Assembly (NCBI RefSeq): GCF_001678845.1
Contig: NZ_MAIQ01000001.1
Location: 85,146 to 149,145, forward strand
Reading direction: 5' to 3'
Source: Christensenella intestinihominis
GTDB taxonomy: Bacteria > Bacillota > Clostridia > Christensenellales > Christensenellaceae
Length of the DNA: 64,000 nucleotides
Shown here: piece by piece, positions 1 to 64,000 of the stretch
How the letters are laid out: each line of letters starts with the position of its first letter
How positions within the stretch are numbered: the stretch's first letter is position 1
Position numbers and translations under genes: made by a program
Notes under the pieces: model-generated
What the model was told of the DNA's origin: nothing
Databases searched by the model: none
What the model saw: the letters and a program-made list of their open reading frames with translations, nothing else

Positions 1-37
1 CTTTCGCATTATGAATACTTTTTTATTGGGAGCTGTT

Positions 38-496
38 ATGGCAAAAAATACACGTACTATAGTGGAAGAAATCGCCATGCCGATTGTTGAGGCGTTGGGT
101 TTTCAGTATGTGGATACGGAATACGCAAAACAGGGGCAGGATTGGCTGCTTACGGTTTATATTGATAAAGACGGCGGCGTGCTGATTGACGACTGCGAAA
201 CGGCAAGCCGTGCGATTGAAGCGGTTCTCGACGAAAAGGACCTTATTGCAGAGAGTTATATTTTATGCGTTTCCTCGCCGGGGCTTGACCGCCCGCTTAA
301 AAACGAACGGGACTTTGCGCGGTGCATGGGCAGCGAGATAGATATAAAGCTCTATAAGCCGTTCCAGGGGAAAAAGGAATATACCGGTGTGCTGACGGCC
401 TATACGCCTTCCAGCATCACGGTGGAAACCGATGAAAACGAGATTACTTTCGACTGCAAGGAAACTGCAAAAATTTCCCTGCATTTGGATTTTTGA
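38..496 (+). CDS. rimP: Ribosome maturation factor RimP
   Basis: RimP is needed for maturation of the 30S ribosomal subunit. The 152-residue product has the usual family length. It shows the N-terminal pattern around 'EALGFQYVDTEY', the 'SPGLDRPLK' motif that joins the two domains, and a C-terminal Sm-like beta domain. I chose the ATG at 38 rather than the one at 11, because GGGAG lies about six bases upstream of it and the extra nine residues do not resemble the family. It is the first complete gene of the nusA-infB operon, 14 bases before nusA. Any upstream promoter lies outside the window. Confidence 0.93.
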   Translation: MAKNTRTIVEEIAMPIVEALGFQYVDTEYAKQGQDWLLTVYIDKDGGVLIDDCETASRAIEAVLDEKDLIAESYILCVSSPGLDRPLKNERDFARCMGSEIDIKLYKPFQGKKEYTGVLTAYTPSSITVETDENEITFDCKETAKISLHLDF

Positions 497-510
497 TAAG
501 GAGATAGGGA

Positions 511-1716
511 ATGAATACGGAATTTATGGAAGCTTTATCGGATTTAGAGCATGATAAGGGAATAAAAAAAGATATTTTGCTGGAAGCAATCGAGACGGCT
601 CTGATTTCAGCGTATAAACGCCATTTCGGGACGGACCAGAACGCACGTGTTGAAATTGACGGAGATACGGGTGAAATTAAAGTATTCGCCATTAAAAATG
701 TGGTAAGCGAAGTGGAGGACGAAGAGACGGAAATTTCCGTGGAGGACGCGCGCGCAATCAATGAAAAATATGAAGCGGGCGACGTGCTGGAGACCGAGGT
801 AACCCCGCGTGATTTCGGGCGTATTGCGGCACAGACGGCAAAGCAGGTTGTTGTGCAGCGAATCCGCGAGGCGGAACGCGGCATTATTTATGACCAGTAT
901 TCGGAAAAGGAAAACGAAGTCCTGACCGCAATTGTCCATAGGATTGAACGCGGAAATGTTTATGTGGAACTCGGACGTGCGGAAGGGATTATCCCTGTGA
1001 GCGAGACGGTCTATTCCGAACAATATAACATCAACGACAGGCTGAAGGTTTATGTCCTTGAGGTAAAAAAGACGAATAAGGGACCGCAGATCATCGTATC
1101 CCGTACACACCCCGCGCTTATCAAGCGTTTGTTTGAAATTGAAGTGCCGGAAATCCGCCAGAATGTCGTACAGATCAAGAGCATTGCACGCGAAGCGGGC
1201 GGGCGCACCAAAATTGCCGTGTGGAGCGATGAAAAAGATGTCGATCCGGTAGGCGCGTGCGTCGGGCACAAGGGAACGCGTATTGAGAAGGTCGTGGAGG
1301 AACTTGGCGGCGAGAAAATAGATGTGGTTCCGTGGAGTTCGGACCCGATTGAATTTATTGCAAATGCCCTGCGGCCTGCAAAGGTTGTTATGGTTCAGAT
1401 CAATGAGGATGAAAAGGCGGCGAAAGTTATTGTTCCGGATTACCAGCTTTCGCTTGCAATCGGAAAAGAAGGGCAGAATGCACGTCTTGCCGCAAAGCTG
1501 ACCGGCTGGAAGATCGATATCAAGAGCCAGTCCCAGACGGAGCAGGAAGTCTTTGGCGAAGCATTTGCGAATGCGGATACCAGCTTTGATTCCATTGCGA
1601 ACGATTTCGATGCAATCGATCAGATAAATGAAGAAGAAGCGGTGGAAGAAGCAGAGGAGGATATGATCCTCGACCAGCTTGGGGAAGACGAACCCGGCAC
1701 GGAGGAAGAAAACTAA
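511..1716 (+). CDS. nusA: Transcription termination/antitermination factor NusA
   Basis: NusA binds RNA polymerase and nascent RNA and modulates pausing, termination and antitermination. At 401 residues it is the short Gram-positive form. An N-terminal polymerase-binding domain (about 1-125) is followed by an S1 domain (about 135-200) and two KH domains (about 205-345). '[22 protein letters not shown]' region and '[17 protein letters not shown]' are the KH signatures. The last 45 or so residues are a very acidic tail without extra repeats. A GGAGA ribosome binding site precedes the ATG. It lies between rimP and ylxR as in Bacillus and Clostridium. Confidence 0.97.
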
Positions 1717-1719
1717 AAT

Positions 1720-1992
1720 ATGACCGCCCTGAATAAGAAGCAGCCCGTGAGGATGTGCATAGCCTGCCGTTCGGGAAAGCCCAAGCAGGAACTGATACGG
1801 ATCGTACGGACAAAGGAAGGAGTCCTTTCCGTAGATGAAACCGGCAAGGCGCCGGGACGCGGTACTTACGTATGCAAGGACGGGGCGTGTATCGAAAAGG
1901 CAAGAAAGATTTTTCCAAAGGTAATGCGCTGCGAGATGGATGATGCCGTCTATGAAACGCTCATGGGGATTGCACACGGCCATGGAAAATGA
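1720..1992 (+). CDS. ylxR: YlxR family RNA-binding protein (RnpM)
   Basis: This is a small basic protein of 90 residues with the conserved start 'RMCIACRSGKPKQEL' and the 'GKAPGRGTYVC' motif of the YlxR family. Members bind RNA, and recent work in Bacillus links the family to RNase P modulation; that role is family knowledge and is not visible here. The gene starts three bases after the nusA stop and overlaps ylxQ by 11 bases, so translation of the three genes is probably coupled. Confidence 0.9.
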   Translation: MTALNKKQPVRMCIACRSGKPKQELIRIVRTKEGVLSVDETGKAPGRGTYVCKDGACIEKARKIFPKVMRCEMDDAVYETLMGIAHGHGK

Positions 1993-2317
1993 GAAGTTCC
2001 TGAAATTTATCGGACTTGCAGCCCGTGCCGGAAAGCTTGTTTATGGCGCGCAGGGCGTGGACCAGGCAATAAAAAAAAGGAAAGCGAAGCTCGTCATCGT
2101 GGACGGCGGCGCTTCTGAAAATACGAAGAAAGAGATAGGGGACGCCTGCGCTTATTACCACGTAAGAATCATCATTCTTGATGAAAGCGGGGCGCTCGGG
2201 CAGAGTCTCCATAAACCAAACAATAAAGTCATAGGAATAGTGTGTCCGCAGTTTGCACAAAGCGCATGGGACAAATATAACGCTATTTCCGGGGGTGAAA
2301 CTATTGAGCAAGATTAG
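1982..2317 (+). CDS. ylxQ: YlxQ, ribosomal protein L7Ae family (kink-turn binding)
   Basis: The 111-residue product belongs to the L7Ae/L30e family, whose members bind kink-turns in RNA. The sequence shows '[33 protein letters not shown]', split here by family positions: an AARAGK N-terminal motif and a later 'VRIIILDE' strand. An open frame extends upstream to 1940, but the in-frame ATG at 1982 gives the standard N-terminus '[17 protein letters not shown]'. It overlaps ylxR at its 5' end and infB at its 3' end. In bacteria with OLE RNA an L7Ae-family protein (OapC) is part of the OLE particle; whether this copy could serve that role is conjecture. Confidence 0.9.
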
Positions 2318-4775
2318 AATTTTAGAAACAAACAAATCGCTTCTCGCAAATGCGCAGAATATTTTTAACCGAATTTTGGAAATGCAGACGGAGGCGGACG
2401 GCCAAATCCGTGATATAAAAGCCATTGAATCCAAGATTCTTGACATTGAAAAAATCAAGAATGAGAAAGCGCGTGCTGAAAAGGAAGAGCAGCAGCGCGC
2501 CGAGGAGGCGAAGCGGCTTGCCGAGCAGGAGGCAAAGGCCGCCGAAGAGAAACCGGTTCCGGAAAACGCAGCGGCGGAAGCCGTAAAAGAAGAAACGAAG
2601 GCGCAGGAAGCGGTGGAAATAAAGCCGCAAGCGACGGCAAAAGAAATTCCGGAAAAGAAACAGGAAGCACCCGCCGCGCGGGAAGCACGTCCGCCGCGCC
2701 CGCAGGTCCGCCCGGAAGCGAAAGAAAAAACGGCAGCGCCTCAGCAAAAGCAAGCACCCCAGAAGCCGGGAGTCAAAGAAGCGCCGAAGAAACAAGAACG
2801 CAGCGACGCCAAGCCCGCAAAAAAATTCGCAAATACAAATGCGAAGCCGGGCGGCTTCGATCATGGAAAGAAGACGAAAAAGCAGCTTGAAGAAGAGCGC
2901 ATGAAGCGTCCTAAAATTAAGGAGCGCGTCTTTAATATTGACGACGATGATTTCCCGAAAGGGTCGAGAAAGCGCCATAAAAAGCAGCAGCAACAGCCCA
3001 AGACGGTAATCGAGCCCATCAAGATTGAAAAAGCGGTAATCACGGAAGAGACCATTTCCGTAAAACTGTTTTCGGAAAAGATTGGCAAACCTGTTTCTGA
3101 AATTCTTAAGAAGCTGTTGCTTCTTGGAATGATGTCTACCATCAATTCGCAGATCGATTTCGATACGGCAACGCTTGTTGCGGGCGAGTTCGGAATTGAG
3201 CTCGAACAGAAAATAGAAAAAACGGCGGAGGATATCCTGATTGAGGAAGCGCCGGATACGGAAGAGCAAATGCAGAAGCGCCCGCCGATCGTCACCATAA
3301 TGGGACACGTCGACCACGGTAAAACATCCCTGCTCGATAAAATCAGACAGTCCAAGGTTACGGAAGGCGAGGCCGGCGGCATCACGCAGCACATCGGCGC
3401 TTACCAGGTGGAGCTGAACGGCGAGAAGATCACGTTTATCGATACGCCCGGCCATGAGGCATTTACTGCAATGCGCGCGCGCGGGGCGCAGGTAACGGAT
3501 ATTGCGATTATTGTAGTCGCGGCCGACGACGGGATTATGCCCCAGACCGTGGAAGCGATCAACCATGCGAAATCAGCGAATGTCCCGATTATTGTGGCGG
3601 TGAACAAGATTGACCGCCCGAATGCGAACGTTCAAAAAATCATGCAGGAGCTTACAGAGCACGACCTCCTGCCCGAGGAATGGGGCGGCGAGACGATTGT
3701 CGTTCCCGTATCCGCAAAAACGGGCGAGGGAAGCGATAAGCTTTTGGAGATGATCCTGCTTGTAGCAGAGGTACAGGAGCTTAAGGCAAACCCCGACCGC
3801 CTCGCGAAGGGAACCATTGTTGAGGCACAGCTTGATAAGGGCCGCGGGCCGGTTGCAACCGTCCTGGTGGAAACGGGCACGCTGCGGACGGGCGATACGA
3901 TCATCGCGGGAACCGCTTATGGCCGTGTACGCGCTATGGTCGACGATCTCGGCCAAACCGTAAACGAAGCGCTTCCGTCCCAGCCGGTGGAGGTGATTGG
4001 CTTCTCCGAGGTCCCGGTTGCGGGAGATATCCTGCACGCGGCGCCTGCGGATAAGCTTTCCAAGCAGGTTGCTGAGGAAAGAAAAGACAGGCAGAAAGCG
4101 GAAATGCTTAAGAAAATGTCCAAGGTTTCCCTTGACGACCTGTTCAGCCAGATTGCGGAAGGACAGATCAAGGACCTCAATATTGTAATCAAAGCGGATG
4201 TGCAGGGCTCTGTGGAAGCGGTCCGGCAGTCGCTCGAGAAGCTTTCCAATGAAGAAGTGCGTGTGCGTGCGATCCACTGCGGGGTAGGCGCGATTACGGA
4301 AACGGACGTTATGCTCGCTTCCGCCGCAAACGCGATTATCATCGGGTTCAACGTGCGCCCGGATAATATGGCGCAGGCGGCCGCGGAACGCGAGAAAGTC
4401 GATATCAGGTTATATCGCATTATCTATAAAGCGATTGAGGATATTACCGCCGCCATGAAGGGCATGCTTGAGCCTGAATTTGAAGAACTCGTGATCGGCC
4501 ATGCGGAGGTACGCCAGACCTTCAAGGTTTCGGCTGTGGGTACGATTGCAGGCTGCTATGTGACAGACGGCATGATCCGCCGCAATGCACAGGCGCGTTT
4601 GCTGCGTGATAATGTGGTTATTTATGAAGGAGCGCTTAGCTCGCTGAAACGCTTTAAGGACGATGCCAAGGAAGTTGCCCAGGGGTATGAATGCGGGCTT
4701 TCCCTCGAACGTTTTGACGACATCAAGGAAGGCGACGTCGTTGAGTGTTTCGAAATGCATGAAATTGCCCGGTAA
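2304..4775 (+). CDS. infB: Translation initiation factor IF-2
   Basis: IF-2 is the GTPase that brings initiator tRNA to the 30S subunit. The product of about 823 residues has a long N-terminal region rich in Lys, Glu, Ala and Pro (to about residue 270), then the IF-2 N-domain. The G domain follows with P-loop 'GHVDHGKTS', 'DTPGHEAF' and 'NKID', and then domains II to IV. I chose the TTG at 2304, preceded by GGGGGTG, because it gives the conserved start 'MSKIRI'. The ATG at 2253 lies deep inside ylxQ. The start overlaps ylxQ by 14 bases. Confidence 0.95.
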
Positions 4776-4787
4776 GGAGTACCAGTT

Positions 4788-5144
4788 ATGGCTACAAACC
4801 GCTTAAACAGGATCGACGAAGAGGTGAAACGCGCCCTTTCAGAGATCATCAGGAACGATGTAAAGGATGACCGGCTGTCTGCAATGACAACCGTAACGAA
4901 GGTTGAAATAACGCCTGATTTGAAATTCGGGAAAGCATATATCAGTGTATATGGCACGGATAAGGAAAAGCATGCTTCCATCGACGCACTCACGCACGGC
5001 GCTTCGTTTATCCGCGCGAAGCTAGCGAGGGCGGTTGATTTAAGGCGCGTGCCGGAGCTTTCTTTTGTATTGGATGATTCAATCGAATACAGCATCAAAA
5101 TTTCGAAGCTGATTGACGATGTAAACAGTAAGGAATCGAAATGA
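4788..5144 (+). CDS. rbfA: Ribosome-binding factor A
   Basis: RbfA is a single KH-like domain protein that binds the 30S subunit late in maturation. The 118-residue product begins 'MATNRLNRIDEEVKRALSEI', and has the family strand 'VTKVEITPDLKFGKAYIS' and the late motif 'RRVPELSFVLDDSIEYS'. It lies 12 bases after infB, with AAGGAG before the ATG. Its stop overlaps the next gene in an ATGA arrangement, which points to translational coupling with nrnA. Confidence 0.95.
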   Translation: MATNRLNRIDEEVKRALSEIIRNDVKDDRLSAMTTVTKVEITPDLKFGKAYISVYGTDKEKHASIDALTHGASFIRAKLARAVDLRRVPELSFVLDDSIEYSIKISKLIDDVNSKESK

Positions 5145-6091
5145 AGGATGTCGCTGCGTTTTTGGGAAAACATAATAAATTTGCCGTGCTTACCCACCTG
5201 AATCCGGATGGGGACGCGCTCGGAAGCGCTTATGCGCTTGCGCAGACCTTAAATAATCTTGGCAAATCGGCCGAGGTTATTTTATTATGCGAGCCGCCGG
5301 CAAAATACCGCTTTGGGCGTTTTGAGCATTTATACAGGCTGCTTACAGACGTATCCGCGGCCGCTTATGACGCGGCGGTTGCGGTCGACTGCGCAACGGT
5401 AAAGCGCCTTTCGGACGCCCAGGAATTGTTTCGGCAGTTACCCAATTGCAATATAGACCACCATATTTCCAACACCAACTATGCACAGGTCAATTACGTG
5501 GCGGATTTTCCGGCAACCGGGGAGATTATCTGGCAGCTTGGGGAAACGCTGGGCGCGCAAGCGGATGAGACGGTGCGGATGGCTGTATACATGGCGATTG
5601 CCACGGATACGGGGAATTTTACATATTCCAACACAAAGAAAACAACCCTTGAACTGTTTTCCCGTTTGGTTGCGGAAGGCTTGCCCTTGTCCGAAATGGC
5701 GGAGCAGATTTTTAACCGGCGTTCCCTTGGGGCAACAAAGCTGATTGCGCGTTTTATCGATAAAATCCGGCTTTATGAAAACGGGATGCTCGCAATCTCG
5801 ATTATTACGCTGAATGATATCGAAGAAAGCGGCGCCGATTTATCGGATACGGAAATCCTGATCGATTATGCGCGGGAGATCGAGGGAGTGGAAATTGCCG
5901 CGTTTATCCGCGAAATGAGCAGGGATACCTATAAAATCAGCCTTCGGGCGAATGCCTATGCCGATGTCGGAGAGCTGGCGGCCCAATTTGGCGGCGGCGG
6001 GCATGTGAAAGCGGCAGGATGTATGATTAAGGGTAATATTTACAATGTGACGGAAACACTGATAAAGGCAGCGAGGAATTATCTGAAGTGA
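5141..6091 (+). CDS. nrnA: DHH/DHHA1 phosphoesterase NrnA (nanoRNase / pAp phosphatase)
   Basis: NrnA degrades short oligoribonucleotides and dephosphorylates 3'-phosphoadenosine 5'-phosphate. The 316-residue protein has the metal-binding DHH motifs in order: 'NPDGDALGS' near residue 23, 'AVDCAT' near 85, and 'DHHISN' near 107. A C-terminal DHHA1 domain ends in 'GGGGHVKAAG'. It overlaps rbfA by four bases (ATGA) and truB by four bases. Its place between rbfA and truB is common in Firmicutes and links RNA turnover with ribosome maturation. Confidence 0.93.
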   Translation: MKDVAAFLGKHNKFAVLTHLNPDGDALGSAYALAQTLNNLGKSAEVILLCEPPAKYRFGRFEHLYRLLTDVSAAAYDAAVAVDCATVKRLSDAQELFRQLPNCNIDHHISNTNYAQVNYVADFPATGEIIWQLGETLGAQADETVRMAVYMAIATDTGNFTYSNTKKTTLELFSRLVAEGLPLSEMAEQIFNRRSLGATKLIARFIDKIRLYENGMLAISIITLNDIEESGADLSDTEILIDYAREIEGVEIAAFIREMSRDTYKISLRANAYADVGELAAQFGGGGHVKAAGCMIKGNIYNVTETLIKAARNYLK

Positions 6092-6987
6092 ACGGTGTTT
6101 TAAATATACTCAAACCTCCGGCGATGACGTCAAGCGATGTGGTTTCCCATGTGCGCAGGATTCTCGCGCAAAAGAAAGTGGGGCATACGGGAACGCTTGA
6201 TCCGGGCGCTGCCGGTGTGTTGCCTGTTTGTATTGGACGGGCAACTAAAATCGCGGATTATATTATGCGCGGAGATAAGGAGTATATCGCGGAAATTGCC
6301 TTCGGGGCAGAGACAGATACGCAGGACAGCTATGGAAATGTGGTCCATACCTGTGAATGCGATATTACAAGGGAAGCTTTGGCTTCCGTGCTGCCGGATT
6401 TTACCGGAAGGCTTTGGCAAAAGCCGCCTATGTATTCGGCGGTGAAGCATGAAGGCAGGAAACTCTATCAGCTTGCGCGCAAGGGCATTACAGTGGAGAA
6501 GCCGCCGCGCGAGGTATATGTGCATGAGCTTGAACTGCTCGGTGGGGAACGAAACCGTTTTCTTTTGCGGATTCGCTGTTCAAAAGGCACTTATATCCGC
6601 ACCTTATGTACCGATGTGGGGAAAGCGCTCTCTTGCTATGCACACACTTCTTTCCTTATGAGAACCGAAACCTGCGGGATACGGATAGAAGACGCGTACA
6701 CGCTGCCCGAAATTGAAATGCTGATGCGGGACGGGGATGCGGAAAAAGCGGTGCAGCCAATGGAGCAGGCGCTTTCTTTTTTGGAAACGCTCCGCTGCGA
6801 TCCGTATTTGTACCGGTTCCTTACTACGGGAACGCCGGTCGACCTTGCGAAGGCCAGGTTAAAGGTCCAGGCGGACGTGAATTATGTCGTCTATTGCGGC
6901 AATGAATTAATTGGGATTGGGAAAAAAGAAGGGGATACGCTCAAAATTGTATCCATGCTGAAAGAATTGGGGGAGCCTCGCAGGTGA
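6088..6987 (+). CDS. truB: tRNA pseudouridine(55) synthase TruB
   Basis: TruB makes pseudouridine 55 in the T-loop of tRNAs. The 299-residue product has the catalytic motif 'GHTGTLDPGAAGVLPVCIG' near residue 35 with the nucleophile Asp, the 'KPPMYSAVKHEGRKLYQLAR' substrate-binding segment, and 'CSKGTYIRTLC'. The start codon is GTG, overlapping the nrnA stop. The final 80 residues form the extra C-terminal region found in bacterial TruB proteins. The 3' end overlaps ribF by four bases. Confidence 0.95.
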   Translation: MNGVLNILKPPAMTSSDVVSHVRRILAQKKVGHTGTLDPGAAGVLPVCIGRATKIADYIMRGDKEYIAEIAFGAETDTQDSYGNVVHTCECDITREALASVLPDFTGRLWQKPPMYSAVKHEGRKLYQLARKGITVEKPPREVYVHELELLGGERNRFLLRIRCSKGTYIRTLCTDVGKALSCYAHTSFLMRTETCGIRIEDAYTLPEIEMLMRDGDAEKAVQPMEQALSFLETLRCDPYLYRFLTTGTPVDLAKARLKVQADVNYVVYCGNELIGIGKKEGDTLKIVSMLKELGEPRR

Positions 6988-7904
6988 AGCTGCTGACACA
7001 AAACGATTTACCGCTGCATGAGGGGACGGCCGTTGCAATCGGCCTGTTTGACGGTATACATGCAGGACATACAACGCTGATTCATGATATTGAATGCCAG
7101 GCGGGCCTGAAATCCCTTGTGTATACGTTCGATACGAAGCCGAACCATGCGGCTTACAAGAATATTTATACGGCCGGGGAGAAGGTCTCTATTTTTGCTT
7201 CCATGAATGTGGATATGCTTTACGAGCAGCCCTTTACCAAGGAATTTTCACAGCTGACGAAAGAGGCGTTCCTCCAGCGCATTGTGAAGGATATGTGCGC
7301 AAAGCATATTACCGTCGGCTTTGATTTCCGGTTTGGCAGGAATGCGGAAGGAACCGCAGGTTATTTGCAGGAACAGGCCGGGCGTTTTGGCTATACGGTA
7401 TATGTTGTGCCTGCAATAAAAAGCGGGGCTGAAAAGGTAAGCAGCACGTTGATCCGCGGATATATCGAACATGGGGAAATGGAACGGACTGCTTCGCTGC
7501 TCAGGCGGTTTTATTTCATTGACGGTAAAATTGAAAAAGGAAGGCACCTGGGTTCGTCTATCGGTTTCCCGACGGCAAACATTTCTACCGACAAGCTTTT
7601 GCCGAGATACGGGGTCTATGCGACGATTGTCCAGATCGACGGGAAGTGCTATCCGGCTGTGACAAATGTCGGGGTAAAGCCCACTGTTTCAGATGCGGGG
7701 GTTCCCAACGTTGAAACCTTTATTTTTAATTTCTCCGGCGATGTTTATAACGAACGGATGCGCGTTAATTTTGTGTCGTTCCTCCGCGGCGAACGTCCCT
7801 TCCCAAATGTTGCCGCACTGCAGAAGCAAATTGCGCAGGATGCGCATTTGGCGCAGGAAATGCTGCGGGATTTAGAGGTTTACAAAGAGTATATCCTGTG
7901 GTAA
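6984..7904 (+). CDS. ribF: Bifunctional riboflavin kinase / FAD synthetase
   Basis: RibF converts riboflavin to FMN and then FAD. The N-terminal FAD synthetase domain shows 'GLFDGIHAGH', a nucleotidyltransferase HxGH-type motif, and 'GFDFRFGRNAEG'. The C-terminal flavokinase domain shows 'LGSSIGFPTANIS' and 'VTNVGVKPTV'. At 306 residues it has full family length. The start is GTG, overlapping truB. The truB-ribF-rpsO order matches Bacillus. FAD is used by several flavoproteins elsewhere in the window. Confidence 0.95.
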   Translation: MKLLTQNDLPLHEGTAVAIGLFDGIHAGHTTLIHDIECQAGLKSLVYTFDTKPNHAAYKNIYTAGEKVSIFASMNVDMLYEQPFTKEFSQLTKEAFLQRIVKDMCAKHITVGFDFRFGRNAEGTAGYLQEQAGRFGYTVYVVPAIKSGAEKVSSTLIRGYIEHGEMERTASLLRRFYFIDGKIEKGRHLGSSIGFPTANISTDKLLPRYGVYATIVQIDGKCYPAVTNVGVKPTVSDAGVPNVETFIFNFSGDVYNERMRVNFVSFLRGERPFPNVAALQKQIAQDAHLAQEMLRDLEVYKEYILW

Positions 7905-7923
7905 ACTATATTACATATTGATT

Positions 7924-7968
7924 ATCGGATGCTCCGATGTACGACAACTCCGACGTCACCGTAGCATC
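7924..7968 (+). promoter_or_regulatory. Candidate structured leader of rpsO (possible S15 autoregulatory site)
   Basis: The 93-base gap before rpsO can fold in two exclusive ways. ATCGGA at 7924-7929 pairs with TCCGAT at 7933-7938 around a three-base loop, while GATGCT at 7928-7933 can pair with AGCATC at 7963-7968. Many rpsO mRNAs carry leaders bound by S15 itself, so this is a plausible autoregulatory site. I did not identify a known S15 leader class. Confidence 0.4.
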
Positions 7969-7997
7969 ACGAGTTCTTAAAAAAATGGAGGTAAGAA

Positions 7998-8261
7998 ATG
8001 GACAAAGCAGTAAAGACGGAAATTATTCAAAAGTATGCCCAGAAGGAAGGGGATACCGGTTCGCCGGAAGTGCAGATCGCTCTTCTTACATACCGGATCA
8101 ATCACTTAAACGAGCATCTGAAACAATTCAAGAAAGACGCGCATTCGCGGCGCGGACTTTTGAAAATGGTTGGTAAAAGGCGCGGCTTGCTCAACTATCT
8201 GAAAGAAAAAGATATCGAGCGTTACAGAAGCCTGATCAGCAGCCTGAATTTAAGAAAATAA
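7998..8261 (+). CDS. rpsO: 30S ribosomal protein S15
   Basis: S15 is a primary binder of 16S rRNA and helps form the central domain of the 30S subunit. The 87-residue product shows the family pattern '[24 protein letters not shown]' in pieces, '[22 protein letters not shown]' and '[13 protein letters not shown]'. Its ATG follows a strong GGAGG. An intrinsic terminator lies eight bases after the stop, and pnp follows, the usual bacterial order. Confidence 0.97.
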
Positions 8262-8269
8262 GCGGTAAG

Positions 8270-8293
8270 GAGCGGGCTTGTCTCGCTCTTTTT
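8270..8293 (+). terminator. Intrinsic terminator after rpsO
   Basis: GAGCGGG at 8270-8276 pairs with CTCGCTC at 8282-8288 (one G-T pair) around a five-base loop, followed by five T residues. It ends or attenuates transcription between rpsO and pnp. Confidence 0.75.
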
Positions 8294-8305
8294 GCATGCT
8301 GACTG

Positions 8306-8347
8306 CCGGAACATCGTCGGGTGGAAGACACCCATGTGGTGTTCCGG
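8306..8347 (+). promoter_or_regulatory. Structured element in the pnp leader
   Basis: CCGGAACA at 8306-8313 pairs perfectly with TGTTCCGG at 8340-8347. Inside it GGGTG at 8319-8323 pairs with CACCC at 8329-8333. Four T residues follow. It may be a second terminator or, as known for pnp in enteric bacteria, a leader hairpin used in PNPase autoregulation. The sequence alone does not decide. Confidence 0.55.
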
Positions 8348-8402
8348 TTTTATCAATTTGTTACCAATGAGGGAATATAAAGAAAGAACATAGGAGGAAA
8401 CT

Positions 8403-10499
8403 ATGCAGGATCACATGTATGAAATGGAACTAGGAGGCCGTACTCTTTCGATCGAGAGCGGCAAATATGCTTTCCAGGCGGGCGGTTCCGTCATCGTAAG
8501 ATGCGGGGATACGGCCGTTATGGTAAATGCGACGGGCTCAAAAACGGAACGGGAAGGAATTGACTTTTTCCCGCTCAGCGTTGAGTATGAAGAAAAAATG
8601 TATGCCGCCGGTAAAATACCGGGTGGCTTTATTAAACGCGAAGGGCGGCCGGCGACCTCGGCAATCCTGGCGGCGCGCCTGATTGACCGCCCGATTCGTC
8701 CGCTGTTCCCGAAGGGATATTACAAAGACGTCCAGGTTGTGGCGACGGTGATGTCCGTTGACCTCGACAATCCGCCGGAAGTCCTGGCAATGATCGGTTC
8801 TTCCGCTGCGCTTTCCATTTCGGGATTGCCGTTTGCGGGGCCGACAGGTTCCGTTGCAGTCGGTATGGTGGACGGCGAATACATCATCAACCCGAACTGC
8901 GAACAGCGTGAGAAGAGCAGGCTTAACCTCACGGTTTCCGGTACAAAGGATGCCGTGATGATGGTGGAAGCCGGTGCAAAGGAAGTAACGGAAGCGGAAA
9001 TGCTCGACGCGATTCTTTTCGCCCATGAGGAAATCAAACGCATTTGTGCGTTTATCCAGAACATTAAAGACGAGATCGGCAAGCCCGAGCAGGAAGTGGA
9101 GATTCATAAGCCTTCGGCGGAAATCGAAGCGGCTGTTCGCGAATTTGCAGCTGAAAAGGTTGTGTGGAGCCTCGACACCTTTGAGCGTGACGAACGCGAA
9201 GCGCGCCAGGACCAGGTGAAGCAGGAAACAGTCGAGCATTTTGCGGAACAGTTTCCGGACAGCGCGGGTGACATCGGCGATGTGCTCTACGCCATGACCA
9301 AGGAAGTGCTGCGCGGAAAAATCATGAACGACGGTATCCGTCCGGATGGGCGCGGCTGCGAGGATATCCGCCCGATCTGGTGTGAGACAGGGCTCTTCAA
9401 ACGCACGCACGGCAGTGCGGTATTCACCCGCGGACTGACGCAGGCAATGAATATCGTGACGCTGGGCGGCCTGCGTGAAGGACAGAACCTTGACGGAATT
9501 ACCGATGAAGATTTCAAGCGCTATATGCATCACTATAACATGCCTCCGTTCTCTACGGGCGAGGCCAAGATGATGCGCAGTGCGTCCCGCCGCGAAATCG
9601 GGCACGGCGCGCTCGCGGAACGCGCGATTGAACCGATGCTTCCTTCCGAGGAAGAGTTCCCGTATGCAATCCGTGCGGTTTCCGAAGTAATCAGCTCGAA
9701 CGGCTCAACCTCGCAGGCAAGCGTATGTGCAAGCTCGCTTGCGCTTATGGATGCAGGCGTACCGATGAAAAAGCCGGTTGCCGGTTGCGCAATGGGCCTG
9801 ATTAAAGACCCTGAGACAGGAAAAGTAGTCGTACTGACGGACATTCAGGGCCTGGAAGACTTCATGGGCGATATGGACTTCAAGGTCGCGGGTACGAAAG
9901 ACGGAATTACGGCGATCCAGATGGATATTAAGATCAAGGGAATTGACAAGGAAATCCTCGAACGCGCGCTTGCGCAGGCCCTGCGCGGAAGACTTTTTAT
10001 CCTCGACAAGATGAACGAGGTTATTTCGGTTCCGCGCGAGCATCTTTCGCCTTATGCGCCGAAGATTGTCCAGTTTACGATTGATCCGGATAAAATTCGT
10101 GAAGTGATCGGTTCGGGCGGCAAGGTAATCAACAAGATTATTGACGACACCGGCGTGAAGATTGACATTGAAGACGATGGACGCGTCGCGATCCTGACCC
10201 CCGACGACGAGGCGGCGGCACAGGCGCGCAAGATTATTGAAACAATCGTAAAAGACGTGAAAGTCGGCGAAGTGTTCAACGGAAAAGTAACGCGTATCAT
10301 GAACTTTGGCGCGTTTGTGGAGCTTGCCCCGGGTAAGGAGGGGATGTGCCGCATCTCCAACCTTTCCAACGAATATGTGAAAAAGGTCGAGGATGTGTGC
10401 AACATCGGCGATACGTTGCTCGTCAAGGTTATCGAGATCGATAAGCAGGGCAGGATCAACCTGACACATAAAGGCGTTAAACCGGAAGAATTAAACTAA
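8403..10499 (+). CDS. pnp: Polyribonucleotide nucleotidyltransferase (PNPase)
   Basis: PNPase is a 3'-5' phosphorolytic exoribonuclease that also adds heteropolymeric tails. The 698-residue protein has two RNase PH domains (about 1-210 and 310-540), joined by an alpha-helical linker. A KH domain with 'VIGSGGKVINKI' and a C-terminal S1 domain starting near 'GEVFNGKVTRIMNFGAF' follow. 'RPIRPLFPKGY' and 'GRGCEDIRPI' are typical landmarks. A GGAGG site precedes the ATG. Hairpins upstream (8270-8347) are likely control points. Confidence 0.97.
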   Translation: MQDHMYEMELGGRTLSIESGKYAFQAGGSVIVRCGDTAVMVNATGSKTEREGIDFFPLSVEYEEKMYAAGKIPGGFIKREGRPATSAILAARLIDRPIRPLFPKGYYKDVQVVATVMSVDLDNPPEVLAMIGSSAALSISGLPFAGPTGSVAVGMVDGEYIINPNCEQREKSRLNLTVSGTKDAVMMVEAGAKEVTEAEMLDAILFAHEEIKRICAFIQNIKDEIGKPEQEVEIHKPSAEIEAAVREFAAEKVVWSLDTFERDEREARQDQVKQETVEHFAEQFPDSAGDIGDVLYAMTKEVLRGKIMNDGIRPDGRGCEDIRPIWCETGLFKRTHGSAVFTRGLTQAMNIVTLGGLREGQNLDGITDEDFKRYMHHYNMPPFSTGEAKMMRSASRREIGHGALAERAIEPMLPSEEEFPYAIRAVSEVISSNGSTSQASVCASSLALMDAGVPMKKPVAGCAMGLIKDPETGKVVVLTDIQGLEDFMGDMDFKVAGTKDGITAIQMDIKIKGIDKEILERALAQALRGRLFILDKMNEVISVPREHLSPYAPKIVQFTIDPDKIREVIGSGGKVINKIIDDTGVKIDIEDDGRVAILTPDDEAAAQARKIIETIVKDVKVGEVFNGKVTRIMNFGAFVELAPGKEGMCRISNLSNEYVKKVEDVCNIGDTLLVKVIEIDKQGRINLTHKGVKPEELN

Positions 10500-10514
10500 A
10501 ACGAATATAAAAAA

Positions 10515-10566
10515 GCCGACTGATGGGGAACGGCGGTGGCTGTATGTTTCCTGTGTCGGCTTTTTT
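10515..10566 (+). terminator. Terminator after pnp
   Basis: GCCGAC at 10515-10520 pairs with GTCGGC at 10555-10560, with GGAA and TTCC able to pair inside. A run of six T follows (10561-10566) and a run of A precedes, so it could act in both directions. Confidence 0.7.
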
Positions 10567-10588
10567 CCATCATGAAAGGATTTTTGCT

Positions 10589-11866
10589 ATGGATGGAACA
10601 TTTATCAATGAAAAACTGGAATGCGGAGCGCGGCTGATTGCTGAAAAGCTTCCGAATTTCCATTCCGTAACTGCGGGCATCTGGGTAGGTGCAGGCTCTG
10701 TAACGGAAACTCCTGAAGAAAACGGAATTTCCCATTTGATTGAGCATATGCTGTTTAAGGGAACGGAAAAGCGTACCGCCAAACAGATTGCCGTGGATGT
10801 CGATAATATCGGCGGACAGATCAATGCGTTCACCTCCAAGGAATGCACGTGCTATTATATCAAGGTAATCGACGAAAAACTGGCGGACGGCCTCGAAATA
10901 TTGACCGACCTTTTTTGCAGGGCGACCCTGCAGACGGAAGAACTCGATAAGGAACGTAATGTTGTGCTGGAAGAAATTGCCATGAGCAACGATAACCCGG
11001 AAGACCTTGCGATGGACCTTATATCGAGCACTTATTTCAACGGCTCATCCCTTGAAAAAACAATTCTTGGCCCGGCGGATAATATCCGGCGGTTCGGGCG
11101 CGGGGACCTTGTGGATTACATGAAGCGCTATTATACGGCGTCTAACATTGTTGTAGCCGTGGCGGGGAATTTCGACGAGCAGGAACTTCGGGATTGCCTG
11201 AATCGGCTGCTGCAGAACATCAATCAAAATCCGCTGCGCAAGCCCGCCTTTGCGGACTGCACCGGTTTTGTGCCCCAAAAGGACGGGTTCCAGGTAACCG
11301 GGCGGGACATTGAGCAGGTCCACCTGTGTATGGGAATGCCCGGAATACGGCTCGACGATAAGCGCAAATATGCCCTTAATATTGTGAATAATGTAATTGG
11401 AGGCTCGATGAGCTCCCGCCTTTTCCAGAAAATACGGGAGGAAATGGGAATGGCGTATTCTGTCTTTACCTATCCTGCGCTTTATGCAAGCTCGGGCATG
11501 TACGGGGTATACGCGGGAACGATGGCGGATAATACGCTTAAGGTTGCGGAAATGATACTGAAAGAGCTTAAGGCTGTCAAGGAAAAAGGTATTACGGAAG
11601 AAGAATTCATACAGAGCCGGGAGCAGTCTAAGGGAAACCTGATCCTGTCCCTTGAAAGCACGTCTTCCAAGATGAGCGCGATTGGAAAATCGATGATTCT
11701 CACGGGAAATGTTTATTCGGATGAAGAAGTGCTTCGCTTTATGAAAGACGTGCGCTATCAGGACCTGCAGGAAGTGATTGACGCCTGCCTTGATTTTGAA
11801 AAACTGACGGTAACGTGCGTGGGCCGTGTTCCGGATGAGGAAACGCTGCGCAAAGTCGTTTTCTGA
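10589..11866 (+). CDS. M16 family zinc metallopeptidase (pitrilysin / processing peptidase-like)
   Basis: The 425-residue protein has the inverted zinc motif HxxEH as 'HLIEHMLFKG' near residue 49 and a downstream Glu in 'EERNVVLEEI'-like context ('KERNVVLEEIAMSND'), as in MlpA/YmxG of Bacillus. Members cut peptides inside an enclosed chamber; the substrate here is unknown. I chose the ATG at 10589 with AAGGA upstream, because the longer frame from 10523 begins inside the pnp terminator. In Bacillus the homologous gene also follows pnpA. A strong terminator lies after it. Confidence 0.9.
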   Translation: MDGTFINEKLECGARLIAEKLPNFHSVTAGIWVGAGSVTETPEENGISHLIEHMLFKGTEKRTAKQIAVDVDNIGGQINAFTSKECTCYYIKVIDEKLADGLEILTDLFCRATLQTEELDKERNVVLEEIAMSNDNPEDLAMDLISSTYFNGSSLEKTILGPADNIRRFGRGDLVDYMKRYYTASNIVVAVAGNFDEQELRDCLNRLLQNINQNPLRKPAFADCTGFVPQKDGFQVTGRDIEQVHLCMGMPGIRLDDKRKYALNIVNNVIGGSMSSRLFQKIREEMGMAYSVFTYPALYASSGMYGVYAGTMADNTLKVAEMILKELKAVKEKGITEEEFIQSREQSKGNLILSLESTSSKMSAIGKSMILTGNVYSDEEVLRFMKDVRYQDLQEVIDACLDFEKLTVTCVGRVPDEETLRKVVF

Positions 11867-11887
11867 TCGAGCATGGCTTGAACCGAA

Positions 11888-11924
11888 GAACAGGTATGGA
11901 AGACATTTTCCATATCTGTTCTTT
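11888..11924 (+). terminator. Terminator after the M16 peptidase gene
   Basis: A 14-base-pair stem, 11888-11901 with 11908-11921 (one G-T pair), around a six-base loop, is followed by TTT. The long stem and short T-run suit an intrinsic terminator ending the large operon. Confidence 0.7.
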
Positions 11925-11970
11925 CCGTATTGGCGGTTAAACGCACTCAAACTTTCCACGGGCAAGACAA

Positions 11971-11999
11971 TTGAAATGCGGCTCGTTTGATGCTATAAT
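11971..11999 (+). promoter_or_regulatory. Sigma-A type promoter for ftsK
   Basis: TTGAAA at 11971-11976 and TATAAT at 11994-11999 are separated by 17 bases. The ftsK ATG lies 36 bases downstream of the -10 box. Confidence 0.8.
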
Positions 12000-12035
12000 A
12001 AATAAGATTGTTATCTGTGTTTTGAAGGGGTTTTC

Positions 12036-14462
12036 ATGGCAGCTCGCAAGAAACGGAAAAGAAAGAATACCAACAAGAAAAACGAGATCGCCGGCATTAT
12101 CATTATAGGACTGGCTGTTTTTGTTGCAATCACAATTTATATGAATATTGACAGCGTCTTCGGCAACTTTATTGCGAGCGCCAATTTTGGTATATGCGGG
12201 GCAATCGGCTATGTGGTGCCTATTATCCTCGGCATTATCGGCGTTTTGTTCATTGCGGCCCGGAAAAAGGCGCCGAATGCCGGAAAACTTATTTTGCTGG
12301 CGTTGGCCGTATTCTTTGTTTTTTCCCTCGCACATTTGATTTTCATCGGCGATATTTATACGGAAGGCGGCAGTTACGGCGGCTTTGTAACGACCTCCTA
12401 TGATTTTGGCGCGGCCAATCATGCGGGCGGCGGCGTGCTGGGATCGCTGCTTACCTACTGGTCCTACCGTTTCCTTGGAATGGTGGGGAGTTGCATTGTA
12501 TTTATTACGGGAATCGCGGTATGCATCATCGCGCTCACCAATCTTTCTGTCAAGAAGGTAAGCAAAGAGATCGGCACCGCGGTCAAAACTACGTATGACG
12601 AATACCGTACGCGTGCGGAGCAGCGGCGCGAAAAAAAGCGCCTGTATATTGAAAGCCTCGATCTTGAACGGGAAGAGGAGTTGCGTGCCCGGCAGGAAGA
12701 AGCGGCCCATATCCGCCAGGAGGAAGAAAACGAATTTAATATGCACGTAGAGGAGCCGGAGCCTACGGATGAAATCTATTCGGCGGAAGAAATCCCGGAA
12801 GAATTTACGGATTATGATCCGGAGGAATACCGCAAGGTGTTTTCCGATACGGATATTGAGTTTGACGACGAAATACAGCCGGAACCAAGGGGCAGGCGGA
12901 AAATCGGCGTTTCCCAGGTAACGTCCGAGCAACCGAAGGTGCCCGCGCAGACAGAGGTGCCGCAGCAAACAGCGGAATTTGCTCCCGTCAGTGGGGTGCA
13001 GGGAAGCATTGCTCCCGCCAAAAAATATATCAAGCCGCCGCTTAACCTCCTTACGATGCCTGCAAAAAGCGCAAGGACCTCTTCGGCGGATTTGAAGAAA
13101 AATGTGGAAATACTGGAAAATACGCTCGCAAGCTTCAATGTGAGCGCAAAGGTAACGGGCGTCAGCCGGGGCCCGGTTGTCACGCGTTATGAGGTGCAGC
13201 CGGCGCCCGGTGTGAAGGTCAGCAAAATTGTCAACCTTGCCGACGATATCGCAATGAATCTGGCGGCGCGCGACGTGCGTATTGAGGCGCCTGTCCCTGG
13301 AAAACCGGTGGTGGGAATTGAAATACCGAATCTGGAAACGAGCTCCGTCGGCCTGCGCGAGCTTGTGGGAAGTGAAGAATTCAAGGAAATCAAGAGCCCG
13401 ATTGCGTTTGCGCTCGGGAAGGATATTGCCGGGGCAAATGTTTATGCGGATATTGCCAAAATGCCGCATATGCTGATTGCAGGCGCGACAGGCTCGGGCA
13501 AGAGCGTATGTATCAATTCGCTGATCGTGAGCATTTTGTACCATGCTTCTCCGGAAGAGGTCAAAATGATTATGATTGACCCGAAGGTTGTGGAACTGAA
13601 TGTATTTAACGATATTCCGCATTTGCTGATCCCGGTGGTTACGGACCCGAAGAAAGCGGCGTCTGCAATCAATTGGGCGGTTAACGAAATGACGATGCGT
13701 TACCGTATGTTTGCGGCTAAGGGCGCCAAGGACCTTAAAAAGTATAACGAATTGATGCAGGCGGAGGAAGAAGGGGAGACGCTGCCACATATCCTCGTTA
13801 TTATTGACGAGCTTGCGGACCTGATGATGGTTGCCCCTGGGGAAGTGGAAGACGCAATCTGCCGGATTGCCCAACTCGGGCGTGCAAGCGGCATACATCT
13901 TGTGATTGCAACGCAGCGCCCTTCTGTGGACGTCATCACCGGCATAATCAAGGCCAATATTCCATCCAGGGTTGCGTTTGCCGTATCTTCCCAGGTAGAC
14001 TCCCGGACGATCCTCGATATGGCGGGCGCGGAAAAACTGCTTGGGCAGGGCGATATGCTGTTTTATCCGTCAGGAGCGCCTAAGCCGGTGCGCCTCCAGG
14101 GCTGTTTTATTTCAGACCGGGAAGTGGAGGCTGTTGCAAAGTTCCTGAAGGAACGGCTTGCCGCCGACTATGACTCCAAGGTAATCGACGGAATTTCCAA
14201 AGACAGCGCGAGCCCCATTGCCGGACAGGCAGAGACGGACGAGCTTTTTGTCCGTGCGCTGGAAACGATTGTAGAATACGATCAGGCGTCTACCTCCATG
14301 CTGCAGCGCCGTCTTCGTATCGGGTATGCCCGCGCCGCCCGGCTGATCGACCAGCTTGAAGAGCATGGCTATATTTCACCGATGGATGGAAGCAAGGGAC
14401 GGCAGGTGCTCGTTACCAAAGAGGAACTCCAAAAGATCATGAACCCACAGGAAGAGGAATGA
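12036..14462 (+). CDS. ftsK: DNA translocase FtsK/SpoIIIE
   Basis: FtsK/SpoIIIE pumps DNA through the division septum during chromosome segregation. The 808-residue protein has four likely membrane spans within the first 180 residues, then an acidic linker rich in Glu. The RecA-like motor follows with Walker A 'GATGSGKSV' near residue 487 and Walker B '[12 protein letters not shown]'. The C-terminal winged-helix gamma domain reads '[20 protein letters not shown]' in pieces. It starts a transcription unit with its own promoter; rimO follows four bases after the stop. Confidence 0.96.
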
Positions 14463-14466
14463 TAAA

Positions 14467-15792
14467 ATGACTGTGAAGATTGGCGTTATCTCGCTCGGAT
14501 GCGTGAAGAACAGGATTGACACGGAAGAAATGCTCGCCCAGCTGCAAGGCGAATATGAGTTTGTGCAGGATATGCAGGATGCGGATATCATGCTTATCAA
14601 TACCTGCGCTTTCATTAACGATGCCAAGGAAGAATCCATTAACACAATCCTTGAAGCCGAGCAGCAGAAAAAATTTGGCAAGCTTAAGGGGATTGTTGTT
14701 ACGGGCTGCCTGCCCGAACGCCTTCATGAGGAGTTAAAGCAAGTGGTTCCGCGCGTGGATGCGTTTCTTGGAACGGCGGCATATAAAGAAATACGCCAGG
14801 CGGTCGATGCGGTTGTGGAAGGAAGCGGGTTTGACAGTTATCCCGACCGTACAATCGATGAAAATTTTTCGCAGCGCGTACTGACCACCGTTCCCCCGAC
14901 GGCCTATGTGAAAATTGCGGAGGGGTGCGACAACTGCTGCAGCTATTGCGTTATTCCGTCCATCCGGGGAAAATATCAGAGCAGGAAACCGGAGCATATC
15001 CTCGAAGAAATCGCCTCGCTTGCGCGGGACGGCTACAGCGAAATTATTTTGATTGCACAGGATACCACCGCATATGGAAAAGACCTGGACGAAGGAATTA
15101 ACCTTGCGGGGCTGATGGATCGGGCCGCCGGGATTCCGGGAGTGAAATGGCTGCGCGTGCTTTACAGTTATCCAAATGGAATCACGGATGAACTGCTCAG
15201 CGTAATGTGTAAGCATGACAATATCGTAAAATACCTTGATATCCCGATCCAGCATACGGACGATGAAATCCTGAAAAGGATGCATCGCCGCAATACGTGG
15301 AAAATGACGGATGAAATTTTGCAGAAGATACGCGCTGCTTCGGAAGATTTTATCATACGTTCTACAGTGATCGTAGGGTTTCCGGGCGAAAAGCGGGAAA
15401 ATGTAATCCACCTGTACCAGGACCTGAAGAAATACCAGTTTGACCGTCTGGGCGTGTTCACTTATTCGCAGGAGGAAGGAACGCCTGCGGCGGAAATGGA
15501 CGGGCAGATCGATGAGGAGGAGAAGGAATTCCGGCGTGATTCCGTGCTGAATACGCAATCCTCGATTTCACTCGACAGGAACCAGGCGCGTGTGGATAAA
15601 ACCTATGAGGTTTTGATCGAAGGATACGACGAGCATTCCGGGCTCTATTACGGAAGGTCTTATGCGGAAGCGCCGGATGTGGACGGGAAGATTTTTGTGA
15701 AAACGCAGGAGACGCTGGAAGCGGGAAAATATTATCCCGTAAAAATAAAGATGGCTTACAGCTATGATTGCATGGGAGAACTGCTAAAATGA
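14467..15792 (+). CDS. rimO: Ribosomal protein S12 methylthiotransferase RimO
   Basis: RimO is a radical SAM enzyme that adds a methylthio group to an Asp of ribosomal protein S12. The 441-residue product has the N-terminal UPF0004 domain with 'SLGCVKNRIDTE' and further cysteines near 35-80. The radical SAM cluster motif CxxxCxxC lies in 'GCDNCCSYCVIPSIRG', and a TRAM domain forms the C-terminus. The IRGKYQSR stretch after the cluster favours RimO over MiaB. It overlaps pgsA by four bases. Confidence 0.92.
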   Translation: MTVKIGVISLGCVKNRIDTEEMLAQLQGEYEFVQDMQDADIMLINTCAFINDAKEESINTILEAEQQKKFGKLKGIVVTGCLPERLHEELKQVVPRVDAFLGTAAYKEIRQAVDAVVEGSGFDSYPDRTIDENFSQRVLTTVPPTAYVKIAEGCDNCCSYCVIPSIRGKYQSRKPEHILEEIASLARDGYSEIILIAQDTTAYGKDLDEGINLAGLMDRAAGIPGVKWLRVLYSYPNGITDELLSVMCKHDNIVKYLDIPIQHTDDEILKRMHRRNTWKMTDEILQKIRAASEDFIIRSTVIVGFPGEKRENVIHLYQDLKKYQFDRLGVFTYSQEEGTPAAEMDGQIDEEEKEFRRDSVLNTQSSISLDRNQARVDKTYEVLIEGYDEHSGLYYGRSYAEAPDVDGKIFVKTQETLEAGKYYPVKIKMAYSYDCMGELLK

Positions 15793-16331
15793 AGTGGAAC
15801 GCACCGAACATACTGACAATCATTCGAATCATATTAATTCCATTTTTTGTGCTGTTTTATTTCACAGGTTTACCTCATTGGAATATCTGGGCTGCTATAA
15901 TATTTATAGTGGCGGCGGTTACCGACTGGCTCGACGGATATCTTGCCCGGAAAAATAACCAGGTTTCCAATTTTGGAAAGCTATGGGACCCGATAGCCGA
16001 TAAGCTTTTGGTGCTCGCGGCGCTGTTGCTCCTTATGGATTGGGGCAAGGTTGGTTTTATTGCGGTGCTGATCCTCGAGGCAAGGGAACTCCTCATAGGC
16101 GGAATGCGTTCCGTGGCGGCGTCAAAGGGCGTTGTGATTGCGGCGGATAAGTCCGGAAAGCTTAAAACGGTGGTACAGTTCATTGCAATTATATTATTGA
16201 TGCTTAACGATTGGCCGTTTATGTTTGTACCTGTTTCGATCGGCACGATCCTGATTTGGGTAAGCGTGGCTTTGTCGGTCTACTCGTGTATCGAGTATTT
16301 TGTGAAGAACCGCAGTGTATTTGCAGATTGA
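15789..16331 (+). CDS. pgsA: CDP-diacylglycerol-glycerol-3-phosphate 3-phosphatidyltransferase
   Basis: PgsA makes phosphatidylglycerol phosphate, the precursor of anionic membrane lipids. The 180-residue membrane protein starts 'MKWNAPNILTIIRI' and carries the CDP-alcohol phosphotransferase motif 'DWLDGYLARKNNQVSNFGKLWDPIADK' (DG...AR...G...D...D) near residue 45. Four or more hydrophobic spans follow. The ATG at 15789 overlaps the rimO stop; an upstream in-frame ATG lies inside rimO and is less likely. pgsA just before recA is the Bacillus-like order. Confidence 0.94.
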   Translation: MKWNAPNILTIIRIILIPFFVLFYFTGLPHWNIWAAIIFIVAAVTDWLDGYLARKNNQVSNFGKLWDPIADKLLVLAALLLLMDWGKVGFIAVLILEARELLIGGMRSVAASKGVVIAADKSGKLKTVVQFIAIILLMLNDWPFMFVPVSIGTILIWVSVALSVYSCIEYFVKNRSVFAD

Positions 16332-16353
16332 TTGATATTGGAAAGGAAAAAAT

Positions 16354-17400
16354 ATGGATAATAAGGGAAAAGCTTTAGACGCGGCCCTCGCGCAAATCGA
16401 AAAACAGTTTGGGAAGGGCGCGGTCATGAAATTGGGCGACGCGGCAAAAAATATGAATATTGAAGCAATTCCAACGGGGTGTCTGGAACTGGATGTCGCC
16501 CTTGGAATCGGCGGCGTGCCGCGCGGAAGGATCATCGAGGTGTACGGTCCCGAGTCCTCCGGTAAAACAACCGTAGCGTTGCACATGATTGCAGAAGCGC
16601 AGAAGATGGGCGGCGCGGCGGCTTTTATTGATGCAGAGCACGCGCTTGACCCGGTTTATGCAAAAAATCTTGGGGTTGATATTGACAATCTTTACGTTTC
16701 GCAGCCCAGCACGGGCGAGGAAGCGCTTGAGATTGCAGATATGCTGACCCGCAGCGGCGCGATCGATATTGTGGTCATAGACTCGGTCGCGGCACTGGTG
16801 CCTAAATCGGAGATTGAAGGACTGATGGGTGATTCGTCGGTAGGCGTGCAGGCACGGCTTATGTCGCAGGCCCTGCGTAAGCTTGCCGGGGCGATCAATA
16901 AAACCAACACGGTTGTTGTTTTCATCAACCAGCTGCGCGAGAAAATCGGCGTGATGTTTGGAAGCCCGGAGACGACGACGGGCGGCAAGGCGCTTAAGTT
17001 CTACGCTTCCGTGCGCCTTGACGTGCGCCGCATTGAAACCATTAAGGTCGGGGACCAGATGATCGGAAACCGGACGCGTATTAAGGTTGTAAAAAACAAA
17101 GTGGCGCCGCCTTTCAAAACGGCGGAATTTGAGATTTATTATGGAGAAGGAATCAGCGAGCCGGCCAGCGTTTTGAACCTCGGGACGCAGCTTGGTCTGA
17201 TTGTCAAATCCGGGGCGTGGTTCTCGTACCAGGGCGAGCATATCGGCCAGGGGAGGGACAATGCGCGCCAGTATCTCATGGCAAACCCGGAGGTCATGGA
17301 AGAGGTTAAGCAGCAGGTGCTGAAAACCTATGGCCTCGGTAAATATAAGGATGAGGTTGCGGCGGAAGAGCCCGCAGCCGAGGGGAAAGAAAAGGAATAA
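16354..17400 (+). CDS. recA: Recombinase RecA
   Basis: RecA forms filaments on single-stranded DNA for homologous recombination and SOS induction. The 348-residue product has Walker A 'GPESSGKTT' near residue 66, the '[17 protein letters not shown]' region with loop L1, and '[17 protein letters not shown]'. The acidic C-terminal tail is standard. A GGAAAGG site precedes the ATG. I see no terminator directly after it; instead a promoter-like site and the OLE RNA begin within 40 bases. Confidence 0.98.
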
Positions 17401-17405
17401 TTATG

Positions 17406-17433
17406 TTTACCGCAGACGCGGGAAACGTATGAT
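17406..17433 (+). promoter_or_regulatory. Candidate promoter for the OLE RNA
   Basis: TTTACC at 17406-17411 and TATGAT at 17428-17433 are 16 bases apart. The predicted start near 17440 coincides with the 5' strand of the closing stem of the RNA (17439-17446), which supports both calls. Confidence 0.55.
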
Positions 17434-17438
17434 AAGTT

Positions 17439-18028
17439 TTGGTGGTGCAGTATTCTAGTCGGTACTGCCGATTCCGAAGACGGGCCTAAAAATCCGTTAT
17501 AGGGCACATCGATGAAGTTTCTGGTGTTGGCTGCTGACGCCCCGTCGGGAGCTGATGCTGGGAGTTAAGAAAGAAGGGCGATCCATAAGGGCATATGGGC
17601 GTTGACCCAGCTTTCGCGGAGACCTGTTGCGGTGGTGGCGTGCCATTACTGGACAGGGAAAAACCTGCTATGCGGTATTAAGCTGTGTACAGAGTAGCCT
17701 GCCTTGAGTTGGCATGGTGGAAATGCGGGATAATTTGCGAGTCATCTGCAGCGTACGGGCGGTGGCGAGCACGACTGTAAAAAACCATGCTGGCAAAAGA
17801 GACTAGGAATTGGATTTGTGCTGTTGAGGAAAGCTCCTAGACTGTATTTCAGGCAATAAGGGGATTATAGTGTGGTTTGAACAGGCAATCCGGTCGTGCG
17901 TGTGGTAACACCGCACCGGAGGCTTTCAAGGGAAACCGCTCCTTTCGGCGACGGGGAGTAGCCTTCGGGGAAATCCTACCGGACCATATACTGCAAGGTC
18001 TACTCTTATTGTCACCACCAATTTTTTT
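17439..18028 (+). ncRNA. ole: OLE RNA (ornate, large, extremophilic RNA)
   Basis: The gap between recA and oapA has no plausible protein gene but is rich in pairing. TTGGTGGT at 17439-17446 pairs perfectly with ACCACCAA at 18014-18021, closing a domain of about 583 nt, and seven T follow at 18022-18028. Further hairpins are 17447-17452 with 17463-17468, CTAGGA 17803-17808 with TCCTAG 17835-17840, and 17890-17894 with 17915-17919. Size, position directly before an OapA-like gene, and linkage to tlyA, nadK, argR and recN all match the known OLE class. In Bacillus halodurans OLE RNA forms a membrane-bound ribonucleoprotein needed under cold, alcohol and magnesium stress. I could not run a covariance search, so the call rests on structure and context. 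Confidence 0.87.
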
Positions 18029-18031
18029 AAT

Positions 18032-18055
18032 ATCGGCCGAAAATATTCGGCTGAT
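18032..18055 (+). promoter_or_regulatory. Hairpin between OLE RNA and oapA
   Basis: ATCGGCCG at 18032-18039 pairs with CGGCTGAT at 18048-18055 (one G-T pair) around AAAATATT. It sits between the T-run that ends the OLE RNA and the GGTGAGG ribosome binding site of oapA, so it may affect RNA processing or oapA translation. Confidence 0.5.
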
Positions 18056-18067
18056 GGTGAGGATTCG

Positions 18068-18613
18068 ATGAAAGTAATCAAGCACTGGACGATTAAGATA
18101 TTTTTTATTACGCTCTTTATTTCCGCAGGCGTTTCGGTGGCTGCGGAATATTTTATTTCCAATCTCTCGCTTTGGGCGTCCGTGGGAATTCTGGCAGCCC
18201 TGATTACGATTGGCGTGCTGTTCGATATTGTTGGCGTTGCGTTCGCCAGCTGCGACCAGGCCCCGTTTATTGCGATGTCCGCTAAAAAGAATACGAAAGC
18301 GCATTATGCGCTTAAAATGCTCAAGAATGCAGATGTGGTTTCCAATTTCTGCAATGATGTAATTGGCGACATTTGCGGGATTGTAAGCGGCGCTGCAGGA
18401 GCGGCAATCACATTAAAGGCCCTGGTGTTTGATTTTCCTTTTCCGGACCTTGTCGTGTCGATTGCAATTTCGGCATTGATTGCGGCGGCAACGGTTGCGG
18501 GAAAAGCATGGGGGAAAACAATAGCGCTCAAAAAAAACAAGGATATTGTCCTTTCCATTGGCACGGTAGTAAACTTTTTCAGCGGAGGCAGGAAGAATGA
18601 AAAAGAGAATTGA
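18068..18613 (+). CDS. oapA: OLE-associated membrane protein OapA
   Basis: The 181-residue protein is predicted to span the membrane about four times (roughly residues 9-29, 35-60, 100-120 and 126-146). Basic segments follow, near 73-88 and at the C-terminus. Length, topology and position directly behind the large structured RNA match OapA. That protein binds OLE RNA as a multimer and anchors it in the membrane. Conserved-looking features are the 'FDIVGVAFASCDQAPF' stretch and 'SNFCNDVIGDICGIVSG'. The gene overlaps tlyA by 17 bases. Without the RNA context it would be called a hypothetical membrane protein, so the two calls support each other. Confidence 0.85.
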   Translation: MKVIKHWTIKIFFITLFISAGVSVAAEYFISNLSLWASVGILAALITIGVLFDIVGVAFASCDQAPFIAMSAKKNTKAHYALKMLKNADVVSNFCNDVIGDICGIVSGAAGAAITLKALVFDFPFPDLVVSIAISALIAAATVAGKAWGKTIALKKNKDIVLSIGTVVNFFSGGRKNEKEN

Positions 18614-19382
18614 CGTACTGATTGCCGAAAAAGGCCTTGCGCAGAGCCGGGAAAAGGCCAAGACGCTGATTATCGCCGGACAGGTAAAAGCGAATGGAAA
18701 GGCAGTCAAAAGCCCGTCCGAACAATTTGAAGAGGATGCTGCGGTTGAAGTGGAAGGACATGCCTGCCCGTACGTCAGCAGGGGTGGTTTGAAGCTCGAA
18801 AAAGCGATCAAGGAATTTAATCTAAATCTGGAAAACAGGATTTGTATGGATATCGGCGCGTCAACCGGGGGCTTTACGGATTGTATGCTGCAAAACGGCG
18901 CGCAGTTTGTATATGCGGTCGACGTCGGCTATGGCCAGTTTGACTGGCGCCTGAGAAATGATGGGCGCGTAAAGCTTATGGAGCGTACGAATGCACGGTA
19001 TCTGGAAATGCAGGACCGCCCGGTTGATTTTGTAAGCGTAGACGTATCCTTTATTTCCTTGAAGCTGATTTTTCCCGCGGTTGCGCGTGTTATTGGAAAA
19101 AATGCCCGGATCGTCACCCTGATTAAACCGCAATTTGAAGCAGGCCGGGAGCACGTCGGGAAAAAAGGGGTTGTAAGGGATGCAATGGTCCACCGGGAAG
19201 TAATCCTCCGGACGATAGAAAATGCGCTTTCCAGCGGATTCTTCCTGGATGGGCTTACCTATTCGCCCGTGAAGGGACCCAACGGGAATATCGAATATCT
19301 GGCTCTTTTTTCAACAGAGCCTATTGAATACTCTCCAAGCGTTGAACAGGTTGTGGCCGATGCGCACAGTGAACTAAATTAG
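18597..19382 (+). CDS. tlyA: TlyA family rRNA 2'-O-methyltransferase
   Basis: TlyA-type proteins methylate ribose 2'-OH groups in 16S/23S rRNA and were once called hemolysins. The 261-residue product has an N-terminal S4 RNA-binding domain ('RIDVLIAEKGLAQSREKAKTLI' in parts) and a linker with 'YVSRGGLKLEKAI'. The FtsJ-like methyltransferase domain follows, with the SAM motif 'DIGASTGGFTDC' and 'VDVGYGQFDW'. It overlaps oapA and is part of the OLE-linked operon. A separate promoter lies between it and nadK. Confidence 0.92.
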   Translation: MKKRIDVLIAEKGLAQSREKAKTLIIAGQVKANGKAVKSPSEQFEEDAAVEVEGHACPYVSRGGLKLEKAIKEFNLNLENRICMDIGASTGGFTDCMLQNGAQFVYAVDVGYGQFDWRLRNDGRVKLMERTNARYLEMQDRPVDFVSVDVSFISLKLIFPAVARVIGKNARIVTLIKPQFEAGREHVGKKGVVRDAMVHREVILRTIENALSSGFFLDGLTYSPVKGPNGNIEYLALFSTEPIEYSPSVEQVVADAHSELN

Positions 19383-19383
19383 C

Positions 19384-19412
19384 TTGTATATCTATGCATT
19401 TTTATGTATAAT
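19384..19412 (+). promoter_or_regulatory. Promoter upstream of nadK
   Basis: TTGTAT at 19384-19389 and TATAAT at 19407-19412 are spaced by 17 bases, directly after the tlyA stop. It would let nadK-argR-recN be transcribed independently of the OLE RNA. Confidence 0.65.
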
Positions 19413-19446
19413 GAAACAGTAAAAGCGATCGGAGCGGAGGCTGCAT

Positions 19447-20289
19447 ATGCTGAAAATCGGTATTTATACAAATAAAGATAAGGACCCCGGCCTTGAAGCG
19501 ACGGGCAGGGTAATCGGCGCGCTTGAGACGGCGGGATGCAGTATCTGTTACGATTCGGAAACGGCCGGATTGATGGGGCTTTCCGAATATACGGACGCCG
19601 GTGAAGCGGATGCGCTTTTTATTTTGGGGGGCGACGGTACGATCCTGCGTGCAGCCCGTAAATATGTTTCATTCGGTTTGCCGATGATCGGAATCAATAT
19701 TGGCCATCTCGGATTCATGAGCGAAATTAACCTTCCCGATGTGGAACGGATGATTGACCATATTAAACGCAAAGATTATGTAATTGACGAGCGTATGCTG
19801 CTTGAAGCGAAAATCAATGGGAAAGGCCGCCCGTTTATTGCGCTCAACGATTTTATTATCACGAAAATCAACCGTACGCGCATGGTGCAGCTTGACCTTT
19901 ATGTAAATGGAACATTGGCGGAGCTTTATAACGGAGACGGGCTTATTGTAGCGACCCCCACCGGGTCAACGGCATATTCGCTTTCGGCGGGCGGCCCGAT
20001 TATTGCGCCCAATGTAAGCTGCATACTGGTTACGCCGATGTGCCCGCATTCGCTGTATGCGCGCAGCATCGTGACCAAGTACAGCGACACGATCACGGTG
20101 CGCCCGCATGAAGGAGAGAAAAATGTAACCTTTTCGGCCGACGGGCAGGAGCTGCAGTATTTAAGCGACGAAGACGAAGTTATTATCCGTCGTTCGCAAA
20201 TGAAAGCAAAATTTTTACGGTTCACAAACGATATGTTTTTCCCGCAGTTGAAAGATAAACTCGCCCAGTGGAGCGGCCCGAAGAAATAG
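19447..20289 (+). CDS. nadK: NAD kinase
   Basis: NadK phosphorylates NAD to NADP. The 280-residue protein has the 'GGDGTILRAAR' motif near residue 60, 'GINIGHLGFMSE', and the glycine-rich 'TPTGSTAYSLSAGGP' near 177, all diagnostic. The ATG follows GGAGG. The gene sits in the tlyA-nadK-argR-recN block typical of Clostridia and Bacilli, here placed behind the OLE RNA. Confidence 0.96.
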   Translation: MLKIGIYTNKDKDPGLEATGRVIGALETAGCSICYDSETAGLMGLSEYTDAGEADALFILGGDGTILRAARKYVSFGLPMIGINIGHLGFMSEINLPDVERMIDHIKRKDYVIDERMLLEAKINGKGRPFIALNDFIITKINRTRMVQLDLYVNGTLAELYNGDGLIVATPTGSTAYSLSAGGPIIAPNVSCILVTPMCPHSLYARSIVTKYSDTITVRPHEGEKNVTFSADGQELQYLSDEDEVIIRRSQMKAKFLRFTNDMFFPQLKDKLAQWSGPKK

Positions 20290-20299
20290 GAGTTTTGCC

Positions 20300-20752
20300 A
20301 TGAAATCCAAAAGACAAAATAAAATCTTAGAAATTATCGAGAACAACGAGGTAGAAACGCAGGAGGAACTTGTGGCCCTTTTGAATGAAGCCGGCTATAA
20401 GGTGACCCAGGCAACCATTTCGAGGGATATTAAAGAGCTCCATCTCATTAAGGTGCAGGCTTCATCGGGAGCGTATAAATATGCAGATAATAAGAAAAAT
20501 AAAGGAAACGACATGGATATCCTGATGCGTATCTTCCGGGATACCGTCATTTCAATTGAGAGTGCGGTCAACCTTGTCGTCATCAAAACGCTTTCCGGGA
20601 GCGCAAACGCGGCGGCGGAGGTTGTGGACAGCATGCATTACAACGGTGTGCTTGGAACGCTTGCGGGAGACAATACGATTTTTATTGCAGCGACCTCCGA
20701 GCAGGCGGCGGAAGAGATTGTGGAACGGTTTTCAAAGATGCTGAACAGATAA
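20300..20752 (+). CDS. argR: Arginine repressor ArgR/AhrC
   Basis: ArgR senses arginine and represses arginine biosynthesis genes. The 150-residue protein has the N-terminal winged helix ('RQNKILEIIENNEVETQEEL', 'VTQATISRDIKELHL') and the C-terminal hexamerisation and arginine-binding domain with 'GTLAGDNTIFIAA'. Both domains are complete. It is 10 bases after nadK and 15 before recN. Its role in this operon is probably only positional; the neighbours are not arginine genes. Confidence 0.95.
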   Translation: MKSKRQNKILEIIENNEVETQEELVALLNEAGYKVTQATISRDIKELHLIKVQASSGAYKYADNKKNKGNDMDILMRIFRDTVISIESAVNLVVIKTLSGSANAAAEVVDSMHYNGVLGTLAGDNTIFIAATSEQAAEEIVERFSKMLNR

Positions 20753-20767
20753 AGAAAGTGACGCGCA

Positions 20768-22477
20768 ATGATACAAAGCCTGACGGTGAAAAACATCGCC
20801 CTGATAGACGAATTGAATATTGAATTTGAGGCGGGGCTCAACGTCCTTTCCGGCGAAACAGGCGCGGGGAAATCGATTGTGGTTGATTCCATGAATCTTC
20901 TTTTAGGCGAGAGGGCCGACCGGGAGCTTATACGAAGCGGGCAGGAGAAAGCGCATGTTGAAGCGAGTTTCCGTATCGATTCCGCGGTTTTCGGGGATTT
21001 TTTTGCCAAAAACGAGCTTGACGCGGAGGACGAGATGATCGTATCGCGGGACCTTTCCATTTCCGGGAAAAACGTATGCCGGATTAATGGAACGGTCGTA
21101 AGCCTTACTATCCTGAAAACACTGATGGACCGAATTGTGGACCTTCACGGCCAGCACGAACACCAATCCCTGCTTTATGCAAAAAACCACCTTTCCTTCC
21201 TTGATAATTATTGCGGCGCGGAAGCGGAAAAGGCGAAGGAGCGTATCGCGCAATTATATTCACAGCTAAAGAAGGCTCAGGAGCAGCTTGATGAAACCGG
21301 CGGTGATGAAAAAGAGCGAATGCGGTCGATAGACCTCCTATCCTTTCAAATACAGGAAATTACGGAAGCACAGATTTTCGCGGGCGAGGAAGACATCCTG
21401 CGGGAAGAGCGTGAAAAGCTCAACAATGCGCAGGCAATTGCTCAGAATCTCTCCGCGGGATATGCGGAGCTTTACCTTGGCGGCGAGGAAGGCGGAAGCG
21501 CTCTTTCACTTGTCCAGGATACGGTTCGTTTGTTGTCGCAAATTTCCATGTACGACGAAGCATATGAAAAAACAGGGGAGCGGCTTCAGGAAAGCGCCTT
21601 TGTCTTGGAGGAGTGCGCACACGATTTGCGCAGCTTTTTGGAAGCGGTGGTGTTTGACGAACACAGGCAGGCTGAAATCGAAGAGCGGATTGACCTGATT
21701 GCCGGTTTGAAACGGAAGTATGGAAACTCGGAGGACGAGATTCTGGCTTTTTGCGCGGAGGCGCAGCAAAAGCTTGAGAAGCTGCAAAACGCAGACGCGG
21801 ACGCTGCGCGTCTGGCTGGTGAAATCGAAACGATCAAAGGGCGGTTATATAAGGAATACCAGGCCCTGTCGGGGTTGCGTAAAAAAGCGGCGGAAAAGCT
21901 TTCCGGCGCGGTGCTGAAGGAGCTTTCCGATCTTGGAATGCCGGGAGCGAAGTTTGAAGCGCATTTTGCGCCTTTGCCCGAACCGGAAAAGGCCATTTGG
22001 CGTAAGGATGGAATTGATGAAATGGAGTTCTATCTTTCGACCAATGAAGGGGAACCGGTGAAGCCTCTTTCCAAAACCGCCTCCGGCGGGGAAATATCAA
22101 GGGTAATGCTGGCGTTTAAAAACATATCGGCGGGACTGGAGGATATTTCCACCCTTATTTTTGATGAGATCGATACCGGAATCAGCGGGCGCATGGCCCT
22201 TGTCGTTTCCGAGAAAATGGCTTCCATTTCGCGGTCTCGGCAGGTAATCTGCGTAACCCATTTGCCGCAAATAGCAGCAATGGCGGATGCGAATTTCCTG
22301 ATTCGCAAATATTCCGCGGAGGGAACGACGCATACGGCGGTCACCCGGCTTGAAGGAGCCGATGTGACGGATGAAATTGCACGCCTTGCAGGAGGAATTG
22401 AAACCGAAAACTCCCGAATCTATGCAGGAGAGCTGCGCCAAAATGCGGAGAAGATTAAAGAAGCATTCGGCAGGTAA
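20768..22477 (+). CDS. recN: DNA repair protein RecN
   Basis: RecN is an SMC-like ATPase acting at double-strand breaks. The 569-residue protein has Walker A 'GETGAGKSI' near residue 32, 'DLHGQHEHQSLL' near 127, central coiled coils (about 155-350), and a C-terminal half with the ABC signature 'TASGGEISRVMLAFK' and Walker B 'LIFDEIDTGISG'. It directly follows argR. In many sporeformers spoIVB follows recN; here the next gene is spo0A. Confidence 0.96.
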   Translation: MIQSLTVKNIALIDELNIEFEAGLNVLSGETGAGKSIVVDSMNLLLGERADRELIRSGQEKAHVEASFRIDSAVFGDFFAKNELDAEDEMIVSRDLSISGKNVCRINGTVVSLTILKTLMDRIVDLHGQHEHQSLLYAKNHLSFLDNYCGAEAEKAKERIAQLYSQLKKAQEQLDETGGDEKERMRSIDLLSFQIQEITEAQIFAGEEDILREEREKLNNAQAIAQNLSAGYAELYLGGEEGGSALSLVQDTVRLLSQISMYDEAYEKTGERLQESAFVLEECAHDLRSFLEAVVFDEHRQAEIEERIDLIAGLKRKYGNSEDEILAFCAEAQQKLEKLQNADADAARLAGEIETIKGRLYKEYQALSGLRKKAAEKLSGAVLKELSDLGMPGAKFEAHFAPLPEPEKAIWRKDGIDEMEFYLSTNEGEPVKPLSKTASGGEISRVMLAFKNISAGLEDISTLIFDEIDTGISGRMALVVSEKMASISRSRQVICVTHLPQIAAMADANFLIRKYSAEGTTHTAVTRLEGADVTDEIARLAGGIETENSRIYAGELRQNAEKIKEAFGR

Positions 22478-22492
22478 AAGCGGAGGTTTGCA

Positions 22493-23239
22493 TTGGCAAG
22501 GTTCGAACGCGTATTAATCGCTGAACAGAGCGGTGATTACGCAGGAAAAATTAAGGGGATGCTCCGGGAGGAAGCGGCATCTTTTTTATGCACGACGGAT
22601 GGCGGGGAAGCGCTGGAACTGTATGACAGGTATCACCCTGATTTGGTTCTTGCCGAGGCGATCCTGCCCGGCCAGGATGGGTTTGCGCTGATGGAACACA
22701 TGCTCCCGGATAAAGATGTGGTCAAGATTATCCTGACCGCAATGAATCAGGAGCTTATCATCAAAAAAGCATTCGAACTGGAAGCCGCATATGTTATCGT
22801 AAAGCCGTACGTAAAAAAATATTTCGTACAGCGAGTCCTCGAGGCGGCAAATGCCCAGAAAAAGCGGAGGGACATCCGCACGGAAAGCGACCAGCTGCTT
22901 GCGGGAAAAATATCCATTGCGCTGAAGCGGCTGGGAATCCCGGCGAATATCAAAGGGTATAAACTGCTGCGCGAGGCGTTGCTGGCCGTTTGTATGGAAC
23001 CGGGAAAAATGCGTCCGCTCAAACAGAATATTTATATGCCGCTGGCGGAAAGATACGGCTCAACAATCAAATGTGTGGAGCGGAATATCAGGCATGCGAT
23101 AGAAACGGCCGCCATACGGTGCGATACGGAAGCATTTTACGAATACTTCGGCTATACGATCAGCCCGGAAAAGGGGAAACCCACGAACAGTGAATTTATT
23201 GCAACGCTTGCGGAAAAAATACTTTCACGGCATGGGTAA
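22493..23239 (+). CDS. spo0A: Spo0A-like response regulator with altered phosphoacceptor site
   Basis: Spo0A is the master regulator of sporulation and stationary phase. The C-terminal DNA-binding domain (about 140-248) is well kept, with 'LGIPANIKGYKLLREAL', 'ERNIRHAIETA' and 'GKPTNSEFIA'. The N-terminal receiver is degenerate. The usual acidic pair is 'AEQ' (residues 10-12), and the phosphorylated Asp is Glu55 in 'DLVLAEAILPGQDG'. Thr82 and Lys104 remain. Glu at this site often mimics phosphorylation, so the protein may be constitutively active or no longer controlled by a phosphorelay. It starts with TTG behind CGGAGG. Last clear member of the OLE-linked gene block. Confidence 0.92.
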   Translation: MARFERVLIAEQSGDYAGKIKGMLREEAASFLCTTDGGEALELYDRYHPDLVLAEAILPGQDGFALMEHMLPDKDVVKIILTAMNQELIIKKAFELEAAYVIVKPYVKKYFVQRVLEAANAQKKRRDIRTESDQLLAGKISIALKRLGIPANIKGYKLLREALLAVCMEPGKMRPLKQNIYMPLAERYGSTIKCVERNIRHAIETAAIRCDTEAFYEYFGYTISPEKGKPTNSEFIATLAEKILSRHG

Positions 23240-23254
23240 GAAAGGAAAAATGAT

Positions 23255-24070
23255 ATGAAAGAACGATTGACCATTGCAAAAAATTATATTGAATCCAAGA
23301 CAGATTTCCGGCCGGAGGTCGTAATTGTGCTTGGTTCCGGGCTTGGCGATTATGGAAATACGGTGGAAGACGTTGTGATCGAATTTCCCTATGCGGAAAT
23401 CCCCGGGTTTCCGGTTTCTACGGCGCCCGGGCATGCCGGGAAACTGACCTTCGGCTGCAAAAAGGGAAAAAGGATTGCCTTGCTTTCCGGCAGGTTTCAT
23501 TGTTATGAAGGATATAAGGCGGCGGAGACGGTCGTGCCGCTGCGCACCCTGTTGATGCTCGGGGCGAAATATGTCGTTCTCACGAATGCGGCGGGGGGGA
23601 TCAATACGGATTTTTCGGCCGGAGACCTCATGGTAATTACGGACCACATCAACTTTTCTGCAAACAATGCGCTTACCGGTCCGAATATAGACGAGCTTGG
23701 CCCGCGCTTTCCCGATATGTCTTTCGCGTATTCAAGGCGGCTCAATACGATAATCGATGAAGTGGCGGCGCAGGAAGGAATTGCTTTGCAACACGGCGTT
23801 TACGGATATATGGTGGGGCCTTCCTACGAGACTCCTGCAGAAATCCGTGCTTTGCGCGTACTGGGAGCGGACGCAGTGGGAATGTCCACAGTGCACGAGG
23901 TTGTCGCCGCATCGCATGCGGGAGCGGAGACGGTTGCCGTTTCCTGTATCAGTAATTTAGCGGCGGGCGTTGCCAAGCATGCGCTTACCATGGAAGAGGT
24001 CCTTGAAGCCGGAAAGATGGTTGCGTCCAAAATGTGCGCGCTTGTCGACGGTTTCCTGCAAAAATTGTGA
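23255..24070 (+). CDS. punA: Purine nucleoside phosphorylase
   Basis: This enzyme splits inosine and guanosine with phosphate to base and ribose 1-phosphate in purine salvage. The 271-residue protein is the trimeric type: 'VLGSGLGDYG' near residue 27, 'GHAGKLTFG' near 64, 'LSGRFHCYEGY' near 80, 'TNAAGGIN' near 110, 'GPSYETPAEIRALRVLGADAVGMST' in pieces near 190-215, and the Asn in 'SCISNLAAG'. AGAAAGG precedes the ATG. It lies 15 bases after spo0A and may share its transcript. Confidence 0.95.
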   Translation: MKERLTIAKNYIESKTDFRPEVVIVLGSGLGDYGNTVEDVVIEFPYAEIPGFPVSTAPGHAGKLTFGCKKGKRIALLSGRFHCYEGYKAAETVVPLRTLLMLGAKYVVLTNAAGGINTDFSAGDLMVITDHINFSANNALTGPNIDELGPRFPDMSFAYSRRLNTIIDEVAAQEGIALQHGVYGYMVGPSYETPAEIRALRVLGADAVGMSTVHEVVAASHAGAETVAVSCISNLAAGVAKHALTMEEVLEAGKMVASKMCALVDGFLQKL

Positions 24071-24167
24071 TAGCCTAACTGCTTTAAAAGTGTTAGAATG
24101 AATTCACATGCTTAAAAATACGAAACGCGTTTAGGTATGTGAAGCAAATAAACGAGGTACACAGAAA

Positions 24168-24857
24168 ATGTTTAGTTATTTTACAAGCCCAAGCTACTGG
24201 ATGATGCTTCTTTACAGCATACCGGCCGTGCTTCTGGCGCTTTCAATTCATGAATATTCCCACGCGTTCGCTGCCTATAAATGCGGGGACCCGACGGCAA
24301 GGAATCTGGGGCGCATGACGCTTGACCCGGTGAAGCACCTCGATCCGATCGGACTTATCTGCCTGCTCTTATTCCGGTTTGGATGGGCCAAGCCCGTGCC
24401 GGTCAATTCCCGGAATTTCAAGCATCCGAAAAAGGACAATATTGTCGTATCCCTATCGGGCATTATTGCAAATTTCATATTATCCTTTATTGCTGCCGCG
24501 GTTCTTTTTATTGCCGTGGGGCTCGGATTTACAAATGGAATATTTATCCATATTATGGTGCCGGTTATCACCTTGAATATTACTCTTGGGATTTTCAATT
24601 TGATTCCGATCCCGCCGCTTGACGGGTTCCAGTTCCTGAGCAGCTTCCTTACGCGCAAGGCTTCAGCGGTTATTAATGTTTTATACCGCTATGGCTTTAT
24701 CATCCTGCTGGTGTTGATTATCAGCGGTTTTACAGGATGGTTCCTCGGGAATTTTACATTTTGGCTGATTGGCACCTACGATTCGTTTTTCAGCATATTC
24801 GCTCCTGGAATGAAAGGAATTTTGCAGCAGGCATATGTCTTCTCATATACTTATTAA
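24168..24857 (+). CDS. M50 family site-2-type membrane metalloprotease
   Basis: The 229-residue integral membrane protein has the zinc motif HEYSH at residues 28-32 inside a hydrophobic segment, and the second motif 'NLIPIPPLDG' near 145-154 that supplies the Asp ligand. Five or six membrane spans are visible. It belongs to the short YwhC-like branch without PDZ domain, common next to scpA in Firmicutes; substrate unknown. It overlaps scpA by 23 bases. Confidence 0.9.
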   Translation: MFSYFTSPSYWMMLLYSIPAVLLALSIHEYSHAFAAYKCGDPTARNLGRMTLDPVKHLDPIGLICLLLFRFGWAKPVPVNSRNFKHPKKDNIVVSLSGIIANFILSFIAAAVLFIAVGLGFTNGIFIHIMVPVITLNITLGIFNLIPIPPLDGFQFLSSFLTRKASAVINVLYRYGFIILLVLIISGFTGWFLGNFTFWLIGTYDSFFSIFAPGMKGILQQAYVFSYTY

Positions 24858-25581
24858 GCTCGCCCAATTTGAAGGACCGCTCGATCTGCTCCTGCACTTA
24901 ATCAGCAAAGCGAAGATAGATTTGCAGGATATTTTCGTTTCTGAGATTACAGAGCAATATCTGGTTTACATGGACCAGATCGGCGAACTTGATATGGACC
25001 GCGCAAGCGAATTCCTTAACATGGCGGCGACGCTTTTGTATATCAAATCCCGTTCGCTTTTGCCTGCAAAGCGGGAAGAGCTTGAGGACGAAGAATTTGT
25101 CGATCCGGAAACGGAGTTGATTGAACGCCTGCGGGCATATAAGCTGTACAAGGAGGCGGGCGAGCGCCTTGCCAAAATGGAAAACGAGGCCAAGGCTGCC
25201 TATTATAAACTGCCGGAAGAACTTGTGGATATTGAGCAGGAGCTGACCATTGAGGGAAGCGACGCGGATGCGCTTTACATGGCATTTCTCGAGCTCCTGA
25301 AAAATCGCAGGGAAGAACCGGAAGAGCGCCGCAGGGTAGAAATCCGCCGGGATACATTCAGCATCCGGGTGCAGAAAAAGAAAATACTTGAGCGCTTGAA
25401 ACAGGAAAAAAAGGTTTACTTTTCTTCGCTGTTTGAAGGACAGGCGACGCAAATGGAGATTGCTGTTACGTTTGTCGCACTCCTCGAGCTATGGCATGTG
25501 GGAAAGCTTGCGGTTCGCCAGGAAAGAGCATTTTCAGATATTGCCCTTAAGTATCAGGATGGAGGAATGCAGGTTGAATAA
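24835..25581 (+). CDS. scpA: Segregation and condensation protein A
   Basis: ScpA is the kleisin subunit of the bacterial condensin with Smc and ScpB. The 248-residue protein begins with the typical 'FEGPLDLLLHLISKAKIDLQDI' pattern (residues 9-30) and 'EFLNMAATLLYIKSRSLLP'. Its C-terminal winged helix ends in 'VTFVALLELWHVGKL'. The start lies inside the M50 gene. The 3' end overlaps scpB by eight bases, which fits coupled synthesis of the two partners. Confidence 0.95.
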   Translation: MSSHILIKLAQFEGPLDLLLHLISKAKIDLQDIFVSEITEQYLVYMDQIGELDMDRASEFLNMAATLLYIKSRSLLPAKREELEDEEFVDPETELIERLRAYKLYKEAGERLAKMENEAKAAYYKLPEELVDIEQELTIEGSDADALYMAFLELLKNRREEPEERRRVEIRRDTFSIRVQKKKILERLKQEKKVYFSSLFEGQATQMEIAVTFVALLELWHVGKLAVRQERAFSDIALKYQDGGMQVE

Positions 25582-26110
25582 GAACGAAATATGCGGAGCC
25601 GTCATGGCCGCATTATTTGTGGCGGGCGATGCGGTGGAGGTTTCGGCCTTTGCAGAGCTGCTCGGCATGGATACGGACGAGCTCGATATCCTCCTGCAGG
25701 AGGTCATGGAAGAGCAAAAGAACCGGGAAGAAGGGCTGATACTTGTCCGCCTTGGAGATAAGATACAGCTTTGTACAAACCCAAAATATGCGGGTTACAT
25801 CAAGGAACTCCTTGCGCCGGACGAGCATACGTCCCTTTCAAAATCAGTGCTTGAGACCTTGAGTATTGTGGCGTACAAGCAGCCGGTCACGCGCTCCGAG
25901 ATAGATGAAATCCGCGGAGTTCGTTCCAATTATGCGGTCACGACCCTTGTGGAAAAAGGGCTGATTCGCGTAGTTGGACGAAAGGATGTCCTTGGGAGGC
26001 CGTCGCTTTTTGCTACGACGGACGAATTTTTAAGGCATTTTGGGATATCGTCCCTGGAAGAGCTTCCGAAAATAGATTTTGAGGAATTGGAAAAAGACAG
26101 CCTGGAGTAA
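25574..26110 (+). CDS. scpB: Segregation and condensation protein B
   Basis: ScpB dimers bind ScpA and regulate the Smc ATPase. The 178-residue protein has two winged-helix domains, with the landmarks 'ALLFVAGDAV'-like start ('AALFVAGDAVEV'), 'ETLSIVAYKQPVTRSEIDEIRGV' in parts, and 'GRPSLFATTDEFLRHFGI'. I chose TTG at 25574, eight bases after GGAGG at 25561-25565. An ATG at 25559 would add five residues. The longer frame back to 25433 runs inside scpA and is not credible. Confidence 0.93.
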   Translation: MNKNEICGAVMAALFVAGDAVEVSAFAELLGMDTDELDILLQEVMEEQKNREEGLILVRLGDKIQLCTNPKYAGYIKELLAPDEHTSLSKSVLETLSIVAYKQPVTRSEIDEIRGVRSNYAVTTLVEKGLIRVVGRKDVLGRPSLFATTDEFLRHFGISSLEELPKIDFEELEKDSLE

Positions 26111-26135
26111 GGGCTGTTTTTTATGGGAGAAAGTT

Positions 26136-26855
26136 ATGAGATTACAGAAATTTTTGGCGGACGCGGGAATTGCTTCACGCAGGAAAGCGGAGGAACTGAT
26201 TGCCGCCGGCAGGGTAGAGGTCAATGGAAAGACCGTGCGGGAGATGGGCTTTCTTGTCGATCCTGAAAAAGACGAAATAAAATATTTGAATCAGGTGGTA
26301 AAACCCGCAAAAAAGAAAATTTACCTGATGCTCAATAAACCGGCGGGATGCGTTTCCACCTGCCACGACGAGAGCGGACGGAAAACCGTTATGCAGTACG
26401 TAAAGGATGTAAAAGAGCGGCTTTACCCCGTTGGGCGGCTTGATTTCACAACGGAAGGCCTCCTGTTAATGACAAACGACGGCGCGCTGACCAATGCGCT
26501 TACCCATCCGCGGCATAACGTTTCGAAAAAATATCTTGCGGTAGTCGATTCAGAGGTGACGGAAGAAGAGCTCGAAAAGCTTGCCAAAGGAGTTGTGCTG
26601 GATGACGGATATAAGACGGCTCCCTGTGTTTTCAAGCTCTTATCGGCAGCCAAGGACCGCAGCGAGGTTTTGTGCGTCATTACCGAAGGGAAAAACCGGC
26701 AGGTGCGGCGGATGTTTGCCGCGATCGAAAAAAATGTTTGCTATCTGAAGCGCGTAGCCGTCGGCGATATTAAACTGGGGAACCTGCGCAAGGGAACCTA
26801 TCGAATGCTGACCGCCGAAGAGGTGGCGTATCTGAAAAAATTTATTTCTTTGTGA
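26136..26855 (+). CDS. rluB: Pseudouridine synthase, RluB/RsuA family
   Basis: The enzyme makes pseudouridine in 23S (RluB) or 16S rRNA (RsuA). The 239-residue product starts with an S4 domain ('MRLQKFLADAGIASRRKAEELI' in parts). The catalytic domain has 'GRLDFTTEGLLLMTNDG', where Asp is the nucleophile, and 'ITEGKNRQVRRMF' near the end. Placement after scpAB is typical of RluB in Firmicutes. GGGAG precedes the ATG; an upstream in-frame start inside scpB is unlikely. Confidence 0.93.
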   Translation: MRLQKFLADAGIASRRKAEELIAAGRVEVNGKTVREMGFLVDPEKDEIKYLNQVVKPAKKKIYLMLNKPAGCVSTCHDESGRKTVMQYVKDVKERLYPVGRLDFTTEGLLLMTNDGALTNALTHPRHNVSKKYLAVVDSEVTEEELEKLAKGVVLDDGYKTAPCVFKLLSAAKDRSEVLCVITEGKNRQVRRMFAAIEKNVCYLKRVAVGDIKLGNLRKGTYRMLTAEEVAYLKKFISL

Positions 26856-27056
26856 AAAAATATTTATTTTGGCAGGGAAGTAGGGGCCGCGCGTTGAATT
26901 TGTATAAGTAGGATAAGTTTTTAATTACACGAAAATAAATTGCCGTTCATTGTATTTGCCGCTCTTTTGCGGTCATATTGCATCAGGCAAACCATATTAA
27001 ATATGGGAGCGTGTAACCTTGTTTTTATTTTAAATTTTTAATGTGGAGGTATCATA
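26856..27056 (+). promoter_or_regulatory. Leader region of the decarboxylase operon with a palindrome
   Basis: The 201-base gap is AT-rich. CCGC-TCTTTT-GCGG forms a small hairpin near 26959-26972. A palindrome CCATATT-A-AATATGG lies at 26992-27006, about 50 bases before the first gene, and is a good candidate operator. No convincing -35/-10 pair with standard spacing was found. A clear GGAGG precedes the ATG. Confidence 0.4.
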
Positions 27057-28562
27057 ATGGGCAAACTGGAAGAGCTCAGGCAAAAGAACGCAGACCTTCT
27101 TGCGGGTAATGAGCAGAATGTTCAGGCTCAGCATGCCGCTGGGAAAAAGACTGCGCGAGAGAGAATCAGCAGCCTGCTCGACGAGGGCAGTTTTGTTGAA
27201 ATCGAAAAGTTTGTAAAACGTACGTTTGCAACCCCTGGCTTTGAGGCTGCAAGCGAAACGGGCGAGGGCGTCGTGTGCGGCTACGGGACAATTGCGGACC
27301 GGGCGGTATTCATCTATGCGCAGGATTATACGGTCCTTTCGGGATCGCTTTCCGCGGCGCATGCGTCCAAGATTATCAAGGTCATCGATATGGCCGCCAA
27401 AAATGGCGTTCCGGTCATCGGCGTGCTTGATTCGGGCGGCGCGCGTATTTCCGAAGGAATTGCGGCGGTCGGCAGTACGGCGGCAATCCTGAATAAGTAC
27501 AATGAAGTTTCAGGCGTGGTGCCAACGGTCACTGTGGTGGCGGGCCCGTGCATCGGTACGGCGGCCTATATTACGGCAGTGTCCGACTTCACCCTGATGG
27601 TTGACGGCGTATCTGCTGTTGCGCTCCATGGGCCGCAGATTTATGCTTCCGCGCTTGGCAAGGAAATTGAGGCGAAAGATTTCTTTGGCGCCAGGAATCA
27701 CGCGGAAAAAACAGGACTTGCGCAATTTGAGTGCGCAAATGAAGACGAGTGCGCCGGAGTTGTAAAAAAACTCGTTTCCTTCCTGCCGTCCAACAATCTT
27801 GACGAAGCGCCCTATGAAGTTACGGCGGATGACCTTAACCGGCAGCTTCCGTTTACAGGAGAAGAGGCGTATGACGCAAAGGCTGTCATTGCTGCGGTTT
27901 GCGATGGGGGCGATATGCTTGAACTCCAGGCTGCTTACGCGCCCGACGTGGTGCTTGCTTTGGGAAGGATCAGCGGAAACGTATGCGGCTTTGTTGCCAA
28001 TGCGGCCGTCGACCTTACCGGCGCCGGGGCCCGGAAGGCGGCGCGTTTTGTGGAACTCCTGGATGCGTTCAACATACCGGTTGTTACGCTTGCAAATTGC
28101 GGCGGTACCGAATTTGATATGGATGCGGAGCAGGATTCGCTGATTATGGATGCGGCGCGGCTGATTTCGGCATACGCACAGGCGGGCGTGCCCAAGCTTA
28201 CCCTCGTAACGGGAAAAGCGGTGGGAGACGGTTTCGCTGCGATGTGCCCGAAGGCGCTCGGCGCGGATATGGCCTATGCATGGCCGAATGCGGAAATTTC
28301 CTCTATGCCTGCCGAAGCCGGTGCATTGATTCTGTATGAAGATGAAATTGGCAAGGCGGAAGACGGAATCGCCGCGAAAGCACAGATGAAAGAAAAATAT
28401 ATCGCGGAATACGCGAATCCGTGGCAAGCGGCGGAACAGGGCGTGATCGACGATGTGATTGAACCCGCGCATACCCGCCAGATTCTTGTGTCCGCCCTTG
28501 AAATGACGATTTCAAAACGGGAAAACAAGCTGCCGAAAAAACACGGCGTGCTTCCGCTCTAA
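27057..28562 (+). CDS. mmdA: Acyl-CoA carboxyltransferase subunit (MmdA/PccB, transcarboxylase 12S-like)
   Basis: Enzymes of this family move a carboxyl group between a biotin carrier and an acyl-CoA such as methylmalonyl-CoA or propionyl-CoA. The 501-residue protein has two crotonase-like halves: 'GYGTIADRAVFIYAQDYTV' in parts near 77-95, 'VLDSGGARISEG' near 123, and in the second half 'GRISGNVCGFVANAA' and 'GGTEFDMDAEQDS'. It is the first gene of an operon with a pump gamma subunit, a biotin carrier, a pump beta subunit and a 5S-type subunit. This points to methylmalonyl-CoA (or related) decarboxylation. Exact substrate is not visible. Confidence 0.88.
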   Translation: MGKLEELRQKNADLLAGNEQNVQAQHAAGKKTARERISSLLDEGSFVEIEKFVKRTFATPGFEAASETGEGVVCGYGTIADRAVFIYAQDYTVLSGSLSAAHASKIIKVIDMAAKNGVPVIGVLDSGGARISEGIAAVGSTAAILNKYNEVSGVVPTVTVVAGPCIGTAAYITAVSDFTLMVDGVSAVALHGPQIYASALGKEIEAKDFFGARNHAEKTGLAQFECANEDECAGVVKKLVSFLPSNNLDEAPYEVTADDLNRQLPFTGEEAYDAKAVIAAVCDGGDMLELQAAYAPDVVLALGRISGNVCGFVANAAVDLTGAGARKAARFVELLDAFNIPVVTLANCGGTEFDMDAEQDSLIMDAARLISAYAQAGVPKLTLVTGKAVGDGFAAMCPKALGADMAYAWPNAEISSMPAEAGALILYEDEIGKAEDGIAAKAQMKEKYIAEYANPWQAAEQGVIDDVIEPAHTRQILVSALEMTISKRENKLPKKHGVLPL

Positions 28563-28577
28563 GAAAGGTGGATCGTC

Positions 28578-28943
28578 ATGAACAGTGGACTTAGTTTAGC
28601 TGAAAAATTAGCGATAGCCGGTGAAACGACGGCGCTTGGAATTGTCGTCGTATTTATATGCCTGGTCCTGCTTATCGTCGTGATTACGCTTTTGTCCGTC
28701 ATTTTGAAAGAACGTAAAAAGCCGGAATCAAAACTCGAAAAGGCAATGGAAAAGCCCTTACCGGAAGTGCCGACGGTGCAGGTTCAGGATGACGAACTTC
28801 TGGCGGTGCTTACTGCGGCTGTCGCGGCGGCAATGGAAAGCGAAGGAAGCTCAACGCCCTTCGTAATCCGGTCTTATAAAAAAACGGGTGGGTCCAGGGC
28901 ATGGAACCGTGCCGGACGGGACTCGCAGATCACGAACTGGTAA
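28578..28943 (+). CDS. oadG: Sodium-pump decarboxylase gamma subunit (OadG/MmdD family)
   Basis: The 121-residue protein has one membrane span (about residues 19-43, 'TALGIVVVFICLVLLIVVIT' within it). A charged linker follows, then a short soluble tail with 'AVLTAAVAAAMES', as in OadG-like small subunits that hold the alpha and beta subunits together. AGAAAGG precedes the ATG, 15 bases after the carboxyltransferase gene. Similarity in this family is weak in general; context carries much of the call. Confidence 0.8.
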   Translation: MNSGLSLAEKLAIAGETTALGIVVVFICLVLLIVVITLLSVILKERKKPESKLEKAMEKPLPEVPTVQVQDDELLAVLTAAVAAAMESEGSSTPFVIRSYKKTGGSRAWNRAGRDSQITNW

Positions 28944-28970
28944 TCAAATTTATTTCGGAGGTAATAAAAC

Positions 28971-29372
28971 ATGCGTAGATTTATTATTAATGTCAATGGG
29001 AATTCCTATAATGTAGATGTGGAAGAAGTCGGAGCCCAGGCTTCACAGGCTGCCCCGGCGGCTCCCGCTCCGGCAGCTGCCCCGGCGGCAGCAGCGCCTG
29101 CTCCGGCCCCTCAGGCCGCTCCGCAGGCAGCGGCGCCGACCCCGGCAGCCCCTGTAGCCGGTGCACAGATTACTGCGCCGATGCCGGGCACCATTCTCGA
29201 TATCAAGGTATCGGAAGGACAGCAGGTTGCGGAAGGCGATGTGCTGATTATCCTGGAAGCAATGAAGATGGAAAATGAAATCATGGCTCCTTCAGCCGGA
29301 ACAGTGAAGTCGGTTGCTGTTGCAAAGGGAGCTACCGTGGGAACCGGAGACCTTCTCGTGGTGATTGGTTAA
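28971..29372 (+). CDS. Biotin carboxyl carrier protein (transcarboxylase 1.3S-like)
   Basis: The 133-residue protein begins with a short conserved strand region (1-20). A flexible linker of Ala and Pro (about 22-62) comes next, and the biotinyl domain ends the protein. The biotin attachment site is Lys99 in 'EAMKMENE'. It carries CO2 between carboxyltransferases and the membrane decarboxylase. It is the only biotin domain in the operon, so both carboxyltransferase subunits must share it. GGAGG precedes the ATG. Confidence 0.93.
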
Positions 29373-29407
29373 AACGACTAAACTTTCATAGAGGAGGTTG
29401 ATTCATT

Positions 29408-30580
29408 TTGGAAAATTTTGGAGAAACATTATCCAATTTCTTGCAATCGACCGGGTTTTTTAATGCTACCGACTGGCAGCAGTGGGTAATGATAGGTATT
29501 GCGTGCGTGTTGCTTTACCTTGCTATTGTTAAAAAATTCGAACCGTTGCTGCTTTTGCCGATTGCGTTCGGCATGCTGCTGACAAACCTGCCGATTGCGG
29601 AAATGTATCATACGGAGCTTTTTGCGGGAGGCCATGTCGACTGGGCGAACTTCCAGGGCTCGGCCGGTTTGCTCGACTATTTATACCTTGGCGTTAAACT
29701 CGGCATCTATCCGCCGCTTATTTTCCTTGGAGTCGGCGCGATGACGGACTTCGGGCCGCTTATTGCCAACCCCAAGAGCCTGCTTCTCGGCGCGGCGGCA
29801 CAGCTTGGAATTTTCGTTGCGTTAATCCTGGCTTTGCTTGTCGGCTTCAATCCCGAGGTTGCGGCGTCGATCGGTATCATCGGAGGTGCGGACGGACCAA
29901 CTGCAATCTACGTTACATCCAAGCTAGCCCCGGAATTCCTGGGGCCAATCGCGGTGGCGGCGTATACCTATATGGCCCTGGTGCCTGTCATACAGCCGCC
30001 TATTATGAAGCTGTGCACGACAAAGAAGGAACGTTCGATCAAGATGGAACAGCTTCGCCACGTATCAAAGCGCGAGAAGATTATCTTCCCGATCGCGGTG
30101 ACGATTTTCGTTTCCCTGCTTGTACCTGCGGCTGCGCCGCTTGTCGGCATGCTGATGCTTGGTAACCTGATGCGTGAATCCGGAGTGGTAGACAGGCTGT
30201 CCAACACCGCACAGAACGAACTGATGAATATCGTAACGATTTTCCTCGGCGTGTCGGTCGGCGCAACGACCAACGGTTCGGTGTTCCTTTCCGGAACAAC
30301 GGTCGGGATCATCGTCCTTGGCGTCATCGCATTTGGCTGTGGAACGCTTGGCGGCGTGCTGCTCGGCAAGCTTATGTGCAAGCTGACACACGGCAAGGTA
30401 AACCCGCTGATTGGTTCTGCCGGCGTGTCTGCGGTGCCGATGGCCGCACGCGTGTCCCAGAAGGTTGGCCAGGCGGAAAACCCGTCCAACTTCCTGCTTA
30501 TGCACGCAATGGGCCCGAATGTGGCGGGCGTAATCGGCTCGGCAGTGGCGGCGGGCGTGCTGCTTTCATTGTTTGGCTAA
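29408..30580 (+). CDS. oadB: Sodium-pump decarboxylase beta subunit (OadB/MmdB/GcdB)
   Basis: The beta subunit decarboxylates carboxybiotin in the membrane and exports sodium. The 390-residue protein has about nine to eleven hydrophobic segments and the diagnostic '[13 protein letters not shown]' near residue 155, with the Asp thought to bind sodium, and '[17 protein letters not shown]' near 287. The second half ends with '[10 protein letters not shown]'. TTG start at 29408 behind GAGGAGG. It turns the energy of decarboxylation into a sodium gradient. Confidence 0.94.
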
Positions 30581-30601
30581 TGAACTGAAGGAGAAACAAA
30601 T

Positions 30602-31999
30602 ATGGCAAAAGTAAATATAATGGATACAATAATGAGGGATGCGCACCAGTCGCAGGCGGCGACGCGCATGACGACGGAAGAAATGCTTCCGATTGCGCCC
30701 CTCATGGACAGCATCGGCTATTGGTCGATCGAATGCTGGGGCGGAGCAACCTTTGACGCGTGCCTCCGTTTCCTGAACGAAGACCCGTGGGAACGGCTCC
30801 GCAAGCTGAGAAAGGCAATGCCAAACACCAAACTGCAAATGCTGCTTCGCGGACAGAACCTGCTTGGCTATAAGCATTACGCGGATGATGTAGTCGATTT
30901 CTTTGTAAAAATGGCATGCAAAAACGGGATTGACGTAATTCGTATCTTTGATGCGCTCAACGATACGCGGAACCTGCGCCAATCCATCGAGTCCACTAAC
31001 CGCTACGGCGGATGGCCGGAGGTTGCGCTTTCCTATACGACGAGCCCGGTGCATACGTTCGATTACTTTATCGAGCTTTCCCAGGAACTCGAGCAGATGG
31101 GCGCTAAATCAATCTGCATCAAGGATATGGCAAACCTGCTGCTGCCGTATGAGGCGTATAACCTTGTTTCGGCAATGAAAAAGCATGTTAAGGTGCCGAT
31201 TCATCTGCATACGCATAATACGAGCGGCGTAGGGGACATGACTTATCTGAAAGCGATCGAAGCGGGAGTGGACATCATCGATACCGCACTTTCGCCGCTT
31301 GGAAACGGAACGTCCCAGCCCGCGACAGAATCCATGGTTGCAACGCTTGCGGGAACGGAATACGATACCGGTCTTGACCTTAAAAAGCTGACGGAAGCGG
31401 CAAAATATTTCACTAAGGTTGCCGACAGGCTGAAAGCGGACGGGTTCCTTGACCCGAAGGTTTTGGGAATCGATATCAATACGCTTCTGTATCAGGTTCC
31501 GGGCGGTATGCTTTCCAACCTCATCAGCCAGCTCAAGCAATCGGGTGCGGAAGATAAGCTGATGGACGTTCTTGCGGAAGTGCCGCGCGTGCGTGAAGAT
31601 TTCGGTTATCCGCCGCTCGTTACACCGTCGAGCCAGATCGTTGGTACACAAGCCGTGTTGAACGTTCTTTCAGGCGAACGCTATAAGATGGTTACCAAGG
31701 AATCCAAAGCAATGCTGCGCGGCGAATACGGCAGGCTGCCCGCGCCGGTGAATGAAGAGGTGCGCAAAAAATGCATTGGCGACGATGAAATCATTACGGT
31801 ACGCCCGGCAGACCTCCTGCCTCCCGAAATGGATAAATACAGGGAAGAGGTCAAAGGGTGGATGGAGCAGGAGGAGGATATCGTAACCTATGCGATGTTC
31901 CCGCAGGTTGCCCCGAAATTCTTTGAGTTCCGCAGGGCGAACAAATATAAAGTGGATTCGGAAATGCTGGATAAGGAAAATATGATCCACCCGGTATAA
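30602..31999 (+). CDS. oadA: Oxaloacetate decarboxylase alpha / pyruvate carboxyltransferase 5S-like subunit
   Basis: The 465-residue protein is a TIM-barrel carboxyltransferase of the pyruvate carboxylase/transcarboxylase 5S family. The metal site shows in 'MRDAHQSQAATRM' (residues 11-23) and 'IHLHTHNTSG', and the carboxylated Lys lies in 'CIKDMANLL'. The conserved C-terminal PYC/OADA domain is present, but it has no biotinyl domain. It therefore depends on the separate carrier protein. It uses oxaloacetate/pyruvate. A terminator follows, making it the last gene of the operon. Confidence 0.92.
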   Translation: MAKVNIMDTIMRDAHQSQAATRMTTEEMLPIAPLMDSIGYWSIECWGGATFDACLRFLNEDPWERLRKLRKAMPNTKLQMLLRGQNLLGYKHYADDVVDFFVKMACKNGIDVIRIFDALNDTRNLRQSIESTNRYGGWPEVALSYTTSPVHTFDYFIELSQELEQMGAKSICIKDMANLLLPYEAYNLVSAMKKHVKVPIHLHTHNTSGVGDMTYLKAIEAGVDIIDTALSPLGNGTSQPATESMVATLAGTEYDTGLDLKKLTEAAKYFTKVADRLKADGFLDPKVLGIDINTLLYQVPGGMLSNLISQLKQSGAEDKLMDVLAEVPRVREDFGYPPLVTPSSQIVGTQAVLNVLSGERYKMVTKESKAMLRGEYGRLPAPVNEEVRKKCIGDDEIITVRPADLLPPEMDKYREEVKGWMEQEEDIVTYAMFPQVAPKFFEFRRANKYKVDSEMLDKENMIHPV

Positions 32000-32011
32000 T
32001 GCAAAAAACAG

Positions 32012-32042
32012 GAAGCCGCATAGAATTTGCGGCTTCTTTTTT
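32012..32042 (+). terminator. Terminator of the decarboxylase operon
   Basis: GAAGCCGCA at 32012-32020 pairs with TGCGGCTTC at 32028-32036 around seven bases, followed by six T. Confidence 0.9.
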
Positions 32043-32072
32043 GTTATAATGGAATGCAGGAGGAAAAACGTA

Positions 32073-32865
32073 ATGAACATTCTGATAACAAATGACGACG
32101 GAATTCATGCGCAGGGAATTCGCGCGCTTGCAAAGGCGATGGCGGATACCGGGCACCATGTGACGGTGATTGCGCCGGATCGTGAAAAGAGCGCGTGCGC
32201 ACATGCGCTTACCATGGATATGCCGCTTACGGTAAAGGAAATGGACGGGCTTGGAACACCGGCTTATGCTGTGTCCGGAACGCCGGCGGATTGTGTGAAG
32301 ATCGGTTTGGCCCATTTATTGGAAGAACGGGTTGACCTGGTGCTCTCCGGGATTAATATCGGCGCAAACCTGGGATCGGACATTGTGTATTCCGGAACGG
32401 TAAATGCAGCCCTGGAAGCAAACATGCTTGGCATACCGGCAATTGCGTTTTCACAGGCGCTTCACAGGAAGCCGGACGAAGACGGCAGCGCATATTTTAA
32501 GAGTGCAGCCGAGCTTTCAGCGCAGCTGGTACAGGCGTTTGAAATAAAAAATCTGGAAAATTATATCTACAATGTAAATTTCCCGGCTGTACCGCGGAAC
32601 CGGGGTGAAGGGACTTAAATTCTGCGAACAGGGAATCAGCGCCTATGACGACGCATATGATAAGCGCATAGACCCCTTTGGAAGGGAATATTTCTGGATC
32701 AGCGGACATATGATAGAAGATGAATATAACGAAGCACATGAGACGGATGTGAAATGGAACCGGGAGGGATATATTACGGTAACGCCCTTAAAATGGAACC
32801 AAACAGCCGGAGTGGAAGCGTTTTCTGCAAAATGCAAGATAGAACAGATCAAATTGCATTTCTAG
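32073..32865 (+). pseudogene. surE: 5'-nucleotidase SurE, interrupted by a single-base frameshift
   Basis: SurE dephosphorylates nucleoside 5'- and 3'-monophosphates. The first frame (32073-32618) has 'ILITNDDGIHAQGI', 'APDREKSACAHALT' and 'SGINIGANLGSDIVYSGTVNAA', the catalytic core. It stops early after 'NVNFPAVPRNR'. The next frame (to 32865) continues with 'VKGLKFCEQGISAY' and 'WNQTAGVEAF', the normal SurE C-terminus. Removing one G from the run at 32602-32605 restores a protein of about 263 residues, the usual length. The cause may be a sequencing error in a G-run, a real mutation, or less likely slippage. I chose ATG at 32073 behind GGAGGAAAA. Confidence 0.85.
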
Positions 32866-32882
32866 GCTTTTTCTGTTATAAT
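32854..32882 (+). promoter_or_regulatory. Promoter of the rpiR-like gene
   Basis: TTGCAT at 32854-32859 and TATAAT at 32877-32882 are 17 bases apart; the -35 box overlaps the end of the surE reading frame. Confidence 0.6.
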
Positions 32883-32924
32883 AAGACCATTAAAAAAATG
32901 TACCCGGTGTAATTGGAGGAAGTA

Positions 32925-33815
32925 ATGGTCGGTAATGTAATAGACCGTATAAACAGTGAATATGCCAAGATGTCCAAGGGGCAGAAACTGATTGCGGATT
33001 ATATTTTAAAAGAATATGATAAAGCTGCATTTATGACGGCGGCAACCTTAAGCAAGCTGGTCGGAGTGAGTGAATCTACCGTGGTGCGCTTTGCATACGC
33101 CCTCGGATATGACGGCTACCCGAAACTCCAGAAGGACCTGCAGGAGGTCATCCAAACCAAACTCACGACTGCGCAGCGCCTTAATATGATGGAGGGGCTT
33201 TCGCCGGACGAGGTTGTAAATGCGTCCTTTAAAACAGATATCAATAATTTGCGTGTAACGCGCGAGCATATCGATACGGAAAACCTGGAACGTATTGTGG
33301 ACAGTATCAGCGGGGCGAGGAAAATCTATATCCTGGGAACCAGGTCGAGCGGCCCGCTTGCAGAATTCCTGCGTTACTATATGAATTATATGAATGAAAA
33401 CATCCGCCTGATCCGTTTTGACGGAAGTGATATTTTCAGCCAGATTCTTACGGCCAACGAGCAGGATGTGGCCATAGCGATCAGCTTTCCGCGTTATTCA
33501 ATGCGCACGATTGAAGGCATGACCTATCTTAAAAATTGCGGCTGCAAAATTGTAGCGATCACAGACAACGATGCCGCGCCGCCGGCCCAGATTGCGGACT
33601 ATACGCTCACGGCCAAAAGCTATATGAATTCCTTTGTGGATTCCTTCGTGGCGCCGCTGGCAGTTATTAATTTGCTGATTATTATGCTGGGATTGCGTAA
33701 GAAAGACGTGCTGTTTGCCAACTTTAACCGCCTTGAGGAATTGTGGCAGACAAATGATGTATATGCAACAAAGGAGCTTGACGCCCAGATTACAGACGAG
33801 GACCTCTATGAGTGA
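32925..33815 (+). CDS. MurR/RpiR family transcriptional regulator
   Basis: The 296-residue regulator has the N-terminal RpiR helix-turn-helix (about 1-77, with 'MTAATLSKLVGVSESTVVRFA' in parts). A C-terminal SIS domain (about 120-260) carries the sugar-phosphate pocket 'ILGTRSSGPLAEFL' and 'AISFPRYSMRTIEG'. Such proteins sense phosphosugars. The target is unknown; the neighbours are not sugar genes. I chose ATG at 32925 behind GGAGGA; a TTG at 32913 is possible. It overlaps the next gene by eight bases. Confidence 0.9.
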   Translation: MVGNVIDRINSEYAKMSKGQKLIADYILKEYDKAAFMTAATLSKLVGVSESTVVRFAYALGYDGYPKLQKDLQEVIQTKLTTAQRLNMMEGLSPDEVVNASFKTDINNLRVTREHIDTENLERIVDSISGARKIYILGTRSSGPLAEFLRYYMNYMNENIRLIRFDGSDIFSQILTANEQDVAIAISFPRYSMRTIEGMTYLKNCGCKIVAITDNDAAPPAQIADYTLTAKSYMNSFVDSFVAPLAVINLLIIMLGLRKKDVLFANFNRLEELWQTNDVYATKELDAQITDEDLYE

Positions 33816-35037
33816 GCTGGTTATTATCGGAGCCGGGGCCGCAGGGCTGATGGCCGCATATGCTGCCGCCTCGCTCGGTATTTCCACAACGATCATTGAA
33901 AAGAACGATAAAGCGGGCAAGAAGCTTTTCATTACGGGAAAGGGACGCTGTAACATTACCAACGATTGCGATATCAGCGATTTTTTCCCGCAAATCGTGC
34001 ACAACAGTAAATTCCTGATGAGCGCGCTGTATACGCTTGGCAATGACGGGCTTATCACGCTTTTGAATGAAAACGGATTGCCGACCAAGGTGGAACGGGG
34101 GGGAAGGGTATTCCCGAAAAGTGACCGTTCCAACGATGTGATAAATACTTTACTCCGGCTGGTCCGCAAGTCCGGGGCAAGGCTCCGCCTGAATACTCCC
34201 GTAAAACGCATTGAAAAGCAGGATGAAATATTTACCGTATCCCTGAAGGACGGAACCGATTTACGCGCAGATGCGGTACTGATTGCGACAGGGGGAAAAT
34301 CATATCCGCTTACCGGTTCGACGGGGGACGGCTATCGGTTCGCGCAGGAGCTCGGACATCAGGTCATACCGCCGCGCCCGGCCCTGGTTCCGCTTGAAGA
34401 CATGCATCATATTTGCCCGAAAATGCAGGGGCTGGCGCTTAAAAATGTGAATTTCACATTATTTCAGAATGATAAAAGACTTTATTCCGAGCAGGGCGAG
34501 CTGCTATTTACACATTTTGGCCTGTCCGGGCCGGTTGTGCTGTCCGCGAGCAGCTTTATTGACCACAAAAAGCAGCCCCTTTCCCTGCGCGCGGAGATTG
34601 ACCTGAAACCCGCCCTCAGCATAGAGCAACTGGATGCAAGGCTTTTGCGGGAGTTTGAAGCGGCCCAAAATAAGCAATTGAAGAATGTTATGCCCGAGCT
34701 TTTGCCCGGAAAAATGATCCATCCGTTTTTGACGGAAAGCGGGCTTGATCCCGATAAAGCGGTCAACAGCATCACGCGGCAGGAACGGGAACGGCTTTGC
34801 AGGAGCCTGAAGGCGTTTTCCATCGCGGTTGCCGATACGCGGCCGATAGAGGAAGGGATTATCACCTCCGGCGGCGTATGCGTAAAAGAAATCAACCCGT
34901 CAACGATGGAGTCGAAATTAGTGCGAAATCTCTATTTTGCGGGCGAAGTTATTGATGTAGACGCGAAAACCGGAGGTTTTAATCTCCAAATTGCATTTTC
35001 CACCGGATTTCTTGCAGGGACAAGCGTATTTAATTGA
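33808..35037 (+). CDS. HI0933/BaiN-like flavoprotein (NAD(P)/FAD-dependent oxidoreductase)
   Basis: The 409-residue protein has an N-terminal FAD-binding motif 'VIIGAGAAGLMAAYAAA' (residues 4-20), the family signature 'KLFITGKGRCNITND' near 43, 'ATGGKSYPLTGSTGDGY' near 165, and the C-terminal 'AGEVIDVDAKTGGFNLQIAFSTG'. Family members include BaiN, which reduces bile acid intermediates, but most have unknown substrates. The ATG at 33808 overlaps the regulator gene; the longer frame upstream is not credible. Confidence 0.9.
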   Translation: MSELVIIGAGAAGLMAAYAAASLGISTTIIEKNDKAGKKLFITGKGRCNITNDCDISDFFPQIVHNSKFLMSALYTLGNDGLITLLNENGLPTKVERGGRVFPKSDRSNDVINTLLRLVRKSGARLRLNTPVKRIEKQDEIFTVSLKDGTDLRADAVLIATGGKSYPLTGSTGDGYRFAQELGHQVIPPRPALVPLEDMHHICPKMQGLALKNVNFTLFQNDKRLYSEQGELLFTHFGLSGPVVLSASSFIDHKKQPLSLRAEIDLKPALSIEQLDARLLREFEAAQNKQLKNVMPELLPGKMIHPFLTESGLDPDKAVNSITRQERERLCRSLKAFSIAVADTRPIEEGIITSGGVCVKEINPSTMESKLVRNLYFAGEVIDVDAKTGGFNLQIAFSTGFLAGTSVFN

Positions 35038-35062
35038 CATTAGCCCCAAATAAAGATACAAT
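35034..35062 (+). promoter_or_regulatory. Promoter of rny
   Basis: TTGACA at 35034-35039 and TACAAT at 35057-35062 are 17 bases apart. The -35 box overlaps the stop codon of the flavoprotein gene. Confidence 0.8.
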
Positions 35063-35150
35063 ATATATTGGTTATATTTGTTATTACTACAAACTTGCCA
35101 AGTTAAAATTTGAAAACAGAATATGGAAGAATGGGAGGTGAATTTGCTAA

Positions 35151-36692
35151 GTGGATGTGATAATTCCTATCCTCGTAGGCGTAGGCGGCCTCGTAATTGG
35201 ACTCATTATCGGTTACTTTTACAGGCGCAATATTGCAGAGTCAAAAATTGGCCGTGCCGAGGATTCCGTGAAAAAATTGATTGACGAAGCGCAAAAGCGC
35301 GCCGAGGTCATCAAGAAGGAAACGGTTCTCGAGGCTCAGGAAGAAGTTCACAAGCTGCGTAGCGAATTTGACAAGGAATCAAGAGAAAGACGAAACGAAA
35401 TTACAAAGATTGAAAAAAGACTTGTACAAAGGGAAGAACTGCTGGATAAAAAATTAGACAGTATTGAGCAGAAAGAAGAACAAGTCAACAGGAAGACGAA
35501 GGAAATTACAAAAGCAAAAGAAGACCTTGCCAGCGTTCATGCCCAGCAGCTCGAACAATTAGAGCATATTTCGGGTATGACCATCGATGAAGCCAAGGGA
35601 CTCCTGCTTGAAAAGGTTGAACACGAAGCGCGCCACGATATGGCGGTGATGCTGCGTGATATTGAGCAAAAGGCGAAGGATGAAGCCGATAAAAAGGCGA
35701 GGAACATCCTGTCGCTTGCGATTCAGAAATGTGCTGCCGACCATGTGGCGGAAAGCACGGTGTCTGTGGTCAACCTGCCCAACGATGAAATGAAGGGCAG
35801 GATTATTGGCAGGGAAGGCCGGAACATCCGGACGCTGGAGACGGCGACGGGAATCGACCTTATCATAGACGATACCCCTGAAGCGGTTATTCTTTCCGGT
35901 TTTGACCCGGTAAGGCGCGAGGTTGCAAGAATCGCACTTGAAAAGCTGATTGTGGACGGACGGATTCATCCCGCACGTATTGAGGAAATGGTGCATAAGG
36001 CCCAAAAGGAAGTCGATACGCAAATCCGGGAAGCCGGGGAACAGGCGGTATTCGACGTGGGGATTCATTCCTTGCACCCTGAGCTTGTCAGACTTCTGGG
36101 CAGGCTGAAATACCGTACCAGCTACGGTCAAAATGTATTGAAGCATTCGATTGAAGTTGCACATCTAGCTTCCCTGATGGCGTCGGAAATCGGAGCAAAC
36201 GCAAAATTTGCGAAGCGCGCAGGTTTGCTGCACGATATCGGAAAAGCGGTTGACCACGAAGTGGAAGGACCGCATATCCAGATCGGTGCCGATCTTGCAA
36301 AGAAATATAAAGAAAATGCGGATATTATCAACGCAATCGCGGCGCATCACGGAGATGTGGAGCCCAAAACGGTGGAAGCCGTTCTGGTGCAGGCTGCGGA
36401 TGCGGTTTCCGCCGCAAGGCCGGGCGCAAGAAGAGAATCTTTGGAAAACTATATTAAACGTCTTGAAAATCTTGAAGGAATTGCAAATTCATTTGCAGGC
36501 GTTGAAAAATCTTATGCAATTCAGGCAGGCCGCGAGGTCAGGATTATTGTAAAGCCTGAAGAGATCGACGACGCGGGAACAACTTTACTGGCGCGAGACA
36601 TCGTGAAGAAGATCGAGGACGAACTCGATTACCCCGGACAGATCAAAGTGAATGTGATTCGGGAAACGAGAACGACAGATTATGCAAAATAA
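35151..36692 (+). CDS. rny: Ribonuclease Y
   Basis: RNase Y is the membrane-anchored endonuclease that starts mRNA decay in many Firmicutes. The 513-residue protein has one N-terminal membrane span (about 3-22), a long coiled coil (about 30-170), and a KH domain with '[19 protein letters not shown]' in parts near 215. The HD domain has '[17 protein letters not shown]' and 'GLLHDIGKA' near 360. The start is GTG directly after an in-frame stop; GGGAGG lies 11 bases upstream. It has its own promoter and terminator. Confidence 0.96.
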
Positions 36693-36696
36693 CAGG

Positions 36697-36724
36697 GAAG
36701 CGGTTTTATAACCGCTTCTTTTTT
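36697..36724 (+). terminator. Terminator of rny
   Basis: GAAGCGGTT at 36697-36705 pairs with AACCGCTTC at 36710-36718 around TTAT, followed by six T. Confidence 0.93.
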
Positions 36725-36757
36725 ATGCCCTGATACCGGAAAGAGCAGTTGTTTTCC

Positions 36758-36786
36758 TTGAAAACAGAGCATAAAACCGATACAAT
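36758..36786 (+). promoter_or_regulatory. Promoter of purB
   Basis: TTGAAA at 36758-36763 and TACAAT at 36781-36786 with a 17-base spacer, 41 bases before the ATG. Confidence 0.75.
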
Positions 36787-36827
36787 AATAAAGGTACAAT
36801 TTTAATCGAAAAGGCGGTATTGAGTCA

Positions 36828-38255
36828 ATGAAGGACGTTTACGAAAATCCATTAATCACGAGATATTCCAGCCGGGAAATGGCGCATACCTTTTCCGACG
36901 ATATGAAATTCAAGACGTGGCGGCGCCTGTGGATCGCGCTTGCGGAAGCGGAACACGAAATGGGGCTGCCCATTTCAAAAGAACAAATTGACGAACTGAA
37001 GGCCCACGCGGAGGATATTAATTATGACGTTGCCCAGGCGCGTGAACGCGAGGTGCGCCACGATGTGATGTCCCATGTGTATGCCTATGGCGTCCAGTGT
37101 CCGAAAGCCAAAGGGATTATCCACCTCGGGGCGACGAGCTGCTATGTTGGGGATAATACGGATATTATTGTAATGGACCAGGCAATTTCCATTATCGAGG
37201 AAAAGCTGGTAAACGTCATCGCGCGCCTGAAAGAGTTTGCCCTGGATTACAAGGATATGCCGACCCTTGGTTTTACGCATTACCAGCCTGCCCAGTTGAC
37301 GACAGTCGGGAAGCGCGCCACGCTGTGGATGCAGGACCTTGTGATGGATTACGAGCAGCTTCAATTTGTAAAGTCCCAAATCAGGCTCCGCGGCGTGAAG
37401 GGAACGACCGGCACACAGGCCAGTTTCCTGACGCTTTTCGAGGGCGATGCGGCCAAAGTCAGGGAGCTTGAACAAAAGGTTGCCAAAAAGCTTGGCTACG
37501 ATAAGGTATACGCGGTTACAGGACAAACATATCCGCGTAAATTTGACAGTATTGTTGTCGACCTGCTTTCTTCCATTGCGCAGAGCGCATATAAATTTGC
37601 AAACGACCTCCGGCTGCTTCAAAATTTAAAGGAGGTGGAGGAGCCGTTCGGGAAAAAACAGATCGGTTCATCCGCAATGGCGTATAAGCGTAATCCGATG
37701 CGTTCTGAGCGGATTTGCTCGCTTGCCCGGTACATTATCAGCCTTGCGTCAAGTCCGGCGATTACGGCCTCTACACAATGGTTTGAACGAACCCTTGACG
37801 ACAGCGCAAATAAGCGGCTCGTTATTCCGCAGGCATTTATGGCCCTTGATGCCGTGCTGAATATTTACCTCAATGTTTCAAGCGGAATGGTTGTGTATCC
37901 AAAGGTAATCGAAAAACGCATCCGCGAGGAACTTCCGTTCATGGCGACCGAAACTATTTTAATGGATGCCGTCAAGCGGGGAGGGGACCGGCAGGAATTG
38001 CACGAAAAAATCCGCGAATATTCCATGCAGGCAGGCGCCCGCGTGAAGGAAGAAGGCAAATCCAATAATCTGATCGAACTGATTAAAGCGGACGCGGCTT
38101 TCCGCATGAAGGCGGAAGAAATCGACGAGATTATGGACCCGCGTAATTTCATCGGCCTTGCGGATATACAAACGGAAGATTTCATCCGCGAGGTGGCAGA
38201 CCCGATCCTGGAAAAGTACGGCGATCTTTCCATGCAAGGGGAAATAAACGTATAA
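36828..38255 (+). CDS. purB: Adenylosuccinate lyase
   Basis: PurB acts twice in purine synthesis, releasing fumarate from SAICAR and from adenylosuccinate. The 475-residue protein belongs to the fumarase/aspartase superfamily. It shows 'HDVMSHVYAYG' near residue 80, 'HLGATSCYVGDNTDI' near 103, 'TLGFTHYQPAQLTTVGKRA' in parts near 146, and the signature loop 'GSSAMAYKRNPMRSE' near 282. Length and motifs match the long clostridial type. It is a single-gene unit with its own promoter. Confidence 0.96.
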   Translation: MKDVYENPLITRYSSREMAHTFSDDMKFKTWRRLWIALAEAEHEMGLPISKEQIDELKAHAEDINYDVAQAREREVRHDVMSHVYAYGVQCPKAKGIIHLGATSCYVGDNTDIIVMDQAISIIEEKLVNVIARLKEFALDYKDMPTLGFTHYQPAQLTTVGKRATLWMQDLVMDYEQLQFVKSQIRLRGVKGTTGTQASFLTLFEGDAAKVRELEQKVAKKLGYDKVYAVTGQTYPRKFDSIVVDLLSSIAQSAYKFANDLRLLQNLKEVEEPFGKKQIGSSAMAYKRNPMRSERICSLARYIISLASSPAITASTQWFERTLDDSANKRLVIPQAFMALDAVLNIYLNVSSGMVVYPKVIEKRIREELPFMATETILMDAVKRGGDRQELHEKIREYSMQAGARVKEEGKSNNLIELIKADAAFRMKAEEIDEIMDPRNFIGLADIQTEDFIREVADPILEKYGDLSMQGEINV

Positions 38256-38344
38256 TGAAGCGAAAAATGTTTAAATCTTTGTCATGAGTTTATTTATAAT
38301 GCATCCGAATTATTAATAAAATCGTGAAAAAGGAGTATGTATTT

Positions 38345-38890
38345 ATGAAAGATTTAAAGGGTACGAAAACAGAAAAATGTTTACAGGACGCTTTTGCGGG
38401 CGAATCTCAGGCTCACATGAAATATCTCTATTATTCTTCACAGGCGAAAAAGGACGGGTATGTCCAGATTTCCAATATTTTTGCGGAAACATCCGCCAAT
38501 GAAAAGGAGCACGCAAAGCTGTGGTTCAAATGGCTGCATCCCGATAACAAGATTCCGGACACGATTACGAATTTGCAGGATGCCGCGGCGGGCGAGCACT
38601 ATGAAACGTCCGAAATGTATCCTTCCTTCGCAAAGATTGCGGAAGAGGAAGGCTTCACGGAAATTGCCCGTGAGTTCAAGGGTGCCGCAGCTGTCGAGCA
38701 GGAGCATGAAAACAGGTACCGCAAGCTGGCGGATAACCTTACGGACGGAAAGGTGTTCGAGCGTGATACGGAGGTCCTTTGGCAGTGCATCAACTGCGGA
38801 CATATCCAGAAATCCAAAGCTGCTCCGGAAAAATGTCCGGTTTGCCAGCATCCGAAGGCATATTTCCAACTTAAAGAAGACAATTATTGA
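38345..38890 (+). CDS. rbr: Rubrerythrin
   Basis: Rubrerythrin reduces hydrogen peroxide in anaerobes. The 181-residue protein has the ferritin-like diiron domain with 'FAGESQAHMKYLYYS' near residue 15, 'ETSANEKEHAKLW' near 46, and 'AAVEQEHENRY' near 115. The C-terminal rubredoxin-like domain has its FeS4 site in 'WQCINCGHIQKSKAAPEKCPVC', two CxxC pairs. I chose ATG at 38345 behind AAAGGAG; an upstream GTG is in frame but poorly placed. It supports an anaerobic host. Confidence 0.96.
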   Translation: MKDLKGTKTEKCLQDAFAGESQAHMKYLYYSSQAKKDGYVQISNIFAETSANEKEHAKLWFKWLHPDNKIPDTITNLQDAAAGEHYETSEMYPSFAKIAEEEGFTEIAREFKGAAAVEQEHENRYRKLADNLTDGKVFERDTEVLWQCINCGHIQKSKAAPEKCPVCQHPKAYFQLKEDNY

Positions 38891-38907
38891 TTTTAAGAAA
38901 CAGCAGG

Positions 38908-38938
38908 AAAACGGGAAGCGATGGTTTCCCGTTTTTTC
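38908..38938 (+). terminator. Terminator of rubrerythrin
   Basis: AAAACGGGAA at 38908-38917 pairs with TTCCCGTTTT at 38926-38935, with a T-run continuing to 38937. Confidence 0.85.
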
Positions 38939-39030
38939 TGTCTTCAATTGGAAAATAAGAAGGAACAAGTCTTTTTTTTTGCCAACAATCGTGATAAATT
39001 AGATAGAGGATTCATGAACGGAGGAAAACA

Positions 39031-39948
39031 ATGGTCGATGTATTGCTCGCCACTTACAATGGGGAAGCCTATCTTAGGGAGATGATAGACTCCCTGCTGA
39101 AGCAGACCATGCAGGACTTTCACGTTTACATTAGGGACGATGGGTCGACTGACGGGACGGCCGTCATTATCGAGGGGTTCCGGCAGGCTTATCCGGATAA
39201 ATTTACTGTAATTTGCGATGACCTTTCGTTTGGGAACGCGCGTGATAATTTTTTTGCGCTTCTTCCTTACGCAAAGCAGGAGTATGTGATGTTCGCGGAC
39301 CAGGACGATATCTGGCTCCCGGATAAAATCGAACTTGCGGTTTCCACGATGGAAATTGCCCGGGACGATTTGGGGGACGGCCCCCTGCTTGCGCATTCCG
39401 ACCTGACGGTAGTGGGCGAGAATGGCGCTGTAATTCATCCCTCGTTGTTTTCATTACAAAAATTGGACCCGGAACGTTTATACCTGAACCAGCTGCTTTC
39501 TCAGAATAATATTACCGGCTGTACGATGCTGATGAACCGCCCGCTTGTTGAAATAATCCGGACAAGCGGGGAAGCGCTGATGCACGATTGGTGGATTGGC
39601 CTTGTCGCCGCTGCCTTCGGTCATATTGTAGTTGCGCCAAACCGCATTCATTACCGCCAGCACCATGCCAACGCGGTAGGAGCCAAGGATGTCAAGAGCG
39701 CTTCCTATTTCAGGCAGAAATTAGCGAATACCGGCGGAATCCGCGAGTCGATCCGGGCGACTTACAGGCAGGCGGAAGCATTCCTGCAAATTTACCGGGA
39801 TTTGCTGGATGATGAACAGCAGGACTTAATTCGCGTATTTACAAGCCTTGGGGAACAGAGCGCGCTGAAGCGGATGCGCCTGCTTTCCAGGTACAAATTA
39901 TATAAAAGCGGGGCTTACCGCAAAATCGGACAGATAATCTATGGATAA
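39031..39948 (+). CDS. Family 2 glycosyltransferase (rhamnosyltransferase-like)
   Basis: The 305-residue soluble protein has the GT-A fold start 'VLLATYNGEAYLREMIDSLLKQT' in parts, the nucleotide-sugar motif 'RDDGSTDGT' near 37, and the metal-binding 'MFADQDDIWLPDKI' near 88. It resembles WbbL/RgpB-type rhamnosyltransferases of cell-wall polysaccharide synthesis. It stands alone, without other glycan genes, so the acceptor is unknown. CGGAGG precedes the ATG. Confidence 0.88.
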   Translation: MVDVLLATYNGEAYLREMIDSLLKQTMQDFHVYIRDDGSTDGTAVIIEGFRQAYPDKFTVICDDLSFGNARDNFFALLPYAKQEYVMFADQDDIWLPDKIELAVSTMEIARDDLGDGPLLAHSDLTVVGENGAVIHPSLFSLQKLDPERLYLNQLLSQNNITGCTMLMNRPLVEIIRTSGEALMHDWWIGLVAAAFGHIVVAPNRIHYRQHHANAVGAKDVKSASYFRQKLANTGGIRESIRATYRQAEAFLQIYRDLLDDEQQDLIRVFTSLGEQSALKRMRLLSRYKLYKSGAYRKIGQIIYG

Positions 39949-39963
39949 GGAAGTAAGGAAAAT

Positions 39964-41211
39964 ATGAAAGCTGAAATTTTATGCGTTGGAACGGAATTGC
40001 TGCTCGGGGATATCATCAACACCAACGCGGCTTATATTGCAAAAGAGCTTGCCGCTATCGGCATCGATGTTTATTACCAAACGGTTGTGGGGGATAATGA
40101 CGGCAGGCTGAAGGACAGCCTGGCGCTTGCCTTTTCGCGTGCGGACGTTGTCGTAATGACGGGCGGCCTGGGCCCCACCTATGACGATCTTACCAAGGAA
40201 ACGGTAGCGGACTATTTCCATAGGAAAATGGTGATGGATGAAGCATCCCTGCAAAGCATTGAAGGATTTTTCAACCGGCTCAAACGGCCGATGACGGAAA
40301 ATAATAAAAAACAGGCGCTGATGCCGGAAGGGGCGGTAATTTTCCCAAACAGCAACGGAACCGCGCCCGGCCTTGCAGTCTCGGAAAACGGAAAGACGGC
40401 CATCCTTCTCCCGGGGCCTCCTTCGGAGATGCAGCCGATGTTCCAGCAGGCGGTGCTTCCGTATTTGATGGGATTTTCTGATAAAGTTCTCGTTTCACAC
40501 AATGTGCGGGTATTTGGGATGGGTGAATCACGTGTGGAGGACGCGCTGTATGATTTGATGAAAAACAGTACCAATCCAACCATTGCGCCATATGCAAAGG
40601 AAGGAGAGGTAACCCTGCGGGTAACCGCCGCCGCGGATACGAAGGAAAAATGCGAAGAGATGATTGCGCCTGTAATTGGACAAATCCGCGAAGTGCTGGG
40701 CAAATATATTTATGGAATTGACGTTCCCAATCTCCAGACGGCTGCCGTAACGGAATTAATCAGGAAAAAAATTACGATTGCAACAGCGGAGAGCTGTACC
40801 GGCGGCCTTGTATCGGAGCGGATTACGCAGGTGCCAGGCGCAAGTGAAATTTTCGGATGCGGCGTGTGCTCTTACGCGAATGAAATAAAGCATCGCGTCC
40901 TCGGTGTTTCCGAAGAAACGCTTGCGAAATATGGTGCGGTTTCCGAGCAAACGGCGCAGGAGATGGCGCACGGCGTAAGAACGCTTGCCGGAGCTGATAT
41001 CGGCATTTCCACTACGGGGATTGCCGGCCCGGGGGGCGGAACGCCCGAAAAGCCTGTTGGGCTTGTTTATGTTGGAATCGACAGCGACAGGCTTACGACA
41101 GTGCTTAAACTCAATATTAACTATCACAAGGCGGATGAACGTACCTATATCCGCCATATGACGGCGCAAAATGTGTTCAAGCTGGTGCTAAAGGCTTTGG
41201 AAAATTATTAA
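39964..41211 (+). CDS. cinA: CinA family protein (ADP-ribose pyrophosphatase / nicotinamide-nucleotide amidase)
   Basis: The 415-residue protein joins an N-terminal MoCF-like domain (about 1-170, 'GTELLLGDIINTNAAYIA', 'MTGGLGPTYDDLT') to a C-terminal PncC amidase domain (about 255-415, 'AESCTGGLVSERITQVPGAS', 'STTGIAGPGGGTPEKPVG'). The two domains handle NAD-cycle products. Its stop shares the palindromic TTAA with the stop of the convergent EamA gene. In Bacillus cinA lies next to recA; here they are 22 kb apart. Confidence 0.94.
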   Translation: MKAEILCVGTELLLGDIINTNAAYIAKELAAIGIDVYYQTVVGDNDGRLKDSLALAFSRADVVVMTGGLGPTYDDLTKETVADYFHRKMVMDEASLQSIEGFFNRLKRPMTENNKKQALMPEGAVIFPNSNGTAPGLAVSENGKTAILLPGPPSEMQPMFQQAVLPYLMGFSDKVLVSHNVRVFGMGESRVEDALYDLMKNSTNPTIAPYAKEGEVTLRVTAAADTKEKCEEMIAPVIGQIREVLGKYIYGIDVPNLQTAAVTELIRKKITIATAESCTGGLVSERITQVPGASEIFGCGVCSYANEIKHRVLGVSEETLAKYGAVSEQTAQEMAHGVRTLAGADIGISTTGIAGPGGGTPEKPVGLVYVGIDSDRLTTVLKLNINYHKADERTYIRHMTAQNVFKLVLKALENY

Positions 41212-42098
41212 CGAAGCACGGGTTCCTTTTTCCTGAAATTGATCTCAAGGATTACAATGGAGACCATGATAATCGCGCCGCCTGCAACAAGCGACCAGGT
41301 TACGGGTTCAAGCCCGAGCAGGACGGAAATGATGCTTGCAAACATCCCTTCCAGTGAAATAATCAGTGCGGAGCGCGGCGCAGGGATATATTTCTGCGCG
41401 GTGCATTCGAGCAAATAGGGAAGCGCGGTGCACACTACGCCGAGATAGACGGTAATCCAAACCGCGGCGCCGAACATGGGCGTAAATGTGGCCTGCTGCC
41501 CGAACAAAAGGAAGTAAACAAGCGCGACTGCGCCCGTTACCGCAATCTGCACAAACGAAAAGGATGCCGCTTCCGATTCGTTTGCCGCATAACCGATGTA
41601 GGCGATCTGTATTGCATAGGAAGCGGCGCATAGAAGGGAAAGAACGTCCCCTAGGTTAAAAGTGATCGCCGTATCAAATGCCCTTGTGAGGATGGAAATT
41701 CCGAAAAAGCCGATCGCCACCGCAAGGAAGGTCTTAAAGGGAGGACGTTTTTTCAGGAGCAGCCAACTGATGAACGGCACAAAGATTACGTTCGTCGTTG
41801 TCAGGAAAGCATTGTTTGAAACGTCGGTATACTGCATACCAATCGTTTGTAAAAGAAAACCGGCCGACATAAATATGCCGGCAATTACGCCGTGTTTTAC
41901 CTGGACCTTTGTCAGGCGTTTTATCCACGGAAAGAAGATTAACAGCATCGCCCCGGCGGCAAACAGCATACGGAACACGACAATCAGGGAGGAAGACATC
42001 CCATAATCCTGCGCGAATTTTGTGCCGATGAAGCCGGTGCTCCATGTAATTGCCACAATAAGCAGCATAAAATCGTACTTAAAAGCAGATGCTTTCAC
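41208..42098 (-). CDS. EamA/DMT family membrane transporter
   Basis: The 296-residue protein on the minus strand has about ten hydrophobic segments arranged as two EamA repeats, starting 'DFMLLIVAITWSTGFIGTKFA' in parts and ending with a short basic tail. Family members export metabolites or amino acids; substrate unknown. It is the only convincing minus-strand gene in the window, convergent with cinA and divergent from the sirtuin gene, so it probably has its own promoter near 42110-42170. Confidence 0.9.
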   Translation of the reverse strand: MKASAFKYDFMLLIVAITWSTGFIGTKFAQDYGMSSSLIVVFRMLFAAGAMLLIFFPWIKRLTKVQVKHGVIAGIFMSAGFLLQTIGMQYTDVSNNAFLTTTNVIFVPFISWLLLKKRPPFKTFLAVAIGFFGISILTRAFDTAITFNLGDVLSLLCAASYAIQIAYIGYAANESEAASFSFVQIAVTGAVALVYFLLFGQQATFTPMFGAAVWITVYLGVVCTALPYLLECTAQKYIPAPRSALIISLEGMFASIISVLLGLEPVTWSLVAGGAIIMVSIVILEINFRKKEPVLR

Positions 42099-42184
42099 GG
42101 AATTTCCCCTTTTACTTTTTTACAAACAAGGTTTATATTAACATAATTTTTATAGGATCACAATTGAAAAACGGGGTGACAAAA

Positions 42185-42898
42185 ATGGATGGAATCCAAA
42201 AACTCAGAGATATGGTTGACGTAAGCCGGAGGATCGTTTTTTTCGGCGGCGCGGGGGTATCGACGGAAAGCGGGATACCGGACTTTCGCAGTGTCGACGG
42301 ACTTTATCACCAAACCTACCGCTATCCGCCTGAAACGATACTCAGTCATGACTTTTTTATGGCCCGCACGGAAGAATTCTATGAATTTTACCGTGCGAAG
42401 ATGCTCGCGCTTGACGCGCAGCCAAATGCGGCCCACAAAAAGCTTGCCGAATGGGAGCGGGCAGGGAAGCTTACCGCGGTTGTCACGCAGAATATTGACG
42501 GTCTCCATCAAAAGGCAGGCTCGAAAAATGTGCTTGAACTGCATGGGTCGGTCTATCGAAATTATTGTATGGATTGCGGAAAAAGCTATGATGTGGAGGC
42601 GATTGCGGAAAGCCGCGGAGTTCCGCGCTGTGCGTGCGGCGGCATCATAAAACCGGATGTGGTGCTGTACGGCGAATCCCTCGATAATAAGACTGTCGAG
42701 CAGGCTGTCCTGGATATTTCGCAGGCGGATATGCTCATAATCGGCGGGACCTCCCTCGCCGTTTATCCGGCAGCCGGATTGATCGATTACTATAAGGGAA
42801 ACCGGCTCGTGCTGATTAACCAATCCCCCACACAGTATGACCGCAATGCGGATTTGCTGCTGCAAGAGAAAATCGGAAGCGTTTTTTCCGAAGTATAA
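42185..42898 (+). CDS. cobB: NAD-dependent protein deacylase, Sir2 family
   Basis: Sirtuins remove acyl groups from lysines using NAD. The 237-residue protein has 'GAGVSTESGIPDFRS' near residue 22, 'TQNIDGLHQKAGS' near 99, the catalytic His in 'LHGSVYRNYC', two zinc cysteine pairs ('CMDC' and 'CACGG'), and 'GTSLAVYPAAGL'. The ATG at 42185 follows GGGGTGA; the longer frame from 42089 overlaps the divergent gene start and is less likely. Confidence 0.95.
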   Translation: MDGIQKLRDMVDVSRRIVFFGGAGVSTESGIPDFRSVDGLYHQTYRYPPETILSHDFFMARTEEFYEFYRAKMLALDAQPNAAHKKLAEWERAGKLTAVVTQNIDGLHQKAGSKNVLELHGSVYRNYCMDCGKSYDVEAIAESRGVPRCACGGIIKPDVVLYGESLDNKTVEQAVLDISQADMLIIGGTSLAVYPAAGLIDYYKGNRLVLINQSPTQYDRNADLLLQEKIGSVFSEV

Positions 42899-42999
42899 CC
42901 GGGCAGGCAGCCTCCTTCTGTTTTAATGTACGGGTATTTTGTTTATCTATTACAAGTAGAAATAAATATTCCGTTTATATAGCAGGGGGAGGTTTTTTG

Positions 43000-44172
43000 A
43001 TGGATTACGAAAAAAAAGCGTTGGAAATGCATAAAAAATGGCAGGGAAAAATAGAAGTAACAAGCAGGGTACCGCTCCGGGATAAGGAAGATTTGTCGAT
43101 TGCTTATACGCCCGGGGTCGCGGCGCCATGCCTTGCGATTGAAAAGGACCCTTCGCTTTCCTACGAACATACCCGGCGGCATAATCTCGTCGCGGTGGTA
43201 ACGGATGGCTCGGCTGTGCTTGGCCTTGGCGATATCGGCCCGGAAGCGGGCATGCCGGTCATGGAAGGCAAGTGCGTACTATTCAAAACGTTCGGCGGCG
43301 TAGACGCGTTTCCGCTTTGCATCCGCAGCAAGGATGTGAACGAAATCGTCAGCACTGTGTCACTGCTTGCGGGAAGTTTTGGTGGAATAAACCTGGAGGA
43401 TATCAGCGCGCCGCGCTGCTTTGAGATAGAAAAACAGCTTAAGGAAAAATGCGATATCCCGGTTTTTCACGACGACCAGCACGGGACGGCAATTGTTACG
43501 CTGGCGGCCCTTTTAAACGCGCTTAAGCTTGTTAAAAAGGATATCAATGACATCAGTGTCGTGACCTCGGGCGCGGGTGCGGCAGGGATTGCAATTATCA
43601 AGCTCCTGATGTCCATGGGCCTTGAAGATGTTGTCATGTGCGACCGCCACGGGGCAATTTACGAAGGCCGTGATAACCTGAACGAAGAAAAAACTGAAAT
43701 GGCCGCGATTTCAAACAGGAAAAAGAAAAAGGGAAGCCTCGAGGATGTCATAAAAGGCGCGGATGTGTTTATCGGCGTTTCTGCGCCGGGAACCGTAACG
43801 GAGGATATGGTGCGTTCCATGGCCAAGGATGCGATTCTTTTTCCGATGGCAAACCCGACGCCCGAGATCATGCCGGACCTTGCCCTAAAGGCAGGGGCGG
43901 CTGTTGTGGGAACGGGCCGCAGCGATTTTCCGAATCAAATTAACAATGTACTTGCTTTCCCGGGAATTTTCCGGGGAGCGCTCGACGTACGTGCAGGCGA
44001 CATCAATGATGAAATGAAGGTTGCCGCCGCGCGTGCAATTGCGGCGCTGATTCCGGAAGCGGATTTGACTCCGGAATATGTAATTCCGTCTCCCTTTGAC
44101 CGTCGGGTAGCGCCTGCGGTTGCGAAGGCGGTCGCACAGGCGGCGAAGGATACGGGAGTGAATCGAATCTGA
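43000..44172 (+). CDS. NAD(P)-dependent malic enzyme
   Basis: Malic enzyme converts malate to pyruvate and CO2. The 390-residue protein is the short bacterial form: 'SIAYTPGVAAPCLAI' near 30, 'VTDGSAVLGLGDIGPEAGMPVMEGK' in parts, 'FHDDQHGTAIVTLAAL' near 152, a nucleotide-binding 'GAGAAGIAIIKLL', and 'FPMANPTPE'. I prefer ATG at 43000 over an adjacent TTG; GGGGGAGG lies seven bases upstream. It stands before citrate synthase but has its own terminator. Confidence 0.95.
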   Translation: MDYEKKALEMHKKWQGKIEVTSRVPLRDKEDLSIAYTPGVAAPCLAIEKDPSLSYEHTRRHNLVAVVTDGSAVLGLGDIGPEAGMPVMEGKCVLFKTFGGVDAFPLCIRSKDVNEIVSTVSLLAGSFGGINLEDISAPRCFEIEKQLKEKCDIPVFHDDQHGTAIVTLAALLNALKLVKKDINDISVVTSGAGAAGIAIIKLLMSMGLEDVVMCDRHGAIYEGRDNLNEEKTEMAAISNRKKKKGSLEDVIKGADVFIGVSAPGTVTEDMVRSMAKDAILFPMANPTPEIMPDLALKAGAAVVGTGRSDFPNQINNVLAFPGIFRGALDVRAGDINDEMKVAAARAIAALIPEADLTPEYVIPSPFDRRVAPAVAKAVAQAAKDTGVNRI

Positions 44173-44179
44173 ATAATGC

Positions 44180-44213
44180 AAAGCATCCGGGATAGAAAAT
44201 TCCGGATGCTTTT
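44180..44213 (+). terminator. Terminator of the malic enzyme gene
   Basis: AAAGCATCCGG at 44180-44190 pairs with CCGGATGCTTT at 44202-44212, with one more T after it. Confidence 0.85.
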
Positions 44214-44303
44214 GTACATTTCCGGGAACTTTTCCATACGGGTTCCTGAAAGGTTTTTTGCACCTGCGAAAAGGGTTTGATGCATAAAGTAACAAAAAAA
44301 AGC

Positions 44304-44525
44304 GTTACAGAAGGCCGTTTTTGTAGTATAATGAAATTATTAACAATTTGTTACCCGTTTATTAGGAAATCGTGAACTGTGATCATTTAATTGTGGGAAG
44401 CAAAATCAGCCATGAATCAATCACCGGATGCATGACAGAGTGTTTGCTCTATCATGAGGGCGGGAATGGCGAAACAAGGCAGGATAACGCAGTTTAAAAC
44501 AATACTGGAAAGAGGAGGAAAGTGC
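44304..44525 (+). promoter_or_regulatory. Promoter and long leader of citrate synthase
   Basis: GTTACA at 44304-44309 and TATAAT at 44327-44332 are 17 bases apart. The leader is about 185 bases. It contains a hairpin, CATGA-AGAG with CTCT-TCATG, at about 44431-44456. I did not recognise a riboswitch class. GAGGAGG precedes the gene. Confidence 0.55.
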
Positions 44526-45893
44526 ATGGAAAATAAAAATATTTCTGAAATCACGCCGGAAATTTACGAGCTGACGGAACGAATCTATCAGACTGGTACC
44601 ATTGATCCTGAATTATATACAAAATACGAGGTCAAGCGCGGCTTGCGCGATATCAGCGGCAAAGGCGTTCTGGCCGGACTGACGAGGATATCGGATATCC
44701 AGTCTTTTATTGAGAAAGACGGCGAACGTATTCCCTGTGAGGGAAAATTGTTCTACCGCGGAATCAATATCAAAGAAATCGTAAGGGGCTTTATGCAGGA
44801 AAAGCGTCATGGCTTTGAAGAGGTTGTATACCTCCTGATGATGGGGAACCTCCCTGATAAAAAACAGCTTGACGACTTCACAAAGCTTTTGGCGCATTAT
44901 CGGACGCTCCCGACCAGCTTCGTACGGGATATTATTATGAAGGCGCCCAGCCCGGATATGATGAATACGCTTGCACGGAGTGTGCTTACGCTTTATTCTT
45001 ATGACGATAAAGCAAATGATATTTCGATTCCCAACGTATTGCGCCAGTCCCTGCAGCTAATTGCGCTGTTCCCGCTGCTGTCGGTATACGGCTACCAGGC
45101 CTATCGCCATTATCATGATGGACAGAGCCTCTTTATCCACGTGCCCGATCCGGAGCTTTCGACAGCGGAAAACATTTTGCATTTGCTTCGGCCGGACAGC
45201 AAATATACCGAGCTGGAAGCGAGAATACTCGACGTATCGCTTGTGCTCCATGCGGAGCATGGCGGCGGTAACAACTCAACCTTTACGACACATGTCGTCT
45301 CTTCCTCGGGAACGGATACCTATTCCACAGTGGCGGCGTCCCTCGGGTCTCTCAAGGGGCCGAAGCATGGCGGCGCAAACATTAAGGTTGTCCAGATGGT
45401 CGAGGATATGAAAAAGAACCTTTCCGACTGGACCAGCGAAAGTGAAGTGCGGGATTACCTGACCAAGCTGCTTAATAAGCAGGCGTTTGATAAAGCGGGC
45501 CTGATTTATGGTATGGGGCATGCGGTTTATTCATTGTCCGACCCGCGTGCGGATATATTCAAAAGCTTTGTTGAAAACCTCTCGGAAGCAAAAGGCCTTT
45601 CCGATGAATTTAAGCTTTATACGCTCGTAGAGCGGCTCGCGCCCGAAGTAATCGCCAAAGAGCGCAGGATATACAAGGGTGTCAGCGCAAATGTCGACTT
45701 CTACAGCGGTTTTGTATACAATATGCTCAAGCTTCCGACCGAGCTGTTTACGCCGATTTTTGCGATCGCGCGTATTGCGGGGTGGAGTGCGCACCGCATT
45801 GAAGAGCTTTCCAATGCGGGCAAAATCATTCGCCCGGCCTATAAGAATATTCAGGACGAACGTCCCTATATTCCGCTGGACGAACGTAATTAA
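44526..45893 (+). CDS. gltA: Citrate synthase (citrate/2-methylcitrate synthase family)
   Basis: The enzyme condenses oxaloacetate with acetyl-CoA. The 455-residue protein is the clostridial type: 'GLRDISGKGVLAGLTRIS' in parts near 34, 'LFYRGINIKEIV', 'LHAEHGGGNNSTF' near 240 with a catalytic His, 'GSLKGPKHGGAN' near 275, and 'GMGHAVYSLSDPRA' near 330 with the second His. An upstream in-frame ATG at 44454 is less likely than 44526, which has GAGGAGG. Methylcitrate synthase activity cannot be excluded. Confidence 0.93.
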   Translation: MENKNISEITPEIYELTERIYQTGTIDPELYTKYEVKRGLRDISGKGVLAGLTRISDIQSFIEKDGERIPCEGKLFYRGINIKEIVRGFMQEKRHGFEEVVYLLMMGNLPDKKQLDDFTKLLAHYRTLPTSFVRDIIMKAPSPDMMNTLARSVLTLYSYDDKANDISIPNVLRQSLQLIALFPLLSVYGYQAYRHYHDGQSLFIHVPDPELSTAENILHLLRPDSKYTELEARILDVSLVLHAEHGGGNNSTFTTHVVSSSGTDTYSTVAASLGSLKGPKHGGANIKVVQMVEDMKKNLSDWTSESEVRDYLTKLLNKQAFDKAGLIYGMGHAVYSLSDPRADIFKSFVENLSEAKGLSDEFKLYTLVERLAPEVIAKERRIYKGVSANVDFYSGFVYNMLKLPTELFTPIFAIARIAGWSAHRIEELSNAGKIIRPAYKNIQDERPYIPLDERN

Positions 45894-45906
45894 CAGGAGA
45901 ATAAGT

Positions 45907-45938
45907 AAAAAACCGCTTTTGGTAAAAGCGGTTTTTTT
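45907..45938 (+). terminator. Terminator of citrate synthase
   Basis: AACCGCTTTT at 45911-45920 pairs with AAAAGCGGTT at 45924-45933 around GGT, flanked by A- and T-runs. Confidence 0.95.
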
Positions 45939-45950
45939 ATGGGAAAGTAA

Positions 45951-45979
45951 TTGACGCAAAGCATGGTTTCGGGTATAAT
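45951..45979 (+). promoter_or_regulatory. Promoter of tRNA-Trp
   Basis: TTGACG at 45951-45956 and TATAAT at 45974-45979 with a 17-base spacer, 24 bases before the tRNA. Confidence 0.88.
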
Positions 45980-46002
45980 TTAATACGTTGCCTTTCATAA
46001 AT

Positions 46003-46076
46003 AGGGGTGTAGTATAATGGTAGTGCATTGGTCTCCAAAACCAATTGTGGGAGTTCGATCCTCTCCACCCCTGCCA
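46003..46076 (+). tRNA. trnW: tRNA-Trp (anticodon CCA)
   Basis: The acceptor stem AGGGGTG (46003-46009) pairs with CACCCCT (46066-46072); G73 and an encoded CCA follow. The anticodon arm is TTGGT-CTCCAAA-ACCAA, giving anticodon CCA, which reads UGG. The T-loop TTCGATC is standard. It is a monocistronic unit with a good promoter and terminator. Confidence 0.96.
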
Positions 46077-46081
46077 TGCGT

Positions 46082-46110
46082 CGGAACAAAGCTCGCTTTG
46101 TTCCGTTTTT
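46082..46110 (+). terminator. Terminator of tRNA-Trp
   Basis: CGGAACAAAG at 46082-46091 pairs with CTTTGTTCCG at 46096-46105 around CTCG, followed by five T. Confidence 0.95.
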
Positions 46111-46325
46111 CTTTTGCGAGAAAAACTCCACCTGCGCGCTTGTTCCTGCGCTCACCCCACGCGACCCATTGCCAGCCTGCTTGCTGCTTTTTTGCTTCGC
46201 ATAGCTACATTAGGTCTACGGGCGAAAGGCAAAGAAAAATTAATTTTTTAAAAGTCTCGAAATTTTAACATCGCTTGCCTGTGCTATTTTCCCTTGTGCA
46301 GGGAAAATTCCATGAGGCTGCGTCG

Positions 46326-46354
46326 TTGCCTTTTTTCCTGTCTTACAGTATAAT
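46326..46354 (+). promoter_or_regulatory. Promoter of the first ROK gene
   Basis: TTGCCT at 46326-46331 and TATAAT at 46349-46354, spacer 17. The stretch 46111-46325 before it has no gene I can support; it holds one hairpin, ATTTTCCC 46286-46293 with GGGAAAAT 46301-46308. Confidence 0.55.
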
Positions 46355-46379
46355 GGGCTAATACGGGAGAAAAAAGCAA

Positions 46380-47594
46380 ATGCCAACCTATTCAAATATC
46401 AGCGAACGACATAAAAATATGCTCAATATCCTGCGGTATATTATGCGTACGGGCGAGGTTTCCGCAAATGATATTACACAAGCGACCGGCCTCAGCTTCG
46501 CAACGATCAGCCGCGTTCTTGCCTTGCTTCTGGAGGCGAAATATATCGTGAAATGCGGAAAGACCTGCACGGAAATGGGCCGCCATCCGGAGGTATTTGC
46601 CTTTAACAATAAATGCGGTTATTTGGTGCATTTTTTCATCGAGACGGATTCAATTTCCGCGTGGATTGCAGACCTTGGAAAATATATTGCCGCGAAAGCG
46701 TCGAGAAAAATTGCACGTGACATTACGCTTGAGGAATTGGCGGATAAATTTGCCGAGCTTGTTTCTTCATTGACGGAAAGGCATTCCATTGACAGGAGCC
46801 AGGTGCTTGCGGCGAGCATAGCGGTTCCGGGCCTTGTGGATGATAAGAACCATGTTATCCGCAGAATCCCGAATCTTTCGGGCCTGAACGACAAGGATTT
46901 GCGCAGGCAGATTATGGAGATTCTTGGTATTCCTGTCCTCATTTCAAATGAAGCGCGGTTTTGCGCCCTGGGCGAAAAAATCTGCAGCTTTCCTTATGTG
47001 GATGATATTGCTTATGTCGATATCACAAAGTACAGTGGAATCGGCGCGGGCATTTTGCTCAACGGCCAGATTTTCAACGGGAAAAACGGGGTCGCCGGGG
47101 AACTTGGCGATATCATTATTGACACCCGCAACCTAGATTATGAATACCGGGAACAGGAAGGCTGCCTTGAAACGCTTGCAGGGCTTGCGACCCTTTACCG
47201 CAAATGCGAGTATTTGATCGGGGAGGGGAACGCGCCGTTCCTCGGGCAGGAATTAAAGGATGGGCCGCTTGAATTCAATATGATTGAACGCGCCGTATCC
47301 AAAGACCCGGCGGTTGAGGCCGTATATGACGAGACTGTAAGGATGTGGAGTATTGCGATCATCAATATCATATCGATCCTGAATCCGGAATTGATTATAC
47401 TGGGCGGCGTGCTTGACAGCCATAACCGGAAAACACTTGACCGGATTGACCATTATGTGAAAAAAGCCGTCTACCACGACGTACATATCCGCCTGACCAC
47501 TATGGGCGAGAAGGCACAGCTCTATGGCGGGCTCGACATGCTCGCTTCATACACCTTTGAAACCATCATCACAGAAAAAATTCTTGGAATTTGA
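46380..47594 (+). CDS. ROK family transcriptional regulator lacking most zinc ligands
   Basis: The 404-residue protein has an N-terminal winged helix (about 10-60, 'DITQATGLSFATISRVLALL' in parts) and a ROK sugar-kinase-like domain (about 80-400) with 'GIGAGILLNGQIFNGKNGVAGELGD' in parts. In ROK proteins a zinc site is built by GH and CxCGxxGC. Here the His position is Asp (in 'GELGD') and only Cys262 of the cysteine motif remains ('EQEGCLETL'). It probably controls the following deacetylase and NagB-like genes, sensing a sugar. Confidence 0.88.
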   Translation: MPTYSNISERHKNMLNILRYIMRTGEVSANDITQATGLSFATISRVLALLLEAKYIVKCGKTCTEMGRHPEVFAFNNKCGYLVHFFIETDSISAWIADLGKYIAAKASRKIARDITLEELADKFAELVSSLTERHSIDRSQVLAASIAVPGLVDDKNHVIRRIPNLSGLNDKDLRRQIMEILGIPVLISNEARFCALGEKICSFPYVDDIAYVDITKYSGIGAGILLNGQIFNGKNGVAGELGDIIIDTRNLDYEYREQEGCLETLAGLATLYRKCEYLIGEGNAPFLGQELKDGPLEFNMIERAVSKDPAVEAVYDETVRMWSIAIINIISILNPELIILGGVLDSHNRKTLDRIDHYVKKAVYHDVHIRLTTMGEKAQLYGGLDMLASYTFETIITEKILGI

Positions 47595-47604
47595 ATTTTA
47601 GGGA

Positions 47605-47633
47605 TTGACAAATTCTATAGCTTAGTGTTTAAT
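47605..47633 (+). promoter_or_regulatory. Promoter of the PIG-L/NagB-like operon
   Basis: TTGACA at 47605-47610 and TTTAAT at 47628-47633 with a 17-base spacer. About 140 bases of AT-rich leader follow before the first gene, with no clear structure. Confidence 0.65.
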
Positions 47634-47773
47634 TAGTAATATAGATTATAATTATTTTTGTAAATACTTCTTTTCAAACTGAAAAAAACTAACTCAATGA
47701 CGAGATAACTGAATAATGAAAAGCCTGCTGAAGAAGACAACGCTATTGTTCTTAAGGCAGGGAAGGAGCGAAT

Positions 47774-48613
47774 ATGTTTTATTCAAATATTGGAGATGTA
47801 ATTCCCGAAAAAAATATTGTATGTGTTTCACCGCATTATGATGATTTCTTATTTTTCCTGGGCGGCTATCTCCTTGAACTAAAGAAGAACGGCCTGCTCG
47901 GAAGCAAAAATTTTACCAATATAAGCACCTTTTCGCGTTCAAATTATCAGGAACGCGATTCGGAAGGCAATAAGGACGCGAGCCTCAGGCGCGTGCAATA
48001 TGCGACAGGCATCCGTTTTATCGAAGACTTGGAATGCCTTGATGCCTTGCTGGGGCCGCACAATTATTTTTATCGCGTTATGGGCGAAGAAGAAAGCCAG
48101 GTGCGGGGCAAAATCCTGAATGAGGGAGAAGGAGAAATGGAGATGGCTTTCGGAAGCTACGAAAGCATGGACGCCCATGACCGTGAAATTCTTGCCCGTA
48201 TGAAAGACGCCGCTATGGAATATATGATGCAGGCAGATACGGCTGTGGTTCTTCCCTTATCCATGAAGGGTCATATCGACCACTTTATCGTCCGCGAAGC
48301 GGGGCTCACCGCCGCTAAAGAGGCGGGAGCCTCCCGGCGTGCATCTCTTTACTTTGCGGAAGATAAGCCTTATGCGGGAATGATGGATGAAGCCGAAAGT
48401 AAAATCAACGACGATTTTATTGCGGAAAACGGTCTTGTCGACAAGGCTTTCCCACATCATCCCGAGGAAATACTGCAGCTGGCGTTCCGGCATTATCCAA
48501 GCCAGGTGGACGAAGTATATAATACGGGGATACGTGACCGCAGCCGCTATTTAAAAGACTTATATCACGTATCCGGTGAATGTGACAGAATATATCAATA
48601 TGATAATAAATAA
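47774..48613 (+). CDS. PIG-L family deacetylase
   Basis: PIG-L (LmbE-like) zinc enzymes remove acetyl groups from N-acetylglucosamine units, as in MshB and BshB. The 279-residue protein has the zinc motif as 'PHYDD' at residues 20-24 in place of the usual PHPDDE, keeping the His, catalytic Asp and Asp ligands. The second motif is 'HIDH' at 167-170. No signal peptide is seen, so it acts in the cytoplasm. AAGGAG precedes the ATG; a NagB-like gene follows 13 bases later, suggesting deacetylation followed by sugar isomerisation or deamination. Confidence 0.87.
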   Translation: MFYSNIGDVIPEKNIVCVSPHYDDFLFFLGGYLLELKKNGLLGSKNFTNISTFSRSNYQERDSEGNKDASLRRVQYATGIRFIEDLECLDALLGPHNYFYRVMGEEESQVRGKILNEGEGEMEMAFGSYESMDAHDREILARMKDAAMEYMMQADTAVVLPLSMKGHIDHFIVREAGLTAAKEAGASRRASLYFAEDKPYAGMMDEAESKINDDFIAENGLVDKAFPHHPEEILQLAFRHYPSQVDEVYNTGIRDRSRYLKDLYHVSGECDRIYQYDNK

Positions 48614-48626
48614 ACGGAGGTAATTA

Positions 48627-49586
48627 ATGATGGAACTGAACATGATGAGCACAATCAAGGGCTCGATGCTGGAAAACTTTTTTCCGGCAGGGTGGGACTT
48701 GCAAAAAATAGAAGACTGCTGTGCGACTCCTCCAGAGCATGCGCTTGACCGGATGCCGCATTGGAATAAGGATTTTAAGACGGAGGAATGCGAAGACGTC
48801 GCAAGCTTCAATATGCAGATGGGTTATGAAATTGCGAAGCAGATTAAGCGCGTGCGCGATGCAGGCAAGCAAATGGCGCTTATCCTGTCGGTAGGGCCGA
48901 TGGGCATGTATCAATGGGCGGTTTATTTCCTGAAAGACTGGAATTGCAGCTGCGACCACGTATGGGGTTTCAACATGGACGAATGGTCGGATGCGGACGG
49001 CAATACGCTTCCTTCCAATGATCCGGGTGCATTCCAGAATGCCATGGAACAGAGCTTTTACGGTCCGCTTGGCGAATTAACCGTTCCCAAGAGCCAGCGG
49101 AATTTTGCAACGCGGGATAACCTTCCGCTCTACCCCGAAAAAATCAGGAAGATTAAAGAGGGCGGCGGGGAACTGATTACGATCTACGGCATCGGGCGTT
49201 GCTTCCACATCGCATTCTGGGAACCGCATTTCGCGGCCGACTATGCGAATGTTGAGGAATGGAAAAAGGCGCCTTACCGTGTAGGGGCGAAACTGCACCC
49301 GATGACGATTGAGCAAAATTCGCTCATCAGCTTCAAGAGCCGTGTCACCTTGATTCCCGCGCGGGCAAACACCATCGGCCCCGGCCTGTTCCTGAATTCG
49401 GATTACTGCATCGGCGGCGTAGACGGCGCGGTCAGCCGCGGAATGAACTGGCAGGGAATGACGTTTTTTGTAACACTGAAATACGGCCCGGATATGTGGG
49501 TCCCCTCGAGCTGGATGCCGACCCTTCCCGGGAAATTCTTTGTTGTCAAAGAACTGGAAGGACCGCTTGTCCCTGAATGCAATTAA
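48627..49586 (+). CDS. NagB-like glucosamine-6-phosphate isomerase/deaminase homolog, altered active site
   Basis: The 319-residue protein keeps the NagB landmarks 'FNMDEW' (115-120, catalytic Asp118) and 'GIGxxxHIAFxEP' (188-200). Of the D-x-H...E triad used for ring opening and isomerisation, His194 and Glu199 remain, but the Asp is Cys192. The Asn before Glu is Trp. It is longer than classical NagB (about 240-270). It may act on a different substrate or have a different chemistry. GGAGG precedes the start; the ATG one codon later is equally possible. It is paired with a PIG-L deacetylase. Confidence 0.8.
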   Translation: MMELNMMSTIKGSMLENFFPAGWDLQKIEDCCATPPEHALDRMPHWNKDFKTEECEDVASFNMQMGYEIAKQIKRVRDAGKQMALILSVGPMGMYQWAVYFLKDWNCSCDHVWGFNMDEWSDADGNTLPSNDPGAFQNAMEQSFYGPLGELTVPKSQRNFATRDNLPLYPEKIRKIKEGGGELITIYGIGRCFHIAFWEPHFAADYANVEEWKKAPYRVGAKLHPMTIEQNSLISFKSRVTLIPARANTIGPGLFLNSDYCIGGVDGAVSRGMNWQGMTFFVTLKYGPDMWVPSSWMPTLPGKFFVVKELEGPLVPECN

Positions 49587-49619
49587 ACAGATAAACAACC
49601 TCTCTCTTAGTTCAAAAAG

Positions 49620-49663
49620 GCCGGCGGGGATGTGCGCGTTTGCTGGACATCCCCGAAGCCGGC
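49620..49663 (+). promoter_or_regulatory. GC-rich intercistronic hairpin
   Basis: GCCGGC at 49620-49625 pairs with GCCGGC at 49658-49663, and GGGGATGT at 49626-49633 with ACATCCCC at 49647-49654. No T-run follows. It resembles the hairpins at 53184-53232 and 60646-60677 and may stabilise the upstream mRNA or attenuate transcription. The rest of 49664-49832 shows no gene. Confidence 0.7.
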
Positions 49664-49832
49664 AAGATTAAAATCTTACTTTGTTGTTTTAACGGCGCTT
49701 CGCTTTTATGGTTTCAAGCGGGGCATCGGGTAATCGTATTTTTTGTACTCTTTTTTTGGCCGCCTGGTCATATTGGCATAACGGAGTTTCAAAGTCAAAA
49801 CGCTGAATCAAAAGAATGGAAGGGATTTTCAG

Positions 49833-51953
49833 ATGAAAGAATATTACAAGCACTTGTTTGAACCAATTGAAATTGGAAACATGGTAGTGCCAAACCGTAT
49901 CTGCCATGTTCCGACAGATATCGGCGCATCTTACTCAAACGGGGAAGCAAGCGAACGGGATGTGTACCATCATTCGCAGCTCGCGAAAGGCGGCACAGGG
50001 CTTATTATAGTGGGCGCAACCACACCGGAAATGGAAACGGGGAAATCCACCGTTAATTGTACGGCTGCCGACGGCGACCAACTGATCCCAGGTCTTAACC
50101 GCCTGGCTCAGGGAATCCAGCGTTATGGCGCGAAAGCCTGCATACAGCTTGAGCATCCCGGCAGGCAGGGCGCAATGCCGCGTTATCCGGTTTATTCCGC
50201 CAGCGATATGGTAATGAGCATACCGTGGTCGCAAAGCCATGAAATCCTTTATGAAAACGAAGAAGCCAAGGGAAAAGCGGTCCGCCAGATGAGCACGGAG
50301 GACATCATCAACCTCGTCGGGAAATTTTCCGACGCGGCATGGCGCTGCCAGGCGGCGGGCTTTGATTCGGTCGGTCTGCACGCGGCGCACGGCTACCTGA
50401 TTTCGCAATTTATGAGTCCCTACCTCAATCGGCGGACAGACCGGTACGGCGGCAGCCTGGAGAACAGGATGCGCTTTGTGCTCGAAATCATTTCGTCGAT
50501 CCAGCGCAAATGCGGCCACGATTTCCCGATCATTGTCCGGTATTCGGCAGATGAATGGGTGACGGGCGGACGCGAGCTCGATGAATCCATAGAAGTGGCG
50601 CAAATTTTGCAGGCTGCAGGCGTTGCGGCGCTGGATATCAGCCAATGCATCCAGGAAAGTCCGGGGGCGGGCTTTGATCCGATGTATTATCCCGAGGGCT
50701 GGACGACGTATGCGTCCGAGGCCATTAAAAAAGTGGTGGATATTCCGGTTATCATCAGCCATTCGCTTCGTACTCCCGAATTTTGTGACAAGATTATCGG
50801 AGAGGGCCTGACGGATATGGTAGGCCTTTCCCGTCAATTGCTTTGCGATCCGTATTGGCCGGTAAAAGCCAAATATGGAAAGGACGACGAAATCCGCAAA
50901 TGTATTTCCTGCCTGACCGGGTGCTGGCAGGAATCCCATATGGCAAAGCGCCAGGTTACCTGTGCGATTAATCCGGCAATGGGCGACGAAAGCTTCGCGA
51001 AAATGGAAAAAGCGGACAAGCCGTGCAGCATTGCGATCGTAGGCGGCGGCCCCGCAGGCATGGAAGCGGCGCGGCATGCGGCGGTACGCGGGCATAACGT
51101 TACCATTTTCGAGCGCAGCGGCGAGCTCGGGGGCGCTATCCTGGGCGACTGCCTGGTGCAGGGAAAAGAAAAAATGAAATGGTATGCCGACTGGATCAGG
51201 AACCAGCTGAAAAAGCTCGGGAATGTAAAGGTTGTCCTGAACCATGCGCCGTCCATTGAAGAATTGAAAGCATTCGATATTGTGGCAAACGCAACGGGCG
51301 CATCTTCATATGTTCCTCCTGTGTTTGGTAATGTAACGGCGGTTGTTCCCTTTGAGGAGGTTCTGGCCTGCCCCAAAGTCAATTGCGAATTCAACCCCGG
51401 CGGCCGCAAGATGGCAAAGGTTGGCGAAAAGGTTCTGGTATGGGGCGATCATTATGCCGCGGCAGATACCGCACAGTTCCTGGCTTCCATCGGAAAAGAA
51501 GTTACGATCGTGACGGAACAGCCGCAGTTCGCGGCCAAGGTGGAAACGATCCATATGTATGTGGCGCGCAAACGCTTCAATCTGGAAGAGGCAGAGGCGC
51601 TCAGCCCGCATCCGTACAAGCATAAAGTGACGATTATGGAAGGCGCAACCTTGCTCGAAATCGGGGACGGGAAAGTAATTGTGCAGGATAAGGAGTTTAA
51701 CAGGACGGAGCTTGCGATCGATACGGTCGTAACCTGCCACGTGAAGCCGAATGTGGAATTTATGGAACAGGCGGCCGAGGCGGGGCTGCAAATGGTTAAT
51801 ATTGGCGATTCTGTCCGCCCGCGCAACTTGCACGCCGCGGTAATCGATGGCGCGGTGTTTGGAAAGAATGTTGACGGGGACGCGCTCACCAATCCCAACA
51901 ATGCACCCATTAATGATTTGCCGATCGACGTTTTGGAGCAGCTTACGAGATAG
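49833..51953 (+). CDS. NADH:flavin oxidoreductase, old yellow enzyme / 2,4-dienoyl-CoA reductase type
   Basis: The 706-residue protein has an N-terminal FMN-binding TIM barrel with the active-site 'HAAHGYLISQF' (His183, His186) and 'RTDRYGGSLENR'. A 4Fe-4S motif follows, with cysteines 357, 360, 364 and 377, then an FAD/NAD-binding half with 'IVGGGPAGMEAARHAA' near 405. This three-cofactor build reduces activated double bonds with NAD(P)H, for example enoyl-CoA or steroid substrates. In this sugar locus its substrate is unclear. GGAAGGGA precedes the ATG. Confidence 0.92.
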   Translation: MKEYYKHLFEPIEIGNMVVPNRICHVPTDIGASYSNGEASERDVYHHSQLAKGGTGLIIVGATTPEMETGKSTVNCTAADGDQLIPGLNRLAQGIQRYGAKACIQLEHPGRQGAMPRYPVYSASDMVMSIPWSQSHEILYENEEAKGKAVRQMSTEDIINLVGKFSDAAWRCQAAGFDSVGLHAAHGYLISQFMSPYLNRRTDRYGGSLENRMRFVLEIISSIQRKCGHDFPIIVRYSADEWVTGGRELDESIEVAQILQAAGVAALDISQCIQESPGAGFDPMYYPEGWTTYASEAIKKVVDIPVIISHSLRTPEFCDKIIGEGLTDMVGLSRQLLCDPYWPVKAKYGKDDEIRKCISCLTGCWQESHMAKRQVTCAINPAMGDESFAKMEKADKPCSIAIVGGGPAGMEAARHAAVRGHNVTIFERSGELGGAILGDCLVQGKEKMKWYADWIRNQLKKLGNVKVVLNHAPSIEELKAFDIVANATGASSYVPPVFGNVTAVVPFEEVLACPKVNCEFNPGGRKMAKVGEKVLVWGDHYAAADTAQFLASIGKEVTIVTEQPQFAAKVETIHMYVARKRFNLEEAEALSPHPYKHKVTIMEGATLLEIGDGKVIVQDKEFNRTELAIDTVVTCHVKPNVEFMEQAAEAGLQMVNIGDSVRPRNLHAAVIDGAVFGKNVDGDALTNPNNAPINDLPIDVLEQLTR

Positions 51954-52096
51954 GAAAGGCATAATATGGGCTGAGAACAGCGTGCGTCGCGCGGCATGAA
52001 AATTCCGTACGAAAGCACAGGTATAGTTTGTGTACGAAAAAAATGAAGTTTTAAGCGAGAATGCTTGAAATAGGGAAAGAAAACAAGGAGGAAACA

Positions 52097-53161
52097 ATGA
52101 TGAAGAAGTCTGGAATTTTGGCACTGGTTGCAATCCTGCTGGTAGCGGTGCTTGTATTTGCCGCCTGTGCGCCTGCGGCGGAGTCGTCCGCACCGGCGGA
52201 AGCTTCGGCTGACGATACTGCATCCGCATCTTCCGGAGGCGAGGCGCCTGCCCCTGCCGCCGACGGCGGAAAGAAGCTGAAGTTTGGTGAAATCGCGCAT
52301 GACCGTGCGTTGGAATGGGTAAACTACGGCGTTCAGAATTTTGAATACACATGTGAACAGCTGGGCGTGGAACCCGTGGTAATAGACGCCCAGAACGATA
52401 TGGAGAAGGTGCTTGCCGGTATGGAAGACCTGCTCTCCCAGGATGTGGATGCGGTTTCGGTATACTCGTTCAGCCCGGACCTCGATGCGCGTGTGGCCCA
52501 GATGGCGCGCGACGCCGGTATCCCGATCGTATTTGAAAACGCAGTTCCGGCCGACTCCGTAGACCGTGATTCCGTCACCTGCTGCACGTACTATGATATC
52601 GGATATGCGGCAGCGAAAATGATCGGCGACAAATATCCCGGGTCAAAGTTCGTATATATCATGGGGCAGCCGGGGATGAACATTACGGAGCCGTACAATG
52701 ACGGAATTGCCGCGGCAATCAAGGACGGGGCGGATACGGAAATGGTAGAGTCCGCACCCACGAACTGGACGGCTGAGGAAGGTATGAATGCTACGCAGAA
52801 CCTGATCCAGTCAGGAAAAGAATTTGATGTTATCTTTGCCAATAACGAACAGCTTGCGCAGGGCGTGGTAAAGGCTTTGGATGCGGCCGGCCTGAAGGAC
52901 AAAATTCCGATCATTGCCACAGGCGGAAGCCCGCTGGGAGTGGAAATGCTTGAATCGGGCGATCTTTATGGCACGATTGCCGCGCCGACCTCCTACATGG
53001 GCGCGCTTTCTGCAAAGAAGCTGTATGACCTTGTAAACGGTAAGTCGGTGGAAGAGATGACATACCTGCCGCTGCTTCCCGCCACCAAGGAAGAAATCGG
53101 CCAGATTATTCCGTGGACGCCGGGCGCAGAGGTGATTGAGGCGATTGGCGGACTCGACTGA
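52097..53161 (+). CDS. ABC transporter sugar-binding lipoprotein (RbsB-like), importer A
   Basis: The 354-residue protein has a lipoprotein signal with lipobox 'VFAAC' (Cys24), a Ser/Ala/Pro-rich linker (25-65), and a type 1 periplasmic-binding fold. 'ATGGSPLGVEMLESGDLYGTIAAP' in parts lies near the hinge. It captures a sugar-like solute outside the cell for the ATPase and permease that follow. I chose ATG at 52097 behind AAGGAGG; the upstream frame from 52061 lacks a site and would bury the signal. Confidence 0.92.
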   Translation: MMKKSGILALVAILLVAVLVFAACAPAAESSAPAEASADDTASASSGGEAPAPAADGGKKLKFGEIAHDRALEWVNYGVQNFEYTCEQLGVEPVVIDAQNDMEKVLAGMEDLLSQDVDAVSVYSFSPDLDARVAQMARDAGIPIVFENAVPADSVDRDSVTCCTYYDIGYAAAKMIGDKYPGSKFVYIMGQPGMNITEPYNDGIAAAIKDGADTEMVESAPTNWTAEEGMNATQNLIQSGKEFDVIFANNEQLAQGVVKALDAAGLKDKIPIIATGGSPLGVEMLESGDLYGTIAAPTSYMGALSAKKLYDLVNGKSVEEMTYLPLLPATKEEIGQIIPWTPGAEVIEAIGGLD

Positions 53162-53183
53162 CGAATGATTGTTTGACATGCAT

Positions 53184-53232
53184 GGGAATGACAGGCATAC
53201 GGGCAGGGAAAAGCTGCCCGTATGCTATTCCC
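53184..53232 (+). promoter_or_regulatory. Long hairpin between binding-protein and ATPase genes, importer A
   Basis: GCATACGGGCAG at 53195-53206 pairs perfectly with CTGCCCGTATGC at 53214-53225; GGGAAT at 53184-53189 and ATTCCC at 53227-53232 can extend it. No T-run. Such hairpins often raise the level of binding-protein mRNA over the downstream genes. Confidence 0.85.
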
Positions 53233-53247
53233 GGTAAAGGAGAAGCC

Positions 53248-54747
53248 ATGGTGGAAAAGACGGTTGATTATTTAATAGAGGCAAAAGGCATTTCCAAGAT
53301 ATTTGGCGGCACCCGGGTGCTGGACCATGTTTCGATTACGCTCCGGCCGGGTGAAATACATAGCTTGTGCGGGGAAAACGGCGCGGGGAAATCCACGCTT
53401 ATCAAGGTTCTGTCCGGCGCCTACAAGCCGGAAGAAGGCGTAGTCGCTATCGGGGGAAAGGAATATCCGCATTTAACGCCGCTCATCGCGAAGAAAAAGG
53501 GTATAGAGGTAATACACCAGGAAATAATTCTGGTGCCGCAGCTTACGGTAGCGGAAAACATTTATACGGACGTTCCCTACAGGACGGCGGGATTCTTTTC
53601 CATGAAAAAGACCTGCGAAGCTGCAAAAAAGTTGATGGATGAGATCGGGATTCAACTCGATCCTTACGAAACAGTGGAGCGTTTAAGCACGGCGGACCAG
53701 CAATTCGTTAAGATATTAAAGGCGCTTGCTCCGAATCCCAAGGTGCTCATTATGGATGAGCCCACTGCGATGTTTAACATGAAGGACACGGATATGGTCC
53801 TGGACCTTGTGAAGAATATCAGCAAAAAAGGAATCGGAATTATTTACATTTCCCACCATTTGAAGGAAGTGGCTAAGATTGCCGATACGGTCAGCGTATT
53901 GCGCGATGGAAAGCTGATTTCCACCTATCATGCAAGAGACGGCGCGGTAGACATGGATCAGGTAACATGCGATATGGTGGGGCGTCCTGTCGATATGTTT
54001 TATAAAAGGGAAAAATCAAACACGGGCGATGTGCTGTTTGAGGTAAAAGGCCTACAGCTGAAAGAAAGCGATACGCCTGTTGACCTTTACTTAAAGAAAG
54101 GGGAGATACTGGGCCTCACCGGAATGGTGGGATCGGGCCGGACGGAAATCATTCGGGCGATTTATGGGCTGGACCAGCGTTTCGCCGGGGAAATCCGGAA
54201 GGACGGGCAAACGCTCCAAATCCATAACCCCCATGATTCAATCCAAAACGGAATCGGATACGTCAGTGAAGACCGGCAAAAATCAGGACTGGTGCTGCCA
54301 CTTTCCGTCCTGAGTAATCTGACATTTTTGAAATTGCCTCTGAAAAAGGGGCTTATCAGCACCAAACAGGAGATGGATATTTCCGAGGATATGATTAAAA
54401 AGCTGGACATCAAAACCCCGAGTATGTTCAAGGAAACGGGTATGCTTTCGGGCGGCAACCAACAAAAGGTCATTATTGGAAAATGGTTGCACAAAGGCTT
54501 TGACATTCTGATTCTCGATGAACCCACCAAAGGGATAGACGTAAACGCCAAATTTGAAATTTACAAGCTGCTGCACGACCTGACAAAGCAGGGAAAATCG
54601 CTTCTTGTCGTATCCTCCGATATGCCGGAAGTCATCTCGCTTTGCGATCGTGTGATGGTTGTGCGGGACGGCAAAATTGCGGGCGAATTTACGGGCGGCG
54701 AAATCACGGAAGAAAACGTTATAAAATCTGCATTAGAGGTGAAGTGA
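53248..54747 (+). CDS. ABC sugar importer ATPase with two nucleotide-binding domains (RbsA-like), importer A
   Basis: The 499-residue protein is a fused ABC ATPase. Domain 1 has Walker A 'GENGAGKSTLIKVLSG' and Walker B 'LIMDEPTAMF', with a divergent signature 'LSTADQQFVKIL'. Domain 2 has the degenerate Walker A 'GMVGSGRTEI' and the full signature 'LSGGNQQKVIIGKWL', as is usual for RbsA/MglA. ATG at 53248 follows AAAGGAGA; the earlier ATG at 53173 begins before the intercistronic hairpin and is unlikely. The permease follows one base after the stop. Confidence 0.95.
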   Translation: MVEKTVDYLIEAKGISKIFGGTRVLDHVSITLRPGEIHSLCGENGAGKSTLIKVLSGAYKPEEGVVAIGGKEYPHLTPLIAKKKGIEVIHQEIILVPQLTVAENIYTDVPYRTAGFFSMKKTCEAAKKLMDEIGIQLDPYETVERLSTADQQFVKILKALAPNPKVLIMDEPTAMFNMKDTDMVLDLVKNISKKGIGIIYISHHLKEVAKIADTVSVLRDGKLISTYHARDGAVDMDQVTCDMVGRPVDMFYKREKSNTGDVLFEVKGLQLKESDTPVDLYLKKGEILGLTGMVGSGRTEIIRAIYGLDQRFAGEIRKDGQTLQIHNPHDSIQNGIGYVSEDRQKSGLVLPLSVLSNLTFLKLPLKKGLISTKQEMDISEDMIKKLDIKTPSMFKETGMLSGGNQQKVIIGKWLHKGFDILILDEPTKGIDVNAKFEIYKLLHDLTKQGKSLLVVSSDMPEVISLCDRVMVVRDGKIAGEFTGGEITEENVIKSALEVK

Positions 54748-54748
54748 A

Positions 54749-55696
54749 GTGAAAGAGAAAACTTTGAGGACCAGGGCAAAAATCGGAAATGAAATGATTT
54801 TTCTGCCCGTTGTTATTATCGCTCTATGTGTCATATCCGGGCTCATCAATCCCCGCTTTTTCACGATAGCGAACTTTCTGACGATATTCCAGCAGGTAGC
54901 GGTATTGGGAATCCTGACAAGCGCAATGCTGATGCTGCTCGTAATGGGGGCAATCGACCTTTCCTACGGCGCCCTGATCGGCCTGTGCAGCGTTATCCTG
55001 TGCAACCTTATCAGCGTGCAGGGGGTGGACCCGTGGCTCGCCCTTCTGATTATGTTCGGGACGGCCCTCGGGGCGGGCGCTCTCAACGGCCTGATTATTA
55101 CAAAATTCAAATGCGAACCGCTGATTGTGACAATCGGCACAAGTTATATCTATCTCGGCTTTGCGCAGGTGATTTCGCAGGGAACATACCAGTCCATCGG
55201 CGGAGCGTTTCCGTTTATTGGAACGGGTAAGCTTGGCCTGATCCCGATGCCGATGATCGTGCTCGTAATTGTGCTGTTGCTGATGTTTGTTTTCCTGCGG
55301 TATACGCCTTTCGGCCGCAAGCTGCACATTATCGGCGGCAATTCCGAGGTGGCGTTCCTTTCGGGAATCCCGGTGAAGGCATATAAGCTGCTGGCGTTTG
55401 TCCTGGGCGGCGGAATCTGTGGGCTGGCGGCCTTTGTACTCACTTCGCGCATCGGGTCAGCCTTGCCGACAAATGGATCGGGATACGAATTAAACGCCCT
55501 TGCGGCGGCAATTATCGGCGGTGCGTCTTTTTCCGGGGCGAGGGGAACGGTTCTGGGAGCGTTCTTCGGCGTATTGCTGCTCGGTATTGTAAATAACGCG
55601 CTCAATATTTTGGGGGTGGATGCATTTTATCAAACGGTTGTTCTGGGTGTTATAATTGTAATAGCGGTTATTTTCAGTAATATCAAGAGTAAATAA
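54749..55696 (+). CDS. ABC sugar importer permease (RbsC-like), importer A
   Basis: The 315-residue integral membrane protein has eight to ten hydrophobic segments and the RbsC landmarks 'GAIDLSYGALIGL' near 66, 'GALNGLIITKFKCEPLIVTIG' in parts near 108, and 'GSGYELNALAAAIIGGASFSGARG' in parts near 248. The start is GTG. It forms the translocation pore with the preceding ATPase. A Gfo/Idh/MocA gene follows 25 bases later. Confidence 0.94.
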   Translation: MKEKTLRTRAKIGNEMIFLPVVIIALCVISGLINPRFFTIANFLTIFQQVAVLGILTSAMLMLLVMGAIDLSYGALIGLCSVILCNLISVQGVDPWLALLIMFGTALGAGALNGLIITKFKCEPLIVTIGTSYIYLGFAQVISQGTYQSIGGAFPFIGTGKLGLIPMPMIVLVIVLLLMFVFLRYTPFGRKLHIIGGNSEVAFLSGIPVKAYKLLAFVLGGGICGLAAFVLTSRIGSALPTNGSGYELNALAAAIIGGASFSGARGTVLGAFFGVLLLGIVNNALNILGVDAFYQTVVLGVIIVIAVIFSNIKSK

Positions 55697-55721
55697 ACGA
55701 TCAAAGCGTTAGGGGGCAATT

Positions 55722-56990
55722 ATGAAAAAGATTACGGCAGTTTTAGTTGGTGCGGGAGACCGCGGCGCAAACGCGTACGCATCCTATGCCATCAATAATC
55801 CGGGGACGATCCAGTTCGTCGCCGTTGCGGAAAAAAATGACGAAAAAAGGAAACATTTCCAGGAAGTGCATCATATCCCGGATGAAATGGCTTTCTCCAG
55901 TTGGGACGACCTCTTCGCAAAGGGGAAGCTGGCGGATGCGATCCTGATCTGTACAAATGAAAATTACCATTATGAACCGGCAAAAAAGGCAATGGAGCAG
56001 GGCTATCATATTCTGCTCGAAAAGCCAATCACACAGGAGCCGGTTACGAGCGTTGAAATCGGGGATATGGCCGCAAATTACGATAAGGTATTTATGCTGT
56101 GCTATGTGCTCCGCTATACTCCGTTTTTTGCGGAGATCAAGCGCGTGCTGGACGAAGGGGCGCTTGGCGAACTGAAAACCATCGTGCATTGCGAGAATAC
56201 CGGAATCGCTCATTTTTCCCACAGCTATGTGCGCGGTATGTTCTCGCGGGAAGAAAATGCCGGACCGATGATTCTTTCCAAATGCTGCCACGACATGGAT
56301 ATCCTGAACTGGCTGACGGGATCGCGCTGCGTCCGGCTGTCGAGCTTTTCGACGCCTACGTATTTCAACGCGAAAAATGCGCCCGAAGGCGCTCCCGCGC
56401 GCTGTACGGACGGCTGTCCTTACTCTGATTCCTGCTATTTTTACGCGCCGAAGATGTACTCCGTTCCGCGCTCCGGGTTTAATGTGGATATGATATCCCT
56501 CGATACGAGCCCGGAAGGGAAGATGGAGGCGCTTGAGACGGGCCCGTTTGGGCGTTGCGTATATCATTGCGATAACGACGTAGTGGATACGCAGGTAATT
56601 AATATGAAATATGAAAACGGCGTAACGGTGGCTTTTTCAATGACGGCCTATTCGGAAGAATGTTATCGGACCATTAAGCTGACGGGCACCAGGGGAGAAA
56701 TTGAAGGTAATTTGGAAAAAAATGAATTTGTTGTAAAGGATTTCGCGACCGGGCGGCATGATACCATCCAGGTGTCTACCGTGCTTGACAGGCACTCCGG
56801 CGGGGACTACTTTATTATGACTGATTTTATCAAGCTTGTGCGCGAAGGGAAAGCGGGCGGCCGGACGAGCACCAAGGGCGCGGTAGACAGCCATGTCATG
56901 TGTTTTGCTGCGGAAAAATCCCGCAAGGAAGACCGGGAAATCGATTTGGAGGAATATAAAGAAGAGCTTCGTGCAAAAGTTGGAAAATAA
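55722..56990 (+). CDS. Gfo/Idh/MocA family oxidoreductase with cysteine cluster
   Basis: The 422-residue protein has an N-terminal Rossmann fold ('VGAGDRGANAYASYA', residues 9-23), the 'EKPITQEP' motif (Lys101), and the putative catalytic His190 in 'SKCCHDMDIL'. An insert holds Cys228, Cys232 and Cys238 ('RCTDGCPYSDSC'), as seen in one subfamily of unknown substrate. Relatives oxidise myo-inositol, glucose or amino-sugar derivatives with NAD(P). Its place in an importer operon suggests it oxidises the imported compound. GGGGGC precedes the ATG at short distance, a weak site. Confidence 0.88.
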   Translation: MKKITAVLVGAGDRGANAYASYAINNPGTIQFVAVAEKNDEKRKHFQEVHHIPDEMAFSSWDDLFAKGKLADAILICTNENYHYEPAKKAMEQGYHILLEKPITQEPVTSVEIGDMAANYDKVFMLCYVLRYTPFFAEIKRVLDEGALGELKTIVHCENTGIAHFSHSYVRGMFSREENAGPMILSKCCHDMDILNWLTGSRCVRLSSFSTPTYFNAKNAPEGAPARCTDGCPYSDSCYFYAPKMYSVPRSGFNVDMISLDTSPEGKMEALETGPFGRCVYHCDNDVVDTQVINMKYENGVTVAFSMTAYSEECYRTIKLTGTRGEIEGNLEKNEFVVKDFATGRHDTIQVSTVLDRHSGGDYFIMTDFIKLVREGKAGGRTSTKGAVDSHVMCFAAEKSRKEDREIDLEEYKEELRAKVGK

Positions 56991-57020
56991 AACGAAAAGA
57001 AATATATTTTATCAAGCGAA

Positions 57021-57108
57021 TTGACATACTGATGGGAACGTGATAGAATTACCATAATCGAAAGAAGAGTGGACAATGGCGTTTACAGAAGTGTAAACGC
57101 CATTTTTT
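57021..57108 (+). ncRNA. Candidate short transcript: strong promoter directly followed by a terminator
   Basis: TTGACA at 57021-57026 and TAGAAT at 57044-57049 are 17 bases apart. Only 25 bases later AATGGCGTTTAC at 57075-57086 pairs with GTAAACGCCATT at 57093-57104, followed by T residues. The predicted transcript is about 50-55 nt with no reading frame. It could be a small RNA, an attenuator for the ROK gene, or simply the terminator of the upstream operon beside a fortuitous promoter. The remaining gap to 57372 is AT-rich. Confidence 0.5.
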
Positions 57109-57262
57109 CATTCATTCCGCCGTGATGGATAATTACAAAGTGAAATGGTTAATCGATCTTTGCACATTGAAAATTAAATCGTTCGGGAAATGTTGCATAA
57201 AAACCTTATTTATCAGGTTGGATATGCAAAAAACAGAAAAATTATTTTTTTTAAAAAAGTAG

Positions 57263-57291
57263 TTGACTGGATAATGAATTGGGAGTATTAT
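57263..57291 (+). promoter_or_regulatory. Promoter of the second ROK gene
   Basis: TTGACT at 57263-57268 and TATTAT at 57286-57291 are 17 bases apart, about 80 bases before the ATG. Confidence 0.7.
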
Positions 57292-57372
57292 TAAAACAAT
57301 AAAACAACCCACTTTACTAATTATCCAAAATATATTATAAAAGCATCATTAGAAAGCAAGAGGGATATCCAA

Positions 57373-58632
57373 ATGTTTGTATATGGTGACAAAGCCACAG
57401 CCGATGCCGAACCGGTTAACCAGCAGCAGCTTAAATCTTACCATCTGCGCCAGTTATTTGATTTAGTGCTCGAAAATAAGCGCGTATCGCGCACATGGCT
57501 GGCACGTTATATGAAACTCAGCACCACTGCGGTTTCTTCCCTGGTAGACGAATTGCTGGAAAACGAGGTCCTGGTATCCGTGGGGCAGGGAGTATCCAAA
57601 ACAGCGGGGCGTAAGCCGATCATGCTGGAAGTAAACAGGAAATGGCGGCAAATCGTTACCTTCCGTCTCGATCTGGATGAAGTTGAATATGTTCTTTACG
57701 ATATGGTCTGCCAGCCCCTCGAAAAAATAAAGCGGCGGATTGAAGGAAATGATTATGTTGCGGAAATGAAAGCGATCCTTAAGCAATCGGTTATGCTGAA
57801 CAGGAAAGACGTTATCTCAATGTGCGTTGCTGTTCCCGCAATTGCGGATTGCGAAAGCCAGCGGCTGTTACTGAATATCCTCGAGCTTGAAGATGAAGGG
57901 AAGTTCCTGAAAGATATGTCCGGGCTTTTCCCGAGCGCCGTCCTCCTGATAGGAAACGACTCCGCGGCCTATGCGTATTCAGAAAAGGAATTTGCATCGG
58001 CGGAAGGAATTGAAAACCTGATTTACATTAATTACACGCACGGAATTGGCGCCGGAATTATTATCGACGGGAAGATATTCAACGATACGAAACACAATAC
58101 GGGCGAAATCGGCCATATGTCTATCGATATGAACGGCCCGCAGTGCATTTGCGGCAACCGGGGATGCCTTGAACGTATGATCAGTATCCCGGCCATTGTA
58201 CGGGAAACGAAGCGAAAAATTGAAACAGGAAGCTATTCAATTATTACCGACCTATGCAGGAATGATTTGAGCAAGCTCAATATAGAAATGGTTATCTATG
58301 CATTTTTGCACGGCGACATGATGGTTTCACAGATCATTAAGGATATGGCGTTTAAGCTGTCTTTTGGAATTCGGAATATATTCAGTATGTTCCATCCCCA
58401 GGAGGTTGTAATCGGCGGAATCGCACACAGGTTCGGCGAACAGTTCCTAAAAATGCTGATTAAGTATACCAAGGGATCGTCGTATTGGGAATCCCTGTAC
58501 GAAACGAAAATCCGCTATACGCAGATACAGGAGTATGGCGCGAACCTCGGAATGGCAAAATATTATCTGGACAGCGTAATGTCGCTTGACCGCAACGAAG
58601 CGGTGCAAAAATGTACAATGACTCTATTTTAA
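57373..58632 (+). CDS. ROK family transcriptional regulator with intact zinc motif
   Basis: The 419-residue protein has an N-terminal winged helix (about 25-80, 'WLARYMKLSTTAVSSLVDEL' in parts) and a ROK domain with 'GIGAGIIIDGKIFNDTKHNTGEIGH' in parts and the zinc motif CxCGxxGC at residues 258-265, preceded by the His in 'GEIGH'. It is probably the sugar-responsive repressor of importer B, whose genes follow directly, and perhaps of importer A. It ends 17 bases before the isomerase gene start. Confidence 0.92.
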   Translation: MFVYGDKATADAEPVNQQQLKSYHLRQLFDLVLENKRVSRTWLARYMKLSTTAVSSLVDELLENEVLVSVGQGVSKTAGRKPIMLEVNRKWRQIVTFRLDLDEVEYVLYDMVCQPLEKIKRRIEGNDYVAEMKAILKQSVMLNRKDVISMCVAVPAIADCESQRLLLNILELEDEGKFLKDMSGLFPSAVLLIGNDSAAYAYSEKEFASAEGIENLIYINYTHGIGAGIIIDGKIFNDTKHNTGEIGHMSIDMNGPQCICGNRGCLERMISIPAIVRETKRKIETGSYSIITDLCRNDLSKLNIEMVIYAFLHGDMMVSQIIKDMAFKLSFGIRNIFSMFHPQEVVIGGIAHRFGEQFLKMLIKYTKGSSYWESLYETKIRYTQIQEYGANLGMAKYYLDSVMSLDRNEAVQKCTMTLF

Positions 58633-58649
58633 CAAGGGGGAAGAATCAC

Positions 58650-59477
58650 ATGGATAACAAATTTGCAGTGCTGACAAACACTTATCACGGTTTTACTCTG
58701 GATGAAGCGCTCAGCGGCATTGCCGCCGCCGGGTTCCAATATGTGGAGCTTGCGGCGGTCCGCGGCTGGACGGAGCATGTATCTTCCGATATGTCCGATG
58801 CGCAAATTGAAGAGGTGAAACAGAAGCTTTCTTCTCTCGGCCTTACCGCAATCGGTATGAGCGGGCATTGTAACCTGATGGAGGAAGAGCGGCTCGATGA
58901 TTTCCGTAAAAACATTGTTCTTGCATCCAAACTGGGATGCCAATATATCATCAGTTCCACCGGAGAGGCGCACTTTGGAAAAGGGGAAAGTTTCTCGGAT
59001 GATGTTCTTGCAAAGCATTTGAAAAGCCTTGTGCCGGAGCTCGAGAAGCATCATATGATAATGGTGCTGGAAGTCCACGGCGAATATGGTACGGGCGAAT
59101 CCCTTTACAAGGTAACGAGAATGGTGGGCTCCCCGTATGTGGCAATTAACTATGATACGGCCAATGTCGTTTTTTACGGAGGCAAATACCCGGAAGAGGA
59201 AATAAAATGCTGTGTTGACGATGTAAAGTATGTACATCTGAAGGATAAAGCCGGAGAAATGAAGGAATGGAATTTCCCGGGGGTCGGTTCCGGAAACCTG
59301 AAATTGAAGGAATTTATGGAATACATGGACTCAAAGGGCTATACCGGTCCTTACAGCATTGAGATCGAATATACGGAAGATTTCTGTATGCGCGATAAAA
59401 AACCGGAAGACCTTGCGGTTGCGAACAAGGCTGTAAAGGATAGTTATGACTATCTGAAATCAATTGGAAGAATTTAA
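58650..59477 (+). CDS. Sugar phosphate isomerase/epimerase-like TIM barrel protein
   Basis: The 275-residue protein belongs to the AP endonuclease 2/xylose isomerase-like family. Metal-binding positions are suggested by 'VLEVHGEYG' near 140, 'NYDTANVVFYGG' near 170, 'VHLKDKAG' near 199 and 'SIEIEYTED' near 235. Relatives include IolE, IolI, hydroxypyruvate isomerase and 3-keto sugar epimerases. It likely acts on the product imported by importer B or oxidised by the Gfo/Idh/MocA enzyme. ATG at 58650 follows AAGGGGGA; the earlier in-frame ATG lies inside the ROK gene. Confidence 0.87.
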   Translation: MDNKFAVLTNTYHGFTLDEALSGIAAAGFQYVELAAVRGWTEHVSSDMSDAQIEEVKQKLSSLGLTAIGMSGHCNLMEEERLDDFRKNIVLASKLGCQYIISSTGEAHFGKGESFSDDVLAKHLKSLVPELEKHHMIMVLEVHGEYGTGESLYKVTRMVGSPYVAINYDTANVVFYGGKYPEEEIKCCVDDVKYVHLKDKAGEMKEWNFPGVGSGNLKLKEFMEYMDSKGYTGPYSIEIEYTEDFCMRDKKPEDLAVANKAVKDSYDYLKSIGRI

Positions 59478-59529
59478 AGTTTTGGCAGGCATTCTGCCAA
59501 ATAAACTATATCTAAATGGAGGTACGAAA

Positions 59530-60630
59530 ATGAAAAAAATTTTACTGACAATTCTTGCGGTAGTGCTGGTGGTTGCATTAGGTGCAACGATGGTCGGCTG
59601 CTCGGCTCCTGCTGCCGAGCCTTCCGAATCCGCTTCCACCGAAGCGTCCACAGCCCCCGAATCTTCGGCTCCTGCTGAAGAATCTGCGTCTGCAGATGCA
59701 GGTGCAAAAGACAGCTACACGTTTGGCTATATTGCGTACAACACGGCTGACATCTGGAACGATTATTCCCAGAAAGCATTTGAATATGCTGCGTCCCAGG
59801 CGGATGTCGACGTAGAAGTGGTGGCGCTTGATTCCAAGAACAGCGTTGAAGAATCCGTTAAGGCGATGGAATCCCTCATCCAGCAGGAAGTTGACGGCAT
59901 CTCGATCTTCCCGATTTCGATTGAGCAGGGCGCACAGCTGGTTAAGATGGCAAATGACGCTGGTATCCCCGTAACGATTGAAAACTTCGAAATGGATACG
60001 CCGGACCCGGGCGACTACATTGCGGCGGTTGCCTGCAAATATGACGACATCGGGTATGCTGCGATCAACTACATTGCAGAACAGAAGCCGGGCGCGAAAA
60101 TCTTCTTCTGTGCAGGACAGGAAGGCGCCGGCGTTTACGAGAAGTATCAGGAAGGCGTTGACAAAGCTATGGCTGAACTCGGCGACAAAGTTGAAATCGT
60201 AGGTACGGAACACGGCGATTGGGAAACAGAGAAAGCAATGAACGTGACACAGAACTTTATCCAGAGCGGCGCGGAATTCGATTATATTTTCGCAAACAAC
60301 GGCCTGATGGCAAAAGGCTGCTACCAGGCTCTGAAAGAGGCGGGTATGGAAGATATTCCGATTGTTTCCACAGGCGGATCACCGGACGACTACCAGATGC
60401 TCGTTGACAAGGTCGAAGCTGCAAACATGACGGCTCCGGTTTCCATCCAGGGTATCCAGACGTTCAAGAACCTGTATGATACCGTTGTGCTGGGCCAGGC
60501 TCCTACGGATACGTTCCAGCCCCTGCCGGTTATCGCAGTTTCCGCCGATGACCTTGGCAAATTCATCGCATGGGATGACTATGAAGCGGCTTACAACTAT
60601 GTATATGGCGGCGCAGAAATTGCAAAATAA
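59530..60630 (+). CDS. ABC transporter sugar-binding lipoprotein (RbsB-like), importer B
   Basis: The 366-residue protein has a lipoprotein signal ending in lipobox 'MVGC' (Cys24), a long Ser/Ala/Glu/Pro linker (25-60), and a type 1 periplasmic-binding domain with 'STGGSPDDYQMLVDKV' near 285. It is clearly paralogous in layout to the binding protein at 52097-53161. ATG at 59530 follows GGAGG; the frame from 59464 overlaps the isomerase gene and would mask the signal. Confidence 0.92.
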   Translation: MKKILLTILAVVLVVALGATMVGCSAPAAEPSESASTEASTAPESSAPAEESASADAGAKDSYTFGYIAYNTADIWNDYSQKAFEYAASQADVDVEVVALDSKNSVEESVKAMESLIQQEVDGISIFPISIEQGAQLVKMANDAGIPVTIENFEMDTPDPGDYIAAVACKYDDIGYAAINYIAEQKPGAKIFFCAGQEGAGVYEKYQEGVDKAMAELGDKVEIVGTEHGDWETEKAMNVTQNFIQSGAEFDYIFANNGLMAKGCYQALKEAGMEDIPIVSTGGSPDDYQMLVDKVEAANMTAPVSIQGIQTFKNLYDTVVLGQAPTDTFQPLPVIAVSADDLGKFIAWDDYEAAYNYVYGGAEIAK

Positions 60631-60645
60631 GTAAAATCTCTCTTG

Positions 60646-60677
60646 TTTGCCGGGCTTCCGTTGGGAGGCCCGGCAAA
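60646..60677 (+). promoter_or_regulatory. Hairpin between binding-protein and ATPase genes, importer B
   Basis: TTTGCCGGGC at 60646-60655 pairs with GCCCGGCAAA at 60668-60677, and TTCC with GGAG inside. It has no T-run and sits at the same place as the hairpin of importer A, though the sequence differs. Confidence 0.85.
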
Positions 60678-60704
60678 TAAATAAAAGGGAAAAGGTTGTT
60701 GCGT

Positions 60705-62225
60705 ATGAGTATTGATTATGAAAACAATAAGCCTGTCATCGAAATGAAGGACATCATCAAGGAGTTTTCGGGAGTACGCGCCCTCTCCGGTATTACATTT
60801 GATCTTTACAAAGGCGAAATTCATTGCCTGGTTGGCGAGAACGGTGCGGGGAAAAGTACGCTGATGAAGGTCCTGAGCGGCGCATACAAGCCCGATGGGG
60901 GCTCCATTGTTGTAGGAGAGAAAAATTACAAAACTCTTGACCCCAATCTGTCGCAGGAATTGGGAATTAATATCGTATATCAGGAAAATGACCTGGTGCC
61001 GACTATGAATGTTGTTGAAAATATTTTTGTCGGCAGCGAAAAAACGAAAAAATTTGGCTTTATCGATTCGAGGGCAATGTTTGAGGAAACAGAAGCTGAA
61101 ATGAAGGACCTTGGAATCGATATCGACCTGAATAAGACAATTGAAAATTTATCTGTTGCCGAACAGCAGTTTGTTAAAATTTTGAAAGCGATTTCCACAC
61201 ATCCCAAAATACTGATTATGGATGAACCTACCTCCATGTTTAACGTGGAAGACGCGGGGAAGGTCTTAACCCTGGCGCAGACCATAGCCGCAAGGGGAAT
61301 CAGTATTATCTATATTTCTCACTTCCTGAACGAAGTGGTGCAGATCGCAGACCGTATTACGGTAATCCGGGATGGCGCGGTGGTCAGCACATACTCCAAT
61401 GAAAAAAAAGATATTCCGCTGGATACGATCACCCGGGATATGGTTGGACGTCCGGTCGATATGTTCTACACAAAGGAAGAGCATGAAATCGGCGAGGTAA
61501 TGTTTGAAGTGAAAGGCCTCAGGCTGGCAAAAGATTCCCCGGAAATCAATTTTAACGTCCGTAAGGGGGAAATTCTCGGTTTTTCCGGCATGGTCGGCTC
61601 CGGACGCACAGAGATCATACGTGCGGTTTCGGGCGCGGACAGAAGATATTCCGGGGATATTTACCTGAACGGCAAAAAGCTCGATATTCATAATCCGGCA
61701 GATGGAATCGATGCGGGCATCGCCCATATTACAGAGGACCGCCAGAAACTGGGCCTGATGCTGGGCGGGTCTGTCCTGGAGAATACCACAATCGTGGGCC
61801 TGCGCAATAAGATCAAAGGTTTCTTTATTAATGTAAAAAAGGAACCTCCGCTGATCGAAGACATCATAAAGGACCTGAACGTCAAAACTCCGTCCGTCAT
61901 GCAGGAGGTAAAATACCTCTCGGGCGGCAACCAGCAAAAGGTTGTGCTTGGGAAGTGGCTTTTTGCAGACCAGGAAGTTTACATTTTCGACGAACCGACA
62001 CGCGGTATTGACGTCAACGCCAAAGTCGAATTTTATAAGCAGATGTCGAACCTGACAAAGCAGGGGAAATGCATTATTATGATCTCTTCCGATATGCCGG
62101 AACTCATCTCGATGAGCGACAGGGTATTGGTTGTCCGGAATGGCGAAATTACCGGAGAACTGCAGAAAGAGCAGATTACGGAAGAAGAGATAATCAAGAG
62201 AGCATTGGGGGTAAATAAGTCATGA
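60705..62225 (+). CDS. ABC sugar importer ATPase with two nucleotide-binding domains (RbsA-like), importer B
   Basis: The 506-residue protein has the same build as its paralog at 53248-54747: Walker A 'GENGAGKSTLMKVLSG' and Walker B 'LIMDEPTSMF' in domain 1, and 'GMVGSGRTEIIRA' and signature 'LSGGNQQKVVLGKWL' in domain 2. Both share 'DMVGRPVDMFY' between the domains. ATG at 60705 is preferred over a TTG nine bases upstream. It overlaps the permease gene by four bases (ATGA). Confidence 0.95.
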   Translation: MSIDYENNKPVIEMKDIIKEFSGVRALSGITFDLYKGEIHCLVGENGAGKSTLMKVLSGAYKPDGGSIVVGEKNYKTLDPNLSQELGINIVYQENDLVPTMNVVENIFVGSEKTKKFGFIDSRAMFEETEAEMKDLGIDIDLNKTIENLSVAEQQFVKILKAISTHPKILIMDEPTSMFNVEDAGKVLTLAQTIAARGISIIYISHFLNEVVQIADRITVIRDGAVVSTYSNEKKDIPLDTITRDMVGRPVDMFYTKEEHEIGEVMFEVKGLRLAKDSPEINFNVRKGEILGFSGMVGSGRTEIIRAVSGADRRYSGDIYLNGKKLDIHNPADGIDAGIAHITEDRQKLGLMLGGSVLENTTIVGLRNKIKGFFINVKKEPPLIEDIIKDLNVKTPSVMQEVKYLSGGNQQKVVLGKWLFADQEVYIFDEPTRGIDVNAKVEFYKQMSNLTKQGKCIIMISSDMPELISMSDRVLVVRNGEITGELQKEQITEEEIIKRALGVNKS

Positions 62226-63187
62226 GTGAAGAAAGAGCTCTGAAAAAGAAATCCGGCCTTAATTTCAAAGACCAGCGCATATTGCTTGCGTTTGTCATCA
62301 TAGGCATTGTGATTGTTGTTTCAATTATCAATCCGAAATTTATCGAACTTAAAAATATCATCCAGATATTCCAGCAGATTTCCGTTATGGGCATCCTGAC
62401 AATGGCAATGGCATTGCTCCTGATCAGCGGCGGGATCGACCTTTCTATCGGCAACCTGATGGTCCTTTCCGCAATCTGTATGTCTACGCTGATTGCCGGA
62501 GGGGTGGCGCTTCCGCTTGCAATTTTGGTGGGCATCATCGTAGCGCTTGCCTGCGGCGCCCTCAATGGTTTTATTATTGCAAAAAGCAAATGTGTGCCGC
62601 TTATTATTTCGCTTGGAACCAGCCAGATATTTTACGGGATTTCACTGACGATCTCCGGCGGGCGCATCATGAGCTTCAACGGAACGCTTGATGCAATCGG
62701 CAGTACGAAGATTGCGGATGTATTCCCGGTCATGCTCTTTTTCCTGATCGCCATGATTTTTGTTGCCTATGTCCTGCTTAACCGTACAAAATACGGACGG
62801 CGGCTGGTGGCCATCGGCGGAAATGAAAAGAACGCATATCTGTCGGGCATCAACGTCGATATGCACAAAATCGGAATTTACATCATCAGCGGTCTTTTCT
62901 GCGGGGTTGCGGCAATTGTTTTTTCCGCAAGGCTCGATTCGGTCAGCGCCAGCGCGGGTTCCGGTTACGAGTTGAATGCGCTTACGGCAGCCATTATCGG
63001 CGGGATCACCTTTGAAGGCGGCCGCGGAACCATTTCCGGCGCTTTCCTTGGCTGCCTCTTTATGGGCGTCGTTACAAACGCGATGAATATCCTGCGGGTA
63101 GAATCGTATACGCAGACAATCGTTACCGGCATCATCATCGTAATTGCCGTGGTACTGAGCAATATCAATAATCTGAGAAAGAATTAA
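62222..63187 (+). CDS. ABC sugar importer permease (RbsC-like), importer B
   Basis: The 321-residue membrane protein has eight to ten hydrophobic segments. It has the family stretches 'GGIDLSIGNLMVLSAI', 'GALNGFIIAKSKCVPLIISLG' in parts, and 'GSGYELNALTAAIIGGITFEGGRG' in parts. It overlaps the ATPase gene by four bases, which supports coupled translation. It ends 21 bases before the second deacetylase gene. Confidence 0.94.
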   Translation: MSEERALKKKSGLNFKDQRILLAFVIIGIVIVVSIINPKFIELKNIIQIFQQISVMGILTMAMALLLISGGIDLSIGNLMVLSAICMSTLIAGGVALPLAILVGIIVALACGALNGFIIAKSKCVPLIISLGTSQIFYGISLTISGGRIMSFNGTLDAIGSTKIADVFPVMLFFLIAMIFVAYVLLNRTKYGRRLVAIGGNEKNAYLSGINVDMHKIGIYIISGLFCGVAAIVFSARLDSVSASAGSGYELNALTAAIIGGITFEGGRGTISGAFLGCLFMGVVTNAMNILRVESYTQTIVTGIIIVIAVVLSNINNLRKN

Positions 63188-63208
63188 CGTAAGAGGGAAG
63201 TGAGCGGA

Positions 63209-63940
63209 ATGAATATACTTGCAATTGGTTGTCACCCGGACGATCTGGAAATTGCGTGTGCGGGCACGCTCGCAAAGTATGCAAAGCGCGGGGATAAGGT
63301 CATTATGTGCCATGTTGCCAACGGTAATCTGGGGCATGCAATTATTATGCCAGACGAACTGCGCGACATCAGGACGAAGGAAGCGGAAAATGCGGCGAAG
63401 ATTATCGGCGCGGAATCCGTCAATATCGACGTAGGGGATATGAATGTCGAGGGCTCAAACCGCAATACGATTGAAAAGGTTGTCGAGGTAATCCGTTACG
63501 CGAAACCGGACCTTATCATCACCCATAATCCGAACGATTACATGAGGGATCATATGCAAACGAGCCAACTGGCGTTTCATGCCAGTTTCGGCGCGACGGT
63601 GCCGCACATGAAAGGTGGAGTCCTGCCCGGAATCAGCGAAGCGGCGGAAGCCTTTGGCACAATCGTTCCCATTTTTTTCATGGACACCCTTGCGGGCATA
63701 AACTTTATTCCTACGGAATATGTGGATATCACGGATACAATTGACCTGAAGCTCGAAGCGCTTGCCTGCCACGAAAGCCAGATTAAATGGATGCTGGACC
63801 ACGACAAGATTGATTTTATCGATTTTGTGCGTACCTGTTCCAAATACAGGGGGCTCCAGTGCAGCGTTCCTTACGCGGAAGGCTTCCGCCAATATGCGGG
63901 CTGGCCGCGCTTTGCGACAAAACGCCTGCTTCCGGAATAA
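63209..63940 (+). CDS. PIG-L family deacetylase, importer B operon
   Basis: The 243-residue protein has the classical zinc motif 'HPDD' at residues 9-12 and 'HNPNDYMRDH' at 106-115, the second metal and catalytic region. It is a more typical LmbE-like enzyme than the one at 47774-48613. It is the last gene visible in the importer B operon, so it probably removes an acetyl or similar acyl group from the imported amino sugar. I prefer ATG at 63209; the GTG at 63200 is only two bases from its possible ribosome binding site. Confidence 0.9.
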   Translation: MNILAIGCHPDDLEIACAGTLAKYAKRGDKVIMCHVANGNLGHAIIMPDELRDIRTKEAENAAKIIGAESVNIDVGDMNVEGSNRNTIEKVVEVIRYAKPDLIITHNPNDYMRDHMQTSQLAFHASFGATVPHMKGGVLPGISEAAEAFGTIVPIFFMDTLAGINFIPTEYVDITDTIDLKLEALACHESQIKWMLDHDKIDFIDFVRTCSKYRGLQCSVPYAEGFRQYAGWPRFATKRLLPE

Positions 63941-64000
63941 GCAAGTCGTCAAATCGTTACGGTTACGGAGTTGTTTGACTTTACGACGGTGAGGAGACTG

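Follow-up and report, generated by a model that had tools for sequence, protein, structure and literature searches.

A complete OLE–OapA locus in Christensenella intestinihominis with a possibly uncommon set of loop changes

Few bacterial RNAs without an established biochemical function are as large as OLE. To our knowledge, no biochemical activity of OLE has been established in any species, so that any account of its mechanism has to be inferred. A 64,000-nucleotide stretch of the Christensenella intestinihominis genome (the window) contains a gap between recA and a small membrane protein gene, and a preliminary description of the locus proposed that an OLE RNA with its membrane partner OapA lies there, between recA and tlyA. 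We asked whether this is so, whether the pair is likely to be a working one, and whether it departs in any way from other OLE loci. Coordinates are those of the window; the RNA elements, the promoter-like site and the genes from recA to recN all lie on the plus strand.

The gap, earlier put at 0.67 kb, is real: 667 bases separate the end of recA at 17400 from the start of oapA at 18068. An antisense frame of 151 codons over part of it is without support as a gene. An Rfam scan of the whole window, which included the covariance-model search of the gap proposed earlier, gave a match to OLE (RF01071) at 17426–18034 with 449.9 bits (E = 7.6e-129), compared with a gathering score of 50 bits for the family. 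The match is untruncated, running end to end over model positions 1–616 of 616, and covers 609 nt with the closing ends of P1, in accordance with the predicted RNA length of about 600 nt. No RF01071 match was found in 14 control genomes. We took these bounds as those of the OLE RNA gene (17426–18034), a gene that covariation also supports, with the outer arms of P1 at 17439–17446 and 18014–18021. Stems P7, P8 and P9 are all present, the loop of one of them being 9 nt shorter than in the model. In the available parts of PMC11332333, variants 1 and 2 of OLE are those in which P7 and P8 are shortened or missing; judged on the Rfam match, the window OLE is of the full-length class and is neither variant. 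The 390-bit threshold given there belongs to a different model and was not used for the window RNA.

The fold was analyzed in an alignment of 37 OLEs, one from the window, five from further Christensenella and 31 from genomes elsewhere in the order; locus L095 was excluded for its runs of N. The tested structure of 171 pairs was the Rfam structure, whose structure line omits P1–P3, together with P1, P2 and P3 as placed by us. The perfect 8-bp pairing of the two ends noted in the preliminary description is exact in the window (17439–17446 with 18014–18021). Across the alignment 86.5% of P1 cells are paired and four of the eight pairs show changes on both sides; the two outermost pairs are each unpaired in 17 of the 37 sequences, so that about 6 bp of the helix are conserved. 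The 5' arms of P2 and P3 (17447–17458) pair with the 3' arms (17837–17845), 17447–17450 with 17842–17845 and 17454–17458 with 17837–17841, and 95.3% and 100% of their cells, respectively, are paired, with both-side changes in three of nine pairs. A different placement of P3 (17453–17460 with 17801–17808) conflicts with P9 and was rejected in favor of the supported one. Taken together, the 17 pairs of P1–P3 are paired in 92.5% of cells, seven of them with both-side changes, and have a covariation score of 0.149 compared with 0.094 in shuffles (0/500 as high); their 15 further pair types are not in excess over shuffles (89/500 as high).

Over the complete structure, 87.5% of cells are paired, compared with 74.9% after shuffling and 38–47% when the partners were slid. 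Both-side changes occur in 119 of the 171 pairs, a number reached in 0/500 shuffles, and the covariation score is 0.430; shuffling lowers it to 0.191, and sliding the partners to 0.121 or less. The several internal hairpins proposed earlier are recovered as well, by this covariation and by the window itself, which forms standard pairs at 142 of the 154 Rfam pairs for which it has letters. The exception is distal P9, where only 42.4% and 40.7% of cells are paired (helices 15 and 16); we read this as poor alignment of a variable arm, and single-strand folding of the P9 arm gave no consistent apical loop. Among the six rows of the genus, 118 of the 171 pairs are invariant; in the pairs that vary, 24 types change on both sides, 29 on one side and 41 break the pair. 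The pair-breaking types (21 in distal P9 and 20 elsewhere) were counted against the reading of a working OLE. Overall, the covariation predicts that the window RNA folds like other OLE RNAs.

The gene directly downstream, oapA (18068–18613), encodes a protein of 181 residues that we assign to OapA (OLE-associated membrane protein A) from its hydropathy, its DxxxD motif and its alignment with relatives. Grouping by eye gave about four hydropathy peaks, centered near residues 17, 50, 111 and 136, which would fit the four-span membrane protein described earlier. The protein matched no Pfam or NCBIfam family at E 0.001, and neither collection provided an OapA profile. A search of a genome-contig collection for relatives confirmed 290 of 384 candidate stretches, of which 80 were kept, and 82 proteins were aligned (the window protein and 81 chosen from 100 usable ones). 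Residues D53, D97, G100, D101, G108, G145, K146 and K150 are invariant in this alignment. D97 and D101 form the DxxxD motif, which is described in the available parts of PMC11332333 as distinctive of OapA and absent from CNNM domains; the motif and the alignment with 81 other OapA proteins sustain the earlier identification. The nearest named relatives are those of Christensenella hongkongensis and Christensenella sp. Marseille-P2438 (90% and 92% identity, respectively, in the search for relatives). In the alignment, identity to two named Christensenella proteins is 89–91% and to proteins outside Christensenella 32–61%. In its roughly four putative hydrophobic spans, its DxxxD motif and its position adjoining OLE the protein resembles known OapA, with no notable difference. 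It shares with the CNNM/MpfA (CorC) transporters a weak match to the CNNM profile; however, this match (17.8 bits) falls short of the cut-off of 28.4 bits, a protein of 181 residues is too short to hold CBS and CorC domains as well, and DxxxD is present. The genome encodes a separate CNNM protein of 459 aa that is above the cut-off.

Family models confirmed all four genes whose linkage to OLE had been pointed out: a tlyA family rRNA methyltransferase gene at 18597–19382, overlapping the end of oapA (TIGR00478, 268 bits), nadK at 19447–20289 (PF20143, 121.5 bits), argR at 20300–20752 (NF001680, 192.8 bits, cut-off 184) and recN at 20768–22477 (TIGR00634, 506.1 bits). The upstream neighbor, an open frame at 16354–17400 that is also found 5' of OLE in relatives, is taken to be recA from its naming in the preliminary description and from its sequence. 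Genes rimO and pgsA lie upstream of the block, which is closed after recN by a spo0A-like gene (22493–23239; Spo0A_C, 104.8 bits) that scored 155.5 with the NCBIfam Spo0A model, below its cut-off of 200. Spo0A_C matches number two in each of the six Christensenella genomes, and at least one is found in 13 of 18 genomes of the family.

The other two partner proteins were found elsewhere in the genome (3.03 Mb, 99.94% complete). The OapB orthologue has 94 aa (PDB 7k9b, E 1e-8); its flanking genes are, judged by their sequences, presumably map and infA. The OapC/YbxF orthologue has 83 aa, lies upstream of rpsL (3v7e, E 3.9e-10) and retains the glycine at position 15 that PMC9723947, in the parts available, reports to be universally conserved. 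According to the accessible portion of PMC11332333, roughly 60% of OLE species have OapB and roughly 45% have OapC. The whole-model Rfam match and the covariation of the RNA, the assignment of OapA, the order of the genes and the oapB and oapC orthologues lead us to identify the locus as almost certainly a working OLE–OapA pair in Christensenella. The locus is a complete and ordinary OLE–OapA, a member of the known family and not a new kind.

Set beside the OLE RNAs known from work on Halalkalibacterium halodurans, Clostridium acetobutylicum and C. botulinum, the window OLE is alike in its full covariance match, its P1–P15 region, oapA directly 3', an A-rich L4 loop, a k-turn region and conserved P13, and differs in loops L5 (GCCCC), L6 (AGGGCA) and L9.3 (CGUACG). 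Two differences in gene order set it apart from other OLE loci. First, recA is directly upstream, as in only four of 80 loci from the contig collection (three Christensenella and L005 of family f5, whose OapA is identical to that of L121) and in five of 30 loci of the order represented by short stretches (L098–L127). Second, there is no dxs between oapA and tlyA; oapA and tlyA are spaced by about 1.9 kb in many other hosts, and the spacer is dxs in both loci in which the gene was scanned (L009 and L060). In Caloramator australicus (L060:4941-7391), oapA and dxs occupy one frame of 817 codons, in which residue 203 is the first of the DXP synthase domain. In this draft genome the two genes thus appear to be fused (OapA–Dxs).

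Next, we considered how the RNA is transcribed. The promoter earlier placed at the start of OLE does exist as a promoter-like site (TTTACC-16-TATGAT, 17406–17433), although it is weak and is not conserved in the genus. It is one of three such sites in the 1.6 kb scanned, where shuffled sequence gave 1.1 on average. Within 40 nt before P1, a –10-like box matching at least five of six positions is found in the genus only in the window (TATGAT) and in L093 (TAGAAT, 8 nt further up), and a conserved dedicated promoter in Christensenella is not supported, these two boxes standing at different places. Among the 82 of 107 OLEs with enough upstream sequence, such boxes were found in 46 at 2–16 nt and in 29 at 16–30 nt before P1, compared with 13, 15 and 19 for three intervals more distant from P1; from this enrichment just 5' of P1, many OLE genes seem to be served by a promoter of their own. 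In Christensenella, read-through from recA followed by processing would be at least as likely as an own promoter.

The same arrangement invites a reading in which the structured gap serves oapA–tlyA as a cis-regulatory leader and is not a free-standing RNA: it lies directly 5' of oapA, and in three genus members (L090, L092 and L094) the recA stop codon ends only 8–13 nt before P1, which fits one long transcript. However, published work treats OLE as an RNA class in its own right, with partners of its own; the fold is maintained along the whole length; and the Rfam scan of the window matched no leader family in the gap. We regard a leader as very improbable.

To examine how widespread the locus is, we searched related genomes. 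OLE with adjoining oapA was present in all six Christensenella genomes, and OLE was present in seven of 18 genomes of the family, with no match in genera g2, g3 and g4 (10 genomes), and in 176 of 396 sampled genomes of the order (71 of 142 genera). The absences show that OLE can be lost, and together with the lack of a conserved dedicated promoter in the genus they could be taken to mean that the window OLE is a decaying remnant, retained through its linkage to recA and tlyA. Against this stand the complete model match, compensatory changes inside the genus, intact oapA, oapB and oapC orthologues and the occurrence of OLE in 6/6 genomes of the genus, which make decay highly unlikely. The preliminary description valued the locus as a new host. 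Our literature search found no paper joining OLE RNA with Christensenella; however, PMC11332333, as far as its text was available, covered all GTDB R214 genomes, so the host is probably already within that list, and OLE is common in the order, which makes the claim doubtful. An anticorrelation of OLE with MpfA, reported in the same available text, was not seen inside the family, where CNNM exceeded the cut-off in six of seven genomes with OLE and nine of 11 without. This and the unconserved promoter, too, were counted against the reading of a working OLE.

Unusual forms of the RNA in the order did not withstand inspection. A longer OLE of 789 nt in genus g5 (L095) was rejected, since the added length consists of runs of N in the record. 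Split or duplicated OLEs in nine genomes of the order with weak or multiple matches were likewise rejected: of their 17 matches, one is complete, and the 11 main partial matches, taken together with five small neighboring pieces, all extend to within 70 nt of a contig end, consistent with broken assemblies. OLE genes of eight metagenome genomes of the order (L129–L139) are cut at contig ends. It is as if assemblies tend to break inside OLE, and absence in such genomes needs care. In 11 loci with an unclear OLE or an odd label, Rfam found OLE in all 11, two of them cut by a contig end.

How the pair might work can be outlined from published work on other species. OLE RNA would dimerize through L4, L5–L6 and L9.3, with OapA holding it at the membrane, OapC bound at the k-turn near P5 and OapB at P13. 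The resulting membrane ribonucleoprotein would adjust ion (Mg2+) and energy homeostasis under stress. OapA, as a CNNM-like membrane protein, would most likely be the working part, its activity being scaffolded or gated by the RNA; that OLE RNA controls ion handling by OapA is our own suggestion, which we hold at about even odds. A full-length OLE whose genome encodes all three partner proteins known to be essential, and whose genus has strains in culture, offers a place outside the alkaliphile model to ask what OLE does.

We then turned to the loops through which OLE is thought to dimerize. In the available parts of PMC12286853, PMC12265935 and PMC12191101, the dimer is held by L4–L4, by L5–L6 between chains (bridge B2) and by a self-complementary L9.3 (bridge B3), with L7 forming part of B2 in two of the three accounts. 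PMC12286853, in the parts available, reports B1 as conserved and B3 as covarying (GGCC, GAUC and AGCU), and covariation of B2 is not mentioned there. The loops called L5, L6 and L9.3 here are our assignment from the order of stems. They were compared in 107 OLEs (37 from the order and 70 of the 80 contig-collection loci, four having been skipped as duplicates or for N and six not extracted), a set in which a few rows are one genome entered twice. L5 (17539–17543) is GCCCC in the window and the other five Christensenella and GCCCA in the remaining 101 of 107. L6 (17588–17593) is AGGGCA in the same six Christensenella, and elsewhere in the set AUGGCA (65), AAGGCA (19) or ACGGCA (17); AGGGCA also occurs in L095. 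L9.3 (17752–17757) carries the palindrome CGUACG. A search for the L5 pattern with a last base other than A returned six of 396 genomes of the order, all six being Christensenella (with any last base, the pattern fits 37/37 OLEs of the order and 71/107 overall). A looser pattern that fits 99/107 OLEs returned three genomes, all Christensenella, of 391 in a sample of the class, the denominator being genomes sampled and not OLE carriers.

For L9.3, 98 of the 101 readable rows have a 4-nt palindrome no more than 3 nt from the aligned apex, compared with 26–36% at six places 7–12 nt away; six of the 107 rows were misaligned, and since the palindrome picked is sometimes a neighbor of GGCC, only the total was used. 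The palindrome is absent in three rows (L124, L128 and L046). GUAC is found in the six rows of the genus and, as a separate case, in L031, a relative of which (L025) carries GGCC; UGCA is found in L105. Neither GUAC nor UGCA is among the palindromes listed in the available text of PMC12286853. The sequence comparison thus supports B3.

The states of the nearest relatives suggest an order of change. In genus g5 of the family (L095), L5 is GCCCA, L6 is AGGGCA and L9.3 is GCGUACGG; in L121, a member of the family closest to this one in the OapA tree, they are GCCCA, AUGGCA and GGCC. By parsimony, L6 and L9.3 would have changed first and L5 later. In bare duplex calculations, the G in L6 gives four pairs (GCCC with GGGC) instead of three, at –8.6 compared with –5.1 to –5.4 kcal/mol; changing L5 alone gives –5.1 and changing L6 alone (GCCCA with AGGGCA) –9.1 kcal/mol. 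The L6 change is thus predicted to strengthen the L5–L6 contact. The two loops do not form a compensatory pair of the classical kind, and a constraint relaxed after the change in L6 may account for the one in L5. A compensatory replacement of an A–U by a C–G pair between L5 and L6 was rejected, as L095 has A with G; the register it implies is also mismatched in 36 of the other 101 OLEs, and a GCC/GGC register, one pair longer here, fits better.

We judge it slightly more probable than not that all these changes are neutral drift in one lineage, uninformative on dimerization, in an OLE that is ordinary throughout. They are confined to a single lineage; L5 and L6 changed at separate steps, as L095 has the new L6 with the old L5; no pairing is gained from L5, as the calculated energies indicate; and L6 position 2 is U, A or C among the other 101 OLEs. 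Drift accounts less readily for an L5 that is uniform in all those 101, for a G never seen at their L6 position 2 that makes GCCC and GGGC fully complementary, and for the concentration of palindromes at L9.3. The competing reading is a stepwise rewired dimer interface in the Christensenellaceae, in which the L6 G and L9.3 CGUACG arose in the common ancestor of Christensenella and g5, followed by A to C in L5 in Christensenella alone; this is a tentative proposal that we place a little short of an even chance. For B2, the L5–L6 changes are suggestive and, coming from one lineage, statistically indistinguishable from drift. If stepwise rewiring is true, it would be evidence from natural variation for the L5–L6 bridge, and the Christensenella OLE would dimerize with itself in preference to canonical OLE; if the loop changes reflect co-evolution of the interface, they would be a natural test of whether the cryo-EM dimer is used in cells. 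The set of loop changes may in any case be a novelty and an uncommon feature of the window OLE.

The searches also returned further loci of interest. Four metagenome genomes labelled Actinomycetota have a full OLE with 461.6–490.2 bits (L018:4367-5534, L028:467-1628, L059:4353-5531 and L063:4361-5534). Their OapA proteins form one clade (support 100/99) with 61–77% mutual identity, and tlyA, argR and recN gave no match near their OLE. The GC content of the four stretches is only 29.6–42.8%, low for Actinomycetota, and the label is possibly mistaken; were it correct, these genomes would represent an OLE lineage outside Bacillota. In one genome from a sheep/deer gut metagenome (JAFTJA01), two contigs (L056:4279-4913 and L057:300-934) each carry OLE, oapA, tlyA and nadK in the same order, representing either mixed strains or a duplicated locus.
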